A DNA stretch of 64,000 bases, taken from NCBI RefSeq assembly GCF_900107035.1, contig NZ_FNOJ01000003.1:124001-188000 (forward strand), given 5' to 3'. The notes under the pieces were generated by a model, which worked only from the letters and a program-made list of their open reading frames with translations, did no database searches and was not told the DNA's origin. Below are positions 1 through 64,000 of this stretch, in pieces (position 1 is the stretch's first letter; each line of letters starts with the position of its first letter). Position numbers and translations under genes: made by a program. The DNA is from Alicyclobacillus hesperidum (GTDB lineage: Bacteria > Bacillota > Bacilli > Alicyclobacillales > Alicyclobacillaceae).

Positions 1-21
1 CCTGATGTAGGTATGGTGCCT

Positions 22-213
22 TCAAACGTCAGGTTTTTGCGATTGTGGATGGCCATGTGATTCGATCACGTGGATAACCGGTTCAAATGTGTACTGATGA
101 TTCACCACGTCGACAAGAAAATCCTCAACCTGTTTGTGGTCCATCACGAATGCATGCCCATTGAAGTTTAGAAACTGTAGCAACGAATCGCGGTCATGAA
201 AAAGCCCCGCCAT
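22..213 (-). CDS. Hypothetical 63-residue ORF, doubtful
   Basis: An open frame of 63 codons lies just downstream of the decayed IS66 transposase and ends at a TGA near the window edge. The composition is protein-like, mixed hydrophobic and acidic with no low complexity (for example HAFVMDHKQVEDFLVDVV). There is no clear Shine-Dalgarno before the ATG and I recognise no family. It could be a gene fragment left by the insertion element or chance coding. Confidence 0.25.
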   Translation of the reverse strand: MAGLFHDRDSLLQFLNFNGHAFVMDHKQVEDFLVDVVNHQYTFEPVIHVIESHGHPQSQKPDV

Positions 214-280
214 CGATCTGGCAGGCCTTTTCGGTGTTAGTACACTTTCCCCACCGAACTCCCGTCGGTAGCGTGTTTGA

Positions 281-499
281 CCAGGGCAAGAGTACCTCGA
301 GCGTCAGCTGCCCGTCTTCCACATAGCACGCAAGCTTCGTCCACTGCTTCAGGTATTAGCTCATAGCCTGTCCTGGCGCGCTTGTCGGCAACACCAGCCG
401 TTCTTGCGTTTCCAGCCATGCCAAAACGCGCCCAGCAACGACTCCTTGCGATGTCGTGTGCTGACAACAAGAAAGCGCGTTACGAATCTGCCGTTCAAA
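281..499 (-). pseudogene. IS66-family transposase remnant (C-terminal part)
   Basis: Reading the minus strand from 499 gives FERQIRNALSCC, then AWLETQERLVLPTSAPGQAMS, a stop codon (TAA, 358-356), and in the same frame YLKQWTKLACYVEDGQLTLE. This matches the conserved end of IS66 transposases, typically WLE..vLPkSalGkAi.YalnqW.kL..yleDGrLeI. The expected NNxAERAIRP block that should follow is not readable in frame. The gene is therefore broken by one stop and probably a frameshift, and no terminal inverted repeats were identified. It is a dead insertion-sequence fragment. The family assignment rests on motif recall only. Confidence 0.62.
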
Positions 500-619
500 C
501 AGGAACCTGTGTCATCTGTACTTCCGCATCGTTTTGCCTTTTTCCGCAGGATGATTGACAATGGCCTTTAAGGAGCAAACCCTTGGCAGTTTTCGTACTT
601 GAGATGGGAGGCAGGCAAC

Positions 620-1602
<983 letters not shown>

Positions 1603-1606
<4 letters not shown>

Positions 1607-2394
1607 GCCCGAGCAGCCAAGACGGCAAGCACATCGGTCGGCGATAGCCCGGCATTGCGCCACAGCACCATCAAGTGATACAACAAATCGGCCGACTCCG
1701 CTGCCAACTCTCCCTGATCCCCGCCACGGCATTCATAAGCCACCGCAGCGAGTGCCGCCTCCGTCGCCTCTTCGCCTACCTTTTTACCGATTCGCAATGC
1801 ACCATGCTCGAACAAGTAAGTCGTATAACTCCCTTGCGGCCTATTGCAATAGCGTTCGTCAATCGTCTGCCAAAGGGTATCAAGCACCCGCCAATCCATC
1901 TGCAGTGGTGCAGCGCGGTCCGCCTCAACCATCGCCGACTCCGCCATCTCCGAATTGACCCAACCCTTTGCAGTCACAATCGCGTCATCGCCTGATCTTG
2001 CGTCTTCGTGTTCCTGAACAACACCGCGAGGAATCGGCCCTTCGACGCCCCCATGTGTCAGTCGCCGGTAAAAACACGTCTCCTCGCCCGTGTGACAAGC
2101 TGGCCCATGTGGGCGGACGAGATACAAAACGGTATCGCCATCGCAGTCGAGGCGCAGTTCGACGACCTCTTGCACGTTGCCGGAGGTGGCACCTTTTCGC
2201 CAATATTCCTGGCGCGATCTGCTCCAAAACCACGCATATCCTGTCGCAAGCGTCCGTTTCAGCGCCTCGCGGTTCGCATAGGCAAGCATGAGCACGGCGC
2301 CCGTCTCTGCATCCTGCACGACGACCGGAACCAACCCAGTTGCCGTATCGTAGCGCACAGCAGCAAGGTCGATTTCACCTTTTACTCCACCCAT
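1603..2394 (-). CDS. hisIE: Bifunctional phosphoribosyl-AMP cyclohydrolase / phosphoribosyl-ATP pyrophosphatase
   Basis: A 263-residue fusion catalysing steps 2 and 3 of histidine synthesis. The HisI half (about 1-125) has [11 protein letters not shown], the Asp-rich DCDGD metal site, and the cysteines of [13 protein letters not shown] linker of about 40 residues leads to HisE (about 165-263) with [11 protein letters not shown] and [11 protein letters not shown]. It is the last gene of the his operon. Its ATG lies 13 bases inside the end of hisF, so translation is probably coupled. The stop overlaps the convergent aldo/keto reductase by four bases. Confidence 0.95.
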
Positions 2395-3152
2395 CGCACA
2401 GGCACCCCTCTCTCACGGAGATACGATTTCACATCGCGAACACTCGTCTCAGCGAAGTGAAACACACTCGCCGCCAATGCCGCATCTGCCATCCCTTCGG
2501 TTAATACATCGAAGAAGTGTTCCTTTGCCCCCGCACCGCCGCTAGCGATGATCGGAATGTTGACTGCACGCGCTATCGCACTCGTCAGCTCGAGATCATA
2601 TCCAGCTCGTGTACCGTCCTGGCGAAAGCTCGTCAATAATATTTCGCCCGCCCCCAGTTCGGCTGCGCGCTTTGCCCACGCGATCGCGTCGCTACCCGTG
2701 CCAACTTTGCCCCCTTGCAGCATGACTTCATAGGTGCCCATTTGCGCATGAAGGTTAGCATCGATGGCGACGACAACGCACTGTTCTCCGAAGCGGTGCG
2801 CCGATTCTTCGATGAGGCGCGGATTGCGAAACGCACCTGTGTTCATCGACACCTTGTCTGCGCCAGACAAGAGCAACGAACGCACATCTTCCACGGTCGA
2901 TACACCGCCTCCGACCGTCAGTGGAATATTGACCTTCGCGGCAACTTCCTCTACGACCTTGCGTGTCGCCAACCGGCCTTCGCTCGACGCGGAAATGTCG
3001 AGTAACACCAGTTCGTCGGCTCCGGCGTCGCAATAAATCTGAGCCAGTGCGACCGGATCACCCGCATCTCGGCGGTTGTTGAGGAAACCAACGTGTTTGA
3101 CCACGCGCCCATCGAGCACGTCAAAGCAGGGGATGATGCGTTTGGTCAACAT
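2382..3152 (-). CDS. hisF: Imidazole glycerol phosphate synthase, cyclase subunit
   Basis: HisF, 256 residues, the (beta/alpha)8 barrel that uses ammonia from HisH to convert PRFAR to imidazole glycerol phosphate and AICAR. It opens with the diagnostic [20 protein letters not shown] (the Asp in CFDV is catalytic), and the second Asp is in VVAIDAN. ATG 3152 is the right start: the frame is open for 53 more codons upstream, but that extension is an Arg-rich shadow of hisA. Start and hisA stop share one base (TGATG). Confidence 0.95.
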
Positions 3153-3904
3153 CAAACGCCATCTCCTTTCACCGCAAGCTCCTGCATCACACTGCGCAGG
3201 TCGAACTTGCCGTCGTATAACGCCTTGCCGACGACGGCACCGGCGAGCCCTGCCGCCTTGGCCGCCAAGATGTCGTCGCGTCCGCTGATGCCGCCGCTTG
3301 CAATACTCCAAAGCCCCGCCTCTTGCACCGACCGCGCCAGTTGAAGATTCGCACCTTGCCCGGTTCCGTCGCGATCGACATCGGTGACTAAGGCGTGTAA
3401 AACACCGACTTTGGCGAGTTCATGCGCGAGATCGACGATGGGAGTATTGGTTTGTTCAAGCCAACCTGTAACAGCCAATTTGCCTCCACGGCCATCAAGG
3501 CCGGCGACGATGCGGCGACCGCCAAATTCGGAGGCGAACTGGGCCATTTGTTCGATGTCCCGCGAAACGGTGCCAAGCACGACACGTTCGACCCCAAGAT
3601 CTAGCCAACGAGCGATGGCGTCGCGGTTGCGAATGCCACCACCGACCTGGACGGATGCTCCGTAAGACCTGGCCGTTCGCACGATGTCTTCGATGGTCGC
3701 CGCGTTGATACTTGCACCGTCTTTCGCGCCATCGAGATCGACAACATGCAGAAAGCGCGCACCTGCTTCACACCACTGCTGCGCCACGGCAGCGGGATGT
3801 TGGTTGTACTCGGTGCGCTGTTCATAGTCGCCCTGGTACAGCCGCACACAGCGACCACCGAGCACGTCAATGGCCGGAAACAGTATAAAGTCCTGGCTCA
3901 CCAT
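3152..3904 (-). CDS. hisA: ProFAR isomerase
   Basis: HisA, 250 residues: 1-(5-phosphoribosyl)-5-[(5-phosphoribosylamino)methylideneamino]imidazole-4-carboxamide isomerase, step 4 of histidine synthesis. Visible are LFPAIDVLGGRCVRLYQGDY with the catalytic Asp near residue 11, VQVGGGIRN phosphate binding, and the second Asp in VTDVDRDGTGQG. The start overlaps the 3' end of hisH by 7 bases. Confidence 0.95.
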   Translation of the reverse strand: MVSQDFILFPAIDVLGGRCVRLYQGDYEQRTEYNQHPAAVAQQWCEAGARFLHVVDLDGAKDGASINAATIEDIVRTARSYGASVQVGGGIRNRDAIARWLDLGVERVVLGTVSRDIEQMAQFASEFGGRRIVAGLDGRGGKLAVTGWLEQTNTPIVDLAHELAKVGVLHALVTDVDRDGTGQGANLQLARSVQEAGLWSIASGGISGRDDILAAKAAGLAGAVVGKALYDGKFDLRSVMQELAVKGDGV

Positions 3905-4563
3905 GGCGACGACACCTCCGACCTTTCGAGTTCGGTCAACCGCACAAAATTGCGGAGGATGGTTTCGCCCACCTTGCCGCTCTTCTCTGGATGAAATTGA
4001 GTTCCGTAGACGAGACCGCGCCCAACGACGGCCGGCACCTCTATGCCGCCGTAGGAGGCCGCCGCTATGACGTCGCTTGCCTCATCAGCCTGCACGTAAT
4101 ACGAGTGGACGAAATAGACAAAATCCCCGATGGCAACGTCTTGTAGCAGCGGATGATGGCTCCGTACACTGGTCAAATCGTTCCATCCCATATGCGGCAC
4201 TTTCGCCGTTGCTGGGAACCGCACAACCCGCCCAGGCAAAAGCGCCAAGCCGGGATGCTCGCCGTGTTCAAACGACACTTTGAACAAGAGCTGCATGCCA
4301 ACACAAATACCAAGGAGCGGGATGCGCGACGTGACAACCTGTTCCACTACGGAAACCAGCCCGGAAAGGCGCAACTGTGTCATAGCGTCGCCAAACGCAC
4401 CGACCCCCGGCAAAATGACGCCCTGCACGGGCCCGTCTGCATCGTTGCGGAGATTGTCCCAGGCCTCTTTATCTGAAATGACGACGGCTTCGCGTCCCAC
4501 TCTCCGAAGCCCGCCAAGGACACTGTGCAAATTGCCGATCCCCGGATCAAGGACGACGATCAT
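3898..4563 (-). CDS. hisH: Imidazole glycerol phosphate synthase, glutaminase subunit
   Basis: HisH, 221 residues, a class I glutamine amidotransferase supplying ammonia to HisF. Motifs are DPGIGNLHSV at the N-terminus, PGVGAFGDAM, the nucleophile elbow GICVGMQLLF (Cys nucleophile) and the His-Glu pair in QFHPEKSG. It is slightly longer than the usual 200-210 residues at its C-terminus. The start overlaps hisB by an ATGA-type junction. Confidence 0.95.
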   Translation of the reverse strand: MIVVLDPGIGNLHSVLGGLRRVGREAVVISDKEAWDNLRNDADGPVQGVILPGVGAFGDAMTQLRLSGLVSVVEQVVTSRIPLLGICVGMQLLFKVSFEHGEHPGLALLPGRVVRFPATAKVPHMGWNDLTSVRSHHPLLQDVAIGDFVYFVHSYYVQADEASDVIAAASYGGIEVPAVVGRGLVYGTQFHPEKSGKVGETILRNFVRLTELERSEVSSPW

Positions 4564-5162
4564 TCAAGCACCCCCTTGGTGCTATTGACGCCTCCGCCTG
4601 TCAGCGTGACAGCTTCGCGCAGCGCTGCGCCGAACGCCTTAAACAGGGCTTCCACCATGTGATGATTGTTTTCGCCATAAAGGACGGCCAGGTGCAAAGC
4701 CATACGCCCCTCGTTGGCGACGGACTTAAAAAACTCAGCCACCAACTCGGTAGGAAATGTTCCAATGCGCGTATCGCTAAACGACGCCTGAAGTACGAAG
4801 GCCGGCCTTCCCGACAGGTCGATCACGGCGCGCGCCAATGTCTCGTCCATTGGCGTGTGCCGCTCGCCGTAACGGCGAATGCCTCGCTTGTCGCCAAGCG
4901 CGATCGCGATGGCACGGCCGAGACAAAGGCCGATGTCCTCGACGAGATGATGATCGTCGACGTCGACGTCGCCATCGGCTGTGATATCGAGATCGAACGA
5001 GCCGTGCGCGGCAAAAAGGTGTAACATATGGCGCAAAAAGGGTACGGGAAAAGCGAGCGATACGCGGCCTGTACCGTGTAAATGAAGCGTGAGATCGATC
5101 TTTGTCTCGCCCGTCGCACGCTCGACATGTGCGCTATAGGTGCGTTGAGCATCAGCGGTCAT
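4560..5162 (-). CDS. hisB: Imidazoleglycerol-phosphate dehydratase
   Basis: HisB, 200 residues, monofunctional as in Firmicutes (no fused histidinol phosphatase). It has the two manganese-binding signatures, DDHHLVEDIGLCLG near residue 70 and NNHHMVEALFKAF near residue 165, plus RHMLHLFAAHG. It overlaps the 3' end of hisD by 11 bases. Confidence 0.95.
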   Translation of the reverse strand: MTADAQRTYSAHVERATGETKIDLTLHLHGTGRVSLAFPVPFLRHMLHLFAAHGSFDLDITADGDVDVDDHHLVEDIGLCLGRAIAIALGDKRGIRRYGERHTPMDETLARAVIDLSGRPAFVLQASFSDTRIGTFPTELVAEFFKSVANEGRMALHLAVLYGENNHHMVEALFKAFGAALREAVTLTGGGVNSTKGVLE

Positions 5163-6435
5163 TGTGGTCAGCCTCCTGTCGGACGAGGATGGAACGCGCG
5201 TGAGCCGTCAAGCCTTCCGCCTCAGCCAACGCGACGATATGGCGGGCATGTTTGGCAAGCGTCTTTCGACTATAGGCAACCACGCTCATGCGCCGCAAAA
5301 AGTCGTGGGTGCCGAGCCCGCTGGCGTAACGCGCACTACCGTGGGTTGGCAAAACGTGATTGCTACCCGCAAAATAGTCACCCACAGGCTCTGGCGTCGC
5401 TTCGCCAAGGAAGACAGCCCCCGCAAAGTGAATCGACGACAGCAGTTCTTCGGAGTGGTCCACCAACAATTCCACATGCTCCGGCGCCAATTGGTTACAA
5501 AGATTGGCCGCTTCGGTTAGCGATTCGACATGTACCAACGCACCCCACCTCGCCAAGGCCTGCTCTGCGATCTCGGCGCGCGGTAGATCCACAAGCTGGC
5601 GCTCGAGTTCGTCGGCCACTTGCTCCAACAGCGCGATCGATGGGCTTACGCATAAGGCGCCGGCCTCGGGGTCGTGCTCCGCCTGCGCCAGCATGTCGGC
5701 CGCAATGTAGCGAGGATTTGCCGCCTCGTCGGCGATAATCAGCACTTCACTGGGACCTGCAATGGAGTCGATACCGACGTCTCCCATCACGAGTCGCTTT
5801 GCGAGTGCCACGTAAAGGTTGCCAGGGCCGACAATTTTGTCGACGCGTGCAATCGTCTTGGTTCCGTAAGCCAAAGCCGCGACCGCTTGCGCCCCGCCCA
5901 CCGCATATACTTCATCGACACCTAGCAGATGAGCCGCCGCTAACACTTGCGGGTGCGGCAGCCCCGTCGGCCCCGGCGGCGACACAAGCGCAATCTCCGC
6001 GACACCTGCGACCTGTGCCGGAATCACGTCCATCAGCACGGTCGATGGGTACGCCCCGCGCCCCCCAGGTGCGTACACGCCGACACGTCGAAGCGGTCGC
6101 CAAACAAGACCGAGTTGCTCGCCATCGTCTCCGTATAGTGTGAAATCTTCCGGCCACTGCGCCTCGTGATAACGCCGAATCCGATCCGCCGCCAAGGAGA
6201 GCGCCTCCCGCAATTCGGGCGCCAATGCCTCAAACGAGGCCTGTAGCGCCGCTTGCGGTACGCGAAGCGCCACCCCCGTTTGCTTGTCCAACTTGGCTGT
6301 CCAGTCGGCCACCGCCGCATCGCCGCGCTCGCGCACATCGGCGACGATAGCAGCCACCTGCCGGAGTGCCTCTTCGTTTTCCGTCGCCCGTCGCTCCCAC
6401 GAAAAGTCGCTGCGTTCAACCACGTTTAAGCGCAT
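5152..6435 (-). CDS. hisD: Histidinol dehydrogenase
   Basis: HisD, 427 residues, NAD-dependent four-electron oxidation of histidinol to histidine with zinc. Motifs are APGGRGAYPSTVLM, the NAD-contacting GPSEVLIIAD, AEHDPEAGALCVS, the catalytic Glu-His in LAPEHVELLV, and zinc ligands in VGDYFAGSNHVLPT. ATG 6435 is preceded by GAGGAGGA; the longer open frame upstream is the end of hisG. It overlaps hisG by 20 bases. Confidence 0.95.
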   Translation of the reverse strand: MRLNVVERSDFSWERRATENEEALRQVAAIVADVRERGDAAVADWTAKLDKQTGVALRVPQAALQASFEALAPELREALSLAADRIRRYHEAQWPEDFTLYGDDGEQLGLVWRPLRRVGVYAPGGRGAYPSTVLMDVIPAQVAGVAEIALVSPPGPTGLPHPQVLAAAHLLGVDEVYAVGGAQAVAALAYGTKTIARVDKIVGPGNLYVALAKRLVMGDVGIDSIAGPSEVLIIADEAANPRYIAADMLAQAEHDPEAGALCVSPSIALLEQVADELERQLVDLPRAEIAEQALARWGALVHVESLTEAANLCNQLAPEHVELLVDHSEELLSSIHFAGAVFLGEATPEPVGDYFAGSNHVLPTHGSARYASGLGTHDFLRRMSVVAYSRKTLAKHARHIVALAEAEGLTAHARSILVRQEADHNDR

Positions 6436-7075
6436 GTGCCTGTCCTCCTCGCTGATCGATTGCCGCTTGCAAGCAATTTGCCATCGCCACAATATCATCG
6501 TGCTTCATGCGGTAGCTGGAGCGATTGGCGACCAGTCGCGCCGAAATGTCGGCAACTTCGTCAAACACCACCAGGCCGTTGGCCGCGAGCGTCGCACCCG
6601 TTTGTACGAGATCGAAAATGCGATCCGTCAAGCCGATCACGCTCGCTAATTCAATGGAACCGGAAAGCGGTACAATCTCGACCGAATGCCCAAGTGCCCG
6701 GAAATAGCGATCCGCAAGCTTCGGATACTTCGTCGCCACTCGGCGCGGTTGAGTTGCGCGATCGCCCTCGAGCCCGGCGACACACAGCCTACAGCGCGCG
6801 ACACCGAGATCAAGCAACTCGTACATCTCCCTATCCTGCTCAAGCAACACGTCCTTGCCAACAATCCCGACATCGGCGACGCCGTAAGCAACATAGGTTG
6901 GCACATCGGCAGGCTTCGCGAGTAGATAACGCAGAGGAGGATGGCCATCCCAGGGCACTTCGAAGACGAGTGCTCGGCTTTCGTCCATATCTTCTGGCAA
7001 CGGGATGCCCGCTGCACGCCATAATGGCAACGCATCTTCTGCCGTTCTTCCCTTGGCAAGTGCCACTGTCAGCAT
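6416..7075 (-). CDS. hisG: ATP phosphoribosyltransferase, short catalytic subunit
   Basis: HisG, 219 residues, the short form without the C-terminal regulatory domain, so it should need HisZ for activity and histidine feedback. Motifs are ALAKGRTAEDAL, VADVGIVGKDV, RVATKYP, PLSGSIELA and the PRPP-site TGATLAANGL. It catalyses the first committed step of the pathway. The start shares a base with the hisZ stop. Confidence 0.95.
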   Translation of the reverse strand: MLTVALAKGRTAEDALPLWRAAGIPLPEDMDESRALVFEVPWDGHPPLRYLLAKPADVPTYVAYGVADVGIVGKDVLLEQDREMYELLDLGVARCRLCVAGLEGDRATQPRRVATKYPKLADRYFRALGHSVEIVPLSGSIELASVIGLTDRIFDLVQTGATLAANGLVVFDEVADISARLVANRSSYRMKHDDIVAMANCLQAAIDQRGGQAHALKRG

Positions 7076-8199
7076 CAGGCATCCCTCCCACTCTTGGCTG
7101 TAGCCTCAAGCACGGCAAGCACGCGTTCGACCTCAAACGTGAAGCCAATGGCCGCCGCAGGTGCGCCAAACTGGGCAAGCAGTTCGTCATAGCGACCACC
7201 AAGCGCAATAGGTGCACCAACGCCATGTGCAAATGCCTCAAAGACAATGCCTGTGTAGTAATCCATATCGCGATGGAGTGTGAGGTCAAATGTCGTGCAG
7301 TGTGGCGCTAAGCCAGCCGCGGCGAGTGCGTCTGCCAATTCACACAAATATCCCCACGCATGTACCACTTCAGCCGCCGCTTCACGATCAGGTGCCGCAT
7401 GGAGCAAATCGTTTAATTCCCTCGCCGACTGCTCGCGATTGATGGCGCCTCTTTGCAGCCCCTTGCGTTCCGGCGACCAGCGCAGCAGCCTTGTCAAAAT
7501 ATCGCCGCACTCTGTAGCAGCGCGATCGACCGTCTGTCGAAATAGAACGTAGTCGCCCGTTGTCAGGCACTGCAAAAGCTGAAGGCTCACGTCGCGCGGA
7601 AAACCAAGCGCCTGCAACAGTTTCGGCACAAAACGAGCATGACTGACGACAATTTTATGCTCGGCGATGCCCGCGCGCGTTGCGGCATCGTGCAACCACG
7701 TGAGCAATGCCGCGTCTGTGGCCACGCTGGCCGGTTCGCCAATCCATTCGACGCCGACTTGTGTCGACTCGGCCGCTTTGCCACTGGCCCACGAAAGTGA
7801 AGCGGGATCGCTCGTTCGACGGTACACGCGTTCACAGTAGCACCAGCGAATAGGCACGCGCCCACTCGCGACACGCGGTGCCGCCATACGCGCGATGGAA
7901 GGCGTCATTTCGGGGCGCAAAGCGATAGCATTTCCGCCGCCGTCAAACAATTGAATCCAGTCTCGCGCCGCCTCACTCGATCTCGCGCGCAACAGCGTGT
8001 CGACATATTCAAATAGCCCACTGGTCACCGGCTGGCAACCTGCTTCCTCAAAAAACGAAAGGAGCCGGGATTCGACATCCCGCCGCTGTTTTGCAAAGTC
8101 AGGGTAACCATCCTGCATGCCTGGTGGCCTTTCGGCAAAACCCAGGTCCGCCGCGAAGGCTACAGATCCTGCTCCTCCGATGAACAAATCGTTTGCCAC
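7075..8199 (-). CDS. hisZ: ATP phosphoribosyltransferase regulatory subunit
   Basis: HisZ, 374 residues, a HisRS-like paralogue that forms the HisG-HisZ complex. Class II synthetase-like segments are visible: PPGMQDGYPDFAKQ, LRPEMTPSIARM, RWCYCERVYRR, and LHRDMDYYTGIVFEA near the C-terminus. It lacks the tRNA anticodon-binding domain of true HisRS. The GTG at 8199 keeps the conserved PxGMQD; the first in-frame ATG would cut it. No strong ribosome site precedes the GTG, so the start is uncertain by a few codons. First gene of the operon. Confidence 0.9.
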   Translation of the reverse strand: MANDLFIGGAGSVAFAADLGFAERPPGMQDGYPDFAKQRRDVESRLLSFFEEAGCQPVTSGLFEYVDTLLRARSSEAARDWIQLFDGGGNAIALRPEMTPSIARMAAPRVASGRVPIRWCYCERVYRRTSDPASLSWASGKAAESTQVGVEWIGEPASVATDAALLTWLHDAATRAGIAEHKIVVSHARFVPKLLQALGFPRDVSLQLLQCLTTGDYVLFRQTVDRAATECGDILTRLLRWSPERKGLQRGAINREQSARELNDLLHAAPDREAAAEVVHAWGYLCELADALAAAGLAPHCTTFDLTLHRDMDYYTGIVFEAFAHGVGAPIALGGRYDELLAQFGAPAAAIGFTFEVERVLAVLEATAKSGRDA

Positions 8200-8417
8200 G
8201 CTAACTCACCACGCCATCTCTATCTGTCCTGGGTCACTGCCACTTATGTGGGTGCCCATATGCGATGTGCAGTCACTTTACTTCGCTAATGTACTAAAGC
8301 AAGCATATATGAAGATCCGTGTATTTGCAACCCGTGAGGTTGGGCAAGCATCCGCTGCGGTCGCGACACAGGCCGCATAAAGTATTGCACCGGACAGTAC
8401 AAGGAGGGATTGGATCA
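8200..8417. promoter_or_regulatory. Divergent intergenic region, his operon / LysM gene
   Basis: The 218 bases between the divergent hisZ and LysM genes must hold both promoters. I see no T-box signature and the space is too short for a typical one. On the minus strand TTGCAA followed by TATATG at about 15 bases is a weak candidate for the his promoter. On the plus strand the only clear signal is AAGGAGGG at 8401-8408 for the LysM gene. Confidence 0.35.
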
Positions 8418-8633
8418 GTGGTCAAATACATCGTGCAACGCGGAGACACGCTTGGCAACATCGCGGTGAAATACGATACAACGGTCTCTGAGATCATCCG
8501 GGCCAACGGCATCAAAAACCCAAACATGATTTATCCGGGCCAGGTGCTGCGTATTCCGTCGAAACATTACGAGGATGCCAAAGAGCACAAACACATGATG
8601 CATCATCACATGGATAAGTCAAAGTACTGGTAA
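8418..8633 (+). CDS. Small LysM-domain protein with His/Met-rich tail
   Basis: A 71-residue protein that is essentially one LysM module (about residues 2-48: YIVQRGDTLGNIAVKYDTTV ... YPGQVLRIP), which binds peptidoglycan or related glycans. The last 20 residues are rich in His, Met and Lys (KHMMHHHMDK). There is no signal peptide, as in several sporulation LysM proteins that are assembled from the mother cell. The GTG start at 8418 follows AAGGAGGG at 8401-8408 with a spacing of 9. A role in the spore coat or cortex is an inference. The tail could bind metal. Confidence 0.8.
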   Translation: MVKYIVQRGDTLGNIAVKYDTTVSEIIRANGIKNPNMIYPGQVLRIPSKHYEDAKEHKHMMHHHMDKSKYW

Positions 8634-8696
8634 TCGTACTCGTCAGCATGATGTAACAGAACGGTTGATACAGGGATTTGCATGATGACGAGAGTT

Positions 8697-8768
8697 GAGG
8701 CGGCCGCTTTCATATGAAAACGGCCGCCTCCGGAACATCTCCATACAAAGGAGCGGAGGCGGCTTTTA
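8697..8768 (+). terminator. Overlapping hairpins / terminator after LysM gene
   Basis: GAGGCGGCCG (8697-8706) and CGGCCGCCTC (8721-8730) form a perfect 10-bp stem around a loop containing CATATG. The second arm can instead pair with CGGAGGCGGC (8755-8764), which is followed by TTTT, making an intrinsic terminator. The two pairings exclude each other, a layout typical of attenuators. No gene follows on this strand before convergent ispG. Confidence 0.7.
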
Positions 8769-8865
8769 CATATGAAATGACAAAATGGAGTTTGAAAGGC
8801 AGAAGATTCCTCGTTTTCGCCACGCAATGACCCTTAAAGCTACAACCCCATGGCACGAGATTCCG

Positions 8866-9951
8866 TCAATAAATCGAGCCTGTTTCAGCGTAGCGCTTTG
8901 CCATGATGTCAATTTCCTTCTTCAGTTCCGACACGAGTTCCGCTTCGGGAATTTTGCGTACCACTTCTCCCTTACGGAACAGCAGTCCTTCCCCACGGGC
9001 ACCTGCAATGCCAATATCCGCCTCGCGCGCCTCGCCCGGTCCATTGACAGCACAACCAAGCACCGAAACCTTAATAGGTGCACGAATGTTTTGTACGTAA
9101 TCCTCAATTTCATTTGCAATGCTGATGAGATCAATATCGATCCGCCCACAAGTCGGACACGATACGATAGTCACGGCGTCCGAAACGATATGGAACGTTT
9201 TCAGCAACTCGCGCGCTACCTTAATCTCTTCAACCGGATCTGCCGAAAGTGAAACGCGCATCGTATTGCCAATGCCCATGCTGAGCAAGGTTCCAAGGCC
9301 AGCTGCACTCTTAATCGTACCGCCAAACAGCGTACCTGATTCCGTGATGCCAAGGTGCAAGGGGTAATGGAAACGCTCAGCGGCAAGCCGATAAGCCTCG
9401 ATTGCCATAGGCACATCCGAAGCTTTCATGGAGATGATAATATCGTCAAAATCCAGATCCTCAAGGATTTTCACATGGTGCTCCGCGCTTTCCAGCATAC
9501 CCTGCGGGGTCGGATAGCCATACTTTTCGAGGATGTGCTTTTCGAGCGATCCCGCGTTGACACCGATGCGAATCGGAATGCCCCGCTCCTTACACGCCTT
9601 GACGACTTCCTCCACCTTTTCTCGCTTGCCGATGTTGCCCGGATTGATTCGCACTTTGTCAATTCCGTTGCGAATGGCCTCAAGTGCAAGGCGATGATCA
9701 AAATGGATATCGGCGACGAGCGGGATGTGAATCTGGCGTTTTATCTCCTTAATGGCAGCCGCAGCATCGCGCGTGTTGACAGTGACTCTGACAACCTGAC
9801 AGCCGGCGTCCTCCAACCGATGAATTTCCTCAACCGTCGCTTTGACGTCGGCAGTTTTCGTCGTCGTCATGCTTTGAATGATGACTTGATGATTCCCGCC
9901 GATGACTACGTCGCCGACGCGCACCGGTTTCGTCTCTTCGCGACGATACAT
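8866..9951 (-). CDS. ispG: (E)-4-hydroxy-3-methylbut-2-enyl-diphosphate synthase
   Basis: IspG (GcpE), 361 residues, the [4Fe-4S] enzyme converting MEcPP to HMBPP in the MEP isoprenoid pathway. The TIM-barrel domain has [33 protein letters not shown] and GVNAGSLE. Iron-sulfur ligands are the SCPTCGR pair and the Cys of [14 protein letters not shown] 9951 is preceded by AGGGAG. The frame stays open for 39 codons upstream, but that stretch has no family similarity. Confidence 0.95.
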
Positions 9952-10074
9952 GTCTCTCGTCTCCCTGTCGTTATCTAAACTCCCACTAGCGATCTTAACG
10001 AAATTCCGTACATCGTTCAACCGCCACCCGCCCGATCCGCAGGGACAGACATACCATCCCGTTGCCACGTCGTG

Positions 10075-11199
10075 TTAGAGCAGGACGACCAACCTGACCG
10101 CATCGCCCTGGCTCAGTCGATCAAAGCCTTCGTTGATTTCATGGAGACGGATGCGATCTGTCAGAAGTTGATCCACCGGTAATTTACCCTGTTTATAGAG
10201 TTCCAGGAACCGTGGAATGTCGCGAGCTGGTATGCAACTGCCCACATACGCTCCCTTGACGGTGCGCTCTTCCGCAGTAAGTGTGACTTGTGGGACAGAA
10301 AAGAGGTGACTTGGATCGGGAAGTCCCGTGGTCACCGTCGTACCACCGCGGCGGGTCACCGCGTACGCCGTCTGCATGGCTGGAACCGCCCCGGCTGTTT
10401 CGAATGCAAATTCGACTCCACCATCCGTTGCGGCTTTGACAAGGGATATGACATCCGGATCGCGCGCGTCAAATACATCGGTGGCCCCAAGCTTCGTGGC
10501 AAATTCCAGTTTGCTTGGATTTACATCAATCGCCACAATCCGCCGCGCACCCGCGACAACGGCACCCAGTAACGCGCTAAGGCCAACGCCGCCAAGTCCG
10601 ACGACAGCTACGCTGGAGCCCACCGGAACGCGCGCCGTATTGACAACTGCGCCAACGCCCGTCATGACCGCACAGCCGAAAATGGCAACTTGTTCGAATG
10701 GAACATCGGGATCGACCTTGACGAGCGAGTTGCGCGCAATCACGGCATATTCGCTGAACCCCGAAACACCAAGATGATGGTTGACATCCTGACCACCAAG
10801 ATGTAGACGCCGCGCCCCAGACAGTAACGTCCCCGCTGCATTTGCAGCCGCTCCTGACTCACATAAGGCTGGGCGCCCCTCCTGGCAAGGAAGGCAGTGG
10901 CCACAACTAGGGACGAAAGCACATACGACGTGATCGCCAGGAACGAGGTCCTCCACCCTCGGCCCCACCTCGATGACCTCACCAGCGGCCTCGTGCCCTA
11001 AAGCCATAGGCAACGGGCGCGGGCGAGAACCGTTTATCACCGACAGGTCAGAATGGCACAGTCCCGCCGCGCGGACGCGCACCAGTACCTCGCCGGCGCC
11101 TGGTGGATCGAGATCGAGTGTTTCGATGTGAAGAGGCTGACTGGTCTTATAAGGCGTTTGCAATCCCATTTCGTAAAGTACGGCTGCATGCGTTTTCAC
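10075..11199 (-). CDS. Zinc-dependent alcohol dehydrogenase (MDR family)
   Basis: A 374-residue medium-chain zinc alcohol dehydrogenase resembling the class III/NDMA-dependent branch. Catalytic zinc ligands are in GLCHSD and ALGHEAAG. The structural zinc site is a four-cysteine lobe (CGHCLPCQEGRPALC). The Rossmann motif is VVGLGGVGLSAL, with a NAD-type Asp (AIDVNPSK). GTG at 11199 follows AAGGAGG at a spacing of 9. The substrate is unknown. About 120 bases separate it from ispG, and no promoter was resolved between them. Confidence 0.9.
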   Translation of the reverse strand: MKTHAAVLYEMGLQTPYKTSQPLHIETLDLDPPGAGEVLVRVRAAGLCHSDLSVINGSRPRPLPMALGHEAAGEVIEVGPRVEDLVPGDHVVCAFVPSCGHCLPCQEGRPALCESGAAANAAGTLLSGARRLHLGGQDVNHHLGVSGFSEYAVIARNSLVKVDPDVPFEQVAIFGCAVMTGVGAVVNTARVPVGSSVAVVGLGGVGLSALLGAVVAGARRIVAIDVNPSKLEFATKLGATDVFDARDPDVISLVKAATDGGVEFAFETAGAVPAMQTAYAVTRRGGTTVTTGLPDPSHLFSVPQVTLTAEERTVKGAYVGSCIPARDIPRFLELYKQGKLPVDQLLTDRIRLHEINEGFDRLSQGDAVRLVVLL

Positions 11200-11374
11200 G
11201 ACACTTAACCTCCTTGTGCCCAGGGCATGTGCCTTTCGCTTGCCTCCGAGTCAGCCATAAGCCGACTGGTCGTCCACCGTTCCCAAGCCTGGAGACGCGT
11301 CGTGCCTGACACTCGCACCCTGGGGCAACTTCTATTGGCATTTTACAGCACCGCGATGAGCCCTGCTTCGCAAA

Positions 11375-11403
11375 AAAGGCTGCCCCCTGCGGAGCAGCCT
11401 TTT
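11375..11403 (-). terminator. Intrinsic terminator of ctaB
   Basis: AAAGGCTGC (11375-11383) and GCAGCCTTT (11394-11403) form the stem. Read on the minus strand it is followed by a run of T, placing it directly downstream of ctaB. Confidence 0.8.
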
Positions 11404-11420
11404 GCTGTAGCTTGTCTACT

Positions 11421-12347
11421 TTAGAAAATGGACACCGAAAGTACACATACAACACACAAAGCCGTCAAATAGATGAGTGAGAAGCGAAATACCTGATTTG
11501 CCCACTCGAGATCGCGCTCAGGTTGGATATAGAGACCTTTAACACCGAGGTACAAGAACCAAATTCCGAGAACGGCCATGACGACGAAGTAGATCCAACC
11601 TTCAGCACCTAATGGCGTCATCATTAGGGATACGGGAACCATAGCCGCAGTGTACAGTACAATCTGCCGCTTCGTCTCGCGAAAACCGCGGACAACGGGC
11701 AACATCGGGATGCCTGCAGCGCGATAGTCCTCGGTCTTCTTCATAGCCAACGGCAAAAAGTGCGGTGGTTGCCAGAGGAAAAAGGTGAAGAACAAACACC
11801 AACCGGCGAGCGAAATGGATCCGCCACTGCCTGCAGCCCAACCAATGAGCGGAGGCATGGCGCCCGACACCCCGCCCAATACCGTGTTCAGTGTGGTATG
11901 CCGCTTGAACCAGACAGTGTAAAGATACGAATACACAAAGAGTCCTACAAAGGCACATGCAGCCGACTGCCAATTGACGAATAAGAGCAGGACAGCAAGA
12001 CCGACGACACTCATCGACAAACCGATGGCCAAAGCGGCAGCCGGAGAGACTTTACCTTGTGCCACAGCGCGATGTTTGGTGCGCGCCATGTGCTGGTCGA
12101 TATCGCGATCGTAAAAATTGTTTAGCGCAGCGCCGCCAGCGACGACAAGCGCGGTGCCGACGAGCGTTAACAAGAGCGGTGCGAGCCCTGGATGGCCACC
12201 GGAGGCGACCCACATGCCAGCAAACGTCGCCATCAGATTGGCGATGGTGATGCCCCACTTCATAATCGAAATGTAATCGCGCAACGTCGCTTTTGCATTT
12301 TCTAGCCCATTTGACGGCTCCTCGTATACGACCCCGTTTGCTTGCAT
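11421..12347 (-). CDS. ctaB: Protoheme IX farnesyltransferase
   Basis: CtaB/CyoE, 308 residues, a UbiA-family prenyltransferase that makes heme O from heme B for terminal oxidases. It is an integral membrane protein with about nine hydrophobic segments. The Asp-rich prenyl-diphosphate site is NNFYDRDIDQHMARTKHR near residue 90, and the second signature is TVLGGVSGAMPPLIGWAA. ATG 12347 has AAGGAAGTGA upstream, so the 17 extra in-frame codons are not needed. No cytochrome oxidase genes lie beside it here. Confidence 0.93.
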   Translation of the reverse strand: MQANGVVYEEPSNGLENAKATLRDYISIMKWGITIANLMATFAGMWVASGGHPGLAPLLLTLVGTALVVAGGAALNNFYDRDIDQHMARTKHRAVAQGKVSPAAALAIGLSMSVVGLAVLLLFVNWQSAACAFVGLFVYSYLYTVWFKRHTTLNTVLGGVSGAMPPLIGWAAGSGGSISLAGWCLFFTFFLWQPPHFLPLAMKKTEDYRAAGIPMLPVVRGFRETKRQIVLYTAAMVPVSLMMTPLGAEGWIYFVVMAVLGIWFLYLGVKGLYIQPERDLEWANQVFRFSLIYLTALCVVCVLSVSIF

Positions 12348-12519
12348 CCACTTCACTTCCTTGTCGAAGCGGATCGAATGTCCGCCTAGTTCACACAACG
12401 ATTATGTTTACAGAGGTCGGGCAGAAATACAACGGCGAAGGGCGAATTGTCATGCAACCGACATACTTCTAGCACAGACACACACTGACAGCAGTATAGC
12501 CGGATGGGCGATGGTTTAG

Positions 12520-12525
12520 TATAAT
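12520..12525 (+). promoter_or_regulatory. -10 element (TATAAT) upstream of tagO/wecA-like gene
   Basis: A perfect TATAAT lies 33 bases before the start codon, in the divergent region between ctaB and the glycosyltransferase. No convincing -35 was seen at 17 bases. Confidence 0.45.
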
Positions 12526-12557
12526 TGCCGTGAATGTCACTCGAAGGAGAGGACAGT

Positions 12558-13520
12558 ATGCCGCTTTGGCTTTCAGGCGTCACTGCGTTTCTCATCGCCT
12601 TTGCATTGGCGCCACACATGCGAAAAATCGCCATTCGGTTGAAATTTGTCGATTTGCCCAACGAGCGTAAAATCCACCGCGATCCCTTGCCACTCCTTGG
12701 CGGTGCCGCCCTTTTTGCCGGCGTTCTCGCCGCATTCTTTTTAGGGTTCGCTTGGAAGAACTGGTTGCAAACGCCTTACGTCGGTGTGCTCATGGGCGCA
12801 GCGATGTTGTTTGGAATAGGCTTGTTGGACGACTATTTCAAAACACGAGGCAAAGATTTCTCAGTCTCCATCCGCTTTGTCATTCAAATTTTAGCTGCCC
12901 TGTTGGTTCCGTTGTTTGGCGGCGGCATCCAAGGCTTTACATCGCCGTTTGGAGGGCATCATTTTGTCGCTATCCCCACGGTGTTGTCTGTACTTTTGAC
13001 GGTGCTGTGGATTGTTGGTGTGACCAATGTGTTTAACTTCCTCGATGGCGTCGATGGCCTTGCCGCGGGCATCGCGGCCATCTCGGCGACGACTTTGTTT
13101 TTCATCGCCCTCATAAAGGGCGATCACGCATCGGCTTGGTTTGCCATCGCGGTGACCGGCGCGGCGGTGGGCTTTTTACGCCATAACTTCTACCCGGCGC
13201 GCATCATCATGGGTGATGCCGGATCCACCGTGCTCGGATACTTGCTCGCGGCCATTGCATCGGTTGGCGCGTTCAAATCGGCGACGGTCATTTCTATCGG
13301 CGTACCGATTCTTGCACTCGGCGTTCCTATCTTCGATGCCCTGCGCGTCGTATTCGTTCGGGCACGAGCCGGTAAACCTGTCTATAAGCCAGATCAAAAT
13401 CACGTGCACCACTGGCTTCTGCGATCAGGACTATCACAAGTACAAACGGTCACCGTCGTCTACCTCATCAGCGCATGCTTCTCACTGGCGTCGATGATTG
13501 TGTTACTTCTCAACCGATGA
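12558..13520 (+). CDS. Undecaprenyl-phosphate N-acetylhexosamine-1-phosphate transferase (TagO/WecA-like)
   Basis: A 320-residue polytopic membrane enzyme of the MraY/WecA/TagO family. It transfers a sugar-1-phosphate from a UDP-sugar to undecaprenyl phosphate, starting wall polymer or capsule synthesis. Motifs are VDLPNERKIH, the Mg-binding GIGLLDDYF, the nucleophile region NFLDGVDGLAAG, GDAGSTVLGYLL and the His cluster QNHVHHWLL. About ten or eleven transmembrane segments are evident. ATG 12558 follows AAGGAGAGG. A strong terminator ends the unit at 13660, so it appears monocistronic. Confidence 0.9.
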   Translation: MPLWLSGVTAFLIAFALAPHMRKIAIRLKFVDLPNERKIHRDPLPLLGGAALFAGVLAAFFLGFAWKNWLQTPYVGVLMGAAMLFGIGLLDDYFKTRGKDFSVSIRFVIQILAALLVPLFGGGIQGFTSPFGGHHFVAIPTVLSVLLTVLWIVGVTNVFNFLDGVDGLAAGIAAISATTLFFIALIKGDHASAWFAIAVTGAAVGFLRHNFYPARIIMGDAGSTVLGYLLAAIASVGAFKSATVISIGVPILALGVPIFDALRVVFVRARAGKPVYKPDQNHVHHWLLRSGLSQVQTVTVVYLISACFSLASMIVLLLNR

Positions 13521-13591
13521 GATGAACTCAGTAGAATGTCGTTGAAGGTGTTTGATGAAGATGTTACACGCTTCGAACAACCTTCACGTGA

Positions 13592-13660
13592 GGCCTTTTT
13601 CCCGACGCTTGGCTGGACAGGCACTGACCTGCCAGTCCTTTTCGGGAAAAAGGTCTTTTT
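13592..13660 (+). terminator. Long intrinsic terminator
   Basis: GGCCTTTTTCCCGA (13592-13605) pairs with TCGGGAAAAAGGTC (13642-13655), enclosing a second stem (ACAGG/CCTG), and a T run follows. It sits after the tagO/wecA-like gene and before rlmL-like. It is longer than a usual terminator. Confidence 0.75.
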
Positions 13661-13704
13661 CGTACATAATGGATACTTGATGTGGGAATGGAGTCGATGG
13701 ACAG

Positions 13705-14856
13705 ATGGAATTTGAACTCATCGCAACCTGTGCATTCGGTCTTGAGGCATTGACAGCGCGCGAACTCCAGGACTTGGGCTACGAGACACACAGTGAAAAC
13801 GGGCTTGTCCGCTTTCGTGGTGACGCATTAGCTGTGGCACGGGCAAATCTGTGGTTGCGTACGGCCGAACGCGTTTTTATTGAACTTACTTCGTTTCGTG
13901 CTGAGACCTTTGAAGACCTGTATCAAGGCACTTTGGCCATCGATTGGTCAGAGTTGCTTCCGGTTGACGCGAACATCCCAGTCGTCGGACGCTCCGTCAA
14001 AAGCACGTTACACAGCGTACCTGCGTGTCAAAGTATCGTCAAACGAGCCATTGTCGACAACCTGCAATCAGCATACGGGCGAGCTACCTTGCCTGAAACG
14101 GGCGCTCCCGTGCGCGTCGAGGTTTCGTTGCTAAAGGACATTGCCTCCATTCGTCTGGATACTAGCGGTAGCGGTCTGCACCGACGCGGCTATCGATTGC
14201 TAAATGCCGTCGCCCCACTTCGCGAGACGCTTGCCGCTGCGATGGTCCTCCTCAGTCGGTGGGATGCACACCGCCCGTTTCGCGATCCGCTGTGCGGATC
14301 GGGCACTATTGCTATTGAAGCGGCGTTGTACGGCCAGCGCATTGCACCGGGCCTGTTACGCTCATTTGACGCCGAAGATTGGGCGTTCATCGGTGAAGAC
14401 GTCTTCGCGCAAGCCCGCGCCGAGGCAGAGGCGGCACGCCGCCACGTCGAGCTCGATATCGTCGCATCGGACAACGATCCCGAGGTACTTGAACTCTGTA
14501 GACGCCATACGCGTTATGCAGAGGTTGAGGACATGGTCCGCATCGAGCAAGCCGATGCCCGCCGCTTCAAGGCCGACAGGGATTATGGCGTGATCGTCAG
14601 CAACCCTCCTTATGGAGAACGTTTAATGGAGGTTGAGGAAGCCGAATCGCTGTATCGCGACCTTGGCAAAACATTTCGCAAGTTAGATACTTGGTCCGTC
14701 TTCTTGCTAACGTCACATCCGCAATTTGAGCGATTATACGGCAAACAAGCGGACAAACGGCGCAAATTGTACAATGGGCGAATCGAGACACACCTGTACC
14801 AGTACTTTGGTCCATTGCCTCCGCGCAATCTGTCGAATGGTGACAACAAGCATTGA
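13705..14856 (+). CDS. THUMP-domain rRNA guanine-N2 methyltransferase (RlmL/YpsC-like)
   Basis: A 383-residue class I SAM methyltransferase. An N-terminal ferredoxin-like plus THUMP RNA-binding region (about 1-160) precedes the catalytic domain. That domain has RDPLCGSGTIAIEAAL as the SAM loop and SNPPYGERL as the N-methyltransferase catalytic motif. It matches the UPF0020 family (RlmL N-terminal half, YpsC in Bacillus), expected to methylate a guanine of 23S rRNA. ATG 13705 has GGGAATGGAG upstream. Confidence 0.88.
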   Translation: MEFELIATCAFGLEALTARELQDLGYETHSENGLVRFRGDALAVARANLWLRTAERVFIELTSFRAETFEDLYQGTLAIDWSELLPVDANIPVVGRSVKSTLHSVPACQSIVKRAIVDNLQSAYGRATLPETGAPVRVEVSLLKDIASIRLDTSGSGLHRRGYRLLNAVAPLRETLAAAMVLLSRWDAHRPFRDPLCGSGTIAIEAALYGQRIAPGLLRSFDAEDWAFIGEDVFAQARAEAEAARRHVELDIVASDNDPEVLELCRRHTRYAEVEDMVRIEQADARRFKADRDYGVIVSNPPYGERLMEVEEAESLYRDLGKTFRKLDTWSVFLLTSHPQFERLYGKQADKRRKLYNGRIETHLYQYFGPLPPRNLSNGDNKH

Positions 14857-15067
14857 CAAAGGGTTATGTCGGGGTTCCTCTGCCTTGCGTGGCATTCCAA
14901 TTGGTAGTAGAGTGACAGAGGGTTCGTCTCATGCGAACGCTTGCAGTTGGGTCGACCTTTCCGGAATGATTTCGATATCCCTATCGGCAATCTGGATGAC
15001 GGTTCGACAGATCCACGCTGGTGCCGCACAATAGAGACAGAAGCAAGGTTGAAAAGGAGTGAGTCAG

Positions 15068-17788
15068 ATGGGAGCCAAGAATCTTTTTGATTCGAAGCAA
15101 ACCCTGCAGGTCGGCGGAAAGTCGTACACCTATTACCGCCTGGGCGCACTTGCGGATCATGGCGTTGCGGATATTTCCCGCCTTCCTATCTCTATCAAAA
15201 TTTTACTAGAAGCGGTACTGCGCCAATACGACGGACGCGTGATTACCGAGGATCATGTCCGCCAATTGGCTAATTGGAACGCGCAAAACCCTGAGAAAAC
15301 GGACGTTCCGTTTAAACCGGCTCGCATTTTGCTGCAGGACTTCACAGGCGTCCCTGTCGTTGTCGATCTCGCCGCATTGCGTTCGGCCATGCATCGTCTT
15401 GGCGGCAATCCGGATCGTATCAATCCGCTGATCCCGGTTGATCTCGTAATCGATCACTCCGTGCAAGTCGATGCATTCGGCTCGCGCGAGGCTCTTGAGT
15501 TCAACATCAGCCGTGAGTTTGAGCGCAACGAAGAGCGCTACAAGTTCCTCCGCTGGGCGCAAAAAGCGTTTGACAACTTCCGCGCCGTCCCGCCAGGCAT
15601 GGGCATTGTGCACCAGGTCAACCTCGAGTATCTCGCGCGCGTCGTGCAGGAGCGTACAGTCGACGGCGAGCAAGTCGTCTTCCCTGACAGCTTGGTCGGC
15701 ACCGACTCGCACACGACCATGATCAACGGCATTGGCGTACTTGGCTGGGGCGTCGGCGGCATCGAGGCGGAAGCCTGCATGCTCGGTCAGCCGTTATACC
15801 TACTGCAGCCGGAAGTCATCGGTTTCAAGCTCACTGGCAAGCTGCCGGAAGGCGCAACGGCGACCGATCTCGCGCTCACAGTTGTCAACATGCTGCGTAA
15901 AAAGGGCGTCGTTGGCAAATTCGTCGAGTTCTACGGGGCTGGCTTGTCAAATATCAGCCTAGCGGATCGTGCAACCATTGCCAACATGGGTCCAGAATAC
16001 GGCGCGACGATGGGCTTCTTCCCAATCGACCAAGAAACGCTCGAGTATATGCGCAGCACCGGCCGCGACGAGTCCCTCATCGCGCTCGTTGAGACATATG
16101 CGAAAGCACAAGGAATGTTCCGCACTGACGACATGGCGGATCCGGTTTTCACCGATACCCTGGAACTCGACTTGGCCGATGTGCAGCCTTCTTTGGCTGG
16201 TCCAAAGCGCCCGCAAGACAAAATCCTGTTGTCCGACATGAAGAAAAAGTTCGAGGAAGGGCTCACGAAGCCGGTGAGCGAAGGCGGCTTTGGCGTTGCC
16301 GACGCGATCGACAAGACGGCGACCGTGCAATACGAAGACGGCGCGACGGCAGAACTGCATCAAGGTGCACTCGTCATTGCGGCCATCACCAGTTGCACCA
16401 ACACCTCGAACCCATCGGTCATGATTGGCGCTGGCTTGGTCGCGAAGAAGGCCGCAGAGAAAGGCTTGACGACACCTCGCTATGTCAAAACGTCGCTCGC
16501 CCCCGGCTCACGTGTCGTCACCGACTACCTCGAGAAGGCTGGCTTGCTCCAACCGCTCGCTGAACTCGGATTCGACGTCGTCGGTTACGGCTGTACGACC
16601 TGTATCGGTAACAGTGGTCCGCTGCCGGATGAAGTGAGCAAGGCGATTCAAGAGAATGATTTGCTTGTCTCGGCCGTTCTTTCGGGCAACCGTAACTTCG
16701 AAGGCCGCATTCACTCTTTGGTACGTGCAAACTACTTGGCATCGCCACCGTTGGTTGTCGCGTACGCACTCGCTGGCACGGTCGATATCGACTTGACCAA
16801 AGAACCGCTTGGCAAGGACAAAGATGGCAACGACGTATACCTCAAGGACATTTGGCCGACTAACGAAGAAGTGCAAGAGACGATTCGCAAAGTCATTAGT
16901 CCAGAACTGTTCCGCAAGGAATACGAGAGTGTGTTCACGAACAACGAGCGCTGGAACGCTTTGGACACGCCGGATGGCGACCTTTATGTGTGGGATGAAC
17001 AATCGACCTACATCCAAGAACCGCCGTTCTTCGTCGGCCTGACGCCGGATGTCCCGGATATCGAAGAGATCCGTGGTGCCCGCGTACTCGCATACCTTGG
17101 CGACTCCGTCACGACGGATCACATTTCGCCGGCTGGCAGCATTGCGCAAAGTAGCCCTGCTGGACAATACCTGAAGAGCCATGGCGTCGAGCCGTACGAC
17201 TTCAACTCGTATGGATCCCGCCGCGGCAACCACGAAGTGATGATGCGTGGTACGTTTGCTAACATCCGCATCCGCAATCGCGTAGCACCGGGTACGGAAG
17301 GCGGCTATACGACTTACTTCCCGACGAACGAAGTCATGCCGATTTACGACGCCGCCATGCAGTATCAGCAGAACGGCCAACCACTCGTCGTGATCGCCGG
17401 AAAAGAGTATGGTACGGGTTCGTCCCGTGACTGGGCTGCAAAAGGCACGTATTTGCTCGGCGTGCGCGCCGTGATCGCGGAAAGTTTCGAGCGGATTCAC
17501 CGTAGCAACTTGGTCGGTATGGGCGTGCTGCCGCTCGAGTTCCAAGCCGGCGAAAGTGCGGAAAGCCTCGGTCTAACGGGCCGTGAAACATTCAGCATTC
17601 TTGGCCTTACGAATGAGTTGGAGCCACGTTCGACGGTCGACGTCAAAGTGGAGCGAGAAGATGGTTCGTCATTCACCTTCAAGGCGAATGTCCGCCTCGA
17701 TAGCGATATTGAGGTTGAATACTACCGCAATGGTGGTATTTTGCAGACGGTATTGCGCAACTTCGTACGCGAAGAGCAACAGGCGTAA
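15068..17788 (+). CDS. acnA: Aconitate hydratase
   Basis: AcnA, 906 residues, interconverting citrate and isocitrate in the TCA cycle; Firmicute homologues also bind RNA when the cluster is lost. The [4Fe-4S] ligands are the Cys of [10 protein letters not shown] (near 440) and the pair in [10 protein letters not shown] (near 505). Others are [19 protein letters not shown], the swivel domain [13 protein letters not shown] and [13 protein letters not shown] 15068 is 9 bases after AAAGGAG; GTG 15059 abuts that site and is less likely. A 211-base leader precedes it with no resolved regulatory element. Confidence 0.97.
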
Positions 17789-17803
17789 GCTGAACAGAAT
17801 GTG

Positions 17804-17833
17804 AAGGGGACCCCGCGGTGGGTCCCCTTTTGT
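17804..17833 (+). terminator. Intrinsic terminator after acnA
   Basis: AAGGGGACCC (17804-17813) and GGGTCCCCTT (17820-17829) form a 10-bp stem followed by TTGTCTT. It also lies just beyond the 3' end of the convergent GH13 gene. Confidence 0.88.
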
Positions 17834-17834
17834 C

Positions 17835-19481
17835 TTAAACAGGCTTCTCTACAACATTCATAGCATAGATTCTCGCTTCGTACGCACGCAATCGCGTATC
17901 CGTGACGTCCGTTTGATCTTCATAATTGGCGAGGATAAGATGTGCGTCACCATCTCGGAACCACTCTGGAAATTGGAAGTAGGTTTCCGATTCTGCGTGA
18001 TTTAGCACAATGAGACATACATCATCCTGCCATTGCCGTGTATACATATACAAGCGTGTGTCGCCTTCCGACAAATCTGTATAATCCCCATATATAAGAG
18101 CTGGATATTGCCGTCGCAGCGAGATTAAAGCTTTATAGTACGCAAAAATGGAATCCGATTGTGCGCGATCCTTTTTCACGTTAATTTCACGGTAATTCGG
18201 ATTGACGGGAATCCATGGTTCACCAACTGTGAAACCCGCGTTAGGGGAGTCATCCCACTGCATCGGTGTTCGCGAATTATCGCGTGCAAGAGGAGCAAGT
18301 TCAGCAAGAACCTCGTCCGGCTTCCTTCCTCTATCCACTTCCTCTTGATAGCGGATGCGCAGCGCAATATCCCGGTAACTTTCGATCGTCGAAAAATGTA
18401 CGCCTGTCATGCCGATTTCCTCACCTTGATAGATGTATGGAATACCCGGTAAGGTGTGTATCATCGTGGCTAACAGTTTCGCCGACTCAATTCGATACTT
18501 GCCATCGTTACCGTAACGTGTAACTTGGCGCGTATGGTCGTGGTTATTTAAAAATTGGGAGTTCCACCCTCGTCCATAAAAAGCTTCGTGCCAGCGCTTT
18601 TGAATCGATTTAAAGCGCAACATGTCCCATGTCGGCATCTCGTCACAAACTTGAAAATGGAACAGCGTATGCAATTCACGTCGATCCTGACCGACGTACT
18701 TTAGCCCCTCCTCTGGCGTCACAAACGGTATTTCTCCCACAGTGAGAACGTCATAGTGTCGTAGAACGCGATCGTGCATTTCCCGTAGGTATTCGTGAAT
18801 ACCTGGATTATTGGCGAGATAACTAATATGAAAAGGATTCTCCGCATCAAAAAACCGAGCTGGTTTCGCCAAAAGATTGATTGCATCCATGCGAAAGCCG
18901 TCGATCCCCTTGTCCAACCAAAACTTCATCATCTCATAAACGGCATTGCGTACTTGCGGATTCGCCCAGTTCAGATCGGGTTGTTCAGTTGCAAACGAGT
19001 GAAAGTAATACTGTCCCGTCGCTTCGTCCCATTCCCAGACAGACGGAGTAAAATATGAACGCCAGTTGTTCGGTGGCGCACCATTTCGACCATCGCGCCA
19101 AATGTACCAGTCTCGCTTTGGATTGTCGCGCGACGATCGGGATTCCAGAAACCATGGATGAAGATTTGATGTATGATTGACCACCAAGTCCATGATTAGC
19201 TTCATGCCACGGGCATGAACTTCATCAAGCAGCCTTTCCCATTGTTCCATCGTGCCCGCCTTCGGCATGATACGATAGTAATCCGATATATCGTATCCAT
19301 TGTCACAATCCGGTGACTCGTAAATGGGATTCAACCAAATGACATCGACACCGAGTTCTGACAGGTAATCAAGTTTTTCAATCACCCCACCCAAGTCCCC
19401 ATACCCATCGCCGTTCGAGTCTTTAAAACTACGCCAATAAACCTGGTATACAACGACTTCCTTCCACCAATCGCGTTTCAT
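17835..19481 (-). CDS. GH13 alpha-glucosidase / oligo-1,6-glucosidase
   Basis: A 548-residue intracellular GH13 enzyme of the oligo-1,6-glucosidase subfamily, with no signal peptide. Conserved regions are DLVVNHTS, GFRMDAIN (catalytic nucleophile Asp), VGEIPFV (acid/base Glu) and FLNNHDHTRQ (transition-state Asp). The N-terminus WWKEVVVYQVYWRSF is typical of the subfamily. It would release glucose from short alpha-glucosides taken up by the transporter encoded just upstream. Whether 1,6- or 1,4-linkages are preferred is not decidable here. Last gene of the operon; ATG 19481 follows GGAGG. Confidence 0.92.
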   Translation of the reverse strand: MKRDWWKEVVVYQVYWRSFKDSNGDGYGDLGGVIEKLDYLSELGVDVIWLNPIYESPDCDNGYDISDYYRIMPKAGTMEQWERLLDEVHARGMKLIMDLVVNHTSNLHPWFLESRSSRDNPKRDWYIWRDGRNGAPPNNWRSYFTPSVWEWDEATGQYYFHSFATEQPDLNWANPQVRNAVYEMMKFWLDKGIDGFRMDAINLLAKPARFFDAENPFHISYLANNPGIHEYLREMHDRVLRHYDVLTVGEIPFVTPEEGLKYVGQDRRELHTLFHFQVCDEMPTWDMLRFKSIQKRWHEAFYGRGWNSQFLNNHDHTRQVTRYGNDGKYRIESAKLLATMIHTLPGIPYIYQGEEIGMTGVHFSTIESYRDIALRIRYQEEVDRGRKPDEVLAELAPLARDNSRTPMQWDDSPNAGFTVGEPWIPVNPNYREINVKKDRAQSDSIFAYYKALISLRRQYPALIYGDYTDLSEGDTRLYMYTRQWQDDVCLIVLNHAESETYFQFPEWFRDGDAHLILANYEDQTDVTDTRLRAYEARIYAMNVVEKPV

Positions 19482-19525
19482 ATTTTCCTCCGAGCATACG
19501 ATTTCTTGATAAGTTTTCTAAACAG

Positions 19526-20365
19526 TTATCCCTTTAATCCTGCGCTTGCTACACCTTGAACAAACTGGCGTTGAAAAATTACAAAAATGATCATCATGGG
19601 CACGGTGAGCAGCAACATCCCTGCCATGACACTGTTCCAGTACGCATTATACTGCCCATAAAACGAATTCAGCCCGACCGGGAGGGTATACATAGAGGTT
19701 GTTTGGCCAATCAGCAAAGGCCACAAAAATGAATTCCAGTTGCCCTGAAATGTAAGTATGGTCTGTGCCGCCAATAATGGCCTTGACAGGGGTAACATAA
19801 TTCGGAAAAACATCCCCCAGTGACCAACCCCGTCGATGCGTGCGGCTTCCTCTAACTCCTTAGGTATGCCAAGAAAGAACTGCCGGGACAAAAACACCAT
19901 GGTTGAACTAAGCAAAAATGGAATCGTTAAGCCTGCGTAGGAGTTGATCCACCCCAAGTTCACCAAGATGATATAGATAGGGACGAGTACAACTTGCCCG
20001 GGAATCATCATAATCCCTAGGAACAAATAAAACAAAAACCCACGAAATGGGAACCTCAGCCTTGCAAACGCGTACCCCGCAAAGGTGTTGACTATAAGAT
20101 TGCCGACTGTCACAATGACTGAGACGATTAAACTGTTCAAGAACCATCTTGCAAAAGGAAAGTCATGTAGGATGGATGCATAACTTGCGACGGTAAGCGT
20201 CTTCCATGGAACAAGCAACTGAAACACCTCAGACGTCGGTTTAAGCGATGTGTACAATGACCAAAGGAACGGCAAAAGAGAAACAAGTGCATATGCGATG
20301 GCCACCACATATAGTCCGATACGTGTTCGTCTCCAGTTTGCGCCGCGCTGACGTGTCGCCAACAT
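19526..20365 (-). CDS. ABC sugar transporter permease (MalG type)
   Basis: A 279-residue inner-membrane permease of the carbohydrate uptake (CUT1) family with six hydrophobic segments. The EAA loop, which contacts the ATPase, reads EEAARIDGVGHWGMFFRIMLP. It pairs with the permease encoded immediately upstream; their stop and start codons share one base. No ATPase gene is present in this operon, so a shared MsmX/MalK-type ATPase elsewhere is likely. Confidence 0.93.
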   Translation of the reverse strand: MLATRQRGANWRRTRIGLYVVAIAYALVSLLPFLWSLYTSLKPTSEVFQLLVPWKTLTVASYASILHDFPFARWFLNSLIVSVIVTVGNLIVNTFAGYAFARLRFPFRGFLFYLFLGIMMIPGQVVLVPIYIILVNLGWINSYAGLTIPFLLSSTMVFLSRQFFLGIPKELEEAARIDGVGHWGMFFRIMLPLSRPLLAAQTILTFQGNWNSFLWPLLIGQTTSMYTLPVGLNSFYGQYNAYWNSVMAGMLLLTVPMMIIFVIFQRQFVQGVASAGLKG

Positions 20366-21288
20366 TACGAATCCTCCCGTCCCAAGAACAATTGTTGAAT
20401 GAGTGTAAGTACCAAGATGATCGCAAACAATACGAATCCCATTGCCGACGCATAGCCCATTTGCATCGTCCGGAATCCTTTTTCAAACAAGTCAAGAACC
20501 ACCGTCATTGTATCCTGTTGTGGTAGTGAACTATTGCCGGAGATCACGTATACTAGGTCAAATACCTGGAATGCCCCAATCATACCGAGTACCACGACTA
20601 GAAACGTCGTCCGCTTTAGCATGGGTACAGTCACACTGCGCAGTATCTGCCACCCTTTAGCACCATCGATGGCAGCCGCTTCGTACAACTCAGTCGGTAT
20701 ATCTTGCAATGCTGCGAGATAGATGATCATGAACTGCCCTGCTGTCGTCCAAATGGCTACCACCATAATGGCCGGAAGCGCGAACATCGGGCTATTGAAG
20801 TAATCCGGTCCTTGAATGTGTAACGTGAGAAACAACAAGCGATTGAGCAAACCATTGGGCTGAAACAAAAAACCAAAAATGACCGCAACCCCTACCGTCG
20901 ACGTGATGGATGGCAAATAGTAAATGATGCGAAAGACGGTCTTGCCACGGATGCGGTTAACCACAACTGCGAGCAACATGGCTAAGGCCGTCTGCACGGG
21001 AACCACGACCAAAGCGTATAAAGTCGTGTTCCAAAGTGCTCTAAGAAACACAGGGTCCTGAAATAAGTGGATGTAATTTTGAACCCCGATGAAGTGAGCG
21101 TCCAGCGGATCAAGATACGAAAAATGCTTGAAACTGACAACAAAGGCGTAAACAATGGGACCAAGCAAAAATACAAACAGTTCTACTAGTGCTGGCAAGA
21201 TAAACAAGTATCCCGCCAACGCTTGGTCTACCGTGCTCGTTCGCAAGCGAGAACGCCATGCGCGACTGGGCTGTACCGAAACCGCCAA
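20365..21288 (-). CDS. ABC sugar transporter permease (MalF type)
   Basis: A 307-residue CUT1 permease with six membrane segments after a basic N-terminus. The EAA motif is YEAAAIDGAKGWQILRSVTVP. It starts at TTG 21288 behind AAGGAGG. It lies 88 bases downstream of the binding-protein gene, with a hairpin in between. Confidence 0.93.
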   Translation of the reverse strand: MAVSVQPSRAWRSRLRTSTVDQALAGYLFILPALVELFVFLLGPIVYAFVVSFKHFSYLDPLDAHFIGVQNYIHLFQDPVFLRALWNTTLYALVVVPVQTALAMLLAVVVNRIRGKTVFRIIYYLPSITSTVGVAVIFGFLFQPNGLLNRLLFLTLHIQGPDYFNSPMFALPAIMVVAIWTTAGQFMIIYLAALQDIPTELYEAAAIDGAKGWQILRSVTVPMLKRTTFLVVVLGMIGAFQVFDLVYVISGNSSLPQQDTMTVVLDLFEKGFRTMQMGYASAMGFVLFAIILVLTLIQQLFLGREDS

Positions 21289-21331
21289 ATGTACTACCTC
21301 CTTTGCACGAGCTTATTTGCTAAAGAACTGA

Positions 21332-21356
21332 GGGTGCGCGAAATGATTGCGCACCC
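21332..21356 (-). terminator. Intra-operon hairpin between binding protein and permease genes
   Basis: GGGTGCGC (21332-21339) pairs with GCGCACCC (21349-21356). There is no T run, so this is more likely an RNA-stabilising or partial attenuation stem. Such stems are common in transporter operons, where the binding protein is needed in excess. Confidence 0.55.
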
Positions 21357-21376
21357 CGCACAAAATCAAATCTGAT

Positions 21377-22630
21377 TCAGTCGTTCATTTGCGAGTTAAG
21401 TGTCTGTTGGGCTTGACTCAGAACCTGCGCCGCGGATTCTTTTTTCAAAATGCCTTGTTGTGTTGCGTTGTTAATCGCATCCAAGAAGTTCTGCCCAAGT
21501 GTACCAAACTGATATGGAATAGCAGCCTTAAGCCCATCTACGAATCCTTTGTATGACGGATACTTTTTCAAGAACTCGCCTTGTTCACTCGTTCGCGATG
21601 GTATGGCCAAACCAGAATCGGCCGTCATCTTAAGGGCTTGCTTTCCAGTCATGAAGAATAGTAGTTTCGCCGCTTCAGCCGGATGCTGCGTAGTGCGCGC
21701 CATTTCATAGGCAACTGTGAACAACATATTGGCATCCTTGCCATGAAGAGACGGGAAATCTGCGATTCCGTACTTCATGTTTGGGGCCGTCTGTTGCATA
21801 GAGGGCACCAGCCATGCCCCCTCCAAAGCCATCGCGGCTTTTCCTTGTGCAAACGGAATTCCAGCCCAAGACCCGCCTTGGTCCTGAGGAGTAACAAAGT
21901 TTTTCTCTTCCATCTCTTTCATAAACCATGTCAGTCCAGCGTCATTCGCTTTATTTGTGAACGTCGCTTGATCTTTCATCTCATTGTAGTAGCTACCACC
22001 CATATCAGCGATGAATGGGTAATAACGCGCAACATCAATAGGCATATCCAAAGGAACGATGCCCTTGGCCTTTAACTTGGCAGCGTCTTGGTCAAATTCA
22101 CTCCATGTTTTCGGAGGAGCCTTGATGCCTGCTTTTGCAAGTAATGATGGATTGTACTCGAGGGCCATTGTGTTCATATCTTTTGGGATTCCGTAAATGT
22201 GCCCCTTCCACTTAAACGCATTTAACAAGTTAGACCGAAAGTCGGACATGTCCACATGATCTTGCTTCACATAATTGTCTAACGGCATAATGGCTCCCGA
22301 CGCTTCAAGCGTTGGTGCATAGGAAGAGTCCACGTAAAAAATATCGGGCGCGTTGTGTGCAGCAAGCATCGGTTGCAATGCCTGAAGGTAGTTTCCGGTA
22401 ATCACCTGAATACTCACTTTAATGTTTGGGTTCTGTTTCTCAAAAGCTGCAACCTGGTTTTGTACCAGCGTCTTTTCTGCAGGACTAGATGCCCACATAC
22501 CCAGAGTTAGATGTACAGGTGCCACCGAAGCACTCCCAGTACTGCTGGGTTGCGACTGCACCCCGCAACCACTGACTGCGCCAATGCCAACGAGTGTGAT
22601 GCAAGCAATGCCAGCTACTCTTTTCTTCAT
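21377..22630 (-). CDS. ABC sugar-binding lipoprotein
   Basis: A 417-residue extracellular solute-binding protein family 1 member. The N-terminus MKKRVAGIACITLVGI ends in a lipobox with the lipidated Cys in AVSGCG, followed by a Ser-rich linker. The body shows VAAFEKQNPNIKVSI and GKAAMALEGAWLVP, typical of maltodextrin-type binding proteins. ATG 22630 has GAGGAGGAG 7 bases upstream; an in-frame ATG at 22648 lacks one. The ligand is inferred to be an alpha-glucan oligosaccharide from the neighbouring hydrolases. Confidence 0.93.
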   Translation of the reverse strand: MKKRVAGIACITLVGIGAVSGCGVQSQPSSTGSASVAPVHLTLGMWASSPAEKTLVQNQVAAFEKQNPNIKVSIQVITGNYLQALQPMLAAHNAPDIFYVDSSYAPTLEASGAIMPLDNYVKQDHVDMSDFRSNLLNAFKWKGHIYGIPKDMNTMALEYNPSLLAKAGIKAPPKTWSEFDQDAAKLKAKGIVPLDMPIDVARYYPFIADMGGSYYNEMKDQATFTNKANDAGLTWFMKEMEEKNFVTPQDQGGSWAGIPFAQGKAAMALEGAWLVPSMQQTAPNMKYGIADFPSLHGKDANMLFTVAYEMARTTQHPAEAAKLLFFMTGKQALKMTADSGLAIPSRTSEQGEFLKKYPSYKGFVDGLKAAIPYQFGTLGQNFLDAINNATQQGILKKESAAQVLSQAQQTLNSQMND

Positions 22631-22733
22631 ACCTCGACTCCTCCTCAACCTGGTTTTGACCCCACCAATTCAATCCATTACCGTGTTCAAAATGACATAA
22701 AAGTCGACATTCGTCTCTTGAATACTCATCCAC

Positions 22734-24908
22734 TCAGGCCTTTGACATCACTCCCTTCATGGAAGTGCATACATCAATGACAAGGCCTGTCGTATTTTCA
22801 AGTATCGATACGAGTAACTCTCCATTGGCGCGATGCAAGGCGACACTGAATTTGCCCTGTCCCGCACAGATGTCCTCGATGACCAAATCATCCATGCCGC
22901 TCGGCAAATGAGGATTGAGCGCCATACGCCCAGAAGGTGCACAGGGTTCCATCCCCAACAATTGCTCCAAGACAAACACTGGCACCGCTGCGGCCCAGGC
23001 CTGTGGAGAGCACGAAACAGGATAAGGCACAGGTTTCTCAACTTCTCTGCTGGAAAATCCGCAGAATAGCTCCGGCAGACGACCATGCGCAAAACCATCC
23101 TGAGCGAGAAGAAGACCATTTACAATTGGTTCGGCTAGGTCCCACCCACCATACCTTCGTACACCCGAGAGAATGAGACTCGTGTCGTGCGGCCAGACCG
23201 AACCATTATGGTAACTAAGTGGGTTGTAATTGATTTCCTCGGCAGACAGCGTCCTTATCCCAAAGCCGTTAAACAAATCAGGATCCAACATGCGCCTTGC
23301 AACAGCAACACCTATTTCAGGAGGCAGGATATCACTCCACAGCACCTGTCCCATATTGGATGACGCAACGAGTAACGGTCGCTTCTCACCGTCCAGGGCA
23401 AGAGCAAGCAAATTCCGCTCTGCATCATAGAAGTGTTGGACAAAAGCCTGTTGCAGCTTGTTCGCGCGCTCTTGGCAACGAATCGACTCTGCGCCATCGC
23501 CAAACAAGGCGAAAATCTGCGCCCAGTTGGTATAAGCCTTGTGAACGTAGGCTTGAACCTCCACGAGTGCAATGGGCCCAGTCGCGAGTTGGCCATTTCC
23601 GTGCATCATCGAGTCTCCCGAGTCTTTCCAACCCTGATTGGCAATTCCCCCGTCAGATTCGCACCAATACTCAACGAATCCATCGCCATCGCGATCGCCA
23701 TATTGCTCGATCCACCGGAAGGCATTCCTTACGGAGGGAAGCATCTGCTCTACGAATGCACGATCCCCTGACCACAGGAAGTAATCAGCCAGCACCACTA
23801 AAAAAAGCGGGGTCGAGTCGATACTTCCAAAATAAGGATGGAAAGGGAGCACATCTAGGCGACTCAACTCTCCGTCGCGCAATTCATGCAGGATTTTCCC
23901 AGGCTGTTCATCGCGTCTGGGGTTAACTTCACTGCCTTGAAAGTGAGCCAGCGTGGCAAGTGTACCTCGCGCTATCTCCGGAGCTGCTGCCATCATCTGA
24001 CGAGCCGCAATCAAGCTGTCACGCCCGAACGGGACTGCATACCAAGGCACACCAGCCACTAGAAAGCGACCGTAGCCAAAATCCGTCAAGAGCATCCGGA
24101 TGTCCTTGAGCCCTTGTGTATACCATGCAACGAACCTATCGTCACCTTGGATCCTTGGCATCCGCGCAAACCATCGTTCATATGAACGGTGCACATCTGC
24201 GTTCATTGCATAGGATTCCGCATCTCCGAAAACGTTTCCGGAACTATGCGCCGGGGCGTCTATGTTGCATACACCTTCTACGGAGGGCGTGACCACAAGC
24301 TCCCATGCTGCATGGCCGTGGGCAGGTACATGCAGTGTAAATTTGCCCTGCATAGCTGTGTCGCCGAGTGGTACCCACGCACGTGGCCCATCCGCCGTAG
24401 AAAGCTCCACTGACGTCTTCATCGTTCGACCGTCGCGTGCAGTGTAACGGTAACTACAAACGTTTCCGGACACGCTAACCTGTACTTCCCGGTCAAATGA
24501 TTTAGCGAATCCTCGAACTTCAAACATATCAGCGAAATCGGCATCAATTTCATACAAGACGGCAATTTGCACATCGTCCCCTGAATAATTTCGTATGATA
24601 CCGCTTTCCTTTAGAACACGCCCGTCGACGGATTGTGAACGGGTCACAAGGATGCTTTCTCTTGGTATGTCACCTTCCTGCGCAGGAGGTCGATTCGTGT
24701 ACAAGTAATGGCATTGGTAGCCTTCCTTGGACTCGCTCTCAAGCAACACGAGCGAGTCTGGTCTTGTCACCCAATTTAACCGTGACAACACTCGCGTGTC
24801 GCGCGTAAACAGCCCTCCTTCCGAAACGTTTTCGGAACCATGCTTACACATTCCTTGTAAGTCCGATAGGTAAAATAGGTCGTTTTCCTTAATGACATGG
24901 AAATTCAT
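22734..24908 (-). CDS. Amylo-alpha-1,6-glucosidase-type glycogen debranching enzyme
   Basis: A 724-residue protein with an N-terminal beta-rich domain (GDE_N_bis-like, about 1-230) and a C-terminal (alpha/alpha)6 domain of the glycogen debranching (GDE_C) clan. Recognisable stretches are GVPWYAVPFGRDSLIAARQM, EILHELRDGE-like (PGKILHELRDGE), NQGWKDSGDSM, and SYHNGSVWPHDTSLIL. No signal peptide. It likely trims branched alpha-glucans or handles osmoregulated glucosides. The substrate is inferred from the operon. An operator-like palindrome lies inside its 5' coding region. Confidence 0.85.
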   Translation of the reverse strand: MNFHVIKENDLFYLSDLQGMCKHGSENVSEGGLFTRDTRVLSRLNWVTRPDSLVLLESESKEGYQCHYLYTNRPPAQEGDIPRESILVTRSQSVDGRVLKESGIIRNYSGDDVQIAVLYEIDADFADMFEVRGFAKSFDREVQVSVSGNVCSYRYTARDGRTMKTSVELSTADGPRAWVPLGDTAMQGKFTLHVPAHGHAAWELVVTPSVEGVCNIDAPAHSSGNVFGDAESYAMNADVHRSYERWFARMPRIQGDDRFVAWYTQGLKDIRMLLTDFGYGRFLVAGVPWYAVPFGRDSLIAARQMMAAAPEIARGTLATLAHFQGSEVNPRRDEQPGKILHELRDGELSRLDVLPFHPYFGSIDSTPLFLVVLADYFLWSGDRAFVEQMLPSVRNAFRWIEQYGDRDGDGFVEYWCESDGGIANQGWKDSGDSMMHGNGQLATGPIALVEVQAYVHKAYTNWAQIFALFGDGAESIRCQERANKLQQAFVQHFYDAERNLLALALDGEKRPLLVASSNMGQVLWSDILPPEIGVAVARRMLDPDLFNGFGIRTLSAEEINYNPLSYHNGSVWPHDTSLILSGVRRYGGWDLAEPIVNGLLLAQDGFAHGRLPELFCGFSSREVEKPVPYPVSCSPQAWAAAVPVFVLEQLLGMEPCAPSGRMALNPHLPSGMDDLVIEDICAGQGKFSVALHRANGELLVSILENTTGLVIDVCTSMKGVMSKA
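24819..24837. promoter_or_regulatory. LacI-type operator inside the debranching gene
   Basis: TTCCGAAA-CGT-TTTCGGAA is a perfect 8-bp inverted repeat with a CG-centred core, about 75 bases into the coding sequence. It shares the GAAACGTTTTC core with the two sites upstream of lacI. A weaker relative is at 24225-24242. Likely a roadblock or looping site for the LacI regulator encoded next to it; CcpA is an alternative. Confidence 0.6.
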
Positions 24909-24949
24909 CTTTTATCTCCACACTCCCAGTTCAAAGCCATCTGCAACTT

Positions 24950-25948
24950 CTATGCACTTTCTCGAACAATCAGCTCTGGAGGCAGCAATGTACCTGATGG
25001 CTGTTCGTCCTCCTGTAACATACGGACCAGCATTTCAGCGGCATCACTCCCCATCTCGTATCGCGGCTGCGCAACCGTGGTTAACGATGGAGTTACAAAT
25101 CGCCCCAACTCGATATTGTCAAACCCGATAATGGCCAAATCGTCAGGAATGCGAATTCCGCAGGCCTTGCAATGCTGGATGCCACCTATGGCCATTAAGT
25201 CACTTGCAAAAAACACCGCATCAGTTTCAGGATGGCGGGACAGTAGGTCAGCAAGCGCCTTCGCACCACCCTCAATTGTAAAATCGGCGTGCAAAATTGA
25301 ATCACGACTATACGCCATGCCATATGCTCGCATGGCAGCTTCAAACCCCCGTAGCCTCTCGATGCTGACTGCTGCATGGGAGTATCCGTTGATGAAGCCG
25401 ATGTGCTGACGTCCTGTGTTCACCAAGTGCCGAATCGCGTAACGCACACCATTCACGTTGTCTGTCATCACATAGCCACAATGTCTGCTTAAGAGAGGTA
25501 AGTCGATAACCACGCTTGGCAGTGTTGATTCCACTACCTCTTCGACATATGGATCGTCCAAACGGATGCCCATGACCACGACGCCTTCAAGACTGCGCTC
25601 GCGGCAAAAATCGACGTAACTAATGAGCTGTTGCCGAGCTGTATTGGTGCTCACCAAAGTGACGTCATACCCATATTCCGCGAGCTTGTCATGCACACCC
25701 ACCAATACGTCGTACATGAAGTGATGACCGCCGCGATTAAAATCTGAGACCAAAAGACCAATATTTCGACTTTTTTGCAAGACAAGGCTTCGAGCGACGT
25801 GGCTCGGACGATAGTTCAATTTCTTTGCGACTTCAAGTACGCGCTGACGCGTCTCCTCCCCCACGTCGTCGCCACCGTTTAATGCGCGAGAAACTGTCGT
25901 AATGGAAACGCCGGCAGCCCTTGCCACGTCGCGAATGGTGACGGTCAT
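24950..25948 (-). CDS. LacI-family transcriptional regulator of the alpha-glucan operon
   Basis: A 332-residue LacI/GalR repressor. The N-terminal helix-turn-helix reads VTIRDVARAAGVSITTVSRALNG, followed by the hinge RPSHVARSLV and a periplasmic-binding-protein-like ligand domain from about residue 60. First gene of the operon; only 41 bases separate it from the debranching gene, so it is co-transcribed with its targets. Two operators lie in its own promoter region, consistent with autoregulation. ATG 25948 follows AAAGGGG. Confidence 0.93.
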   Translation of the reverse strand: MTVTIRDVARAAGVSITTVSRALNGGDDVGEETRQRVLEVAKKLNYRPSHVARSLVLQKSRNIGLLVSDFNRGGHHFMYDVLVGVHDKLAEYGYDVTLVSTNTARQQLISYVDFCRERSLEGVVVMGIRLDDPYVEEVVESTLPSVVIDLPLLSRHCGYVMTDNVNGVRYAIRHLVNTGRQHIGFINGYSHAAVSIERLRGFEAAMRAYGMAYSRDSILHADFTIEGGAKALADLLSRHPETDAVFFASDLMAIGGIQHCKACGIRIPDDLAIIGFDNIELGRFVTPSLTTVAQPRYEMGSDAAEMLVRMLQEDEQPSGTLLPPELIVRESA

Positions 25949-25975
25949 GGCGGAATCCCCTTTCCTGACACGGAC

Positions 25976-26072
25976 ACCGAAACGTTTTCAGAAGTCTCGT
26001 TGCATATGTGACAATACAGAGCTTCAGACACTGTCCGCGATTGGCCTGATCGTAACCGAAAACGTTTCGGAT
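25976..26072. promoter_or_regulatory. Pair of LacI-type operators upstream of the alpha-glucan operon
   Basis: ACCGAAACGTTTTCAGAA at 25976-25993 and ACCGAAAACGTTTCGGAT at 26055-26072 are near-palindromes with a central ACGTTT/AAACGT core. Their centres are about 79 bases apart, a distance that would allow looping. They lie 28 to 124 bases upstream of the lacI start. Confidence 0.7.
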
Positions 26073-26128
26073 CGCAAGTATGAAAATCAACTTCTCTACA
26101 CAAAATCTATTGCGTCCAGACACACAAA

Positions 26129-26155
26129 CAAGCGCCCCGTCCATACACGAGGCGC
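26129..26155 (-). terminator. Probable terminator after iron alcohol dehydrogenase
   Basis: GCGCC and GGCGC arms flank an inner CGT/ACG pair. On the minus strand a T-rich stretch (TTGTTTGTGT) follows. Weak but correctly placed downstream of the dehydrogenase gene. Confidence 0.45.
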
Positions 26156-26173
26156 CTACATATACACTGCCGC

Positions 26174-27340
26174 TTATAACGCCGCTTGCAGAATCTTGTG
26201 CACGTCATCCTTGCCGAGCTTCTTGAAATGGCCGATCTCGCCAAAACGAACCGCTTGACTGGCCATGCGCTCCAGCTGGTCATCACCGATTTGATAATCC
26301 GCTAAGTGCTGCGGTGCGCCGATCGACTGGTAGAACTCACGAACCTTTGCGATCGCGATGTCGGCAAGCTCCGCGTCCGTCTTGCCATTGGCATCGACGC
26401 CAAATACGTTCTTTGCCAATGAAGCAAAGCGGCTCGGATTGACATTTTTCACGTGCTCCATCCAGTGTGGGAAGACAATCGCCAGCCCACCTCCATGCGG
26501 GATGTCATAGATGGCACTGATCTCATGTTCAATCGCGTGGCAAGCCCAGTCCCCCGTGATACCCATGGAGATCATTCCGTTCAAAGCCATCGTGCTGCAA
26601 TACATCATCGTTTCGCGCGCATCGTAATCGTTCGGATTTTCGACGGCTGTTTTTGCGTTTTCAACGATGGTGCGCATCACGGCCTCAATCAGATGTTGTT
26701 GTAGAGGCGTATGCCGCGTTGGATGGAAATAATGTTCAAAACAGTGTGCCAACATGTCACAGATGCCATAGACCGTCTGATCGCGCGGAACTGTGTATGT
26801 GTTCTCCGGATCGCAGAACGAGAAGACAGGGAACGTATAGGGCGATCCGCCGCCCAGCTTTTCTTTTGTCTCCCAGTTTGTGATGACGCCTCCAGAGTTC
26901 ATTTCTGAGCCAGTTGCCGCAAGCGTCAAGATGGTGCCCAGCGGCAATGCCCCTGTGGCTTTGCCCTTGCGCTGATAAATGTCCCACACATCGCCATCGT
27001 ATTTAACGCCCATTGCGATAGCTTTGCCACAGTCGAGAACGGACCCACCGCCAACGGCCAAAATCAAGTCGATATGGTTCTCACGGCAAATGGCAATGCC
27101 CTTATGTACCGTCGACAACCGCGGGTTGGGCTCGACACCCGATAGCTCGAACAAGCTTACGCCCGCATTTTGCAGAATACCCACCACTTTGTCGTAGAGG
27201 CCATTGCGCTTAATACTCCCTCCACCATACAACAGGAGTACCCGCTTGCCGATTTTCGTTACTTCTTCAGCCAGGTGCTTCTCTATTTGACCCTTACCGT
27301 AGTACAAAGTTGTCGGATTATAGAAACGAAATGCGTCCAC
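26174..27340 (-). CDS. Iron-containing alcohol dehydrogenase (YugJ/BdhA-like)
   Basis: A 388-residue group III metal-dependent dehydrogenase resembling NADPH-dependent butanol dehydrogenases. The nucleotide-binding motif is [15 protein letters not shown]. The metal-site histidines are in [30 protein letters not shown] and [16 protein letters not shown] at 27340 follows AAAGGGG and gives the expected N-terminus [16 protein letters not shown]; the longer open frame adds 24 residues not seen in the family. The substrate is unknown. Confidence 0.93.
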
Positions 27341-27504
27341 TTGTATACCCCTTTCGCAAGTCAGGACTACAGCTTCACTAAACACTTGATAGCCGCTCTT
27401 ACATTGTAACAAGGAGCTTTAGAATCGCCAAACGTGCTTGGCCTTCTACATCGGGACAGCTTCGAATACACATGGTTTGTCCGCACAGACGGAGGTGAGT
27501 GCGC

Positions 27505-28407
27505 GTGGGCTTTTTGGCTGCGCTGGGCAGCGCCATTTGCTATGCGTTATCCTACTGTTTTTTGCGCAAGGGTCAGGCTGAGTCGTCACCACCCGACTAC
27601 GGGCTGCTTCCCATTCTGGCCATGAGTGCCATTTCGCTCTCGGGTGTCGCAATCATCGAATACATGGTTGGCGGCCGCCTGATCAAACCTGGAGCCGATT
27701 TACCCGTGCCTGTGCTTTGGGCAACTTGTTCCGGAATCGTTGGTACGTTTTTAGGACGTATGTTGCTCTATCGAGCGGTCAATCAACTTGGCGCTGTACG
27801 CGGCGTGGTATTGAAGGGTGTCAGTCCTGTGGCAACCATGGCCGTCGCGGCGTTCGCGTTAGGAGAAGATCCTTCGTTCGACGACGGGCTCGGACTCTGC
27901 GGAGTTCTCGGTTCCATTCTGCTGCTTGTGATCGAGAGTCGGCTTCGCAAACACCGTGCGGCGCGCTTCGCGTTCCAAAGCGCCGCCGTCATTGGCATCA
28001 CAGCGGCCTGTATACAAGGGGTTGGTCACGTCTTTCGACAATTGAGCGTCCAAACTGGCCTCTCGCCACTGCCCGCGGCGGCCATCGACCTTAGCGCAGC
28101 CACGTCGACCTACGTCATTGGGCTGCTTTGCCGTGGTACTTTGTTGGCGCTTCTTAGATGGTATGCCCAACACCTTAACATCTGGCTTGCCGTCGCTGGT
28201 TGGTGCTCAGCTGCAGGCGTCTTTTTGTTTTTCTTTGCTGCCGATCACGCCTCTGTATCGACCGTAGCGATCCTAGCCGCGTCGGAACCTGTCTTTGTCG
28301 CTTTGTTCTCCGCTCTCTTCCTCGCCCGCTTAGAACGTCTATCCTGGTGGAGCGGCGCCGCCGCCTTATTGATTGGCTTGAGTGCCATGATGCTTGTAAC
28401 CAGTTGA
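27505..28407 (+). CDS. EamA-family (DMT) transporter
   Basis: About 300 residues and ten hydrophobic helices arranged as two EamA repeats (about 1-135 and 155-300), the drug/metabolite transporter superfamily. GTG 27505 is 9 bases after GGAGG; GTG 27499 is only three bases away and less likely. The second repeat ends with the typical ASEPVFVALFSALFL and the family's C-terminal helix. The substrate is unknown. Confidence 0.85.
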   Translation: MGFLAALGSAICYALSYCFLRKGQAESSPPDYGLLPILAMSAISLSGVAIIEYMVGGRLIKPGADLPVPVLWATCSGIVGTFLGRMLLYRAVNQLGAVRGVVLKGVSPVATMAVAAFALGEDPSFDDGLGLCGVLGSILLLVIESRLRKHRAARFAFQSAAVIGITAACIQGVGHVFRQLSVQTGLSPLPAAAIDLSAATSTYVIGLLCRGTLLALLRWYAQHLNIWLAVAGWCSAAGVFLFFFAADHASVSTVAILAASEPVFVALFSALFLARLERLSWWSGAAALLIGLSAMMLVTS

Positions 28408-28453
28408 AGCAAGTTACTGCATCAGCCTTACGATGACGTACTTGGACTTGCGG

Positions 28454-28481
28454 TTGACACCAGCATTCCCTACACTGGAAT
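28454..28481 (+). promoter_or_regulatory. Putative sigma-A promoter for the flavoprotein gene
   Basis: TTGACA at 28454-28459, a 16-base spacer and TGGAAT at 28476-28481. It lies 28 bases before the start codon of the next gene. Confidence 0.5.
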
Positions 28482-28508
28482 GACTGATAATGGACCGGAG
28501 GATTTCCT

Positions 28509-29843
28509 ATGTACGACGTTATCGTTGTTGGCGGCGGCCCGGCTGGACTCATGGCCGCCATTTCCGCGCGCGAATGTGGCGCCCGCGTCGTGTTAGTCGA
28601 GAAAGGCAATCGTCTCGGACGCAAGCTTGCCATATCAGGTGGTGGCCGCTGCAATGTTACCAACGCCAAACCATTGCCCGAGTTGATGGAAAACATCCCA
28701 GGTAACGCGAAGTTCCTATACTCCGCATTGAGTCAGTTTTCTAACCATGATATCATCCACTTTTTTGAGCATCTGGGAATTAAGTTAAAAGAGGAGGATC
28801 GAGGCCGAGTATTTCCTGTATCGAATGACGCAAAAACGGTTGTCAAAGCGGTTGTGGACCATATGTATTCGTTAGGGGTCGAAGTTCTCTTGGATACGCC
28901 AGTATCCCGCATACTAACCAAGGAAGGGCAATTCGTAGGCATTCGTCTAGCTCGCGGGCAAACACTCACGGCGCCTGCTGGCGTAATCGCGACCGGAGGT
29001 TGTAGCGTGCCCCAAACAGGAAGTACCGGCGATGCCTATGCATGGGCAAAGACCGTCGGACACAAGATTGTGGACCCTTACCCAACAGAAGTCCCTCTGG
29101 TTTCCGACGAGCCATGGATCATTTCGCGAAAACTGCAGGGTTTATCGCTATATGGGGTCGAAATCAGCATTTGGACAGGCAAAGGTAAACGTTTGACAAC
29201 CGAAAGCGGAGACTTGTTATTTACTCACTTCGGCCTAAGTGGCCCCGCAGCCCTTCGTTGTAGCCACTACGTCTCAACGGCCAAAAGGCGCCATCCCGAC
29301 ATCGATTTACGAGCGACCATCGACCTTGTACCCAGCATGAAACAAGACGAGTGGTTGCACAGCTTACTCGCCGATCGCGCCAACCATCCGCGGCGGGCTG
29401 TCCGTACGGAACTCGAACTGACGTTTCCAGAGCGGTTGGCTGCTTACATTGCACATGTGGTGAACGTGCCAGCGGACCTTCAGTTAGCTCACTTAACGCG
29501 CGTGCAGATGAACGAACTTGGACAAACTATTAAACGTTGCCCGATTCACGTGACAGGTACCTTGCCGTTAGAAAAGGCGACGGTCACTGGCGGTGGCGTT
29601 AGTGTCAAAGAAATCGATCCAAAGACCATGCAGTCGAAATTATGCCGCGGTTTGTTCTTTGCCGGCGAAGTGATGGATGTGCACGCGCATACAGGCGGAT
29701 ACAACATTACAGTGGCGTTTTCGACCGGTCGGCTGGCGGGAAAGTCTGCGGCGCAACAGGTGCGGTCGGCGCCATCACAAAGGTCGGCGCCGACCAATAG
29801 CCCGTGGCACGAAGAGTCAATTCTTACGAGTCACAACGACTAA
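28509..29843 (+). CDS. HI0933/YhiN-family NAD(P)/FAD-dependent oxidoreductase
   Basis: A 444-residue flavoprotein. The dinucleotide fold opens with YDVIVVGGGPAGLMAAI. The family signatures are GRKLAISGGGRCNVTN near residue 40 and, at the C-terminus, VTGGGVSVKEID and GLFFAGEVMDVHAHTGGYN. The biochemical role of the family is poorly defined. ATG 28509 follows CCGGAGG. The 3' end overlaps the convergent small gene by four bases. Confidence 0.92.
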   Translation: MYDVIVVGGGPAGLMAAISARECGARVVLVEKGNRLGRKLAISGGGRCNVTNAKPLPELMENIPGNAKFLYSALSQFSNHDIIHFFEHLGIKLKEEDRGRVFPVSNDAKTVVKAVVDHMYSLGVEVLLDTPVSRILTKEGQFVGIRLARGQTLTAPAGVIATGGCSVPQTGSTGDAYAWAKTVGHKIVDPYPTEVPLVSDEPWIISRKLQGLSLYGVEISIWTGKGKRLTTESGDLLFTHFGLSGPAALRCSHYVSTAKRRHPDIDLRATIDLVPSMKQDEWLHSLLADRANHPRRAVRTELELTFPERLAAYIAHVVNVPADLQLAHLTRVQMNELGQTIKRCPIHVTGTLPLEKATVTGGGVSVKEIDPKTMQSKLCRGLFFAGEVMDVHAHTGGYNITVAFSTGRLAGKSAAQQVRSAPSQRSAPTNSPWHEESILTSHND

Positions 29844-30034
29844 AGCTGCTCATCCTGGACCGATGCACCATATTCACCGCCGAGCTTGCGCGCATACTTG
29901 CCATGAGCCGGGTTGCCGTACCGGCGTTCTTCGTCGACTCGCGCACCACGGCGCATGGCCGCGCTTGCTTGCGCACTCATCACCGGTCCTGAAGCTTCGT
30001 CACCGCGTCCAATCGACTTTCGTCGCGATGGCAT
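29840..30034 (-). CDS. Small hydrophilic protein of unknown function (64 residues)
   Basis: A 64-residue, charged, Gly/Ala/Arg-rich protein (MPSRRKSIGRGDEASGPVMS ... KYARKLGGEYGASVQDEQL) with no cysteine and no membrane segment. The start ATG at 30034 is preceded by AAAGGAGGCG at ideal spacing, which is the main evidence that the gene is real. Composition resembles small spore-associated proteins, but no SASP family motif is recognised. It lies between two plus-strand genes and converges on the flavoprotein gene. Confidence 0.65.
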   Translation of the reverse strand: MPSRRKSIGRGDEASGPVMSAQASAAMRRGARVDEERRYGNPAHGKYARKLGGEYGASVQDEQL

Positions 30035-30133
30035 GCGCAACGCCTCCTTTGTGGGTCGATCGCGTTCATGAACAGGTTTCCCGAACGCGCAGGCACAAAA
30101 CACGGAAGGTTTTCGAAACGGAGGCATCAATCG

Positions 30134-30745
30134 ATGACAGACACAGCCAAAACGCTGATCCTTGCGTCCGGATCCCCCCGTCGCCGTCAATTGCTCGCGA
30201 TGCTTGGCATTCCCTTCGAAGTGGTAACAAGTCATGTCGACGAAACCATTGTACCGGGAACAGCGCCACCGGATGCGGTGAAACAATTGGCCCGGCGCAA
30301 GGCGGACGCCGTATGGGCACGCAGACAGACCCCCGAGGAAATCATCATCGCGGCAGACACCGTGGTTGTCGTAGACGGTCGCATCGTGGGCAAGCCGTCG
30401 TCCGAACAGGAAGCCTTGCAGACGCTTCTTTCTCTTGCCGGCAAGGCGCACGACGTATACACGGGCATCTGTGTGCGTTCAAATGAACACTGTCTCGTCG
30501 ATTTTGCACATACCACCGTCACCCTGCGAGCGCACGACGAAAACTGGATTAGGTGGTACGTTGCAACGGGAGAGCCTTTAGATAAGGCTGGATCATACGC
30601 CATTCAAGGATACGGCAGCCTGTTGGTACAAGCGATCACGGGTGACTATTATAACGTGGTGGGGTTGCCCTTAGGGCTACTCGACGAACTCATGGCGAAT
30701 ATGGGCTGTCCGCTTCGCTCCTTTATGTCTGAGCCGCGAGGGTAG
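30134..30745 (+). CDS. maf: Maf-family nucleotide pyrophosphatase
   Basis: A 203-residue Maf/YhdE-type nucleoside triphosphate pyrophosphatase, thought to remove dTTP/UTP or modified nucleotides and linked to septum control. Motifs are LILASGSPRRRQLL, AADTVVVVDGRIVGKP, and AGSYAIQGYGSLLV. ATG 30134 has ACGGAGG 9 bases upstream; the 22 extra in-frame codons carry no family similarity. The usual mreBCD/radC neighbours are absent. Confidence 0.93.
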   Translation: MTDTAKTLILASGSPRRRQLLAMLGIPFEVVTSHVDETIVPGTAPPDAVKQLARRKADAVWARRQTPEEIIIAADTVVVVDGRIVGKPSSEQEALQTLLSLAGKAHDVYTGICVRSNEHCLVDFAHTTVTLRAHDENWIRWYVATGEPLDKAGSYAIQGYGSLLVQAITGDYYNVVGLPLGLLDELMANMGCPLRSFMSEPRG

Positions 30746-30770
30746 GCCTTGGGTCAACGGTTATGCGTAT

Positions 30771-31865
30771 CTATCGCACACGCGCGACAACGCCGTTATG
30801 CGTTTTGATATAGCCGTGACGAAGGATATTGAATCCGTTTTCATGAATGTACAGGCCCATCTGCTGGATGGACATAAGTTCGCGATACGTATAATTCATG
30901 GCCTCTGCCATGACGTGATAAAAAAGTCGAGTCTTCCAACTGTGACGCGGCGTCGTGAGAATAGCGTAACCATTAGGTTTTAGAAATTTGCGGTGCCATT
31001 CAAGGCATTCCGGTTTGTACTCGTCTGGGAAGTGCTCAAGCAAGCCCACGCTGATAACGATGTCAAACTCATGGCCAAACGACAATTGGCGGATGTCCGA
31101 CACGAGATAAGTCAGGTTCATATCGCCTTTGTACCACGCGCGCGGGCTTCCGGTTTGTGGATGAGTTCCAAGGAACGGATAATCCTCTGGAAACTCACCA
31201 AAGCGATGCGTTTGACAAAATCCATCGTAGTCGACGAGCACGGCTTCACCGCCGGGATACATGGCAGATAGCTGCATAGCCTCATAACCTTCAGCAGCGC
31301 CTAAAAACAAAATTCGCGGCTTACTCACGTCCAGTCCTCGAAATAGTGCACGCTTGCCGCGTGGGTCCCAAATGGTATCCGTGAGGCGATGGGCCGTATT
31401 CCACAATGCAACCTGTTGCAGCTCACGCCAAAGCCTTCCTATCTCTGTTCCGCGAAAACCCAAGATTGCGCGGGCAAATTGACCCATCATGCGCCTTTGT
31501 TCATACGGGACATCCTTGACAAACCACTCGTGAAAAGACCGGTTAAACATCTCCCAAGATGTTTGAATCGGCATCCGGTCCCCATTCTGCTCCTCCCATA
31601 CCCGTTTCCCACTTGCGTAATTCTCTACGCGAAAGGGGCGCCCGACATCCTTCCATCTGACCACTGACCAATCGCGAATGGGATTCTCGACAATAAATCT
31701 ATCCAATTTGGATATGTCGGGTGAACGCAAATCGTAACGAAACGATGGACCCAGCAGCGTCTGGCCTAGATCGATCGGTGGCATGGCACCATCCTTGTGC
31801 ATCACTTGCCCGGCCCTAGATTCCGGTTCTCCCTCTGATCCACTCCTTGTCATCCTTGTGCTCAT
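30771..31865 (-). CDS. Class I SAM-dependent methyltransferase with long N-terminal domain
   Basis: A 364-residue protein. The C-terminal half (about 170-364) is a Rossmann methyltransferase: RILFLGAAEGYEAMQL as the SAM-binding loop, VLVDYDG as the acidic strand-2 end, FDIVISVGLLEHF as motif IV, and KPNGYAILTTPRHSW. The first 170 residues are Trp/Arg-rich and unrecognised; they may bind the substrate. It converges on maf with 25 bases between them. The substrate is unknown. The start has AAGGGGCTGAG upstream. Confidence 0.8.
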   Translation of the reverse strand: MSTRMTRSGSEGEPESRAGQVMHKDGAMPPIDLGQTLLGPSFRYDLRSPDISKLDRFIVENPIRDWSVVRWKDVGRPFRVENYASGKRVWEEQNGDRMPIQTSWEMFNRSFHEWFVKDVPYEQRRMMGQFARAILGFRGTEIGRLWRELQQVALWNTAHRLTDTIWDPRGKRALFRGLDVSKPRILFLGAAEGYEAMQLSAMYPGGEAVLVDYDGFCQTHRFGEFPEDYPFLGTHPQTGSPRAWYKGDMNLTYLVSDIRQLSFGHEFDIVISVGLLEHFPDEYKPECLEWHRKFLKPNGYAILTTPRHSWKTRLFYHVMAEAMNYTYRELMSIQQMGLYIHENGFNILRHGYIKTHNGVVARVR

Positions 31866-31941
31866 GTGAACTCAGCCCCTTGTTCATACATGCTTGACAA
31901 GACAAAGGTATGCGCAAAGTTCTATCATCGCCATTGAGATA

Positions 31942-31972
31942 TGAAAACGCAGACGGAATTATCCCCGTCTGC
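31942..31972 (-). terminator. Terminator overlapping the end of the PLP enzyme gene
   Basis: GCAGACGG (31949-31956) and CCGTCTGC (31965-31972) form a stem that includes the stop codon of the minus-strand gene, followed by GTTTTCAT on that strand. Confidence 0.75.
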
Positions 31973-33131
31973 CGCGTGCGAATACTTGTTCTGTTGCCCA
32001 CTCAAGCGCACCAGACAAATCATCAATCAGATCGCCGATGTGCTCAATACCCACGGATAGCCGCAACAGTTTGTCTGTAACGCCCACCGCGTTGCGGATG
32101 TCTTCCGGTATATCCGCATGCGTCTGCCGCGCTGGGTACGTCATGAGCGATTCTACACCGCCTAAACTTTCTGCAAATGTAATGACCTTCAGATGTTCTA
32201 AGACATACGGAACCATGCGGGCATCGATCACCTCAAATGAAACCATCCCGCCAAAGCCGCTTGCCTGCTTTGCACAGATGGCCTTGCCTGGATGATGATC
32301 GAGTCCCGGAAAATATACTTTGGCGACGTCATCGCGTGCGTCCAGCCAGGCCGCGATGGCGTTTGCATTCATGGCGGATCGCTCCATACGCAGTGCCAAG
32401 GTCTTCATGCCGCGTAGAAGAAGCCAAGAATCATGTGGGGAGAGTACCGCTCCAATCGAATTTTGAATGAAATAAAGCCGCTCTGCGACGTCTTCCGACT
32501 TGGCCACGACAAGCCCCGCCAAAACGTCGTTATGTCCCCCCAGAAACTTGGTCGCCGAATGGACCACGATGTCCGCACCCCATTCAATCGGCCGTTGAAA
32601 GTATGGCGACATGAATGTGTTATCTACCATGCACAGCCAACCCCGGGCCTTTGCCAAGTTGCTACAGGCCGCAAGATCCGTGATTTGCATCGTCGGATTC
32701 GTCGGCGTCTCAATGAATATCGCTTTCGTATTCGGTGTTGCCGCCGCTTCGACGGCAGCAATGTCACCTGTGTGCACGTAACTCGCCACAATGCCAAGAG
32801 GCTTGAGAATTTTCTCGAGCACCCGATACGTGCCGCCGTACAAATCGCTTGAGACGATGACGTGATCAGACGGTGAGAGCAGTGAAAACACGGCATGAAC
32901 AGCCGCCATCCCAGAGGCAAAGGCGAACCCTCGAACACCGCCTTCGAGTTCGGCAATCGCATCCTCAACGATTTTGCGCGTTGGGTTTAGCGTGCGTGTA
33001 TAGTCGAAACCAGTGCTTTGACCGAGCGCCGGATGCGCATAAGTCGTCGATTGATGAATGGGTGGCGAAATCGCCCCTGTAACCGGATCCTTGCGATTGC
33101 CGATTTGCGCAAGCTTTGATTCAATCTTCAA
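31959..33131 (-). CDS. Cys/Met-metabolism PLP enzyme (cystathionine synthase/lyase type)
   Basis: A 390-residue trans-sulfuration family enzyme (cystathionine gamma-synthase, gamma-lyase or O-acetylhomoserine-using). PLP motifs are FASGMAAVHAVFSLL, the Asp of WLCMVDNTFMSPYFQRP, and the Schiff-base Lys in HSATKFLGGHNDVLAG. The TTG at 33131 follows AAGGGAG at 10 bases and gives the usual N-terminus. The frame is open 50 codons further up but without ribosome site or similarity. Which reaction it runs cannot be told, as no partner genes are nearby. Confidence 0.88.
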   Translation of the reverse strand: MKIESKLAQIGNRKDPVTGAISPPIHQSTTYAHPALGQSTGFDYTRTLNPTRKIVEDAIAELEGGVRGFAFASGMAAVHAVFSLLSPSDHVIVSSDLYGGTYRVLEKILKPLGIVASYVHTGDIAAVEAAATPNTKAIFIETPTNPTMQITDLAACSNLAKARGWLCMVDNTFMSPYFQRPIEWGADIVVHSATKFLGGHNDVLAGLVVAKSEDVAERLYFIQNSIGAVLSPHDSWLLLRGMKTLALRMERSAMNANAIAAWLDARDDVAKVYFPGLDHHPGKAICAKQASGFGGMVSFEVIDARMVPYVLEHLKVITFAESLGGVESLMTYPARQTHADIPEDIRNAVGVTDKLLRLSVGIEHIGDLIDDLSGALEWATEQVFARGRRG

Positions 33132-33283
33132 TATAGAAACACTCCCTTCTCGCCCAACGAGAACAAACGATAGACAAAATGTACAGAGTGCACGGACCGA
33201 CGTCAAGGAAGCCTTGCAATGCGTGCCGGTGTCCATCAACCCGCAACATGTTTCAAACTTCCTTAAAGGGGATCGAATCATTC

Positions 33284-34234
33284 GTGAAAGTTTGGACCTT
33301 ACCTGTACTCGCCTGCGGCCTCGTCGCCATCTCCCTCTCTGCCATCTTCATCGAATGGTCGAACGCACCAGCGAGTATCATTGGCATGTATCGCCTGCTC
33401 ATGGCCACGGCACTCATCCTCCCACTTGCCTGGCGCGAGCGCTCACAGCTCGCCCACATCTCGAGGAAGGACGCGGCGTGGCTTGGCGTCAGCGGCATTT
33501 GCCTCGGGCTGCATTTTTTATTCTGGATCCAATCGCTCAAGGAGACTAGTGTCGCATCCTCGCTTATCATTCTGGCTCTTGAGCCACTGTTTGTCATGGT
33601 CGGCGAATGGTTGTTCCTGCGTTCAAGAGTCAAAGGAGCCGACGTGTTAGCGATGGCAATTGCCATTATCGGGGCCGGCCTCGTCGCCTTCGCGGACGCT
33701 GGACATCAAGGCGATAGCCTTGCCGGTGACGGACTATCCTTACTTGGCACCATGGCCGTGTCAGGGTATGTACTCGTCGGCGGGCGGGTGCGGCAAACGC
33801 TGACGCCTTGGCTGTATAACGCCATCGTCTTCGCGATTGCAGGTGGCGTCCTGGCTTTGTTCAACATGACGACAAGCATTCCTTTTGCGCCCTACACACT
33901 CCACAACTGGCTTATGTTTGCGCTATTAGCATGTGTTTCAACCGTACTTGGGCACGGGCTTTTCAACCTTCTACTCAACCGAGTGCAGCCAACAACCATT
34001 GCCATGACCGTCGTCGGCGAACCTATTGTGGCTACGCTGCTCGCCGCCTGTCTTCTTGGTCAACCTATCACACGCAGCACAGGCCTTGGCGGCGCCATTT
34101 GCCTTCTAGGAGTCGCCTGGCACCTGTGGCGATCAGCGCGCAAATCCGACAATCATACAGATCCATCCGGCCAGAAAGCAGAGCCCGCCAATCGGCGTGA
34201 TCGCCCCCAAAGCCTTGACACCGCTGATACTTAA
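33284..34234 (+). CDS. EamA-family (DMT) transporter with C-terminal extension
   Basis: About 316 residues, ten membrane helices in two EamA repeats. GTG 33284 begins just before the first helix and has AAAGGGGA about 11 bases upstream; ATG 33248 would add 12 residues without a ribosome site. After the last helix there is a hydrophilic tail of about 35 residues, encoded opposite the 3' end of the convergent DUF423 gene. The substrate is unknown. Confidence 0.82.
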   Translation: MKVWTLPVLACGLVAISLSAIFIEWSNAPASIIGMYRLLMATALILPLAWRERSQLAHISRKDAAWLGVSGICLGLHFLFWIQSLKETSVASSLIILALEPLFVMVGEWLFLRSRVKGADVLAMAIAIIGAGLVAFADAGHQGDSLAGDGLSLLGTMAVSGYVLVGGRVRQTLTPWLYNAIVFAIAGGVLALFNMTTSIPFAPYTLHNWLMFALLACVSTVLGHGLFNLLLNRVQPTTIAMTVVGEPIVATLLAACLLGQPITRSTGLGGAICLLGVAWHLWRSARKSDNHTDPSGQKAEPANRRDRPQSLDTADT

Positions 34235-34495
34235 AACATACAGACTGCCAGAAAAGAGGACGATGCCGACGGAGAACAGCCAGCCGGCCCAATGCATGGC
34301 CCGCCCGCCGATGCCAAGGTGCAAAAGAATGCCCACGGCCAGCAAAGCCAATGCATGATACATCTGATACTGATCTCCCGTGTGATAAACATTCAACATG
34401 TCCGCGGACATCCGATCCGCCATCACATGCGCCCCAAAAGCCCCAATCGCGACAGACAGAAACGCAAACACAGCTCCTGCAATTGCAAAACCCAA
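34133..34495 (-). CDS. DUF423 membrane protein (YwdK-like)
   Basis: About 120 residues with four hydrophobic segments and the DUF423 hallmarks GAFGAHVM, YHTGDQYQMYHALALL and TPIGGLCFLAGW. Function is unknown. The TTG at 34495 is 8 bases after AAGGAGG, and that ribosome site overlaps the amidase stop (TAAGGAGG), so the two genes are likely coupled. Its last 102 bases overlap the convergent transporter gene. Confidence 0.85.
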   Translation of the reverse strand: MGFAIAGAVFAFLSVAIGAFGAHVMADRMSADMLNVYHTGDQYQMYHALALLAVGILLHLGIGGRAMHWAGWLFSVGIVLFSGSLYVLSISGVKALGAITPIGGLCFLAGWICMIVGFAR

Positions 34496-34508
34496 AATCA
34501 ACGCCTCC

Positions 34509-35948
34509 TTACTCCGCAAGCACAGGTGGTCGACGATGGCCTGTCGCCTGCTCGTAATCGTACGCGAGTTGTAATAGTTTCCATTCCGAGAATGCTCCTG
34601 AGGTCAACGTGAGGCCGACGGGTTTTCCGCCGCTCGTATAACCCGCTGGCACTGTGATGGACGGATACCCTGCTTTCGCCGCAATAGCAGCACCAAGGTT
34701 ATTGGCAAACGCAAGCGCATCGAGGCGATGTTCGTTCAAGGCCTTGTCGATACCATTTGTGCGTGCCTCATGCAAATCCGCCAGCCGCGCTCGAATATAC
34801 GAACCGCTAGCGAGCTTGTCGCCGGCGCGCGCGGCGGCCATTTCAAAGATGGCTTGGCCATACCGCAGCGCCTTGTCCGCGTTACGGGCGTTAAAAGCCA
34901 TCACATCGGCCAACGAATGCACCGCTAGCCACGGTTCGACAGAAGCTAAGTAGGCGTTAAGAGCCACCGGAAATTCCTCGATGAGCACGTCGATTCCGCC
35001 TGTAAACGAGGTCGGTAGTGTGCATTCGACAAGGACGGCTCCCAGGCTTTCGAGATCGGCCAAGGCCTTGCGATAGACGATCCGCTCCTCGTCCTCTAAC
35101 TCGTTGTCGTAGTCGCGTGGCACGCCAATACGCGTGCCGCGGAGCCCACCCTGGCTGAGACTTGACCACATAGCCAAAGAGGGTACCTGTACACCGTGTG
35201 TCGAAACATCCTTCGGGTCAGGCCCGGCCATGACAGCGAGCAACAGCGCCGCATCCGCGACGCTGCGCGTCATCGGTCCAGCCGTGTCCTGACTCATCGC
35301 GATAGGGATGATCCCATGGCGGCTAACCAATCCGACGGTCGGCTTGACACCGACGAGGCTGTTACTGCTTGCCGGACTGAGAATGGAACCGCTGGTCTCC
35401 GTACCAATGGCTGCAGGAGCAAACCCCGCTGCAACGCCGGCGCCTGATCCCGCGCTCGAACCACCGACATCAAACACGCCTGGTCCGTACGGATTTTTCG
35501 TCTGACCCCCGCGCGAAGAGTATCCATTTGGCATCCGGTCACTCAGGAAATTCGCCCATTCTGTCAAATTTGCCTTGCCGATGATGATGGCACCCTGCTC
35601 ACGAAGCCTGCGCACAACCGTCGCATCCTCTTTGGCGTGGTGCCCCGCGAGCGCGATGGAACCTGCTGTGGTTTGCATGGTGTCCGCCGTGTCAAGATTG
35701 TCCTTGACGAGAATTGGAATGCCATGGAGCGGGCCACGCCAATACCCCTTGGCAGCCTCGCGATCGAGCGCCTCGGCCACAAGTAACGCCTCTGCATTCA
35801 CCTCGATCACGGCATGAATGCCCTGTCCAGCAACATTATGCGCGGCGATTTGCTCGAGATGCGCGGCGACCGTTTCCACCGCCGATATAGCTCGAGACCG
35901 CAACTTACTTGAAAGTTCCACAATGGTCCATGTCAATGCGTGTTCCAT
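34509..35948 (-). CDS. Amidase-signature family amidase
   Basis: A 479-residue amidase-signature enzyme hydrolysing an unidentified amide. The Ser-cisSer-Lys triad is visible: the Lys in PILVKDNLDT, and Ser residues in the Gly/Ser-rich GGSSAGSGAGVAAG and in GTETSGSILSPAS. ATG 35948 is 7 bases after GGAGGG. There is no gatC/gatB nearby and the sequence diverges from GatA, so it is not a tRNA amidotransferase. DUF423 follows in the same unit. Confidence 0.9.
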   Translation of the reverse strand: MEHALTWTIVELSSKLRSRAISAVETVAAHLEQIAAHNVAGQGIHAVIEVNAEALLVAEALDREAAKGYWRGPLHGIPILVKDNLDTADTMQTTAGSIALAGHHAKEDATVVRRLREQGAIIIGKANLTEWANFLSDRMPNGYSSRGGQTKNPYGPGVFDVGGSSAGSGAGVAAGFAPAAIGTETSGSILSPASSNSLVGVKPTVGLVSRHGIIPIAMSQDTAGPMTRSVADAALLLAVMAGPDPKDVSTHGVQVPSLAMWSSLSQGGLRGTRIGVPRDYDNELEDEERIVYRKALADLESLGAVLVECTLPTSFTGGIDVLIEEFPVALNAYLASVEPWLAVHSLADVMAFNARNADKALRYGQAIFEMAAARAGDKLASGSYIRARLADLHEARTNGIDKALNEHRLDALAFANNLGAAIAAKAGYPSITVPAGYTSGGKPVGLTLTSGAFSEWKLLQLAYDYEQATGHRRPPVLAE

Positions 35949-36034
35949 AGATAACCCTCCATCTGGGTCAGCCGTGCCGAGGCATGGCAATCAGCGCTTC
36001 TGTGGGTTATTGTGCCACAACACCACCGTGCAAA

Positions 36035-36076
36035 AAAACTGGCCGCCCCATCTAGACGGATGGAACGGCCAGTTTT
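36035..36076. terminator. Bidirectional terminator downstream of the repeat-protein gene
   Basis: AAAACTGGCCG (36035-36045) pairs with CGGCCAGTTTT (36066-36076), and the minus strand continues into a run of seven T. Confidence 0.88.
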
Positions 36077-36115
36077 CACACTCTTGTAACTTCGATTCGC
36101 GGTCATTCGCAACAA

Positions 36116-36790
36116 TTATTGATAGTATCCGAGATCCTGCGCAATGTGTTGACGGACGACTTGCGGGTTCGTCCCGAATTGGCTAAAAGTGCCGACAGCC
36201 CCTTGTGCCGACGGATAGTTAGCACCGTGGAATGCGCCTGCTTGCTGGCTGGTCATCGCACCAACCTGGTTATGCAAATCCTGTTGGATGTGCTGTTGAA
36301 CCATCTGTGGGTTCGAACCAAATTGGCCAAGCGTGCTGTGTGAAGCCGGATGCTGAGCATAGCCGTAACCAAACGTCTGGCTATGAATTTGTGCCGGGAC
36401 ACTTTGCATCACTTGATGCGTCACACCCGCATTTTGTGCCTGATTCATCGCAGCATAGCCGTATCCATGCAGATCTTGCTGGATGTGCTGGCGCACCATT
36501 TGCGGGTTGCTACCAAATTGGCTGAGCGTGCTGCCCGTTGGTACTTGTGGACCAGCATATCCGTAGGATGGTTGTGCGTATCCAAGATCCTGTGCAATAT
36601 GTTGTTGGACAATTTGCGGATTCGTCGCACCCGCGTGCATCGGTGACGACGCGTACGAATACCCAGGATACAAATCTTGCTGGATATGGCTTTGCACTTC
36701 TTGCGGATGGGTGCCAAATTGGCGCAGTGTGTTGAACCCTTGCCCCATAACGTTACTCTGGCCTGCGCCAAACGGTTGGTTCATGTGCAT
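36116..36790 (-). CDS. QFGxNPQ-repeat protein, Gln/Tyr-rich, unknown function
   Basis: A 224-residue protein with no recognised family. It contains five copies of a unit of up to 19 residues with consensus (L/F)xQFGxNPQxVxQHIxQDL, at about residues 22-40, 56-69 (short), 89-107, 154-172 and 202-220. Linkers are rich in Gly, Tyr, Gln, Ala and His (GYGYA, PSYGYAG). No signal peptide, cysteine or membrane segment. ATG 36790 is 12 bases after AGAGGGAG; a TTG at 36802 abuts that site. Flanked by its own terminator and by the trxB terminator, so transcribed alone. The composition suggests a self-assembling or spore-coat protein, which is inference. Confidence 0.8.
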   Translation of the reverse strand: MHMNQPFGAGQSNVMGQGFNTLRQFGTHPQEVQSHIQQDLYPGYSYASSPMHAGATNPQIVQQHIAQDLGYAQPSYGYAGPQVPTGSTLSQFGSNPQMVRQHIQQDLHGYGYAAMNQAQNAGVTHQVMQSVPAQIHSQTFGYGYAQHPASHSTLGQFGSNPQMVQQHIQQDLHNQVGAMTSQQAGAFHGANYPSAQGAVGTFSQFGTNPQVVRQHIAQDLGYYQ

Positions 36791-36886
36791 GCCAAACGTC
36801 AACTCCCTCTTTGGTTAATGGGTGCTTCGGGTAAAGTATGCGCGAGCGCCAAGGTGGCCATGCAGGCGTCAAAAAGAAGCAACGGC

Positions 36887-36910
36887 AAAAGGCTCGCTGC
36901 GAAGCGAGCC
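36887..36910 (-). terminator. Terminator of trxB
   Basis: GGCTCGC (36891-36897) and GCGAGCC (36904-36910) with a short loop, followed on the minus strand by TTTTGCC. Confidence 0.8.
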
Positions 36911-36939
36911 CCTCGCTGAAGTATAAGCATGCCGTAGGT

Positions 36940-37899
36940 TTAAGCGTTCAGTGTGACCGACCAATCTTCCACAGCATGTCCCTCTAAAAACTTTTCCGCA
37001 TCCATCGCCGCTTTACAGCCCGAACCAGCCGCTGTAATCGCCTGCCGATAACGCGAATCCATCACATCGCCACACGCAAACACTCCAGCCACAGACGTCT
37101 CGGAGGTATTGCCCTTCGTGACAATATAGCCAACCGAATCCAATTCCAGCTGACCACCGAGAAACTCGGTATTCGGCCGATGTCCAATAGCGACAAACAC
37201 GCCGTCAGCTTCGATTTGTTTGCGCTCGCCCGTCTCGTTGTCGACGACCTGCAAACCCGTTACTTTACTGCCGTCCGAGAGGACCTTTTCCGACGTTGCA
37301 TTCATGACAAAACGAATTTTTTCGTTCGCTCGGGCGCGATCTTGCATGACCTTCGACGCCCGAAGTTCGTTGCGCCTGTGCACAATCGTGACTTCCGAAG
37401 CGAATTTCGTCAGAAACGTGGCCTCTTCCATCGCCGAATCGCCGCCGCCCACGACGATCACGCGTTTATTGCGGAAAAAGAACCCATCACACGTCGCGCA
37501 AGTCGAAACACCGCGGCCAATCAACTCACTTTCGCCTTCGATGCCCAACATTTTTGCAGAAGCGCCCGTAGCGATAATCAGCGCATCAGCCGTATAGACG
37601 CGATCCTTGTCAACCGTGATGGTGAAAGGCCGCTTTGACAAATCGACGGAAGTCGCCTTACCGCGGGCAAATACCGCACCAAACTTCTCCGCCTGTTTCT
37701 TCATCGACTCCATCAACTCAGGACCCATAACGCCATCCACGAATCCTGGGAAGTTTTCCACTTCTGTCGTGAGCGTCAGTTGCCCACCCGGCTCCTCGCC
37801 TTCAAACACGAGCGGTTCCAAGTTCGCTCTTGCGGTATAAATGGCCGCAGTATAACCAGCTGGGCCTGTACCCAGAATGATCAGCTTTCGATGTTCCAT
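36940..37899 (-). CDS. trxB: Thioredoxin reductase
   Basis: TrxB, 319 residues, a low-molecular-weight NADPH- and FAD-dependent reductase. FAD motif GTGPAGYTAAIY, redox-active CATCDG near residue 135, NADPH motif VVGGGDSAMEEA, and C-terminal VFACGDVMDSRYRQAITAAGSG. An acyl-CoA synthetase-like gene and then a thioredoxin-like gene lie just upstream on the same strand. Confidence 0.96.
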   Translation of the reverse strand: MEHRKLIILGTGPAGYTAAIYTARANLEPLVFEGEEPGGQLTLTTEVENFPGFVDGVMGPELMESMKKQAEKFGAVFARGKATSVDLSKRPFTITVDKDRVYTADALIIATGASAKMLGIEGESELIGRGVSTCATCDGFFFRNKRVIVVGGGDSAMEEATFLTKFASEVTIVHRRNELRASKVMQDRARANEKIRFVMNATSEKVLSDGSKVTGLQVVDNETGERKQIEADGVFVAIGHRPNTEFLGGQLELDSVGYIVTKGNTSETSVAGVFACGDVMDSRYRQAITAAGSGCKAAMDAEKFLEGHAVEDWSVTLNA

Positions 37900-37930
37900 A
37901 TAGCCACCCCTCCACTTCTGTCATCCTATG

Positions 37931-39832
37931 TTACCCGTTCAAACGCGCGACTTCCACATGACCAGCCACGCACACAGCCTTGTCTTTTACCACTGTAAAA
38001 TACAAATCCGCGCGCACAATTTCGGGCACTTCTTCGCCCCACTGCGACATGCGCAGGACGGCATCAAGGACGATGCTAAGATGCGGTTCCATGCTTGCCG
38101 ATCCGCTGTTGACCTCGGCCTCACTCCAAATTCCGCGCGCATCGGCATCCGTGAGAGGAACCAGGCGCACCGCCGGCAAGGTCTGCGTCGCCGTCCGCCG
38201 CAACACTGCGACGCCGCGCTCTTCAGAAGACAAATGTAAACGGAGCAGCGGGCCAAAAAGCGGATCGCTTTCCATAGTGATGTTGAACGCTGCATTCTCT
38301 TCCGCTCGCTCGTCCGGCTCAGGAGCAGCCTCCAAACCGATCGCAGACAAAGCATCAGATAAAGCTGTCCACGTAAGATGATAAGATGACGCTTCTTCTT
38401 CCCCTGTCGGTGCACTGGCAAGAATGACAGCACGCGAATCGTCTGTTTGAATTCGATCCAGTTCCGGCACAACACCCGGGTCTTTGTCCCGATACTCGTG
38501 ATAGGCAATGACCTTTGCCAAAGCACGCACAGCCTGTTCCGGAAATGGATAGATAGGAATTTCGCGCTCCGGATCGACTTCCAGACACCGTACCCGATAA
38601 TCGCCCGTGGTCAAAAAATTAGCGACGACAGGTTTCTCATAAGGGTGGCGCACACCAGGCGTCGGCGGATCGTTTGCCACTTCGCAGAGTGCCGCCGAGA
38701 TGGCGACACGCACGGCTTCTTCGTTTGACGGCCCGACAGGTGTAAATAGAACGATGACGGCGTCGATCGCCGGATCGCGCAACACCTGCGGCAATACGAC
38801 CCGATAGCTTTCCGCTAGCGTTTCAAAGCCAATGTTGATGACCGGGCCGATAAACTCGAGCCCCTCGCGCACCAGTCTATCTACCGTCATCACGGCTCCG
38901 CCAGCAGTATTGGTCACGACTGCGACCCGGCGCCCGGCGCGAATGGGACCTGCACGCAACAGCACTGCCACGTCAAACAATTCCTGCAAGGTATCAACGC
39001 GAATGACGCCTGCTTGTTGAAACATTGCCTCCACGGTCGCATCCTCGGCAGCGACGGAGACTGTGCGAGAATTCGCAACGTCGTGGCCGACTGGCGTACG
39101 TGCGCTCTTCACCGCCAATATGGGTTTTTGCCGCGTGATTCTACGTGCGATCCGCGAAAAATTGCGCGGATTTCCGAACGATTCGAGGTAAAGCAAGATC
39201 ATGTCTATCGACGGATCGGCGCCCCAATATTGAAGGAGATCATTGCCTGATACGTCTGCACGGTTGCCTAAACTGACAAAACTGGCGACGCCGACGCCAA
39301 TGTACGCCGCGTAATCAAGAATCGTAATACCCAGTGCCCCCGAATGAGATGCAATCGCAACCCTTCCATACTCCGGGACCTGGGGTGCAAAGCTGGCGTT
39401 GAGTTGTGTCTGCTCATCCATTTGAATAAGACCAAGGCTATTGGGTCCGATCAAACGACAACCTGCGCTGCGCAACTTTTCAAGCAATTCGCGCTCCAAT
39501 TCGAGGCCGGGCGGATCCATATCTGAGAAACCGGATGACACAATCATTACGTGCTTAATCCCTGCTGCGATTACGTCGTCCGCGACGGGGAGTATCTGAC
39601 TCGCCGGTACGACGATGACGGCGAGATCGACCTGCTCTGGCACGTCCCGTAGGCTTGGGTATGCTTTGACGGCGGCCACCGACTGCGCAGAAGGATTCAC
39701 GGGATACACGGTGCCCCGGAAATCGCTATTCAAAATATGACGAAAAATAACATGGCCCAGTCGATCCGCGCCTCGCGACGCGCCGACCACTGCCACGACC
39801 TTCGGATGAAAGAAGTGATGCAGCGACGTCAT
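37931..39832 (-). CDS. NDP-forming acyl-CoA synthetase-like protein with incomplete ATP-grasp
   Basis: A 633-residue protein. The CoA-binding domain (about 1-130; KVVAVVGASRGADRLGHVIF) and the succinyl-CoA-ligase-like domains (130-460; RLIGPNSLGLI, and VAIASHSGALGITILD, where the family's phospho-His loop is expected) are intact. The C-terminal part resembles only the distal half of an ATP-grasp domain (DPLFGPLLRLHL, RLVPLTDADARGI, a terminal VEVARLNG). The usual HKTDVGGV-type first half is missing, so the protein is shorter than the roughly 700-900 residues of full-length relatives. It may be catalytically altered or regulatory. ATG 39832 follows GAGGAGG. Confidence 0.8.
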   Translation of the reverse strand: MTSLHHFFHPKVVAVVGASRGADRLGHVIFRHILNSDFRGTVYPVNPSAQSVAAVKAYPSLRDVPEQVDLAVIVVPASQILPVADDVIAAGIKHVMIVSSGFSDMDPPGLELERELLEKLRSAGCRLIGPNSLGLIQMDEQTQLNASFAPQVPEYGRVAIASHSGALGITILDYAAYIGVGVASFVSLGNRADVSGNDLLQYWGADPSIDMILLYLESFGNPRNFSRIARRITRQKPILAVKSARTPVGHDVANSRTVSVAAEDATVEAMFQQAGVIRVDTLQELFDVAVLLRAGPIRAGRRVAVVTNTAGGAVMTVDRLVREGLEFIGPVINIGFETLAESYRVVLPQVLRDPAIDAVIVLFTPVGPSNEEAVRVAISAALCEVANDPPTPGVRHPYEKPVVANFLTTGDYRVRCLEVDPEREIPIYPFPEQAVRALAKVIAYHEYRDKDPGVVPELDRIQTDDSRAVILASAPTGEEEASSYHLTWTALSDALSAIGLEAAPEPDERAEENAAFNITMESDPLFGPLLRLHLSSEERGVAVLRRTATQTLPAVRLVPLTDADARGIWSEAEVNSGSASMEPHLSIVLDAVLRMSQWGEEVPEIVRADLYFTVVKDKAVCVAGHVEVARLNG

Positions 39833-39865
39833 GCAGTACTCGTCCTCCTCTGTGGGGAACAAAAT

Positions 39866-39896
39866 GGGCCGCAGCGCTCACAAACGCCCGCGGCCC
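39866..39896 (-). terminator. Terminator after thioredoxin-like gene
   Basis: GGGCCGC (39866-39872) and GCGGCCC (39890-39896), followed on the minus strand by ATTTTGTT. It lies between the thioredoxin and acyl-CoA synthetase genes. Confidence 0.7.
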
Positions 39897-39906
39897 GTAG
39901 GTTACG

Positions 39907-40230
39907 TCACCCTTGGTACGCCTGGTCAAGGAACGCTTCGACCTGTTCCTTCGATTTTGCATCCCGACTAAAGAGACGATTAACTTCTTTACCGTTGTCA
40001 TACGCGATAAACGTCGGGATCCCAAGGATTTGGAGTTCTTCTCCCAAATCAGGCAACTCGTCGCGGTTGACGCGAACCATGGAGAACGAGTCCTTGTACT
40101 TAGCTTCCCACTCATCAAAATAGGGTTCGATCCGGCGACAATCCGGGCACCAGTTGGCGTAGAACTCTACCATCACTCGCCCATTTTGCGTCACTTCACG
40201 GTAACGATCATTCGACGTGATCTGCTCCAT
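39907..40230 (-). CDS. Thioredoxin-family protein
   Basis: A 107-residue cytosolic thioredoxin fold with the active site YANWCPDCRRI near residue 28 and the cis-Pro in GIPTFIAYDNG. The WCPDC motif (Pro-Asp between cysteines) differs from classical WCGPC, so this is a thioredoxin-like protein such as YtpP rather than TrxA. A TATAAT at 40254-40259 (minus strand) is a candidate -10. TrxB is encoded nearby on the same strand. Confidence 0.9.
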   Translation of the reverse strand: MEQITSNDRYREVTQNGRVMVEFYANWCPDCRRIEPYFDEWEAKYKDSFSMVRVNRDELPDLGEELQILGIPTFIAYDNGKEVNRLFSRDAKSKEQVEAFLDQAYQG

Positions 40231-40447
40231 CGTCGCTCTCCCCTTCCACCGTTATTATACCGCGAACACAATCGTCAACAAACTGTGTTACCAGGTTAGC
40301 GTCACTCCACCCCCACATGGCGATCGCGTTCCACTTGCGTTACAAGCGGGCGAGCAAAATAGGCCGCAAACATGGCTTTGGATCGAACATGCTGTCGGGG
40401 CGAGCCATATGCTTGAGTGAAGGCTGGTTTGCCAGGAGGTGTCGCGG

Positions 40448-40597
40448 ATGAAGCTTGGCACGTTCATCAAATTGGGGACGCTCGCATTTGACGTCGCCCG
40501 CGACGAGCGCGTACAGGAATTGGTGCGTATGGCGCACAACGGTGCAAAGCGCCGAGGTTTGTTGCAGCCCCCGCCGGGAACCCGGACACAACGGTGA
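40448..40597 (+). CDS. Very small basic protein of unknown function (49 residues)
   Basis: An open frame of 49 codons starting ATG at 40448, with AGGAGGTG seven bases upstream (40433-40440), the strongest type of ribosome site in the window. The peptide starts MKLGTFIKLGTLAFDVARDE, continues with an amphipathic helix (VQELVRMAHNGAKRRG) and ends in a Pro/Arg tail. A terminator follows within 90 bases. No family is recognised. Confidence 0.6.
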   Translation: MKLGTFIKLGTLAFDVARDERVQELVRMAHNGAKRRGLLQPPPGTRTQR

Positions 40598-40682
40598 TTT
40601 TTACTAACACACAAGATAACCGCGCGTTGGATACGCATACTCATTGTGCGATGTGTTCGCCGTTCACGCGTTCACAGGCAAT

Positions 40683-40713
40683 GCCCCGCCACCCTGGCAG
40701 GGCTTCCTTTTTA
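40683..40713 (+). terminator. Intrinsic terminator
   Basis: GCCCCGCCA (40683-40691) and TGGCAGGGC (40695-40703) pair at eight of nine positions, followed by TTCCTTTTTA. It ends the unit of the 49-residue gene. Confidence 0.75.
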
Positions 40714-40786
40714 TCCTCACGCATCGCGCTATATCTGTTTCTAAGAATCGTTATCCAGGTATTGTGCAGGCACAAAATATACACTT

Positions 40787-40972
40787 TCTGAAGCAGGCCT
40801 ACTAACTCTACGACCAACAGAGCCTGTACTGCATCATTCGGATCGAGGGAGCCAAAACGGCTGTTATGACTACCAGGACAAACTGAGGCAATACGAGATG
40901 GTTGGTAGCATAATACGCAAAAGAAGCGGCTTTGGTCATGCGTACATCGAGTTGTTTCGAATCAGAAAATGA
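40787..40972 (+). pseudogene. IS3-family transposase (OrfB, integrase core) remnant
   Basis: This frame reads SEAGLLTLRPTEPVLHHSDR, then GSQNGCYDYQDKLRQYEMVG, SIIRKRSGFGHAYIELFRIRK and stop. It matches the DDE integrase core of IS3 transposases: HHSDRGSQY with the second catalytic Asp, the YGIIGSMSRKGNCYDNA-type segment, and the AESFF-type catalytic Glu (here in YIELF). Only about 60 codons survive; the rest of OrfB and OrfA are absent. It lies about 215 bases upstream of the mercury operon. Confidence 0.75.
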
Positions 40973-41135
40973 AAATTCTGCAAAACACTCACCTTACATG
41001 TGGCATCCATTTTTACACAGCATACTTGACTCAACTGTTGATCTTCTGGAATAAGCATGGATCAACCGCATCCGCATGGAGTCGAATGTCGGGAGACGCG
41101 GCCAAGATTGACAAGAAGAAGACGTGGCACGGTTA

Positions 41136-41164
41136 TTGTTTTACACAACATATAAAGATATTAT
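41136..41164 (+). promoter_or_regulatory. Promoter of the mercury operon with possible ArsR operator
   Basis: TTGTTT (41136-41141), 17-base spacer, TATTAT (41159-41164), giving a start site only about 18 bases before the GTG of the first gene. The spacer and downstream region carry two copies of ATATAAAG (around 41151 and 41168) within an AT-rich imperfect dyad, a plausible binding site for the ArsR-type regulator encoded second in the operon. Confidence 0.55.
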
Positions 41165-41188
41165 GATATATAAAGGAGATGAGCCACT

Positions 41189-41476
41189 GTGCAAAACAAT
41201 GAACAGGAACGGCACTCAGGTACTGGCATGTGGGGATTACTCGGACTCGTTGCTCTTCCCGTGCTCTGCTGCGGACTGCCGACTTTGATTGGAGCCCTCG
41301 GCGTAACGACAGCGGGTGCCGTTTTGGCGTCAGACCGCTATTGGATTTTGGGCGGCCTTGTCATCTTGATTGGCATTGTGATGTTCCTTGTATCACGCAA
41401 AGGCAAAAAGTCCGGGACAGATTCATGCTGTACAGTTCTTCCGAGCAAGGAACTACCACCGAAAGACAGTTTGTAA
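41189..41476 (+). CDS. Two-helix MerF-like mercuric ion transporter
   Basis: A 95-residue membrane protein with two hydrophobic helices (about 14-45 and 51-69). A vicinal Cys pair lies in the first helix (LPVLCCGLPTLIGALG) and another near the C-terminus (DSCCTVLP), the pattern of MerF/MerT, which relay Hg(II) to MerA. GTG 41189 follows AAAGGAGAT at 41172-41180. Position at the head of an operon ending in merA supports the role. Exact subfamily is uncertain. Confidence 0.7.
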   Translation: MQNNEQERHSGTGMWGLLGLVALPVLCCGLPTLIGALGVTTAGAVLASDRYWILGGLVILIGIVMFLVSRKGKKSGTDSCCTVLPSKELPPKDSL

Positions 41477-41488
41477 GGAGTGACGACC

Positions 41489-41830
41489 ATGCAGGACTTG
41501 AACATATCAGCACCCGATAGTACGGTTCAGACGGAGATTTACGCCAAGTTTTTTCACGGATTGTCGAACCCGACCCGGTTCAAAATCGTGGAGGCCTTGC
41601 TAAATCGAGAGATGAATGTGAGCCAGCTCGTGGAGGCTGTCGGTGCGTCTCAAAGCCAGGTGTCAAACCAACTTGCTTGTCTGAAGTGGTGTGGTTACGT
41701 GACATCGAGGCAAGAGGGCAAATACATCCTGTATCGTATTTCGGATGAACGTGTTCGTACGATCCTTCAACTGGCTAAGGAAATTGTCGCCGATAATGCT
41801 GAACACATCCGGTGTCGCACCAGGATGTAA
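41489..41830 (+). CDS. ArsR/SmtB-family metalloregulator
   Basis: A 113-residue winged-helix repressor with FFHGLSNPTRFKIVEALL, the recognition helix VGASQSQVSNQLACLKWCGY and the wing TSRQEGKYILYRIS. Cysteines in CLKWC and in the C-terminal IRCRTRM could bind a thiophilic metal, as in CmtR-like sensors. ATG 41489 is 8 bases after AAGGAG. It probably regulates the operon; no MerR gene is present in the window. Confidence 0.88.
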   Translation: MQDLNISAPDSTVQTEIYAKFFHGLSNPTRFKIVEALLNREMNVSQLVEAVGASQSQVSNQLACLKWCGYVTSRQEGKYILYRISDERVRTILQLAKEIVADNAEHIRCRTRM

Positions 41831-41836
41831 AAACGT

Positions 41837-42313
41837 GTGCAGATTGAACGTGCAACAGCGGCACCCACGGCAACGGGATCGCTGTCGGCGACTGCAGAGC
41901 AGACAAGCCAACAAACCTCTGCGACGGCTACCGGGTTGAGCGACCTTACATTTACCGATGTTCATGGAAAGCGCATCACGGTCAATCCCAATGAGAAGAC
42001 CGTGCTACATTTCATGACCTCGTCTTGTTCAGACTGTTTGCCGACGGAGACAGCATTGGCCAAGTTTCAGAACATGCCAGGCGTTCAACTGATTTCGATT
42101 GACGTGGAGCCTCAAGCGGACAATGCCAGCACGATTGCGCAGTTTGCACAGGTGGCAGGCAGCCACTAGCCTTATGTATTGGAGACGAATTCGTCTCTTC
42201 TCCAAAAGTTCCACGTGACGGAACTGGATACGGTCGTCGTGCTGTATCACAACAAGGTCATCTACGAAGGGGTTGTACCGTCAGAAGCCCAACTCAAGAA
42301 GGTGCTTGCATGA
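41837..42313 (+). pseudogene. Thioredoxin-like redoxin interrupted by an in-frame TAG
   Basis: From GTG 41837 the frame encodes a TlpA/redoxin-type domain (LTFTDVHGKRITV, the CxxC in FMTSSCSDCLP, LISIDVEPQ) and meets TAG at 42167-42169. The same frame then continues without a shift: PYVLETNSSLLQKFHVTELD, VVVLYHNKVIYEGVV (the redoxin cis-Pro end would be expected nearby) up to TGA at 42311, which overlaps the ccdA start as ATGA. Together these give a domain of normal length, about 157 codons. The N-terminus starts right after the arsR stop with no signal peptide or membrane anchor and a weak ribosome site. Either a point-nonsense pseudogene, two pieces, or TAG readthrough. Confidence 0.75.
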
Positions 42314-42981
42314 ACGCCGAAGTTGCCGTCGTTCTGGGTGCGGGCATGATGGCGGCTTTCAACCCATGCGGTGTCGCCATGTTGCCCTCTTATATTGTTC
42401 ACCTGATTGCCGGACGTGAGCGGGGTGTCTGGGACGGGGTGTGGGCTGGGTTACTCATGACGGCCGGTTTTCTGATTGTATTCTTGCTGGCTGGCGTCAT
42501 CGCTGTGACGTTTGCGACTGTATTGGGCAAAGCAGTGGCGTGGATTGCAGAGGTCGTCGGCGTAGCGTTCGTCCTTCTGGGGATACTGATGTTGTTTGGA
42601 AAGCGTGGATTGGAATTCCATATCGGGGGTGACTGGAATCTACAACGAGGCAGCCAGTGGTCTGTGTTTCTATACGGCATCGCCTATGCGCTCGGTTCTC
42701 TTGGCTGTACGCTTCCGCTCTTCTCTGTTCTCGTGTTGTCGTCTTTTCACAGTCAGGGATTTGCGAGTGGGATGTCCGACTTTGTGCTCTATGCGCTTGG
42801 CATGGGCTTGGTGGTGACCATCATTTCCCTGGCATCCACGATCTCGCAACAACTGGTCGGAAAGTGGGTTCGGTCTGGGGCCCGATGGATGGGGCGGTTG
42901 AGTGCGCTGATGACGCTCGGAACGGGTGTGTATTTGGTCATTTACTGGTTTCCGTACGTGCGTTTCTATGCGGGATTTTGA
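42310..42981 (+). CDS. CcdA-like thiol:disulfide membrane transporter
   Basis: A 223-residue DsbD/CcdA-family membrane protein with six hydrophobic segments. The redox cysteines are in [14 protein letters not shown] (helix 1) and [14 protein letters not shown] (helix 4). It carries reducing power from cytosolic thioredoxin across the membrane, here probably for the preceding redoxin. Start is coupled to that gene (ATGA). Confidence 0.9.
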
Positions 42982-42986
42982 CGGAG

Positions 42987-44663
42987 GTGCTTTTTCTGAC
43001 GAATTCACGCGGCAAGAAACAAATTCGGCTTGTGGTAAACGGTATGACTTGTCATGACTGCGAACGGCACGTATCCCACGCGCTTCAAAGTGTAGGTGCT
43101 GAATCGATATCCGCCAGCTTTCGCAGAAATGAAGCCATTTTTGAATTGGATGACCTGAATCGTTTGGATGATGCACAACGGGCGATAGCCGATTTGGGCT
43201 ATCAACCAGGGGATGCGACCATCCTCAGTGACCGCCATCCGGGAAAAGTCATCGAATTGGATGGGAACTACGATTTTGATTTCCTCATCATCGGTTCCGG
43301 GGGCGCAGCGTTTTCTGCTGCGATTGAAGCATCGTCCTATGGTGCGAAAATCGCCATGGTAGAGCGAGGCACAGTCGGTGGGACGTGTGTGAACATTGGA
43401 TGTGTCCCCTCAAAGAACATGCTGCGGGCAGGGGAAATCAATCATCTGGCAGCGAGCCATCCGTTTCTCGGGTTAAACACAAGCGCTGGTCCAGTAGACA
43501 TGAATACCCTTGTTGACCGCAAGAATGAACTCGTTGGGGATCTGCGCCAACACAAGTATGTGGATTTGATTGACGAATATGGATTGGAACTGATTCAAGG
43601 GGAAGCGCACTTTGTGAACGAATCGACGGTCGAAGTGAACGGTCGGCAAATCACGGCCCGCAACTTCCTGATAGCAACCGGTGCGTCACCGCTCGTGCCG
43701 AGCATCCCTGGTCTCACCGATGTGGATTACCTAGTCAGCACGACCGCTTTACAACTTCGGGACGTTCCGAAGCGTCTTGCCGTCATTGGCGCTGGATTTA
43801 TCGGGCTGGAAATGGGAAGCCTGTTTCGGAACCTGGGCTCGGAGGTCACGCTGTTGCAACGTGGATCCCGCATCTTGCCCAAAGCCGAACCAGAGGTCGC
43901 TGCTGCTGTGAAACAAGCCTTGACCGAGAAGGGGATCCGTGTCATCACGGATGCCGCCATTCAACGTGTCGAGCAGGAAGGGAGCACCAAACGGATATTC
44001 ACTACTGTAAATGGCAAGGAACAGGTCGTGGAGGCCGAAGCGTTGCTCGTCGCAACGGGCCGTAAAGCGAACACGGAGTCGTTGAACCTGGGTGCAGCGA
44101 ACGTGAAGGTCGGTCATCGTGGCGAAATCCTGGTCAATGAATACCTGCGCACCAGCAATCACCGCATCTATGCCGCAGGGGACGTGACGATGGGGCCGCA
44201 GTTTGTGTATGTGGCAGCATACGAGGGGGCCATTGCGGCGCGGAATGCGGTTGCCGGCGCTGAGCAGTCCGTGGATCTGAACGTCGTGCCAGGCGTGACG
44301 TTCACAAACCCAGCCATTGCAGCGGTAGGACTTACGGAAGAACAGGCAAAAGCCAGTGGCTACGAGGTTCTGACCTCCGTGCTACCGCTGGATGCTGTAC
44401 CACGGGCTCTGGTCAACCGGGAGACGACCGGGGTGTTCAAGCTCGTGGCGGATGCCAGGACACGGAAGATCATCGGTGTTCATGTCGTAGCGGAAAATGC
44501 CGGAGATGTCATCTACTCAGGCGTGATCGCAGTCAAGTTTGGGTTGACCATTGAGGATTTGCGATCAACGCTTGCCCCGTATCTGACCATGGCAGAAGGA
44601 TTGAAGTTGGCGGCACTGACGTTTGACAAGGATGTGTCGAAACTGTCCTGCTGTGCAGGCTGA
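42987..44663 (+). CDS. merA: Mercuric reductase
   Basis: MerA, about 558 residues, an FAD-dependent NADPH:Hg(II) oxidoreductase giving volatile Hg(0). The N-terminal heavy-metal-associated domain has GMTCHDC (Cys 22 and 25). FAD site [15 protein letters not shown], redox disulfide [19 protein letters not shown] motif [15 protein letters not shown], and the C-terminal substrate-binding Cys pair in KLSCCAG. The start is uncertain: GTG 42987 overlaps GGAGGTG, so initiation at CTG 42996 is possible. The frame is open far upstream but that stretch is the shadow of ccdA. Confidence 0.95.
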
Positions 44664-44670
44664 AGCAATA

Positions 44671-44703
44671 TAGAAGGAAGGGATATCGGCTATCCCCTCC
44701 TTG
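44671..44703 (+). terminator. Hairpin after merA
   Basis: AAGGAAGGGATA and TATCCCCTCCTT pair with one mismatch just after the merA stop. No T run follows, so it is probably an RNA-stabilising end or weak terminator. Confidence 0.5.
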
Positions 44704-44857
44704 TGCATAGCAGCAACGCTCGATTTCTTCGCAGCAGCTGGCCATACGCTCAGGAGTCCATATCATTAGTGTAAATTCAGTGGACGCACTGCGTGACATA
44801 TGAAAGTGCCATTTCGTCCTCTTTGGTAGAATGAGTTTTCCACAACAAATTCACTAG

Positions 44858-45043
44858 GAGGAGTATGAGAATGGCTTTGACGATATCACCGCTGTACTGT
44901 CGTTGCCAGAGAAATACCGCAAGCGGATACGCACTACGATTGGGATGGAATGTTTTCCGCAACTTAAAAATGCAGAAAAACGCGGCGTTCCGATATACCG
45001 CGTTTTGCATAACGCTGCAGGATTGGACGGGTCTAGTTATTGA
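44858..45043 (+). pseudogene. IS256-family (Mutator) transposase remnant 1
   Basis: The frame from 44858 reads EEYENGFDDITAVLSLPEKY, then RKRIRTTIGME, and degenerates (QLKNAEKRGVPIYRVLHNAAG) before TGA. IS256 transposases end with AVLSLPEKYRKRLRTTNxLERLNxEIRRRERVIRIFPN, so this is the decayed C-terminal end. The neighbouring 82-codon frame with an AGGAGG before its ATG (44869) is an off-frame reading of the same DNA, not a gene. Confidence 0.75.
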
Positions 45044-45093
45044 ACTAACGCCCCGGTCTGTTCAAGTAAGTTTGGTGAATAGACCGTCGCCAA

Positions 45094-45831
45094 TCACCCT
45101 TTTGACGACTTAGCACCTTTGCTTTTCAGCCAAGTGACCATGATATCTCTACGCGTGTCGATGGCACCAGCCGCATCGAGTGACCTCAAACTTGTATAAT
45201 CAGGAATGACATTAATATCTGCGCCCTGGCTGAAAAGGTATTCGGCTACCCTACGCTGACCTCCATGGCATGCCTGCCAAAAAGCTTCGTTGATTTCATC
45301 CGAAGTCGGTGATGGGTTAGAAGCCATCAGTTCCTCAACACGAGACATCATCCCGAGTGCCGCCGCGTGCCATAGGCTGTCAACACGAGCACCTCGCGCT
45401 ACTAAAAGTCTTGCAACATGCCAACATCCATAACCTACTGCATTATCCAAAGGTGTGCCACCGGCGATGGAGCCACCAAGTATTTCGATGTCCGCTCCCC
45501 CATCAATCAACGCAGCAGCAACATCCACATCGTCGCTGCTTGCCGCCCAGTGTAGCGGCGTCTCTGAATGCCAACTGCCAATGATAGGTGCATTTGGGTC
45601 GGCTCCCGCTTCGATTAACATCTTCACAACCACAGGTCCGTTAGGGAAGTATCCGGGCCAGTCAGTGACAACGTGTAACGCAGTACGGGAACCACCCTTT
45701 TTGTCAACTACACGCTTTGTCGCGAAAGCCGGATATGTATCTAAGAGACTCTGCAGAGTTTCCAAGTCACCTGAATGGACCGCACGAACAAAAGATACGA
45801 CTAGGGGATTGTCATGGGGGATAGATTCCAT
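45094..45831 (-). CDS. Ankyrin-repeat protein
   Basis: A 245-residue soluble protein made of about five ankyrin repeats, for example TALHVV ... IEAGADPNAP, TPLHWAASSDDVDVAAALID, TPLDNAVGYGCWHVARLLVA and a final AEYLFSQGADINV. Ankyrin arrays bind other proteins; no catalytic domain is attached. ATG 45831 follows TAGGAG at 8 bases; ATG 45858 with GAAGGGTG would add nine residues. It is framed by IS256 remnants, so it may have arrived with the accessory island. Confidence 0.9.
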   Translation of the reverse strand: MESIPHDNPLVVSFVRAVHSGDLETLQSLLDTYPAFATKRVVDKKGGSRTALHVVTDWPGYFPNGPVVVKMLIEAGADPNAPIIGSWHSETPLHWAASSDDVDVAAALIDGGADIEILGGSIAGGTPLDNAVGYGCWHVARLLVARGARVDSLWHAAALGMMSRVEELMASNPSPTSDEINEAFWQACHGGQRRVAEYLFSQGADINVIPDYTSLRSLDAAGAIDTRRDIMVTWLKSKGAKSSKG

Positions 45832-46004
45832 AATTTTGGCTCCTAATTCTTTGTGCATGATGCACCCTTCATGGTGATTGTACTGCTTTCTCGGGACCTA
45901 TATCATGGTTCCTTTTTGCGCATTCCTGCCCTTAACTGAAATAAGTGTAACACACAGATTGTGTATGACTATGCAACCATCATGCATACGTCATCGCCGC
46001 GCTT

Positions 46005-46120
46005 TTCTGCAAATTGAAACTACGGAAGACAATGGAAAGCCTAAACGAATTCGTCGCCGTGAACGAGTCATTCGGATTTTCCAGAACCGAGACTCCGTGA
46101 TTGGCTTATTGGTTCATTCT
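46005..46120 (+). pseudogene. IS256-family transposase remnant 2
   Basis: One frame gives RKTMESLNEF (46023-46052) and, after a one-base shift, the next gives IRRRERVIRIFQNRDSVIGLL (46049-46112). Together they reproduce the IS256 end MESLNEFIRRRERVIRIFPNRDSVIRLL. It is better preserved than remnant 1 and from a different copy or overlapping part, with a frameshift. Confidence 0.78.
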
Positions 46121-46146
46121 GGAATGTCAATATCTATTTTGTGTTT

Positions 46147-46182
46147 TGTGAAAATCATTGTGAAAATCATTGTGAAAATCAT
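46147..46182 (+). repeat. Three tandem copies of a 12-base unit
   Basis: TGTGAAAATCAT occurs three times in perfect tandem immediately after the IS256 remnant. It is likely replication slippage at the edge of the decayed element; no coding or regulatory role is seen. Confidence 0.9.
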
Positions 46183-46204
46183 ATGGTACATTGCGGGTGA
46201 AAGT

Positions 46205-46233
46205 AAAAAGCGAGACGGATCGAATTCGATCCG
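46205..46233 (-). terminator. Terminator of the small minus-strand gene
   Basis: CGGATCGAATTCGATCCG (46216-46233) is a perfect palindrome. On the minus strand it is followed within six bases by a T run (46205-46210 as A on plus). Confidence 0.65.
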
Positions 46234-46306
46234 CCTCCAGAAGGAGTGGCGTGGACAGCCGACGCAGCGACTCTCACCGCGTGGCCACATTCGGCTCCCG
46301 CCCGTC

Positions 46307-46474
46307 TCAGGACGAGAGCCGGCGAATGGTGACAATCAATTGATCCCGGTAGCGTCGGATGTCAACAATGCGAATTTGTTGATTCTCCACCGCTTCCTTC
46401 AACTGACGCATCATCAGTAGATTCTTCGCCTCATCAGCCTGCGTGAAAATAACCGTTTCAAACGGAGGTTCCAT
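46307..46474 (-). CDS. Small protein of unknown function (55 residues)
   Basis: Reads MEPPFETVIFTQADEAKNLL, then an amphipathic helix (RQLKEAVENQQIRIVDIRRYR) and a hydrophobic-basic end. ATG 46474 has TGGGGG upstream; a GTG at 46495 would add seven residues. A good promoter precedes it (TTGACC 46560-46555, 17 bases, TATGCT 46537-46532 on the minus strand), and a palindromic terminator follows. No family recognised. Confidence 0.55.
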   Translation of the reverse strand: MEPPFETVIFTQADEAKNLLMMRQLKEAVENQQIRIVDIRRYRDQLIVTIRRLSS

Positions 46475-46531
46475 CCCGTGCGGCCCCCATTTCACCCCTG
46501 ATATCTGGAAGAAACGGTATCATTGTCAACA

Positions 46532-46560
46532 AGCATACCGACAACCCCCAAGGCGGTCAA
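46532..46560 (-). promoter_or_regulatory. Sigma-A-like promoter of the small gene
   Basis: On the minus strand TTGACC (46560-46555), a 17-base spacer, and TATGCT (46537-46532), about 57 bases before the ATG. Confidence 0.5.
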
Positions 46561-46636
46561 TAACGAATGTTATATTTATTAACATATAGACTCAATTATT
46601 TTTTCACACGTTAACTTTTATATCAAAAACCACAAA

Positions 46637-46664
46637 GAAGCCCCGCCTCAGCCAGGCAGGGCTT
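46637..46664 (-). terminator. Terminator of the Staygreen gene
   Basis: AGCCCCGCCT and AGGCAGGGCT form a stem with one unpaired position; the minus strand continues TTCTTTG. It lies 20 bases downstream of the gene's stop. Confidence 0.65.
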
Positions 46665-46684
46665 GTATGCTTTGATTCTCAACA

Positions 46685-47182
46685 TTAACGACTAAATCGA
46701 TGTCGCCAATTGGGCGTGATCGCGTAATCTCGCCAGTGTCCCCAGGTCTCAGTTCGGTCATATTTACTTACATCGCTATGAAAACGTACGACGATTTGAG
46801 CATGATCAAGTTCTGGATGAACTTGGACAAGGTATCCGTCGGCATGACGCATAGCCGCCAATGCGAAGGGCAAATCGCGCAGGAACCTGCGATTGCGCAT
46901 CCCGGCCCGCCCGTGCACACCTGCGCCGCTGATGTGCACGTGAACCTGCAATTCATCTGGCGAGACCCATTCGGCCACAATCGACTCGCGAGCCCACCGG
47001 CCATAGCGGCGGGACAGCTCTGCGTCATGGTATTGCTTGCCGATGCTCACATGCATGCGTCCAGTACGTAAGGAGCGAATGCAGGTATACTTGCGACCAA
47101 CAACAGGATCGTCTGGGGTCACATCTTCGAGAAATACGGTATGAACGCGATGGGGTAACCACTTCATCTTGGCTTGATCCAT
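46685..47182 (-). CDS. Staygreen (SGR) family protein
   Basis: About 165 residues matching the Staygreen domain: PVVGRKYTCIRSLRTGRMHV, YGRWARESIVAEWV, VHVHISGAG, FLRDLPFALAAMRHADGYLV and IVVRFHSD. Plant members are magnesium dechelatases acting on chlorophyll; bacterial homologues occur in non-photosynthetic Firmicutes and their native role is unknown. ATG 47182 follows GGAGG about 11 bases upstream; ATG 47218 would add 12 residues. Transcribed alone, with its own terminator. Confidence 0.8.
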   Translation of the reverse strand: MDQAKMKWLPHRVHTVFLEDVTPDDPVVGRKYTCIRSLRTGRMHVSIGKQYHDAELSRRYGRWARESIVAEWVSPDELQVHVHISGAGVHGRAGMRNRRFLRDLPFALAAMRHADGYLVQVHPELDHAQIVVRFHSDVSKYDRTETWGHWRDYAITPNWRHRFSR

Positions 47183-47286
47183 CCGCTTCCCCGCCTCCAC
47201 AGAGTGACGTTCGCCCATCTATATGACGTGTATCGCCTATTGGTTCTTCGGATGGATTGTCACCACTGGATGCTACCAAACTGGCA

Positions 47287-48429
47287 TTACGGTACGTCCT
47301 TAACCAATGTGTCGATGAATTGTGTAGCATCGACTGATCCGAATCCGGTCACCGCATCCCAACCTGGTATGGCCTCGTAGCCAATGACGCCGTTATACGT
47401 GTTGTTCCCGACGACAATGTCGTGAAAGCCCAGCTTATTTGCATACGTGTATAGATACTGCGGCAGCGATGAAAGGGGTTTACGTCCCAATGTGGCCCGA
47501 CGCTCGTTGGCCAGTGCGATAATCGCCGCAAACACAGGGCAGGCCACGGATGTGCCACCGACAATGGCAGACTGACCCTGAAACACAATTTGATACCCAC
47601 TGGCTGGATCCGCATTAAGAGCGAGATCGGGCACACCACGCGCATGGCCGGGCACTGCCGTCTGCCACGGCGGTTTGGCAAAGATATCTGAAAAGCCGCC
47701 TCCGCTCGCGCCGCCATTTTGAGGTCCCAGATACGTCCAGGCACACTCGCCACCATGTGCATACAGATGCGTGCCACCGACAGCCACCGCATGAGGACTG
47801 GTGGCTGGCGCATCGGCATGACGCGCATAAGGGCCAAACGGATTGTGCAAACCGTAGGCCCCCTGATCGCCAGAAGCAATACAGACGGTTACGCCGCGCT
47901 CATCCAGTTTCTGAATGAGGTCAGCTATGGACTGCAGCGCCTCCGCATCAAACGAATCTTCGCCGTCTCCGTAGGAAATGGATAGGACGCTCGGCTGATG
48001 CAGATGATCGTTCACAATGTAGTTCAACGTACGCAACATTGCAGCTTCAAACTCCGGGTAAGTCTCACCGGCATTCGCCTCATAGATGACAAACCGAGCT
48101 CCCGGTGCGATGGCGGCAGCCCACTGCAAATCCAGTGAGGCTTCCTCATCGTCCACGCTGGTGCCACCGTCATTGCGCGTGCCATCGACGGAGACAAAGA
48201 CAACATTTGGCGGCGTGATGCCATGCATCTGCCAGAACAAGGTCGCATCCTGAAGGCTGTAGCCGCTCGAAAACTCAAGGATGCCAATAGTCTGCCCGGC
48301 CCCGGTAAGATTTGTGGGAATATTGTACAACCGTCGAATGTCCGCTGGAAAATAGCCCTGTCCCCCGTTGGCCAAGGCTTGCGAAGGACGATGGGCATCC
48401 GCAAAGTGGATGTGTTTCAAAACATGCAT
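47287..48429 (-). CDS. Sedolisin (S53) family peptidase lacking the prodomain
   Basis: A 380-residue serine-carboxyl peptidase catalytic domain of the kumamolisin type. Visible are the Glu96/Asp100 pair (EASLD), oxyanion Asp188 in ASGDQGAY, nucleophile Ser294 in GGTSVACP, and the C-terminal calcium-site pattern FHDIVVGNN ... GWDAVTGFG. Typical relatives have a signal and a prodomain of about 180 residues; here the catalytic core (YFPADIRRLYNIP) starts at residue 26 and there is no signal peptide. It is therefore either intracellular or exported by another route. ATG 48429 follows AAGGAGGT, which is held in a hairpin. Confidence 0.92.
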   Translation of the reverse strand: MHVLKHIHFADAHRPSQALANGGQGYFPADIRRLYNIPTNLTGAGQTIGILEFSSGYSLQDATLFWQMHGITPPNVVFVSVDGTRNDGGTSVDDEEASLDLQWAAAIAPGARFVIYEANAGETYPEFEAAMLRTLNYIVNDHLHQPSVLSISYGDGEDSFDAEALQSIADLIQKLDERGVTVCIASGDQGAYGLHNPFGPYARHADAPATSPHAVAVGGTHLYAHGGECAWTYLGPQNGGASGGGFSDIFAKPPWQTAVPGHARGVPDLALNADPASGYQIVFQGQSAIVGGTSVACPVFAAIIALANERRATLGRKPLSSLPQYLYTYANKLGFHDIVVGNNTYNGVIGYEAIPGWDAVTGFGSVDATQFIDTLVKDVP

Positions 48430-48481
48430 CCCACATACCTCCTTGTGTGGTTGTATCATCCACACTCGCAAGGTATGTGGG
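48430..48481 (-). promoter_or_regulatory. Hairpin sequestering the sedolisin ribosome site
   Basis: On the minus strand CCCACATACCT (48481-48471) pairs perfectly with AGGTATGTGGG (48440-48430), and an inner GTGTGG/CCACAC stem (6 bp) closes a 9-base loop. The ribosome site AAGGAGGT is half in the internal loop and half in the outer stem, and the ATG follows the stem directly. Predicted to block initiation unless opened. Confidence 0.75.
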
Positions 48482-48509
48482 ATTACCACAACCTGTCCGT
48501 CACAAATAT

Positions 48510-48992
48510 CTATTTACTTGCTTTGCGCTTTGCAAGTTCCTTTTGTATCTTCTGCAAAAGCTCCCTGCACCCAAGCTGTACGAGTCGATACACCTCATCG
48601 AAACGCCCATCATAATACGGATCCGGAACTTCATTCAGTGGTTCATCCGGTACGAGATCTAACAAGCGAAAGACCCGCTCCGACCGTGGTGCCCCTAGCC
48701 GCTCTAAAGCCTCCATATTGGCATCGTCCATCGCGACAACATAATCTGCCCGTTGCAAATCGTCAGGTGTCACTTGGCGGCTGACAAGCCCTTTCCAGTC
48801 GATCCCGTTCTTCTCCAAAACACGCCGGGTACCTATGTGCGGCGGATCGCCCGCATGCCAGTTGCCGATCCCGGCCGAATCAACGTCGATTTCATCTGCG
48901 AGACCAGCTTCTTCGACCATGTTCCGGAATACCGCTTCCGCCATCGGTGAACGGCAAATATTTCCTAAACAAATGAATAAAACACGTATCAC
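48510..48992 (-). CDS. Low-molecular-weight protein tyrosine phosphatase
   Basis: A 160-residue LMW phosphatase. The P-loop is FICLGNICRS (nucleophile Cys8, Arg14, CX5R) and the general acid Asp is in VPDPYYDG near residue 125. It may act on phosphotyrosine or, as for YwlE in Bacillus, on phosphoarginine; the P-loop here has Ile before the second Cys, so specificity is open. GTG start at 48992 behind GAGGGA. Confidence 0.93.
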   Translation of the reverse strand: MIRVLFICLGNICRSPMAEAVFRNMVEEAGLADEIDVDSAGIGNWHAGDPPHIGTRRVLEKNGIDWKGLVSRQVTPDDLQRADYVVAMDDANMEALERLGAPRSERVFRLLDLVPDEPLNEVPDPYYDGRFDEVYRLVQLGCRELLQKIQKELAKRKASK

Positions 48993-49013
48993 AGTCGTCC
49001 CTCACAAAATCCA

Positions 49014-49709
49014 TTAATCTTCGATCCGATAAATCCAAAAGCGTTCCCGGGTCAGTTGCTGTAAAACCTCATCGCGTACAGCTCCGCCTTGTGCCAACGC
49101 TTCTTCCATACGGGAAAACATACCTTGGTACTGGGACTTATGGGCACGCATGGCGGCCATTTTCTCGTCGAGAACGGATGAAACATCAAGAACGAAATCG
49201 GGTTCGCCAAGAATAGATTCCGCATCGTTCACGACCGCCGACCCCCAGATCACCGGCCGCTCCTCTTTCGGCAAGCGCTTGACAGCGATGACCGCGGCGT
49301 GTGACATGGCATCGTGATCCGGATGGACTCCATACTTTGGATAATAGGTCATCAAAATTGACGGCTTCACTTCACGGATAACGGCCTCGATGCGATCCGC
49401 CACGCGTTCCGGATCCTCGAACTCAACCGTCTTATCCCGCAAACCAAGCAAGCGCAAATCGTCGACACCAAGTGCACGACACGCGTCCTCCAGCTCACGG
49501 CGGCGGATGCTTGGCAACGTCTCGCGATTTGCAAACGTGGGATTCCCCATGTTGCGCCCCATCTCACCAAGTGTGCCGCAGATCAAGGTTGCTGGAGTTC
49601 CGGCCTTCGTAAATAGGATTACCGTGCCCGCCTTGCCAAACGACTCATCGTCAGGGTGCGGAAACACGAGCAGCAGATGACGCGTTTTTTCCACGTTACC
49701 CACGTTCAC
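49014..49709 (-). CDS. bshB2: Bacillithiol biosynthesis deacetylase BshB2 (PIG-L/LmbE family)
   Basis: A 231-residue zinc-dependent N-deacetylase with the metal motif VFPHPDDESFG near the N-terminus and GVHPDHDAMSHAAV near residue 130. It removes the acetyl group from GlcNAc-malate before cysteine addition in bacillithiol synthesis. GTG 49709 follows AAGGAGGTGGA and overlaps the yojF stop as GTGA. The yojF-bshB2 pairing matches Bacillus. Confidence 0.9.
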   Translation of the reverse strand: MNVGNVEKTRHLLLVFPHPDDESFGKAGTVILFTKAGTPATLICGTLGEMGRNMGNPTFANRETLPSIRRRELEDACRALGVDDLRLLGLRDKTVEFEDPERVADRIEAVIREVKPSILMTYYPKYGVHPDHDAMSHAAVIAVKRLPKEERPVIWGSAVVNDAESILGEPDFVLDVSSVLDEKMAAMRAHKSQYQGMFSRMEEALAQGGAVRDEVLQQLTRERFWIYRIED

Positions 49710-50086
49710 TCCACCTCCTTCTCCTCGTCCAAAACGCCCATTGGCCAAGGCGTTCTCGACAATTGCAAAGCGACAGCGAGCCGTCCTTCACTATCGTGCC
49801 CTGCGAGCAACAACCGTCCTTCGCCGTCTACTTCATAATCCGTCAGCCCTTCGGCATAGATCCAACCTGACGCCATTTTTAGGCCAACGCGATACGGACG
49901 AGTGCCAGCGATCTGTGCTCGCTCAAACTTCACCAAGCCATTGCGAATATAGGCACAGACAGCCATCGGTTGGCCGAATCGATGTGCCGCATACGCACCG
50001 TTGGTCGTCTCAAGATGCAAATACACGTCGTCTCCGACAAATCTCTCTAGTGCTGCTTGAACCGATTGAACATCGATTGGCTGCAA
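49706..50086 (-). CDS. yojF: YojF family protein (DUF1806)
   Basis: A 126-residue small beta-rich protein of the DUF1806 family (VYLHLETTNGAYAAH, CAYIRNGLVKFERA, GWIYAEGLTDYEVD). Its function is unknown, but it is encoded directly upstream of bshB2 in Bacillus as here, with overlapping stop and start, so a role with BshB2 is likely. TTG start at 50086 behind AGGGAA. Confidence 0.85.
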   Translation of the reverse strand: MQPIDVQSVQAALERFVGDDVYLHLETTNGAYAAHRFGQPMAVCAYIRNGLVKFERAQIAGTRPYRVGLKMASGWIYAEGLTDYEVDGEGRLLLAGHDSEGRLAVALQLSRTPWPMGVLDEEKEVE

Positions 50087-50390
50087 TTTGTTTCCCTGCT
50101 TTCCTGCCGACCGTCACGTCGGAGATTCAAACGCTTGCGCATAGGTCTTCGCTTGTCCAAAGGAAATAGCTGTGCCGCTCACCGCCGGACTGAAACCATC
50201 CAAAAGTTCTTGCAAACAGCTGAGCGCCGACCAAGCATTTCGACCGATTGCGATTGTGAATACGAGTTGAACACGCCTTGTGACATTCCACCTCTCGGAT
50301 ATGCCATAATCAACAGGAGTGCCTACTCTATCGTGCCAAATTCGGCTGTACCAATGCAAATGCAAACACGTTCAACAAGGAGGCCCGCAC
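50087..50390. other. Intergenic region, divergent yojF / cupin gene
   Basis: About 300 bases. It must contain both promoters. The minus strand has a short ATG frame (MSQGVFNSYSQSQS...) with AGAGGTGG before it and, in another frame, 50 open codons; neither is convincing as a gene. AAGGAGG at 50377-50383 serves the cupin gene. Confidence 0.4.
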
Positions 50391-50909
50391 ATGGACGCAT
50401 CCGACTGGATTGAAGCCTTGCAACTCGAACCACACCCGGAAGGGGGTTTTTATCGCGAAACCTACCATTCGCCTGTGTGGATGGAAGACGAAGCGACACT
50501 GGGTCGCTATGGCTCCCCGCGACGCAGCGCCACATCTATCTATTTTTTATTGCGTGCGGACGACGTCTCTCACTTTCACCGACTCAAGTCGGACGAACTT
50601 TGGTATTTTCACGTGGGCGATCCGCTCGTCGTTCACACCATTGATGCTTCCGGGAAATACGCAGCACACGCGCTCGGTGTGCGCATGGATATTGGTGAAC
50701 GACCGCAGTTACTCGTGCCAAAGGGGACCATCTTTGGCTCGTCGCCCGCCCCGCAAAAACCCAATCAACACGTGTTCGGTTACTCGCTTGTCAGTTGTAT
50801 GGTCACGCCAGGTTTTGATTTCCGGGACTTTGAGCTATGTAAACGGCATGAACTCGTCACGCAATTTCCGCAGCATGCGTCAATCATCGAGCGACTGGCG
50901 CTCCTTTAA
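50391..50909 (+). CDS. Cupin-fold DUF985 protein
   Basis: A 172-residue single-domain cupin. Signatures are LQLEPHPEGGFYRETY at the N-terminus, TSIYFLLRADDVSHFHRLKSD with the metal-site histidines, LVPKGTIFGS and GYSLVSCMVTPGFDF. Related to YML079-like proteins whose ligand is unknown. ATG 50391 follows AAGGAGG. Its last 26 bases overlap the convergent GNAT gene. Confidence 0.88.
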   Translation: MDASDWIEALQLEPHPEGGFYRETYHSPVWMEDEATLGRYGSPRRSATSIYFLLRADDVSHFHRLKSDELWYFHVGDPLVVHTIDASGKYAAHALGVRMDIGERPQLLVPKGTIFGSSPAPQKPNQHVFGYSLVSCMVTPGFDFRDFELCKRHELVTQFPQHASIIERLALL

Positions 50910-51351
50910 GCAGCTTTTCCATGCGCACATGCAAGATCCCCGCATCGTAAAACGGTTCCTCACTTACGGTGCAATAGCCAAGCTTGCGGTAAAACGCTTC
51001 TGCATGGCACTGGGCATCGAGGACGGCGCGATGGTATCCATCTGCCAGCGCAAGTTCCTCGATGGCCGCCATAACAGCCCGACCAAAGCCACCTTTGCGA
51101 TAGGCCTTAAGCACTGCAACTCGCTGAATTTTTGCTGTCCCAGCACGTTCATCGCCATACGGCTTATAGCGAGCCGTGGCTACGGGAGTCCCCTCGTCGT
51201 TTTCGATATAGACGTGATGCCCCACTCCGACGACATCTTGTTCGTCGATTTCTTCTTCCACAGGCACCTGTTGCTCTTCGACGAACACCTTTCGCCGAAT
51301 ATCCAGGCAAGCCTTTAATTCATCTTCGTTTTGTACGATCACAACGCGCAT
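50884..51351 (-). CDS. GNAT-family N-acetyltransferase
   Basis: A 155-residue acetyltransferase with RRKVFVEEQQVPVEEEID near the N-terminus and the acetyl-CoA loop VAVLKAYRKGGFGRAVM, then YHRAVLDAQCHAEAFYRKLGY. This resembles the ElaA/YjdJ-like branch; the substrate is unknown. ATG 51351 follows AGGAGGG; the longer frame adds 16 residues only. Confidence 0.88.
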   Translation of the reverse strand: MRVVIVQNEDELKACLDIRRKVFVEEQQVPVEEEIDEQDVVGVGHHVYIENDEGTPVATARYKPYGDERAGTAKIQRVAVLKAYRKGGFGRAVMAAIEELALADGYHRAVLDAQCHAEAFYRKLGYCTVSEEPFYDAGILHVRMEKLLKGAPVAR

Positions 51352-51424
51352 GCGCCGCCCTCCTGTCGCTTGGAAACGTTCCTTCGCAAGGCGTATCATA
51401 ATGCCAGTGTGAGGAGGAACCGGA

Positions 51425-52822
51425 ATGTCTAGTGTGCCAAATAACTCTGTCGCCGCGCAACCGAATGGTCATAGACGCGCCTTATTTCTCATGACCATTG
51501 CACTTGGCATCTTGCTCAATCCGCTCAATTCGTCGATGATTTCGGTTGCCATGACGAAATTTCAGCACGTGTTTCACGTCCATTTTACCACCGCATCCTG
51601 GCTCATTTCGTCTTACTATCTCGCAAGCGCCGTGGCCCAGCCAATCATGGGCAAACTCGCCGATCTCCTCGGCCGTAAACCCTTATTCCTTATCGGCTTA
51701 CTGCTCGTTGCACTCTCATGTTCGCTGGCCCCCTTCGCGCCTAGCTTCTCGTGGCTCATCGTTTTGCGCCTCATTCAATCCCTGGGCAGCGGCGCCGTAT
51801 ATCCTGCGGGCATGGGTATCGTGCGCAACGTGATCACAGAACGACAGTCGCAGGCGCTTGCATTGTTGGCTGTGTTTTCATCGGGTGCCGCCGCATTCGG
51901 CCCTTCCATCGGAGGCATTATCATGCACTACGCCGATTGGCAGGGAATCTTTTGGGTCAATTTTCCGTTTATCATTGCGAGCTTTTTATTGGCAATTTGG
52001 GTGTTACCTAGTGGCCGGGACAAGGAGCCAACGGCACCGCTCGGGCGAAGGATGCGAGCCGTTCTGCATGAACTCGATTTGATGGGTATCTTTCTGTTTA
52101 TTCTCGGTATCATTGGTGCCATCATCTTTTTACTTTCGCTCACATCCAGACCCTCGTGGTGGGGACTTGTCCTTGGCGTCGTCGCCTTTACCCTGTTTGG
52201 TTGGCGCGAAACCAAGGCAGAACTACCCTTTCTGAGCCTGGGCTTTTTCCGACAGAACGCCGCCCTAACGTGGGTGCTCGTCCAGTTCGCGACGGTCAAC
52301 ATCATCTTTTACTCAGTGTTTTTCGGCATGCCAACGTATCTCCAGGAAGTGCGACAGTTCGATACCCAGGAAACAGGGTTGCTCATGCTGTGCGTCGCAG
52401 GATTCAGTCTGGTCACGTCGCCCATCACCGGGCGCTGGGTGGCCAAAAGCGGATCGCGCCCACCCTTAATGCTCGCGGCCGTGTTCATGACCGTAGGTAG
52501 CGTTCTCTATCTGACTCTACATGGCCAATCACCTGTTTGGTGGCTCGCCGTCGTTCTGTCCGTGTTGGGGCTCTCGAACGGTTTTAACAATGTCGGGCTG
52601 CAGACGGCCTTGTTTCGCACCAGTCCACGAGAAGTCATCAGCACTGCTTCGGGGCTCTTTCAAATGGCCCGGTATATGGGAACCATCATCTCGACTGTCG
52701 TGCTCGGGCTGTTGTTCGGTAGCGGCCTCACGACGGGGCAATTGCACATTCTTGGCATCGTACTCGCCTGCCTCGGTATCGTCGTGTTTGCGATGAGCTG
52801 GCGCATTCCACGCGGCCGTTAA
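51425..52822 (+). CDS. MFS transporter (DHA2-like, multidrug type)
   Basis: A 465-residue major facilitator protein with 12-14 hydrophobic segments. Visible motifs are GILLNPLNSSMISVAM in helix 1, GKLADLLGRKPLFLIG (motif A between helices 2 and 3) and RLIQSLGSGAVYPAGMGIV (motif B). The antiporter-type motif C region is AAFGPSIGGII. Probably a proton-driven drug or metabolite exporter. The stop overlaps that of the convergent lacI gene. Confidence 0.88.
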   Translation: MSSVPNNSVAAQPNGHRRALFLMTIALGILLNPLNSSMISVAMTKFQHVFHVHFTTASWLISSYYLASAVAQPIMGKLADLLGRKPLFLIGLLLVALSCSLAPFAPSFSWLIVLRLIQSLGSGAVYPAGMGIVRNVITERQSQALALLAVFSSGAAAFGPSIGGIIMHYADWQGIFWVNFPFIIASFLLAIWVLPSGRDKEPTAPLGRRMRAVLHELDLMGIFLFILGIIGAIIFLLSLTSRPSWWGLVLGVVAFTLFGWRETKAELPFLSLGFFRQNAALTWVLVQFATVNIIFYSVFFGMPTYLQEVRQFDTQETGLLMLCVAGFSLVTSPITGRWVAKSGSRPPLMLAAVFMTVGSVLYLTLHGQSPVWWLAVVLSVLGLSNGFNNVGLQTALFRTSPREVISTASGLFQMARYMGTIISTVVLGLLFGSGLTTGQLHILGIVLACLGIVVFAMSWRIPRGR

Positions 52823-53904
52823 GCCTCGCGATCCGCCTGATGCCAGCGCTCTGCAGGCGCAGCCGTCGAATCGCGCAAAACGATTTCGCCGCAAATATGC
52901 AACTTTTCCCGTGGGGCATCCGGATGATCGATTCGGCGCATAAGCAAATCTACCGCTCTCGCTCCCATCTGTTTTTTATCTACGTAAACGGTCGTGAGAG
53001 CAGGTCTGATCTCCGATGCATCATCAATATCGTCAAAGCCTGTCACGGAAACGTCGACAGGCACATCAATATCCATTTCTCGCAACATTGTCACCACACT
53101 GATGGCAAGCGAATCATTTGCGCAAACGAACGCTGTGGGCATGTCTCCCCCGCGCATCAATTGGCTTACAATTCGCGTTAGGCCAGCGATATGCTCGTCC
53201 CTTGTGACACCCAAGGTACCTACCAATTCGTTGGACTGACGCAATGGGATATCTCGCTCCTCGAGTGCGGTGCGAAACCCCAGCCAACGGTGCCGAAAGC
53301 TTTGTGCGAAACAAGGATCCCCTACAAACTGCAGATGACGATGACCTTGGCCAAGCAAAAAGTGTGTGAGTTGCCGAGAAATATCGAAGTTATTGACAAA
53401 CACCGTATCGGATGGAACAGACTCGTCCTCGTGATCGATGAGAACAAACGGCAAGCCCATGTTGCGAATTTCCAACAGTAACGAGGTTGCCACAAGTCCC
53501 ACCCCGATAACACCAAGCACACCAGAAGGATTCAGTACCTGTAGAAAGTTTTCTGGCGAATGTTCCGTGACTAGAATTGTCCCATAACCTCGCTCTGTTA
53601 CCGCAGTGGAGATGCCATCGACAATTCTTCCCCAAAACGACGATGCCCGGTTTTGCATGCGGACATTGGGCAAGAGCACAACAATCGTATTCGCTTTCCC
53701 TTTCTCTTTGGCAGTGCCGGACTTTCGTACATTTCCTCTATTATCCTGGAGAAAATATCCCAACTGTGTTGCAATTTTTACGATCCGCTCACGTGTCTCC
53801 TCGCTCACACCCGCCTGCCCTGACAGTGCCTTTGAAACCGCGTACTTTGATACGCCAGCCTGCTCAGCAATCTGCTGCATTGTTACTTTTTTGGCCATAT
53901 CCAT
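52819..53904 (-). CDS. LacI-family regulator of the mannan locus
   Basis: A 361-residue LacI repressor: helix-turn-helix VTMQQIAEQAGVSKYAVSKALSG, then a ligand domain with VIGVGLVATSLLLEI and VTGFDDIDDASEIRPALTTV. It is divergent from the epimerase gene, and an operator-like GTTAGCCTAAC lies between them, as do two further copies over the epimerase promoter. Control of the mannan genes is inferred from these shared sites. ATG 53904 follows GAAGGGTG. Confidence 0.9.
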   Translation of the reverse strand: MDMAKKVTMQQIAEQAGVSKYAVSKALSGQAGVSEETRERIVKIATQLGYFLQDNRGNVRKSGTAKEKGKANTIVVLLPNVRMQNRASSFWGRIVDGISTAVTERGYGTILVTEHSPENFLQVLNPSGVLGVIGVGLVATSLLLEIRNMGLPFVLIDHEDESVPSDTVFVNNFDISRQLTHFLLGQGHRHLQFVGDPCFAQSFRHRWLGFRTALEERDIPLRQSNELVGTLGVTRDEHIAGLTRIVSQLMRGGDMPTAFVCANDSLAISVVTMLREMDIDVPVDVSVTGFDDIDDASEIRPALTTVYVDKKQMGARAVDLLMRRIDHPDAPREKLHICGEIVLRDSTAAPAERWHQADREA

Positions 53905-53934
53905 TACACCCTTCACTTCCGATATCACTCTTTT

Positions 53935-54059
53935 GTTAGCCTAACTGATTCATCGCCGTTCGTCTAGACACATCCCCCGGCTGTTCCCCTATACACACAC
54001 GCAAAACACAGTTGCCACATCACTTATAGTTAGCTTAGTATTGTATTTGTTATCCTAAC
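53935..54059. promoter_or_regulatory. Operators and promoter of the epimerase-phosphorylase unit
   Basis: GTTAGCCTAAC (53935-53945), GTTAGCTTAG (54029-54038) and GTTATCCTAAC (54049-54059) share one motif. The last two overlap a promoter with TTGCCA (54012-54017), an 18-base spacer and TAGTAT (54036-54041), ideal for repression. The first lies upstream of lacI and could mediate autoregulation or looping. Confidence 0.7.
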
Positions 54060-54072
54060 TACAGGTGGTGGG

Positions 54073-55275
54073 ATGGTTCTGAAGACGATCAATTTACAGC
54101 AACGAGCCGCAAACGAAGGTCGGCGGATTCTCGCTTGGTGGCGAGAAAACGCTCTCCGGACAGACGGATCATTCTACGGAAAGGTCACAAATGACTGCAT
54201 TCCAGACCCGAACGCCGATTTGGGCGTTATTCTCGCGACCCGTATTCTTTGGACGTTTTCTCGTGCCATCCATAGCGGTTTTGAAACGAGTATGGAAAAC
54301 CGTCAAGTTGCAGATCATCTATGGACTTTGTTCAAATCCGCATTCTGGGATACAAGCCATCTGGGCGTATTCTGGATGGTGAATGGTAACCAACAACCTG
54401 TTCAGAGACGCAAACACATTTATGCACAATCGTTTGCAATGTACGCGTGTGCCGAGTATTATGCCGCTTCAGGCAATCCAGAAGCTCTTTTGTACGCGCA
54501 GTTGATTTACGAATGTGTGGAACGCTTCGCTCGAGATTCTGTACACGGCGGATACTTCGAATCGTTCTCAGAGGATTGGAATCCGATACAGGATCAACTG
54601 GGTATTTCTGATCTCGCTGCGCCAAAATCGATGAATACACATTTGCACTTATTGGAGGCATATACGCGTTTATATCAGGTATGGCCAAATCCCGAACTGC
54701 GCTATCGCCTGCGCGAGTTACTCCAGGTGGTGATTACGCGCATTGTCCATCCCCAGACATTCCATTTTCAATTGTTCTTTGATGCTGATTGGCGGCCACT
54801 TTCCGACGTCATTTCCTATGGCCACGATATCGAAGGTTCTTGGTTGTTGTGTGAAGCGGCCGAGGCCTTAGGAGATAGGGATTGCATCGAATCGACGCGT
54901 GACTTGGCAGTACAAATGGTGAAGGCAACAATCGCAGAAGGCATTGATATGGATGGTGGATTGTTCAATGAAGGTCGTGCAGGTCGCGTGATCGATGATG
55001 ATAAACACTGGTGGCCTCAGGCGGAGGCTGCAGTGGGCCTGGTGAACGCCTATCAAATAACAGATGATCCTCAGTATCTAGACAAGAGTCAATTGGTCTG
55101 GGACTTTATTGAACAGTACATCGCGGACAAACAATACGGCGAATGGTTTTGGCTTGTCGATCGCGACGGGAACCCCGACATGACAAAATGGAAAGTAGAG
55201 CCATGGAAATGTCCGTATCACAACACGCGAGCCTGTATGGAACTGTGGCAGCGGCTCGCGGTAAAAGGAGAATGA
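54073..55275 (+). CDS. AGE-family epimerase, probable cellobiose/mannobiose 2-epimerase
   Basis: A 400-residue (alpha/alpha)6-barrel protein of the N-acylglucosamine 2-epimerase family. Residues typical of cellobiose 2-epimerases are present: the early Arg/His region [25 protein letters not shown] (catalytic His), [12 protein letters not shown] and [10 protein letters not shown] (second catalytic His). The next gene is a GH130 phosphorylase 4 bases downstream, the pairing known from mannan catabolism, where the epimerase converts beta-1,4-mannobiose to mannosyl-glucose. Cytosolic, no signal peptide. Confidence 0.88.
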
Positions 55276-55279
55276 GCCC

Positions 55280-56458
55280 ATGTCGAATCGATACGACGAT
55301 CGCCGTGCATGGATTGAGCAAAATTATTTGGCGCTTTTAACGCGCCGTAACGAACCGATAGAACAAACGCATGGATGGTTCACCCGTTATCGCCATCCGG
55401 TGTTAACCGCAGATCATGTCCCCCTCACATGGCGTTTTGACATGAATTCTGAAACAAATCCGTTCTTTATGGAACGCTTGGCCGTGAACGCTGTCTTCAA
55501 TGCAGGTGCCATTCTGTGGAATGATCGATTTCTGCTCATCGCTCGGGTCGAAGGAGCGGATCGCAAATCGTTTTTTGCTATTGCAGAGAGTGAAAACGGT
55601 ATCGATCAGTTTCGCTTTTGGGATGAGCCCCTTGTCATTCCCCAGACAGACCTGCCAGATACAAACGTCTACGACATGCGTGTCGTTCAGCACGAAGATG
55701 GGTACATCTATGGACTGTTTTGCACGGAGCGGCGCGATCCGTCGGCACCTGCCAGCGATCAATCAGCGGCCGTCGCACAGTGCGGCATCGTACGCACAAA
55801 AGATTTGCGCACATGGGAGAGACTTCCCGACTTGGTGACACCGTCTCCGCAACAACGCAATGTTGTCTTACACCCGACGTTCGTCGATGGCAAGTACGCA
55901 TTCTACACACGCCCACAGGACGGTTTTATCGACGCGGGCAGTGGCGGTGGTATTGGTTTCGGCCTGGCAGATACGATGGAAGGTGCGGTGATCGATGTAG
56001 AACACATCGTTGATGATCGCATCTACCACACGATTAAGGAAGCCAAAAACGGACTTGGACCGGCACCCATTCGGACGTCGGAAGGGTGGCTGCATTTGGC
56101 TCATGGCGTGCGCAATACAGCCGCTGGCCTACGCTACGTACTCTACCTTTTCCTCACCGATCTTCACGATCCCAAACGCGTGATCGCGAGGCCAGGGGGA
56201 TATTTCCTCGCTCCTGTAGGCTCAGAACGCGTAGGTGATGTGTCAAACGTAGCATTTTGTAACGGATGGGTTGCAAAGGACGATGGAACGGTATTCATCT
56301 ACTACGCGTCGTCCGATACACGCATGCACGTGGCAACAAGCACCGTGTCACAGTTACTGGACTACGTGAAGAACACTCCCGAAGACGGATTGCGATCCGC
56401 CGAAAGTGTGAAGCAACGCTTGGTATTGATTAACAGAAATTTACACGTTACGCGCTGA
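55280..56458 (+). CDS. GH130 4-O-beta-D-mannosyl-D-glucose phosphorylase
   Basis: A 392-residue five-bladed beta-propeller phosphorylase of family GH130, subfamily 1 by length and context. Key parts are [20 protein letters not shown], the proton-donor Asp in [18 protein letters not shown], and [20 protein letters not shown]. It would split Man-beta-1,4-Glc with phosphate into mannose-1-phosphate and glucose. It follows the epimerase by 4 bases, and a terminator closes the two-gene unit. Confidence 0.9.
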
Positions 56459-56464
56459 ACACGC

Positions 56465-56506
56465 AAAAGCCTCCATCTGAACCTTATCTTCCAGATGGAG
56501 GCTTTT
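56465..56506. terminator. Bidirectional terminator between GH130 and GH113 genes
   Basis: AAAAGCCTCCATCTG (56465-56479) and CAGATGGAGGCTTTT (56492-56506) form a perfect 15-bp stem, with T-rich tails on both strands, between convergent genes. Confidence 0.92.
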
Positions 56507-56559
56507 AGAACGCCAATGATATTGAATTAAAAAGGTAGTCATGCTCAATATGGAAGGCA

Positions 56560-57519
56560 TCAAACATTTCGAAACTGAGGCCTTGCATAATAGCGTCGAA
56601 TCACATGTTCAGCGGGCTTGTGATAAAACCAATAATTCCGATTATACGCCGCTTCATCGTCTGCGTAGAGTGTCGCTGGCCAGTCCCACAACATGTACCC
56701 ATAAAACCACGGCTCATTGTCCAAAAGCGAAAACAACCTCTCGTAAAACATGACTTGTTCTTGCATGGACAAGGCACCTTTGTGTGACCAATCATTTGGT
56801 CGTTCAGCCGCACCCTCGACATTCATGCAGCCAACCTCCATGAAAAAGAACGGTTTGTTCACTTGCTGTGCAAATGTGCGCAATTCCTTTACCCTCTCAG
56901 GAAACGAAGACACAGGATAATATCCGCTCGACGAAACCATGTCTACAGCATCCCACCAACGAACATATTCTTCCTGATATTTATCGCAGTTGTACGTCAG
57001 TGTACCGTGATATACTTCTCTAACCTGCCCGATTAAGGTACGCCATTCCAGCTCTCGCTTGTCCGCCTGCACCATTTCACAGCCGACGCAAAACATCTCG
57101 CATCCAAGACGTTCTGCCAATTCCGCATAGTGTATAATGAATGTCCCATAGCTTTGGAACCATTCCGACCATGTGGGTTCCCCAGGCACGTCGTGATCGA
57201 AAAAACTGATATGTGCCCTCCAGGTGCCATTACGACAATTCACAACAGGTTTAAGACAAACTTTTAACCCTAAGTGATGAGCATATTCAATCGCAAACGA
57301 AACTTCTTCGTCCGTCACAACCGGTTCATCCCAATAATTTACCTCCACGCTTTGTGGCGTATCCTGCAAAGCCTGAAACGCAAGGGTTACCCAGTTCGCG
57401 CCCGTCTCTTTCAGTTTGATCAAGGAGCGCTTAGCTTCGTCTGTCATCCATGTTCCTCGAATTCCAACCCAACCCCACGTGATGCCACGGATAAACTCCA
57501 ATTTGGCTCCCCCATTCAC
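56560..57519 (-). CDS. GH113 endo-beta-1,4-mannanase
   Basis: A 319-residue (beta/alpha)8 glycoside hydrolase of family GH113, close in length to the founding A. acidocaldarius enzyme (about 320). It starts FIRGITWGWVGIRGTW; the acid/base Glu is expected in FCVGCEMVQ and the nucleophile Glu in FFFMEVGCM, with YGYMLWDWPATLY near the end. No signal peptide, so it should act in the cytosol on imported mannooligosaccharides. GTG 57519 is about 10 bases after AAGGA; TTG 57528 and TTG 57501 are alternatives. Last gene of the transporter unit. Confidence 0.9.
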   Translation of the reverse strand: MNGGAKLEFIRGITWGWVGIRGTWMTDEAKRSLIKLKETGANWVTLAFQALQDTPQSVEVNYWDEPVVTDEEVSFAIEYAHHLGLKVCLKPVVNCRNGTWRAHISFFDHDVPGEPTWSEWFQSYGTFIIHYAELAERLGCEMFCVGCEMVQADKRELEWRTLIGQVREVYHGTLTYNCDKYQEEYVRWWDAVDMVSSSGYYPVSSFPERVKELRTFAQQVNKPFFFMEVGCMNVEGAAERPNDWSHKGALSMQEQVMFYERLFSLLDNEPWFYGYMLWDWPATLYADDEAAYNRNYWFYHKPAEHVIRRYYARPQFRNV

Positions 57520-57535
57520 ATGACGCAAATTCCTT

Positions 57536-58372
57536 CTACTCGCGAACCGCTCCGTTGACGATACCAGCGAAGATATAACGCTGCAGAAAAAGGTAAATCA
57601 GCAATAACGGAATCGCAATGATAACCGATGCAGCCATAATCAAGTTCCACTGTGCGGAGTAAGGACCTTCAAACCGCAGAAGCGCGGTCGAGACGACGCC
57701 TAAGTTGGTTGAAGGCATGTAGAGATATGGCGAATAAAGATCATTGTAGATAGCAATCGTCTGCAGTATCGCAACAGTAGCGCTAGCAGGAGCTAACAGA
57801 GGAAAAATGATAGAACGATAGATGCGAAAGTAGGATGCCCCATCCAACATTGCGCTTTCATCAAGCGAAACGGGAATCCTTTTTACAAATTGCATATAAA
57901 TATAGATTTGAACGACGTTGGTTCCTAAATAAAGAAGAACCATAGCATATCTCGTATCGAACAACCCAACATTCTTGATTATGCCAAAGATAGCGACTTG
58001 AACGGTCATGGTGGGAATAAACATGGCAACAAGATACGCCCCCATGATGACTCGTTTGAATGGAAAGTTAAACCGCCCTAACACATACGCTACCATCGTT
58101 CCAAAAACAATATTGCCGACAACGGCCAACACGATGATAAAGAAGGTGTTGAGAAATGCGGATCCCAAAGTCCCACCCGTCCATGCGGTAACGTAGTTTT
58201 GCCAATCAGGGTGTGCCGGGGGTTGTAATGGGCTGAGCCGATTCATATCCGCATTACTTTTTAACGAATTGACGACAGCAATATATAATGGAAAGACAAC
58301 GACAATCACACCAATGGTCAGGACCATATACTTGGCAATACTTCCTGTGAGCTTGGTCATTTTGGTCGTCAT
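57536..58372 (-). CDS. ABC sugar transporter permease (MalG type), mannan locus
   Basis: A 278-residue CUT1 permease with six membrane segments. The EAA loop is DESAMLDGASYFRIYRSIIFP. Start overlaps the upstream permease by four bases. GH113 follows after 16 bases. No ATPase gene is present, so a shared ATPase is expected. Confidence 0.93.
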   Translation of the reverse strand: MTTKMTKLTGSIAKYMVLTIGVIVVVFPLYIAVVNSLKSNADMNRLSPLQPPAHPDWQNYVTAWTGGTLGSAFLNTFFIIVLAVVGNIVFGTMVAYVLGRFNFPFKRVIMGAYLVAMFIPTMTVQVAIFGIIKNVGLFDTRYAMVLLYLGTNVVQIYIYMQFVKRIPVSLDESAMLDGASYFRIYRSIIFPLLAPASATVAILQTIAIYNDLYSPYLYMPSTNLGVVSTALLRFEGPYSAQWNLIMAASVIIAIPLLLIYLFLQRYIFAGIVNGAVRE

Positions 58373-59253
58373 ACGACATCGTCACCTCCACCGACGATTT
58401 TGCGCTGAATACTAATAACCAGTACGACAATGACCAAGAGTACAATAGCCATCGCAGAGGCAAGTCCGTAATTATTAAACACAAACGCGACATTCATCGT
58501 CTGAGTTAAAAAGGTTGCTGCAGCCGGCGCAGAGTTTGTCATGATAAATGGGATATTAAACGCTTCAAGTGCTCCCGAGACGGTCAGTAACAGGTTAACT
58601 TGGATGATTGCCCTCAAGTTTGGCAAGGTCACATACCAAAGTGTCTGCCACGCCGAAGCTCCATCCAAAAGAGCTGCCTCGTACATGTCCTCTGGGATGG
58701 ATTGTATGGCTGCGAGATAAATCACCATATTGAACGGAAAGTATTCCCACAGCGAAACAAAGGCCAACGCCCAGTTAATCACATGGTTATTGCCAATCCA
58801 GTCGGTCGCCAGTGCTCCAAGGCCTACCACGCGCAAAATCGTATTGATAGCCCCATTATCCTGGTACATAAATTGGAATATATATACAACAGCTACTGCG
58901 TTTAGCATATACGGAATAAACAAAATAGAACGAAATCCGTTGCGGATTTTTACTTTTTTACTCAGTAGCAATGCAAACCCCAACGCAATGACGTTTTGGA
59001 CAAGCCCACCAATGAAATAGCTAAAATTATGAATAAACACCCCAAACAAGGCTGGATTCCTAAAAATTTCAATATAATTATGCAACCCAACCCAAGGATA
59101 GGAGGTCGTGAGTCCATTCCAGGATGTGAAGCTATAGAGAACCAATTTAATTGCTGGGTATAGTGAAAAAGTCACGAGTAGAGCTAGTGGAACGATCAAG
59201 AAACCCAAAATCAAAAACATGCGCTGGGCTTTGTAACTGATGTGAAAATTCAC
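58369..59253 (-). CDS. ABC sugar transporter permease (MalF type), mannan locus
   Basis: A 294-residue CUT1 permease, six membrane segments, EAA loop YEAALLDGASAWQTLWYVTLP. GTG start at 59253 behind GGGGAGAG. Separated from the binding-protein gene by a perfect hairpin. Confidence 0.93.
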   Translation of the reverse strand: MNFHISYKAQRMFLILGFLIVPLALLVTFSLYPAIKLVLYSFTSWNGLTTSYPWVGLHNYIEIFRNPALFGVFIHNFSYFIGGLVQNVIALGFALLLSKKVKIRNGFRSILFIPYMLNAVAVVYIFQFMYQDNGAINTILRVVGLGALATDWIGNNHVINWALAFVSLWEYFPFNMVIYLAAIQSIPEDMYEAALLDGASAWQTLWYVTLPNLRAIIQVNLLLTVSGALEAFNIPFIMTNSAPAAATFLTQTMNVAFVFNNYGLASAMAIVLLVIVVLVISIQRKIVGGGDDVV

Positions 59254-59275
59254 ATTGATTCACTCTCCCCAATTC

Positions 59276-59317
59276 TTTCAGCATTCAATCCCAACCAAAG
59301 GGGATTGAATGCTGAAA
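59276..59317 (-). terminator. Perfect 17-bp hairpin between binding protein and permeases
   Basis: TTTCAGCATTCAATCCC (59276-59292) and GGGATTGAATGCTGAAA (59301-59317) form an uninterrupted stem with an 8-base loop. No T run on the minus strand, so likely an mRNA-stabilising or partial stop element giving more binding protein than permease. Confidence 0.75.
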
Positions 59318-59330
59318 GCTATCCATCACA

Positions 59331-60611
59331 TCATTGTCCCGACAATGAGGCAGCATTTTCCCATTGCTGGTTCAACTGTTGCAAGGCGGATGTGAAATTT
59401 GGTGCATTCAGTACCGTTTGCACTGCACCGCCTCCATTGATATCGATTTGCGACGTGTTTTCCAATTGCGTTAACGCGGTCGTGCTCGGAACGCCTTGAA
59501 CCACTTTAGCCTGTGCGTATAACTGTTGAATTTGAGGCACATTTGACTTCATACCTTTGACAGGAGGAAGACCTCCGGCATAGTTCGGATACCCCGAATC
59601 AAGCACCATCCATTTGACCAATTCCTCGGCTGCCGGAATGTTTTTGCTGTGCTTGTTAACGGCTAACTCCCAGTCCGGTGTCATGATCGCAAGAGGTTTT
59701 CCTTGATTTGTCGCAGGAAACGGGAAGAAGCCTACGTTTGAACTGGTCGTCCCAGCTGAGACAATTTGCGGAATGGCCCACTGCCCTAAATACATCATGG
59801 CAACCTTGCCCTGAGCCTCCAGCGTCTTCGAATTCGCCCAGTTCGTATTCTTCCAATCAGGCTCTGCCCAACCGTTTTTCACGATGGTATCGACGATATT
59901 CAACGCCCGTCCCATAGGTGAGTTCGGAGTAAACGGAGCTTTGCTTTGAACCATGGTGTTGAGATAATTAGGATTGCCTGCGATCACATTAGGAAGCGTG
60001 TCAGTCCAATTGGCAAGTGGCCACTTATCCGTGTAATTAAGTGCGATAGGAATAATTCCGTGTTTTTTCAATTTTGCACAATCCGCATAGAACGCGTTCA
60101 ATGTTGTCGGCGGGGAAGTGATTCCAGCTTTTTTAAATGCCGCCTTGTTGTATACAATGCCATTCACATCGCCAAACGTCGGTATCCCGTAAACATGCCC
60201 ACCATAGGATTGGAAATCCTTAAAATATATCTTATTATCCAATCCCAAAGTATCGAGAGGCACAAAGAATTGTGGTAATTCATTTGGGGTGATGTTAGGC
60301 AAGATTAACATCACGTCCGGATATGTCCCACCATTCATCTGAGCCTGCACCGTGCTATTATCTACGAATGTCTGCCACTTCACGGTGATTCCAGGATGTG
60401 TTTTTTCGAAGGCCTGAGCATATTTCTTCAGCATGCCATTCGCCTGCATATCCGTTCGATTCGTTAAGACGGTGATCGTTTTGACGGCTTGCGACGCCGC
60501 ACCCGTTTGGCTCGTGTTATTTGCCGATGCGCCAGCATTCTGAGTTCCACACCCCGCCAAGACCAAAGCGCTTACACCTGTAATGGAGGCTACTGCAACC
60601 CACTTTTTCAC
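59331..60611 (-). CDS. ABC sugar-binding lipoprotein, mannan locus
   Basis: A 426-residue family 1 solute-binding protein. The signal KKWVAVASITGVSALVLAGC ends in the lipobox LVLAGC, followed by an Asn/Ser/Ala linker. The body has KYAQAFEKTHPGITVKW, VYGIPTFGDVNGIVYNK and GKVAMMYLGQWAIPQI. GTG 60611 is 8 bases after GGGGGATC. The ligand is inferred to be mannooligosaccharide from the flanking GH113, epimerase and GH130 genes. Confidence 0.92.
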   Translation of the reverse strand: MKKWVAVASITGVSALVLAGCGTQNAGASANNTSQTGAASQAVKTITVLTNRTDMQANGMLKKYAQAFEKTHPGITVKWQTFVDNSTVQAQMNGGTYPDVMLILPNITPNELPQFFVPLDTLGLDNKIYFKDFQSYGGHVYGIPTFGDVNGIVYNKAAFKKAGITSPPTTLNAFYADCAKLKKHGIIPIALNYTDKWPLANWTDTLPNVIAGNPNYLNTMVQSKAPFTPNSPMGRALNIVDTIVKNGWAEPDWKNTNWANSKTLEAQGKVAMMYLGQWAIPQIVSAGTTSSNVGFFPFPATNQGKPLAIMTPDWELAVNKHSKNIPAAEELVKWMVLDSGYPNYAGGLPPVKGMKSNVPQIQQLYAQAKVVQGVPSTTALTQLENTSQIDINGGGAVQTVLNAPNFTSALQQLNQQWENAASLSGQ

Positions 60612-60692
60612 TTCAAGATCCCCCTTCTCATTCTCACAATAAAGCACGTCGGTTCGGTCCACCGCACATCACGCAACACCGAAGACCTAACT

Positions 60693-60745
60693 TTAGGATA
60701 ACAAAAAGTATGTTGTTTGCAAATAACTAAATATCGTTATCCAAC
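60693..60745. promoter_or_regulatory. Operators and promoter of the mannan transporter unit
   Basis: On the minus strand GTTATCCTAA (60702-60693) overlaps a candidate -10 (TATCCT), with TTGCAA 16 bases upstream as -35. A second site, GTTATCCAAC on the plus strand, is at 60736-60745. Both match the motif found over the epimerase promoter 6.6 kb away, placing both units under one regulator. Confidence 0.65.
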
Positions 60746-60940
60746 CGAAATGAGGCAATATTTTTGTTTCGTATATTTTATTAGGTTTTCGGAAACGGTG
60801 AAATGAAATGCGGATGTATAAGGTGTGAAAGGTACACTTAAAGGTCATAACCGAATGAAAAATATCAATATCTATGTTGAAATATGGAGCCTGCTCATCT
60901 CAACACATGCGATGTAGGTTCCAACCCGTTTGGTTCATTC

Positions 60941-60951
60941 GTTATCCTAAC
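60941..60951. promoter_or_regulatory. Isolated copy of the mannan operator motif
   Basis: GTTATCCTAAC, here inside the larger dyad TCGTTA-TCC-TAACGA. It lies about 330 bases upstream of the binding-protein start and 90 bases past the 3' end of the AraC-type gene. No promoter or gene next to it was recognised. Distal looping site or chance. Confidence 0.5.
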
Positions 60952-60979
60952 GAATGAGGAAGGTTGTATGTACAATAAA

Positions 60980-61018
60980 TTGGCCTGCCAGAGAGCGTTT
61001 TCACTCTTGGCAGGCCAA
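60980..61018 (-). terminator. Terminator of the AraC-type regulator gene
   Basis: TTGGCCTGCCA (60980-60990) and TGGCAGGCCAA (61008-61018) form a perfect 11-bp stem 24 bases downstream of the stop codon; the following T content is modest. Confidence 0.7.
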
Positions 61019-61042
61019 TGGTATAAAGCATATGTGATTCAA

Positions 61043-62248
61043 TTATTCCGATTCGTGAATACCAAGCGACTGACGCACGGCGCGATCTCGAAATGCCTTC
61101 GGCGTCAATCCCACTTGTCGTTTGAACAACTTATTGAAGTATGTGGGATCCGGATAGCCAACATGAGCTCCAACTTCGTAAGCTTTGAGATGAAAATCAT
61201 GTAGAAGCATATCTTTTGCCTTATTCAAACGAGTCTGAACAATGAATTCGCGAATCGTCATGCCAGTCTCGCTCTTAAATCGCTTACTTAAATAGCTCGG
61301 ACTCAAGAATACGCGAGCCGCCAATGACGCAACGTCGAGATCCGAATCGTAGTTCGACTCAATCACCTGAATGACCTGCCCGATTTGCGCACTGTGTGCC
61401 GACGTGAGCGCCTCTTCGCGACCCATGATGACCATCAAGGACTGTTTCAGCCGATCGCGCCAGTCCCACCACTTCGGGCATTGTTTGGCTACGTACTGAA
61501 GCCACTGGCGCGTCGAAAGCGGCAACTGCACCAGCCTGTCGCGCCCGCTGCCAGCCTTCAGTCCAACCGCCGCCAAAAGTACCTGCGAGGACAATTCGGC
61601 CACGTCCTCAATGCGGTAGTTATGCTCCACAATCTGATTAAAGACCTGGTCGATCACGGCGGCGGCGCCTTCGTAACCGCGATCGTCCAAGGCTGTGATT
61701 ATGCGGCTCAAAAAGCGCATGCGATCCTCGTCGGAAATGGCAACGAGTTCGCGGTCCAATCGGGAAAACACATGGTCCTGATAGATATTCAAGTGACAGG
61801 CGGACGTCGACTCGAGTACTGCGGTCCACCAACGGCGCACATCAGTGTCGATGAACGTCCGACTGACACCAACTAGCGATCTTTCTGAAGCGAGGCGAGC
61901 AATGCCGGCTTCGAACGATCCCATCGCACGCTCGGGCGAAAACGCGGCAAACGTAATGATATAGGTGTTGGCATCACATGTTAGCACATGGATGCATTCA
62001 AACCCCCCCGCCTGCATCTGTGTCAAAAACGGATAAATGGGAACGACCTGAGAACTTCGTATGGTGCACAACAAGAGTTCTTTTCGCTCGTGAACTCGTT
62101 CGAGAAGTTTGCCCACTTCCATAAAGTTGACTTCAATCGGCTTTTGTTGCAAGACATCCCATGAAGTCATTGGCCAAGCTGGCCCTTGTTCGACAAACGC
62201 ATGAAACACTGGTTGGCCCATTATATTTGTCTGCACACTTAAGCTCAC
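61043..62248 (-). CDS. AraC-family transcriptional regulator
   Basis: About 401 residues. The C-terminal AraC DNA-binding domain (last 100 residues) has two helix-turn-helix units: DVASLAARVFLSPSYLSKRF and KAYEVGAHVGYPDPTYFNKL. The long N-terminal region (about 1-290) is not a response-regulator receiver; it resembles the ligand/sensor part of YesN-like regulators only loosely. GTG 62248 follows GGAGGG; a TTG at 62320 would add 24 residues without ribosome site. It sits beside the mannan transporter unit and is a candidate second regulator. Confidence 0.85.
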   Translation of the reverse strand: MSLSVQTNIMGQPVFHAFVEQGPAWPMTSWDVLQQKPIEVNFMEVGKLLERVHERKELLLCTIRSSQVVPIYPFLTQMQAGGFECIHVLTCDANTYIITFAAFSPERAMGSFEAGIARLASERSLVGVSRTFIDTDVRRWWTAVLESTSACHLNIYQDHVFSRLDRELVAISDEDRMRFLSRIITALDDRGYEGAAAVIDQVFNQIVEHNYRIEDVAELSSQVLLAAVGLKAGSGRDRLVQLPLSTRQWLQYVAKQCPKWWDWRDRLKQSLMVIMGREEALTSAHSAQIGQVIQVIESNYDSDLDVASLAARVFLSPSYLSKRFKSETGMTIREFIVQTRLNKAKDMLLHDFHLKAYEVGAHVGYPDPTYFNKLFKRQVGLTPKAFRDRAVRQSLGIHESE

Positions 62249-62278
62249 GGTAGCCCTCCCCCCGCGCCCCACGAGGAA

Positions 62279-62292
62279 TGAAAACGGTTTCT
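62279..62292. promoter_or_regulatory. cre-like (CcpA) site upstream of the AraC-type gene
   Basis: TGAAAACGGTTTCT matches the cre consensus TGWAANCGNTNWCA at 13 of 14 positions, about 31 bases before the start codon. It would allow glucose repression of the regulator. Confidence 0.5.
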
Positions 62293-62421
62293 CAAAATCA
62301 TTATAAAGAATAACATGCAAGACAGGGAGACGTATTGTATACCATTATTGTCTTTTTTGATTTTTGTTTTCGAAACTAAACAAATGATGTCCAGCTAAAA
62401 AACGAAAGTGGACGAGTACCC

Positions 62422-64000
62422 TTAGGCTTTCGTCCACTCAAGCAACTGCGTAATGGGCTCTGCGTAGAGAATGCAAAGTCGGTGCAAGGCTCTTGTACAA
62501 CCTACATATAAGAGCTTTGCATCGCGCTCGCTCCAATTGTAATGGTTTGCATCGGCATCGACGACAATCACACTGTCAAATTCCAAACCTTTCGCAAGGT
62601 AAATTGGGACAATGCTGATGCCGCCTTCGTAATCGCCGCGATCGGCCGTCAACAAATGGGCGTCGAGCCCTGCTTCCAAACAGGCATTGTGATAAACGTG
62701 AGCATCTTCTTCCGTACGTGTCAACACGGCAACTGTTGAAGACGACTCACGCATTCCTATGATGCGATGAAGCACAGCCTCAAAGCGATCTCGCCACGCC
62801 ACCTCTTCCACCAGCACCTTATCACCGCTGCGGAACACGGGCTTTGCTTCGACCGCTGGGCCAAAAGGCCGCAACATTCGATTGGCAAACTCGATGATCT
62901 CGAAAGTCGAACGGTACGACACCGACAGTTCCACGTAGCGACAACCGCTCGGAAATTGGTCAATGAACGCACTCCATTCGCGGATTCCCGCTTCACTGTG
63001 GATGCTCTGTGAGAGATCTCCAAGAATGGTGAACGAGTTGCTCGGACAATAGGCTCGCAAAACCTGCAAATGTACAGGTGAGAAGTCTTGCGCTTCGTCG
63101 ATCACAACGTGATCGAACCGATCGCGCGGATCAATACCGTACAACCACTGATGAATCGCGAGCAGAAGCGGCAGATCTTCCGGCTGTACCTGCGGACGTG
63201 CACCGCGTTTCTCAGGCTGGCGCAGCGAAGACGTCGTCAACTCAGGATGCCATTCAAGAAACCTGCGATAGAACGTGAGTGGCTCCATGTTCGGCCACCG
63301 CTCTTCATACTGGCGAATGGCTGCCGCCAACTTTCGCTTTGACGATTTATCTGTCTGGCCAGCCGCTTTGGCTTCCATTTCGAAGTGCCGACGGACGCGT
63401 GCCAATACGCGCTGCCTACGTACAAAGACTGGATAGTTGGCATATTCTTCGAAAAACCAGCGAGCGATTGTCGCATGTTCGAGGGAACGGCCGAACGGTG
63501 CGACTGCTGCTCCCATTGGCAGCATCGACTGTTCACTTTCGCCGAGAAATGCCTGCAGGCTATGCCACGTTTCAAGCCTGCCTTTGCACTCCACCTCCCG
63601 CATGGCGGTCGCATATTCCGGCGGTTGGCGAAGCGCGAACCGCTGGCGCAGACGTTCACCGGGATCGACCAGAAGCACAGCGTGATCCAGCACGCGCAAA
63701 GCAAACGCGGAAAAGGTCGTCTGCTGTACGCCTCCTACGCCTAGTTCGGGGAGTACCTCAGAAATATAGTCGACGAACATCGCCGATGGTGCAAAAATCA
63801 CCATACGTTCGGCGCGCAGGCGTTCGGGATGCTGGTACAAGAGGTATGCGAGCCTGTGGAGGGCGACGGTTGTTTTGCCACTACCAGCGACGCCTTGGAT
63901 AACAATCGGCAAGCTCCTATCCGCTCGAATAATGTCATTTTGTTCCGCCTGTATGGTCGCGACGATGTCGCGCAGGCGACTGTCTTTCGCATCCTGGAGC
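62422..64000 (-). CDS. HelD-like superfamily I helicase (5' end beyond window)
   Basis: The 3' 526 codons of a UvrD/Rep-like ATPase; the frame runs off the window. Preceding the Walker A is RLRDIVATIQAEQNDIIRAD, then VIQGVAGSGKTTVALHRLAY (Walker A). Further motifs are HVVIDEAQDFSPVHLQVL (Walker B), TILGDLSQSIHS, VELSVSYRST, and KGLEFDSVIVVDAD with YVGCTRALHRLCILY near the end. The QAEQNDIIRAD-GVAGSGKT order is typical of HelD, which removes stalled RNA polymerase from DNA in Firmicutes. The N-terminal coiled coil that would confirm HelD is outside the window. Confidence 0.88.
   Translation of the reverse strand, partial: LQDAKDSRLRDIVATIQAEQNDIIRADRSLPIVIQGVAGSGKTTVALHRLAYLLYQHPERLRAERMVIFAPSAMFVDYISEVLPELGVGGVQQTTFSAFALRVLDHAVLLVDPGERLRQRFALRQPPEYATAMREVECKGRLETWHSLQAFLGESEQSMLPMGAAVAPFGRSLEHATIARWFFEEYANYPVFVRRQRVLARVRRHFEMEAKAAGQTDKSSKRKLAAAIRQYEERWPNMEPLTFYRRFLEWHPELTTSSLRQPEKRGARPQVQPEDLPLLLAIHQWLYGIDPRDRFDHVVIDEAQDFSPVHLQVLRAYCPSNSFTILGDLSQSIHSEAGIREWSAFIDQFPSGCRYVELSVSYRSTFEIIEFANRMLRPFGPAVEAKPVFRSGDKVLVEEVAWRDRFEAVLHRIIGMRESSSTVAVLTRTEEDAHVYHNACLEAGLDAHLLTADRGDYEGGISIVPIYLAKGLEFDSVIVVDADANHYNWSERDAKLLYVGCTRALHRLCILYAEPITQLLEWTKA

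Follow-up and report, generated by a model that had tools for sequence, protein, structure and literature searches.

Gamma-type SASPs, represented here by SspE, are the closest described counterparts of the protein reported in this study. SspE is a protein of about 85 amino acids (about 9 kDa) that carries an EFASE cleavage site. A study of A. acidocaldarius spores is said to have found no gamma-type SASP. In a published table sspE is given as missing in Alicyclobacillus and Kyrpidia, with Vyas et al. 2011 as the source cited (PMC3236038). A second paper gives the EIA sequence as the place where GPR cuts SASPs and mentions the hypothesis that gamma-SASP is an amino-acid reservoir (PMC8452069). 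The physiological role of SspE is described as not identified, and gamma-SASP reportedly does not bind the chromosome, in a third (PMC3003637). A term search of the A. acidoterrestris genome paper returned no mention of SASPs (PMC9713406). The second comparison is with the alpha/beta-type SASPs (PF00269), which are forespore core proteins, as we propose for the protein studied here. Unlike it, they are mostly 60-90 amino acids long and have EIASE or EIAGE sites in the three that were read (L112-L114), EIASE being carried by an alpha/beta SASP of the same genome.

The gene described here lies in a 64,000-nucleotide stretch of the Alicyclobacillus hesperidum genome, called the window here. Its product shares with SspE a Gln-rich composition without Cys or Trp, tandem repeats with a TNxQxVRQ core, a sigma-G-type promoter pattern and a spore-forming Bacilli host. 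It differs from SspE in its 224 amino acids, in lacking the EFASE site, in continuing after the core as QHIxQDL where SspE has QQNQQSA, in its many His and few Lys, and in being recognised by neither curated gamma-SASP model. The features of the locus are collected in Table 1.

Table 1. Features of the repeat-protein locus (window coordinates)
Feature	Position	Strand	Basis or remark
CDS, 224-aa repeat protein	36116..36790	minus	complete ORF; ATG at 36790, stop 36118-36116
Likely ribosome-binding site AGAGGGAG	36803..36810	minus	read from sequence
-10 element CATACTT, sigma-G-type promoter	36834..36840	minus	18-bp spacer
-35 element GCATG, sigma-G-type promoter	36859..36863	minus	consensus scan
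Repeat 1 QFGTHPQEVQSHIQQDL	36671..36721 (residues 24-40)	minus	reads HPQ
Repeat 2 AGATNPQIVQQHIAQDL	36584..36634 (residues 53-69)	minus	without QFG
Repeat 3 QFGSNPQMVRQHIQQDL	36470..36520 (residues 91-107)	minus	sequence reading
Repeat 4 QFGSNPQMVQQHIQQDL	36275..36325 (residues 156-172)	minus	sequence reading
Repeat 5 QFGTNPQVVRQHIAQDL	36131..36181 (residues 204-220)	minus	sequence reading
Second recurring element MTSQQAG, linker between repeats 4 and 5	36236..36256	minus	[MI]TSxQAG in 7/15 genus proteins
Terminator-like hairpin and T run 3' of the repeat-protein gene	36043..36059	minus	weak alone
14-pair hairpin between trxB and the repeat-protein gene, probably the trxB terminator	36885..36916	minus	hairpin scan
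trxB, thioredoxin-disulfide reductase, conserved neighbour, outside the system	36940..37899	minus	TIGR01292

The open reading frame singled out by the original prediction is a complete gene, which can now be placed on the minus strand where no strand had been given. A TTG codon at 36802 is an alternative start that would add four amino acids. The protein has a mass of 24.3 kDa and a pI of 6.5, contains 18% Gln, and has 15 His against 3 Lys and Arg in total, with a single Glu. It is free of cysteine throughout, as had been claimed, and a composition count found neither Cys nor Trp in this or any other of the 15 proteins of the genus. Against its two nearest orthologues the gene has dN/dS values of 0.091 and 0.024, and therefore the frame is a real gene under strong purifying selection. 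The region scanned for hairpins holds two with a T run resembling terminators, where 1.7 would be expected, and Rfam gave no match in the window at gathering scores. Elsewhere in the window (41189-42169), genes for a small CCGLP membrane protein, an ArsR-like regulator and a thioredoxin-like protein stand in a row, which by eye may be a metal-response cassette.

The protein had been called an orphan, and this did not hold. Of the family's 41 genomes, 28 give a match at E <= 1e-3, including all 15 of the genus Alicyclobacillus (its own genome counted). The closest named records are from A. tengchongensis, at 98% protein identity, and from A. sacchari, at 94%. Short forms of 80-132 amino acids occur in the same family (G016-G019, G023-G025, G034, G036). 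A profile built from seven of them matches, at E <= 0.01, 30 of the order's 59 genomes; every one belongs to this family, and the 18 genomes of the sister family give no match. Protein search and profile together reach 31 of 41 family genomes, with more distant relatives in other Bacilli; no member was found in the other ten (G020-G022, G028-G032, G035, G040). Since a match to the GPR protease occurs in all 59 genomes of the order, absence of the repeat gene is not simply loss of sporulation. All 15 genus loci, of which two (L032 and L033) come from named records, have trxB directly upstream of the long gene, and so do those of G026 and G027. The 15 further loci checked, among them those of short forms, lack this neighbour. 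No common locus of short and long forms was found, as trxB adjoins only long genes among the loci checked, and because of this the short forms may be paralogues.

Five copies of a QFGxNPQxVxQHIxQDL repeat had been claimed and five were found. At the DNA level these are only 55-78% identical, so they are old copies whose likeness has been kept at the protein level. The repeats persist in the orthologues with variable copy number, which a motif count puts at 1-2 copies in six genus genomes (G002, G003, G009, G010, G012, G014) and 4-7 in the other nine. The second recurring element of Table 1 is also present in G026, G027 and G129. It resembles LTAEQAG of an alpha/beta SASP of the same genome (L115); its reading as an alpha/beta-SASP-like element was dropped, as the window protein has no PF00269 match. 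AlphaFold2 gives a mean pLDDT of 36.8 with no residue at 70 or above, which suggests a disordered protein. The model does place helices on the repeats, as the original prediction of a short helix would have it, and does so at a confidence that lends the helix little weight.

The promoter region carries GCATG-N18-CATACTT at 36863-36834, 73 bp before the ATG. Sites were scored over 12 positions against GMATR-N17/18-CATWMTA, which we take to be the sigma-G consensus, and against patterns for sigma-E, sigma-F, sigma-K and sigma-A that we likewise assume; the literature search did not find the sigma-G consensus. A sigma-G-type site 67-78 bp upstream is the best site in all 27 family genes compared, from 26 genomes (a set without G033, G038 and G039, the last having no start chosen). 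One gene scores 12, twenty score 11, five score 10, and one scores 9, which is background level; among random 172-mers from these loci, 0.8% reach 11 and 7% reach 10. The sigma-G promoter expected of a gamma-SASP is thus present, as a pattern, in 26 of 27 genes at 10 or more of 12 positions, the orthologous regions being non-independent samples. In the same regions sigma-G has a mean z of 3.25 and a positional s.d. of 2.6 bp, against mean z values of 1.37 for sigma-E, 1.26 for sigma-F, 0.67 for sigma-K and 0.0 for sigma-A, with s.d. of 11-22 bp. Three genes scanned later, those of G016 and two of G017, score 10, 10 and 9, and the long G017 gene (9/12), whose start is doubtful, has no convincing sigma-G site.

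Such sites are rare in the window, where only five on both strands score at least 11, that of the repeat gene among them. Among 58 ORFs of at least 180 amino acids, the repeat gene alone has one scoring 11. A 12/12 site on the plus strand at 62276 has no gene directly behind it and was taken as chance. The positive controls were mixed, with scores of at least 11 in only 5 of 29 SspE genes of other Bacilli and in one of four alpha/beta SASP genes of the same genome. The conserved sigma-G-type pattern makes forespore transcription of the repeat gene likely and a mother-cell coat role unlikely, and so points to the spore core, not the coat. The original suggestion of a spore-coat component is therefore upheld in its link to sporulation and finds no support as regards the coat.

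A profile search of Pfam and NCBIfam, PF04259 and TIGR01442 (SASP_gamma) included, gave nothing above curated cut-off for the window protein. To this extent the original claim of no known family stands; what alters it is that the short relatives tie the protein to the gamma-type SASPs. G036 has a short form that the window protein detected (E 2.8e-8) and that then passes PF04259 at 32.5 bits (cut-off 28.4), though it stays below the TIGR01442 cut-off at 21.9 of 30.65; not having been picked for SASP likeness, it is the cleanest bridge. It is the only one of five short forms scanned to pass PF04259, G018 reaching 20.8 bits and G024, G034 and G016 giving no match. Part of a long G019 protein also passes this model, at 31.4 bits. 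The seven-short-form profile detects the window protein at E 2.5e-9, six of the seven having first been found using the window protein itself. It gives 44-180 bits with the 15 genus proteins, each above all 300 shuffles and each also above 300 repeat-preserving column permutations (for G012, where no repeat unit was found, the permutation equals a plain shuffle).

In the other direction, a home-made profile of 29 SspE proteins scores six of the seven Alicyclobacillaceae short forms above 400 of 400 shuffles, narrowly so for G024 and G025; for G016 one shuffle was higher. For repeat proteins, plain shuffles of this kind are a lenient null. In default mode the same profile is weak for G016 (E 4), G024 (0.12) and G025 (0.03). 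The short-form profile in turn finds the SspE gene in G259 (E 9e-4), G244 (7e-4) and G092 (0.006), which are three of the 91 genomes that PF04259 matches. Mixed proteins occur in three f4 genomes (G065, G111, G263; L159, L155, L156), the first repeat being SspE-like, GTNIEEVKRQNAQ or near, and later ones of the FGTNPQKVREEIAQEGGF type. Their genes have a sigma-G-type site of 11/12 at 57 bp, and the proteins may connect the two repeat types in evolution. A gene order common to them and canonical sspE was looked for and is absent, the f4 genes not being at the sspE locus. Column permutation of the two repeat profiles gave 0 of 3000, with units cut by motif patterns that share positions and so biased towards a match; the shuffle and permutation tests with the short-form and SspE profiles avoid this bias of unit choice.

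Several features of a gamma-SASP are missing. Searched directly with the SspE profile, the window protein gives no significant match (46 of 400 shuffles as high), and only 3 of the 15 genus proteins (G007, G008, G014) beat all shuffles. Repeats inflate such scores: a long relative also passes the unrelated Rex N-terminal model at 34.3 bits. Weak matches to STI1-HOP, YsxC, Rex, ribosomal L11 and the like were dismissed as mostly short matches multiplied by repeats, and the same caution applies to SASP_gamma. The GPR site E(F/I)A is absent from 14 of the 15 genus proteins, G008 having one EFATD; the A. hesperidum genome has a GPR gene and five alpha/beta SASP matches (PF00269) above cut-off. At 24.3 kDa, and 23.2-39.2 kDa across the genus, the proteins exceed the gamma-SASP size of about 7-12 kDa, while two short relatives weigh 9.1 and 12.2 kDa. 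We do not file the protein as a gamma-SASP outright because a curated-model match, a GPR site and a fitting size were each looked for and not found.

No canonical sspE was found elsewhere in the genus. PF04259 returned no gamma-SASP in the 15 genomes at E <= 0.01, and TIGR01442 (E <= 0.1) gave only weak matches in G004 (0.08) and G013 (0.04 and 0.07), the better G013 match falling within the repeat gene itself. Among 250 sampled Bacilli, PF04259 matches 91 at E <= 1e-4. In two of these (G021, G022; L038, L039) the match is to another Gln-rich repeat protein, AQFGHSYASNTGVQQVLQADHQ, which we excluded from the family; the SASP_gamma models pick it up, and its genus yielded no member of the family described here. 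Six sampled Bacilli (G116, G121, G163, G207, G229, G262; all but G116 inspected) have a match to the short-form profile in a place apart from their PF04259 gene, which makes the long genes paralogues at least in part.

Long proteins of the FAGTNPQQVRQ type occur in several other Bacilli families (f12, f14, f20, f23, f28). They are about 230-550 amino acids long and, like the window protein, have the GTNPQxVRQxI unit, in up to 13 copies, and Gly/Gln/Met-rich linkers (loci L149-L154, L157, L158, L160-L164; genomes G168, G129, G072, G163, G197, G103, G217, G178, G262, G052, G089, G121, G207). No fitting curated model was found for the four fragments scanned (G072, G129, G163, G121), and the promoter evidence is weaker for these genes than for the window gene. 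Their unit ends mostly in DIARE or DIAQE in f14, f23 and f28, which is GPR-site-like, and the unit of the f4 mixed proteins holds EIAQE or EIAEE. The window protein has HIQQD or HIAQD instead, which reads as the loss of a cleavage-like acidic end. Among the matches listed in the literature search, seen as titles and the starts of abstracts and with most subscription journals outside its scope, no paper describing these repeat proteins was apparent.

On the computed evidence, namely a conserved gene, a sigma-G-type promoter pattern, a repeat likeness traced by way of short intermediates and a lack of recognisable GPR sites, we read the repeat protein, with fair confidence, as an enlarged and diverged gamma-SASP-like forespore protein stored in the core. 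The gene would have a promoter of its own, used by sigma-G RNA polymerase in the forespore. The product, a presumably disordered Gln/Gly-rich chain without Cys or Trp and with tandem TNPQxVRQxI units, would accumulate in the spore core and serve mainly as an amino-acid store and filler. It would be broken down after germination, perhaps by proteases other than GPR or by a relaxed GPR. A store is the best fit for a disordered, Gln-rich forespore protein, and may not be the whole story because of the strong constraint and the missing GPR sites.

The protein could instead be made in the forespore for another job, such as binding membrane, DNA or an enzyme through its repeated helix, with the likeness to SspE being convergent or the trace of a very old homology with changed function. 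The failure of the direct SspE match and the lack of GPR sites would suit this, as would the presence of both a long-type match and a PF04259 gene in six of the genomes sampled, the different loci of short and long forms, and a purifying selection that seems tighter than a pure amino-acid store would require. Against it stand the short intermediates, which match in both directions, the mixed proteins of f4 and the column permutation, the last with its shared motif positions, and we consider such a job rather unlikely.

A scaffold of the coat or exosporium, made in the mother cell and assembling through the low-complexity linkers, is improbable. Coat genes are expressed in the mother cell under sigma-E and sigma-K, and Gly/Tyr/Gln low-complexity linkers and repeats of the kind seen here are common in their products. 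The -10 element CATACTTTA of the window gene, taken by itself, matches the sigma-K pattern CATANNNTA as well, and sigma-E has a slightly elevated mean score. However, across the 27 upstream regions the sigma-E and sigma-K matches are not strong and vary in position, while those of sigma-G are strong and fixed, and none of the 15 genus proteins has a Cys. That the frame is a chance low-complexity ORF and no gene has virtually no probability: its biased composition and low mean pLDDT could suggest as much, but the dN/dS values already refute it, and conservation throughout the genus and the fixed promoter position count against it too.

A bolder extension of the gamma-SASP-like reading is that the long repeat proteins do more than serve as stores and make up a matrix in the spore core, one that pH causes to condense or dissolve; more widely, they would be an overlooked long branch of the gamma-SASP superfamily in a lineage reported to lack sspE. 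We regard this as a long shot. The core pH is 6.4 before and 7.7 after germination. With 15 His and so few Lys and Arg, the calculated charge of the window protein shifts from about +1 to -3.6 between these values. Such a matrix would be near-neutral and cohesive in the dormant core and would dissolve at germination, replacing GPR cleavage. The proteins of G006-G008, whose calculated charge is negative before and after this shift in pH, speak against it.

If the gamma-SASP-like reading is true, the absence of sspE in Alicyclobacillus would be a matter of detection, and the genus would have a forespore protein of the superfamily in a long version that lacks GPR sites. Being an amino-acid store and being a GPR substrate, two supposed properties, would then be separated, and both would be testable in a genus of juice-spoilage bacteria. 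The finding also draws attention to the long repeat proteins of other spore-forming Bacilli, a class that has been little described.
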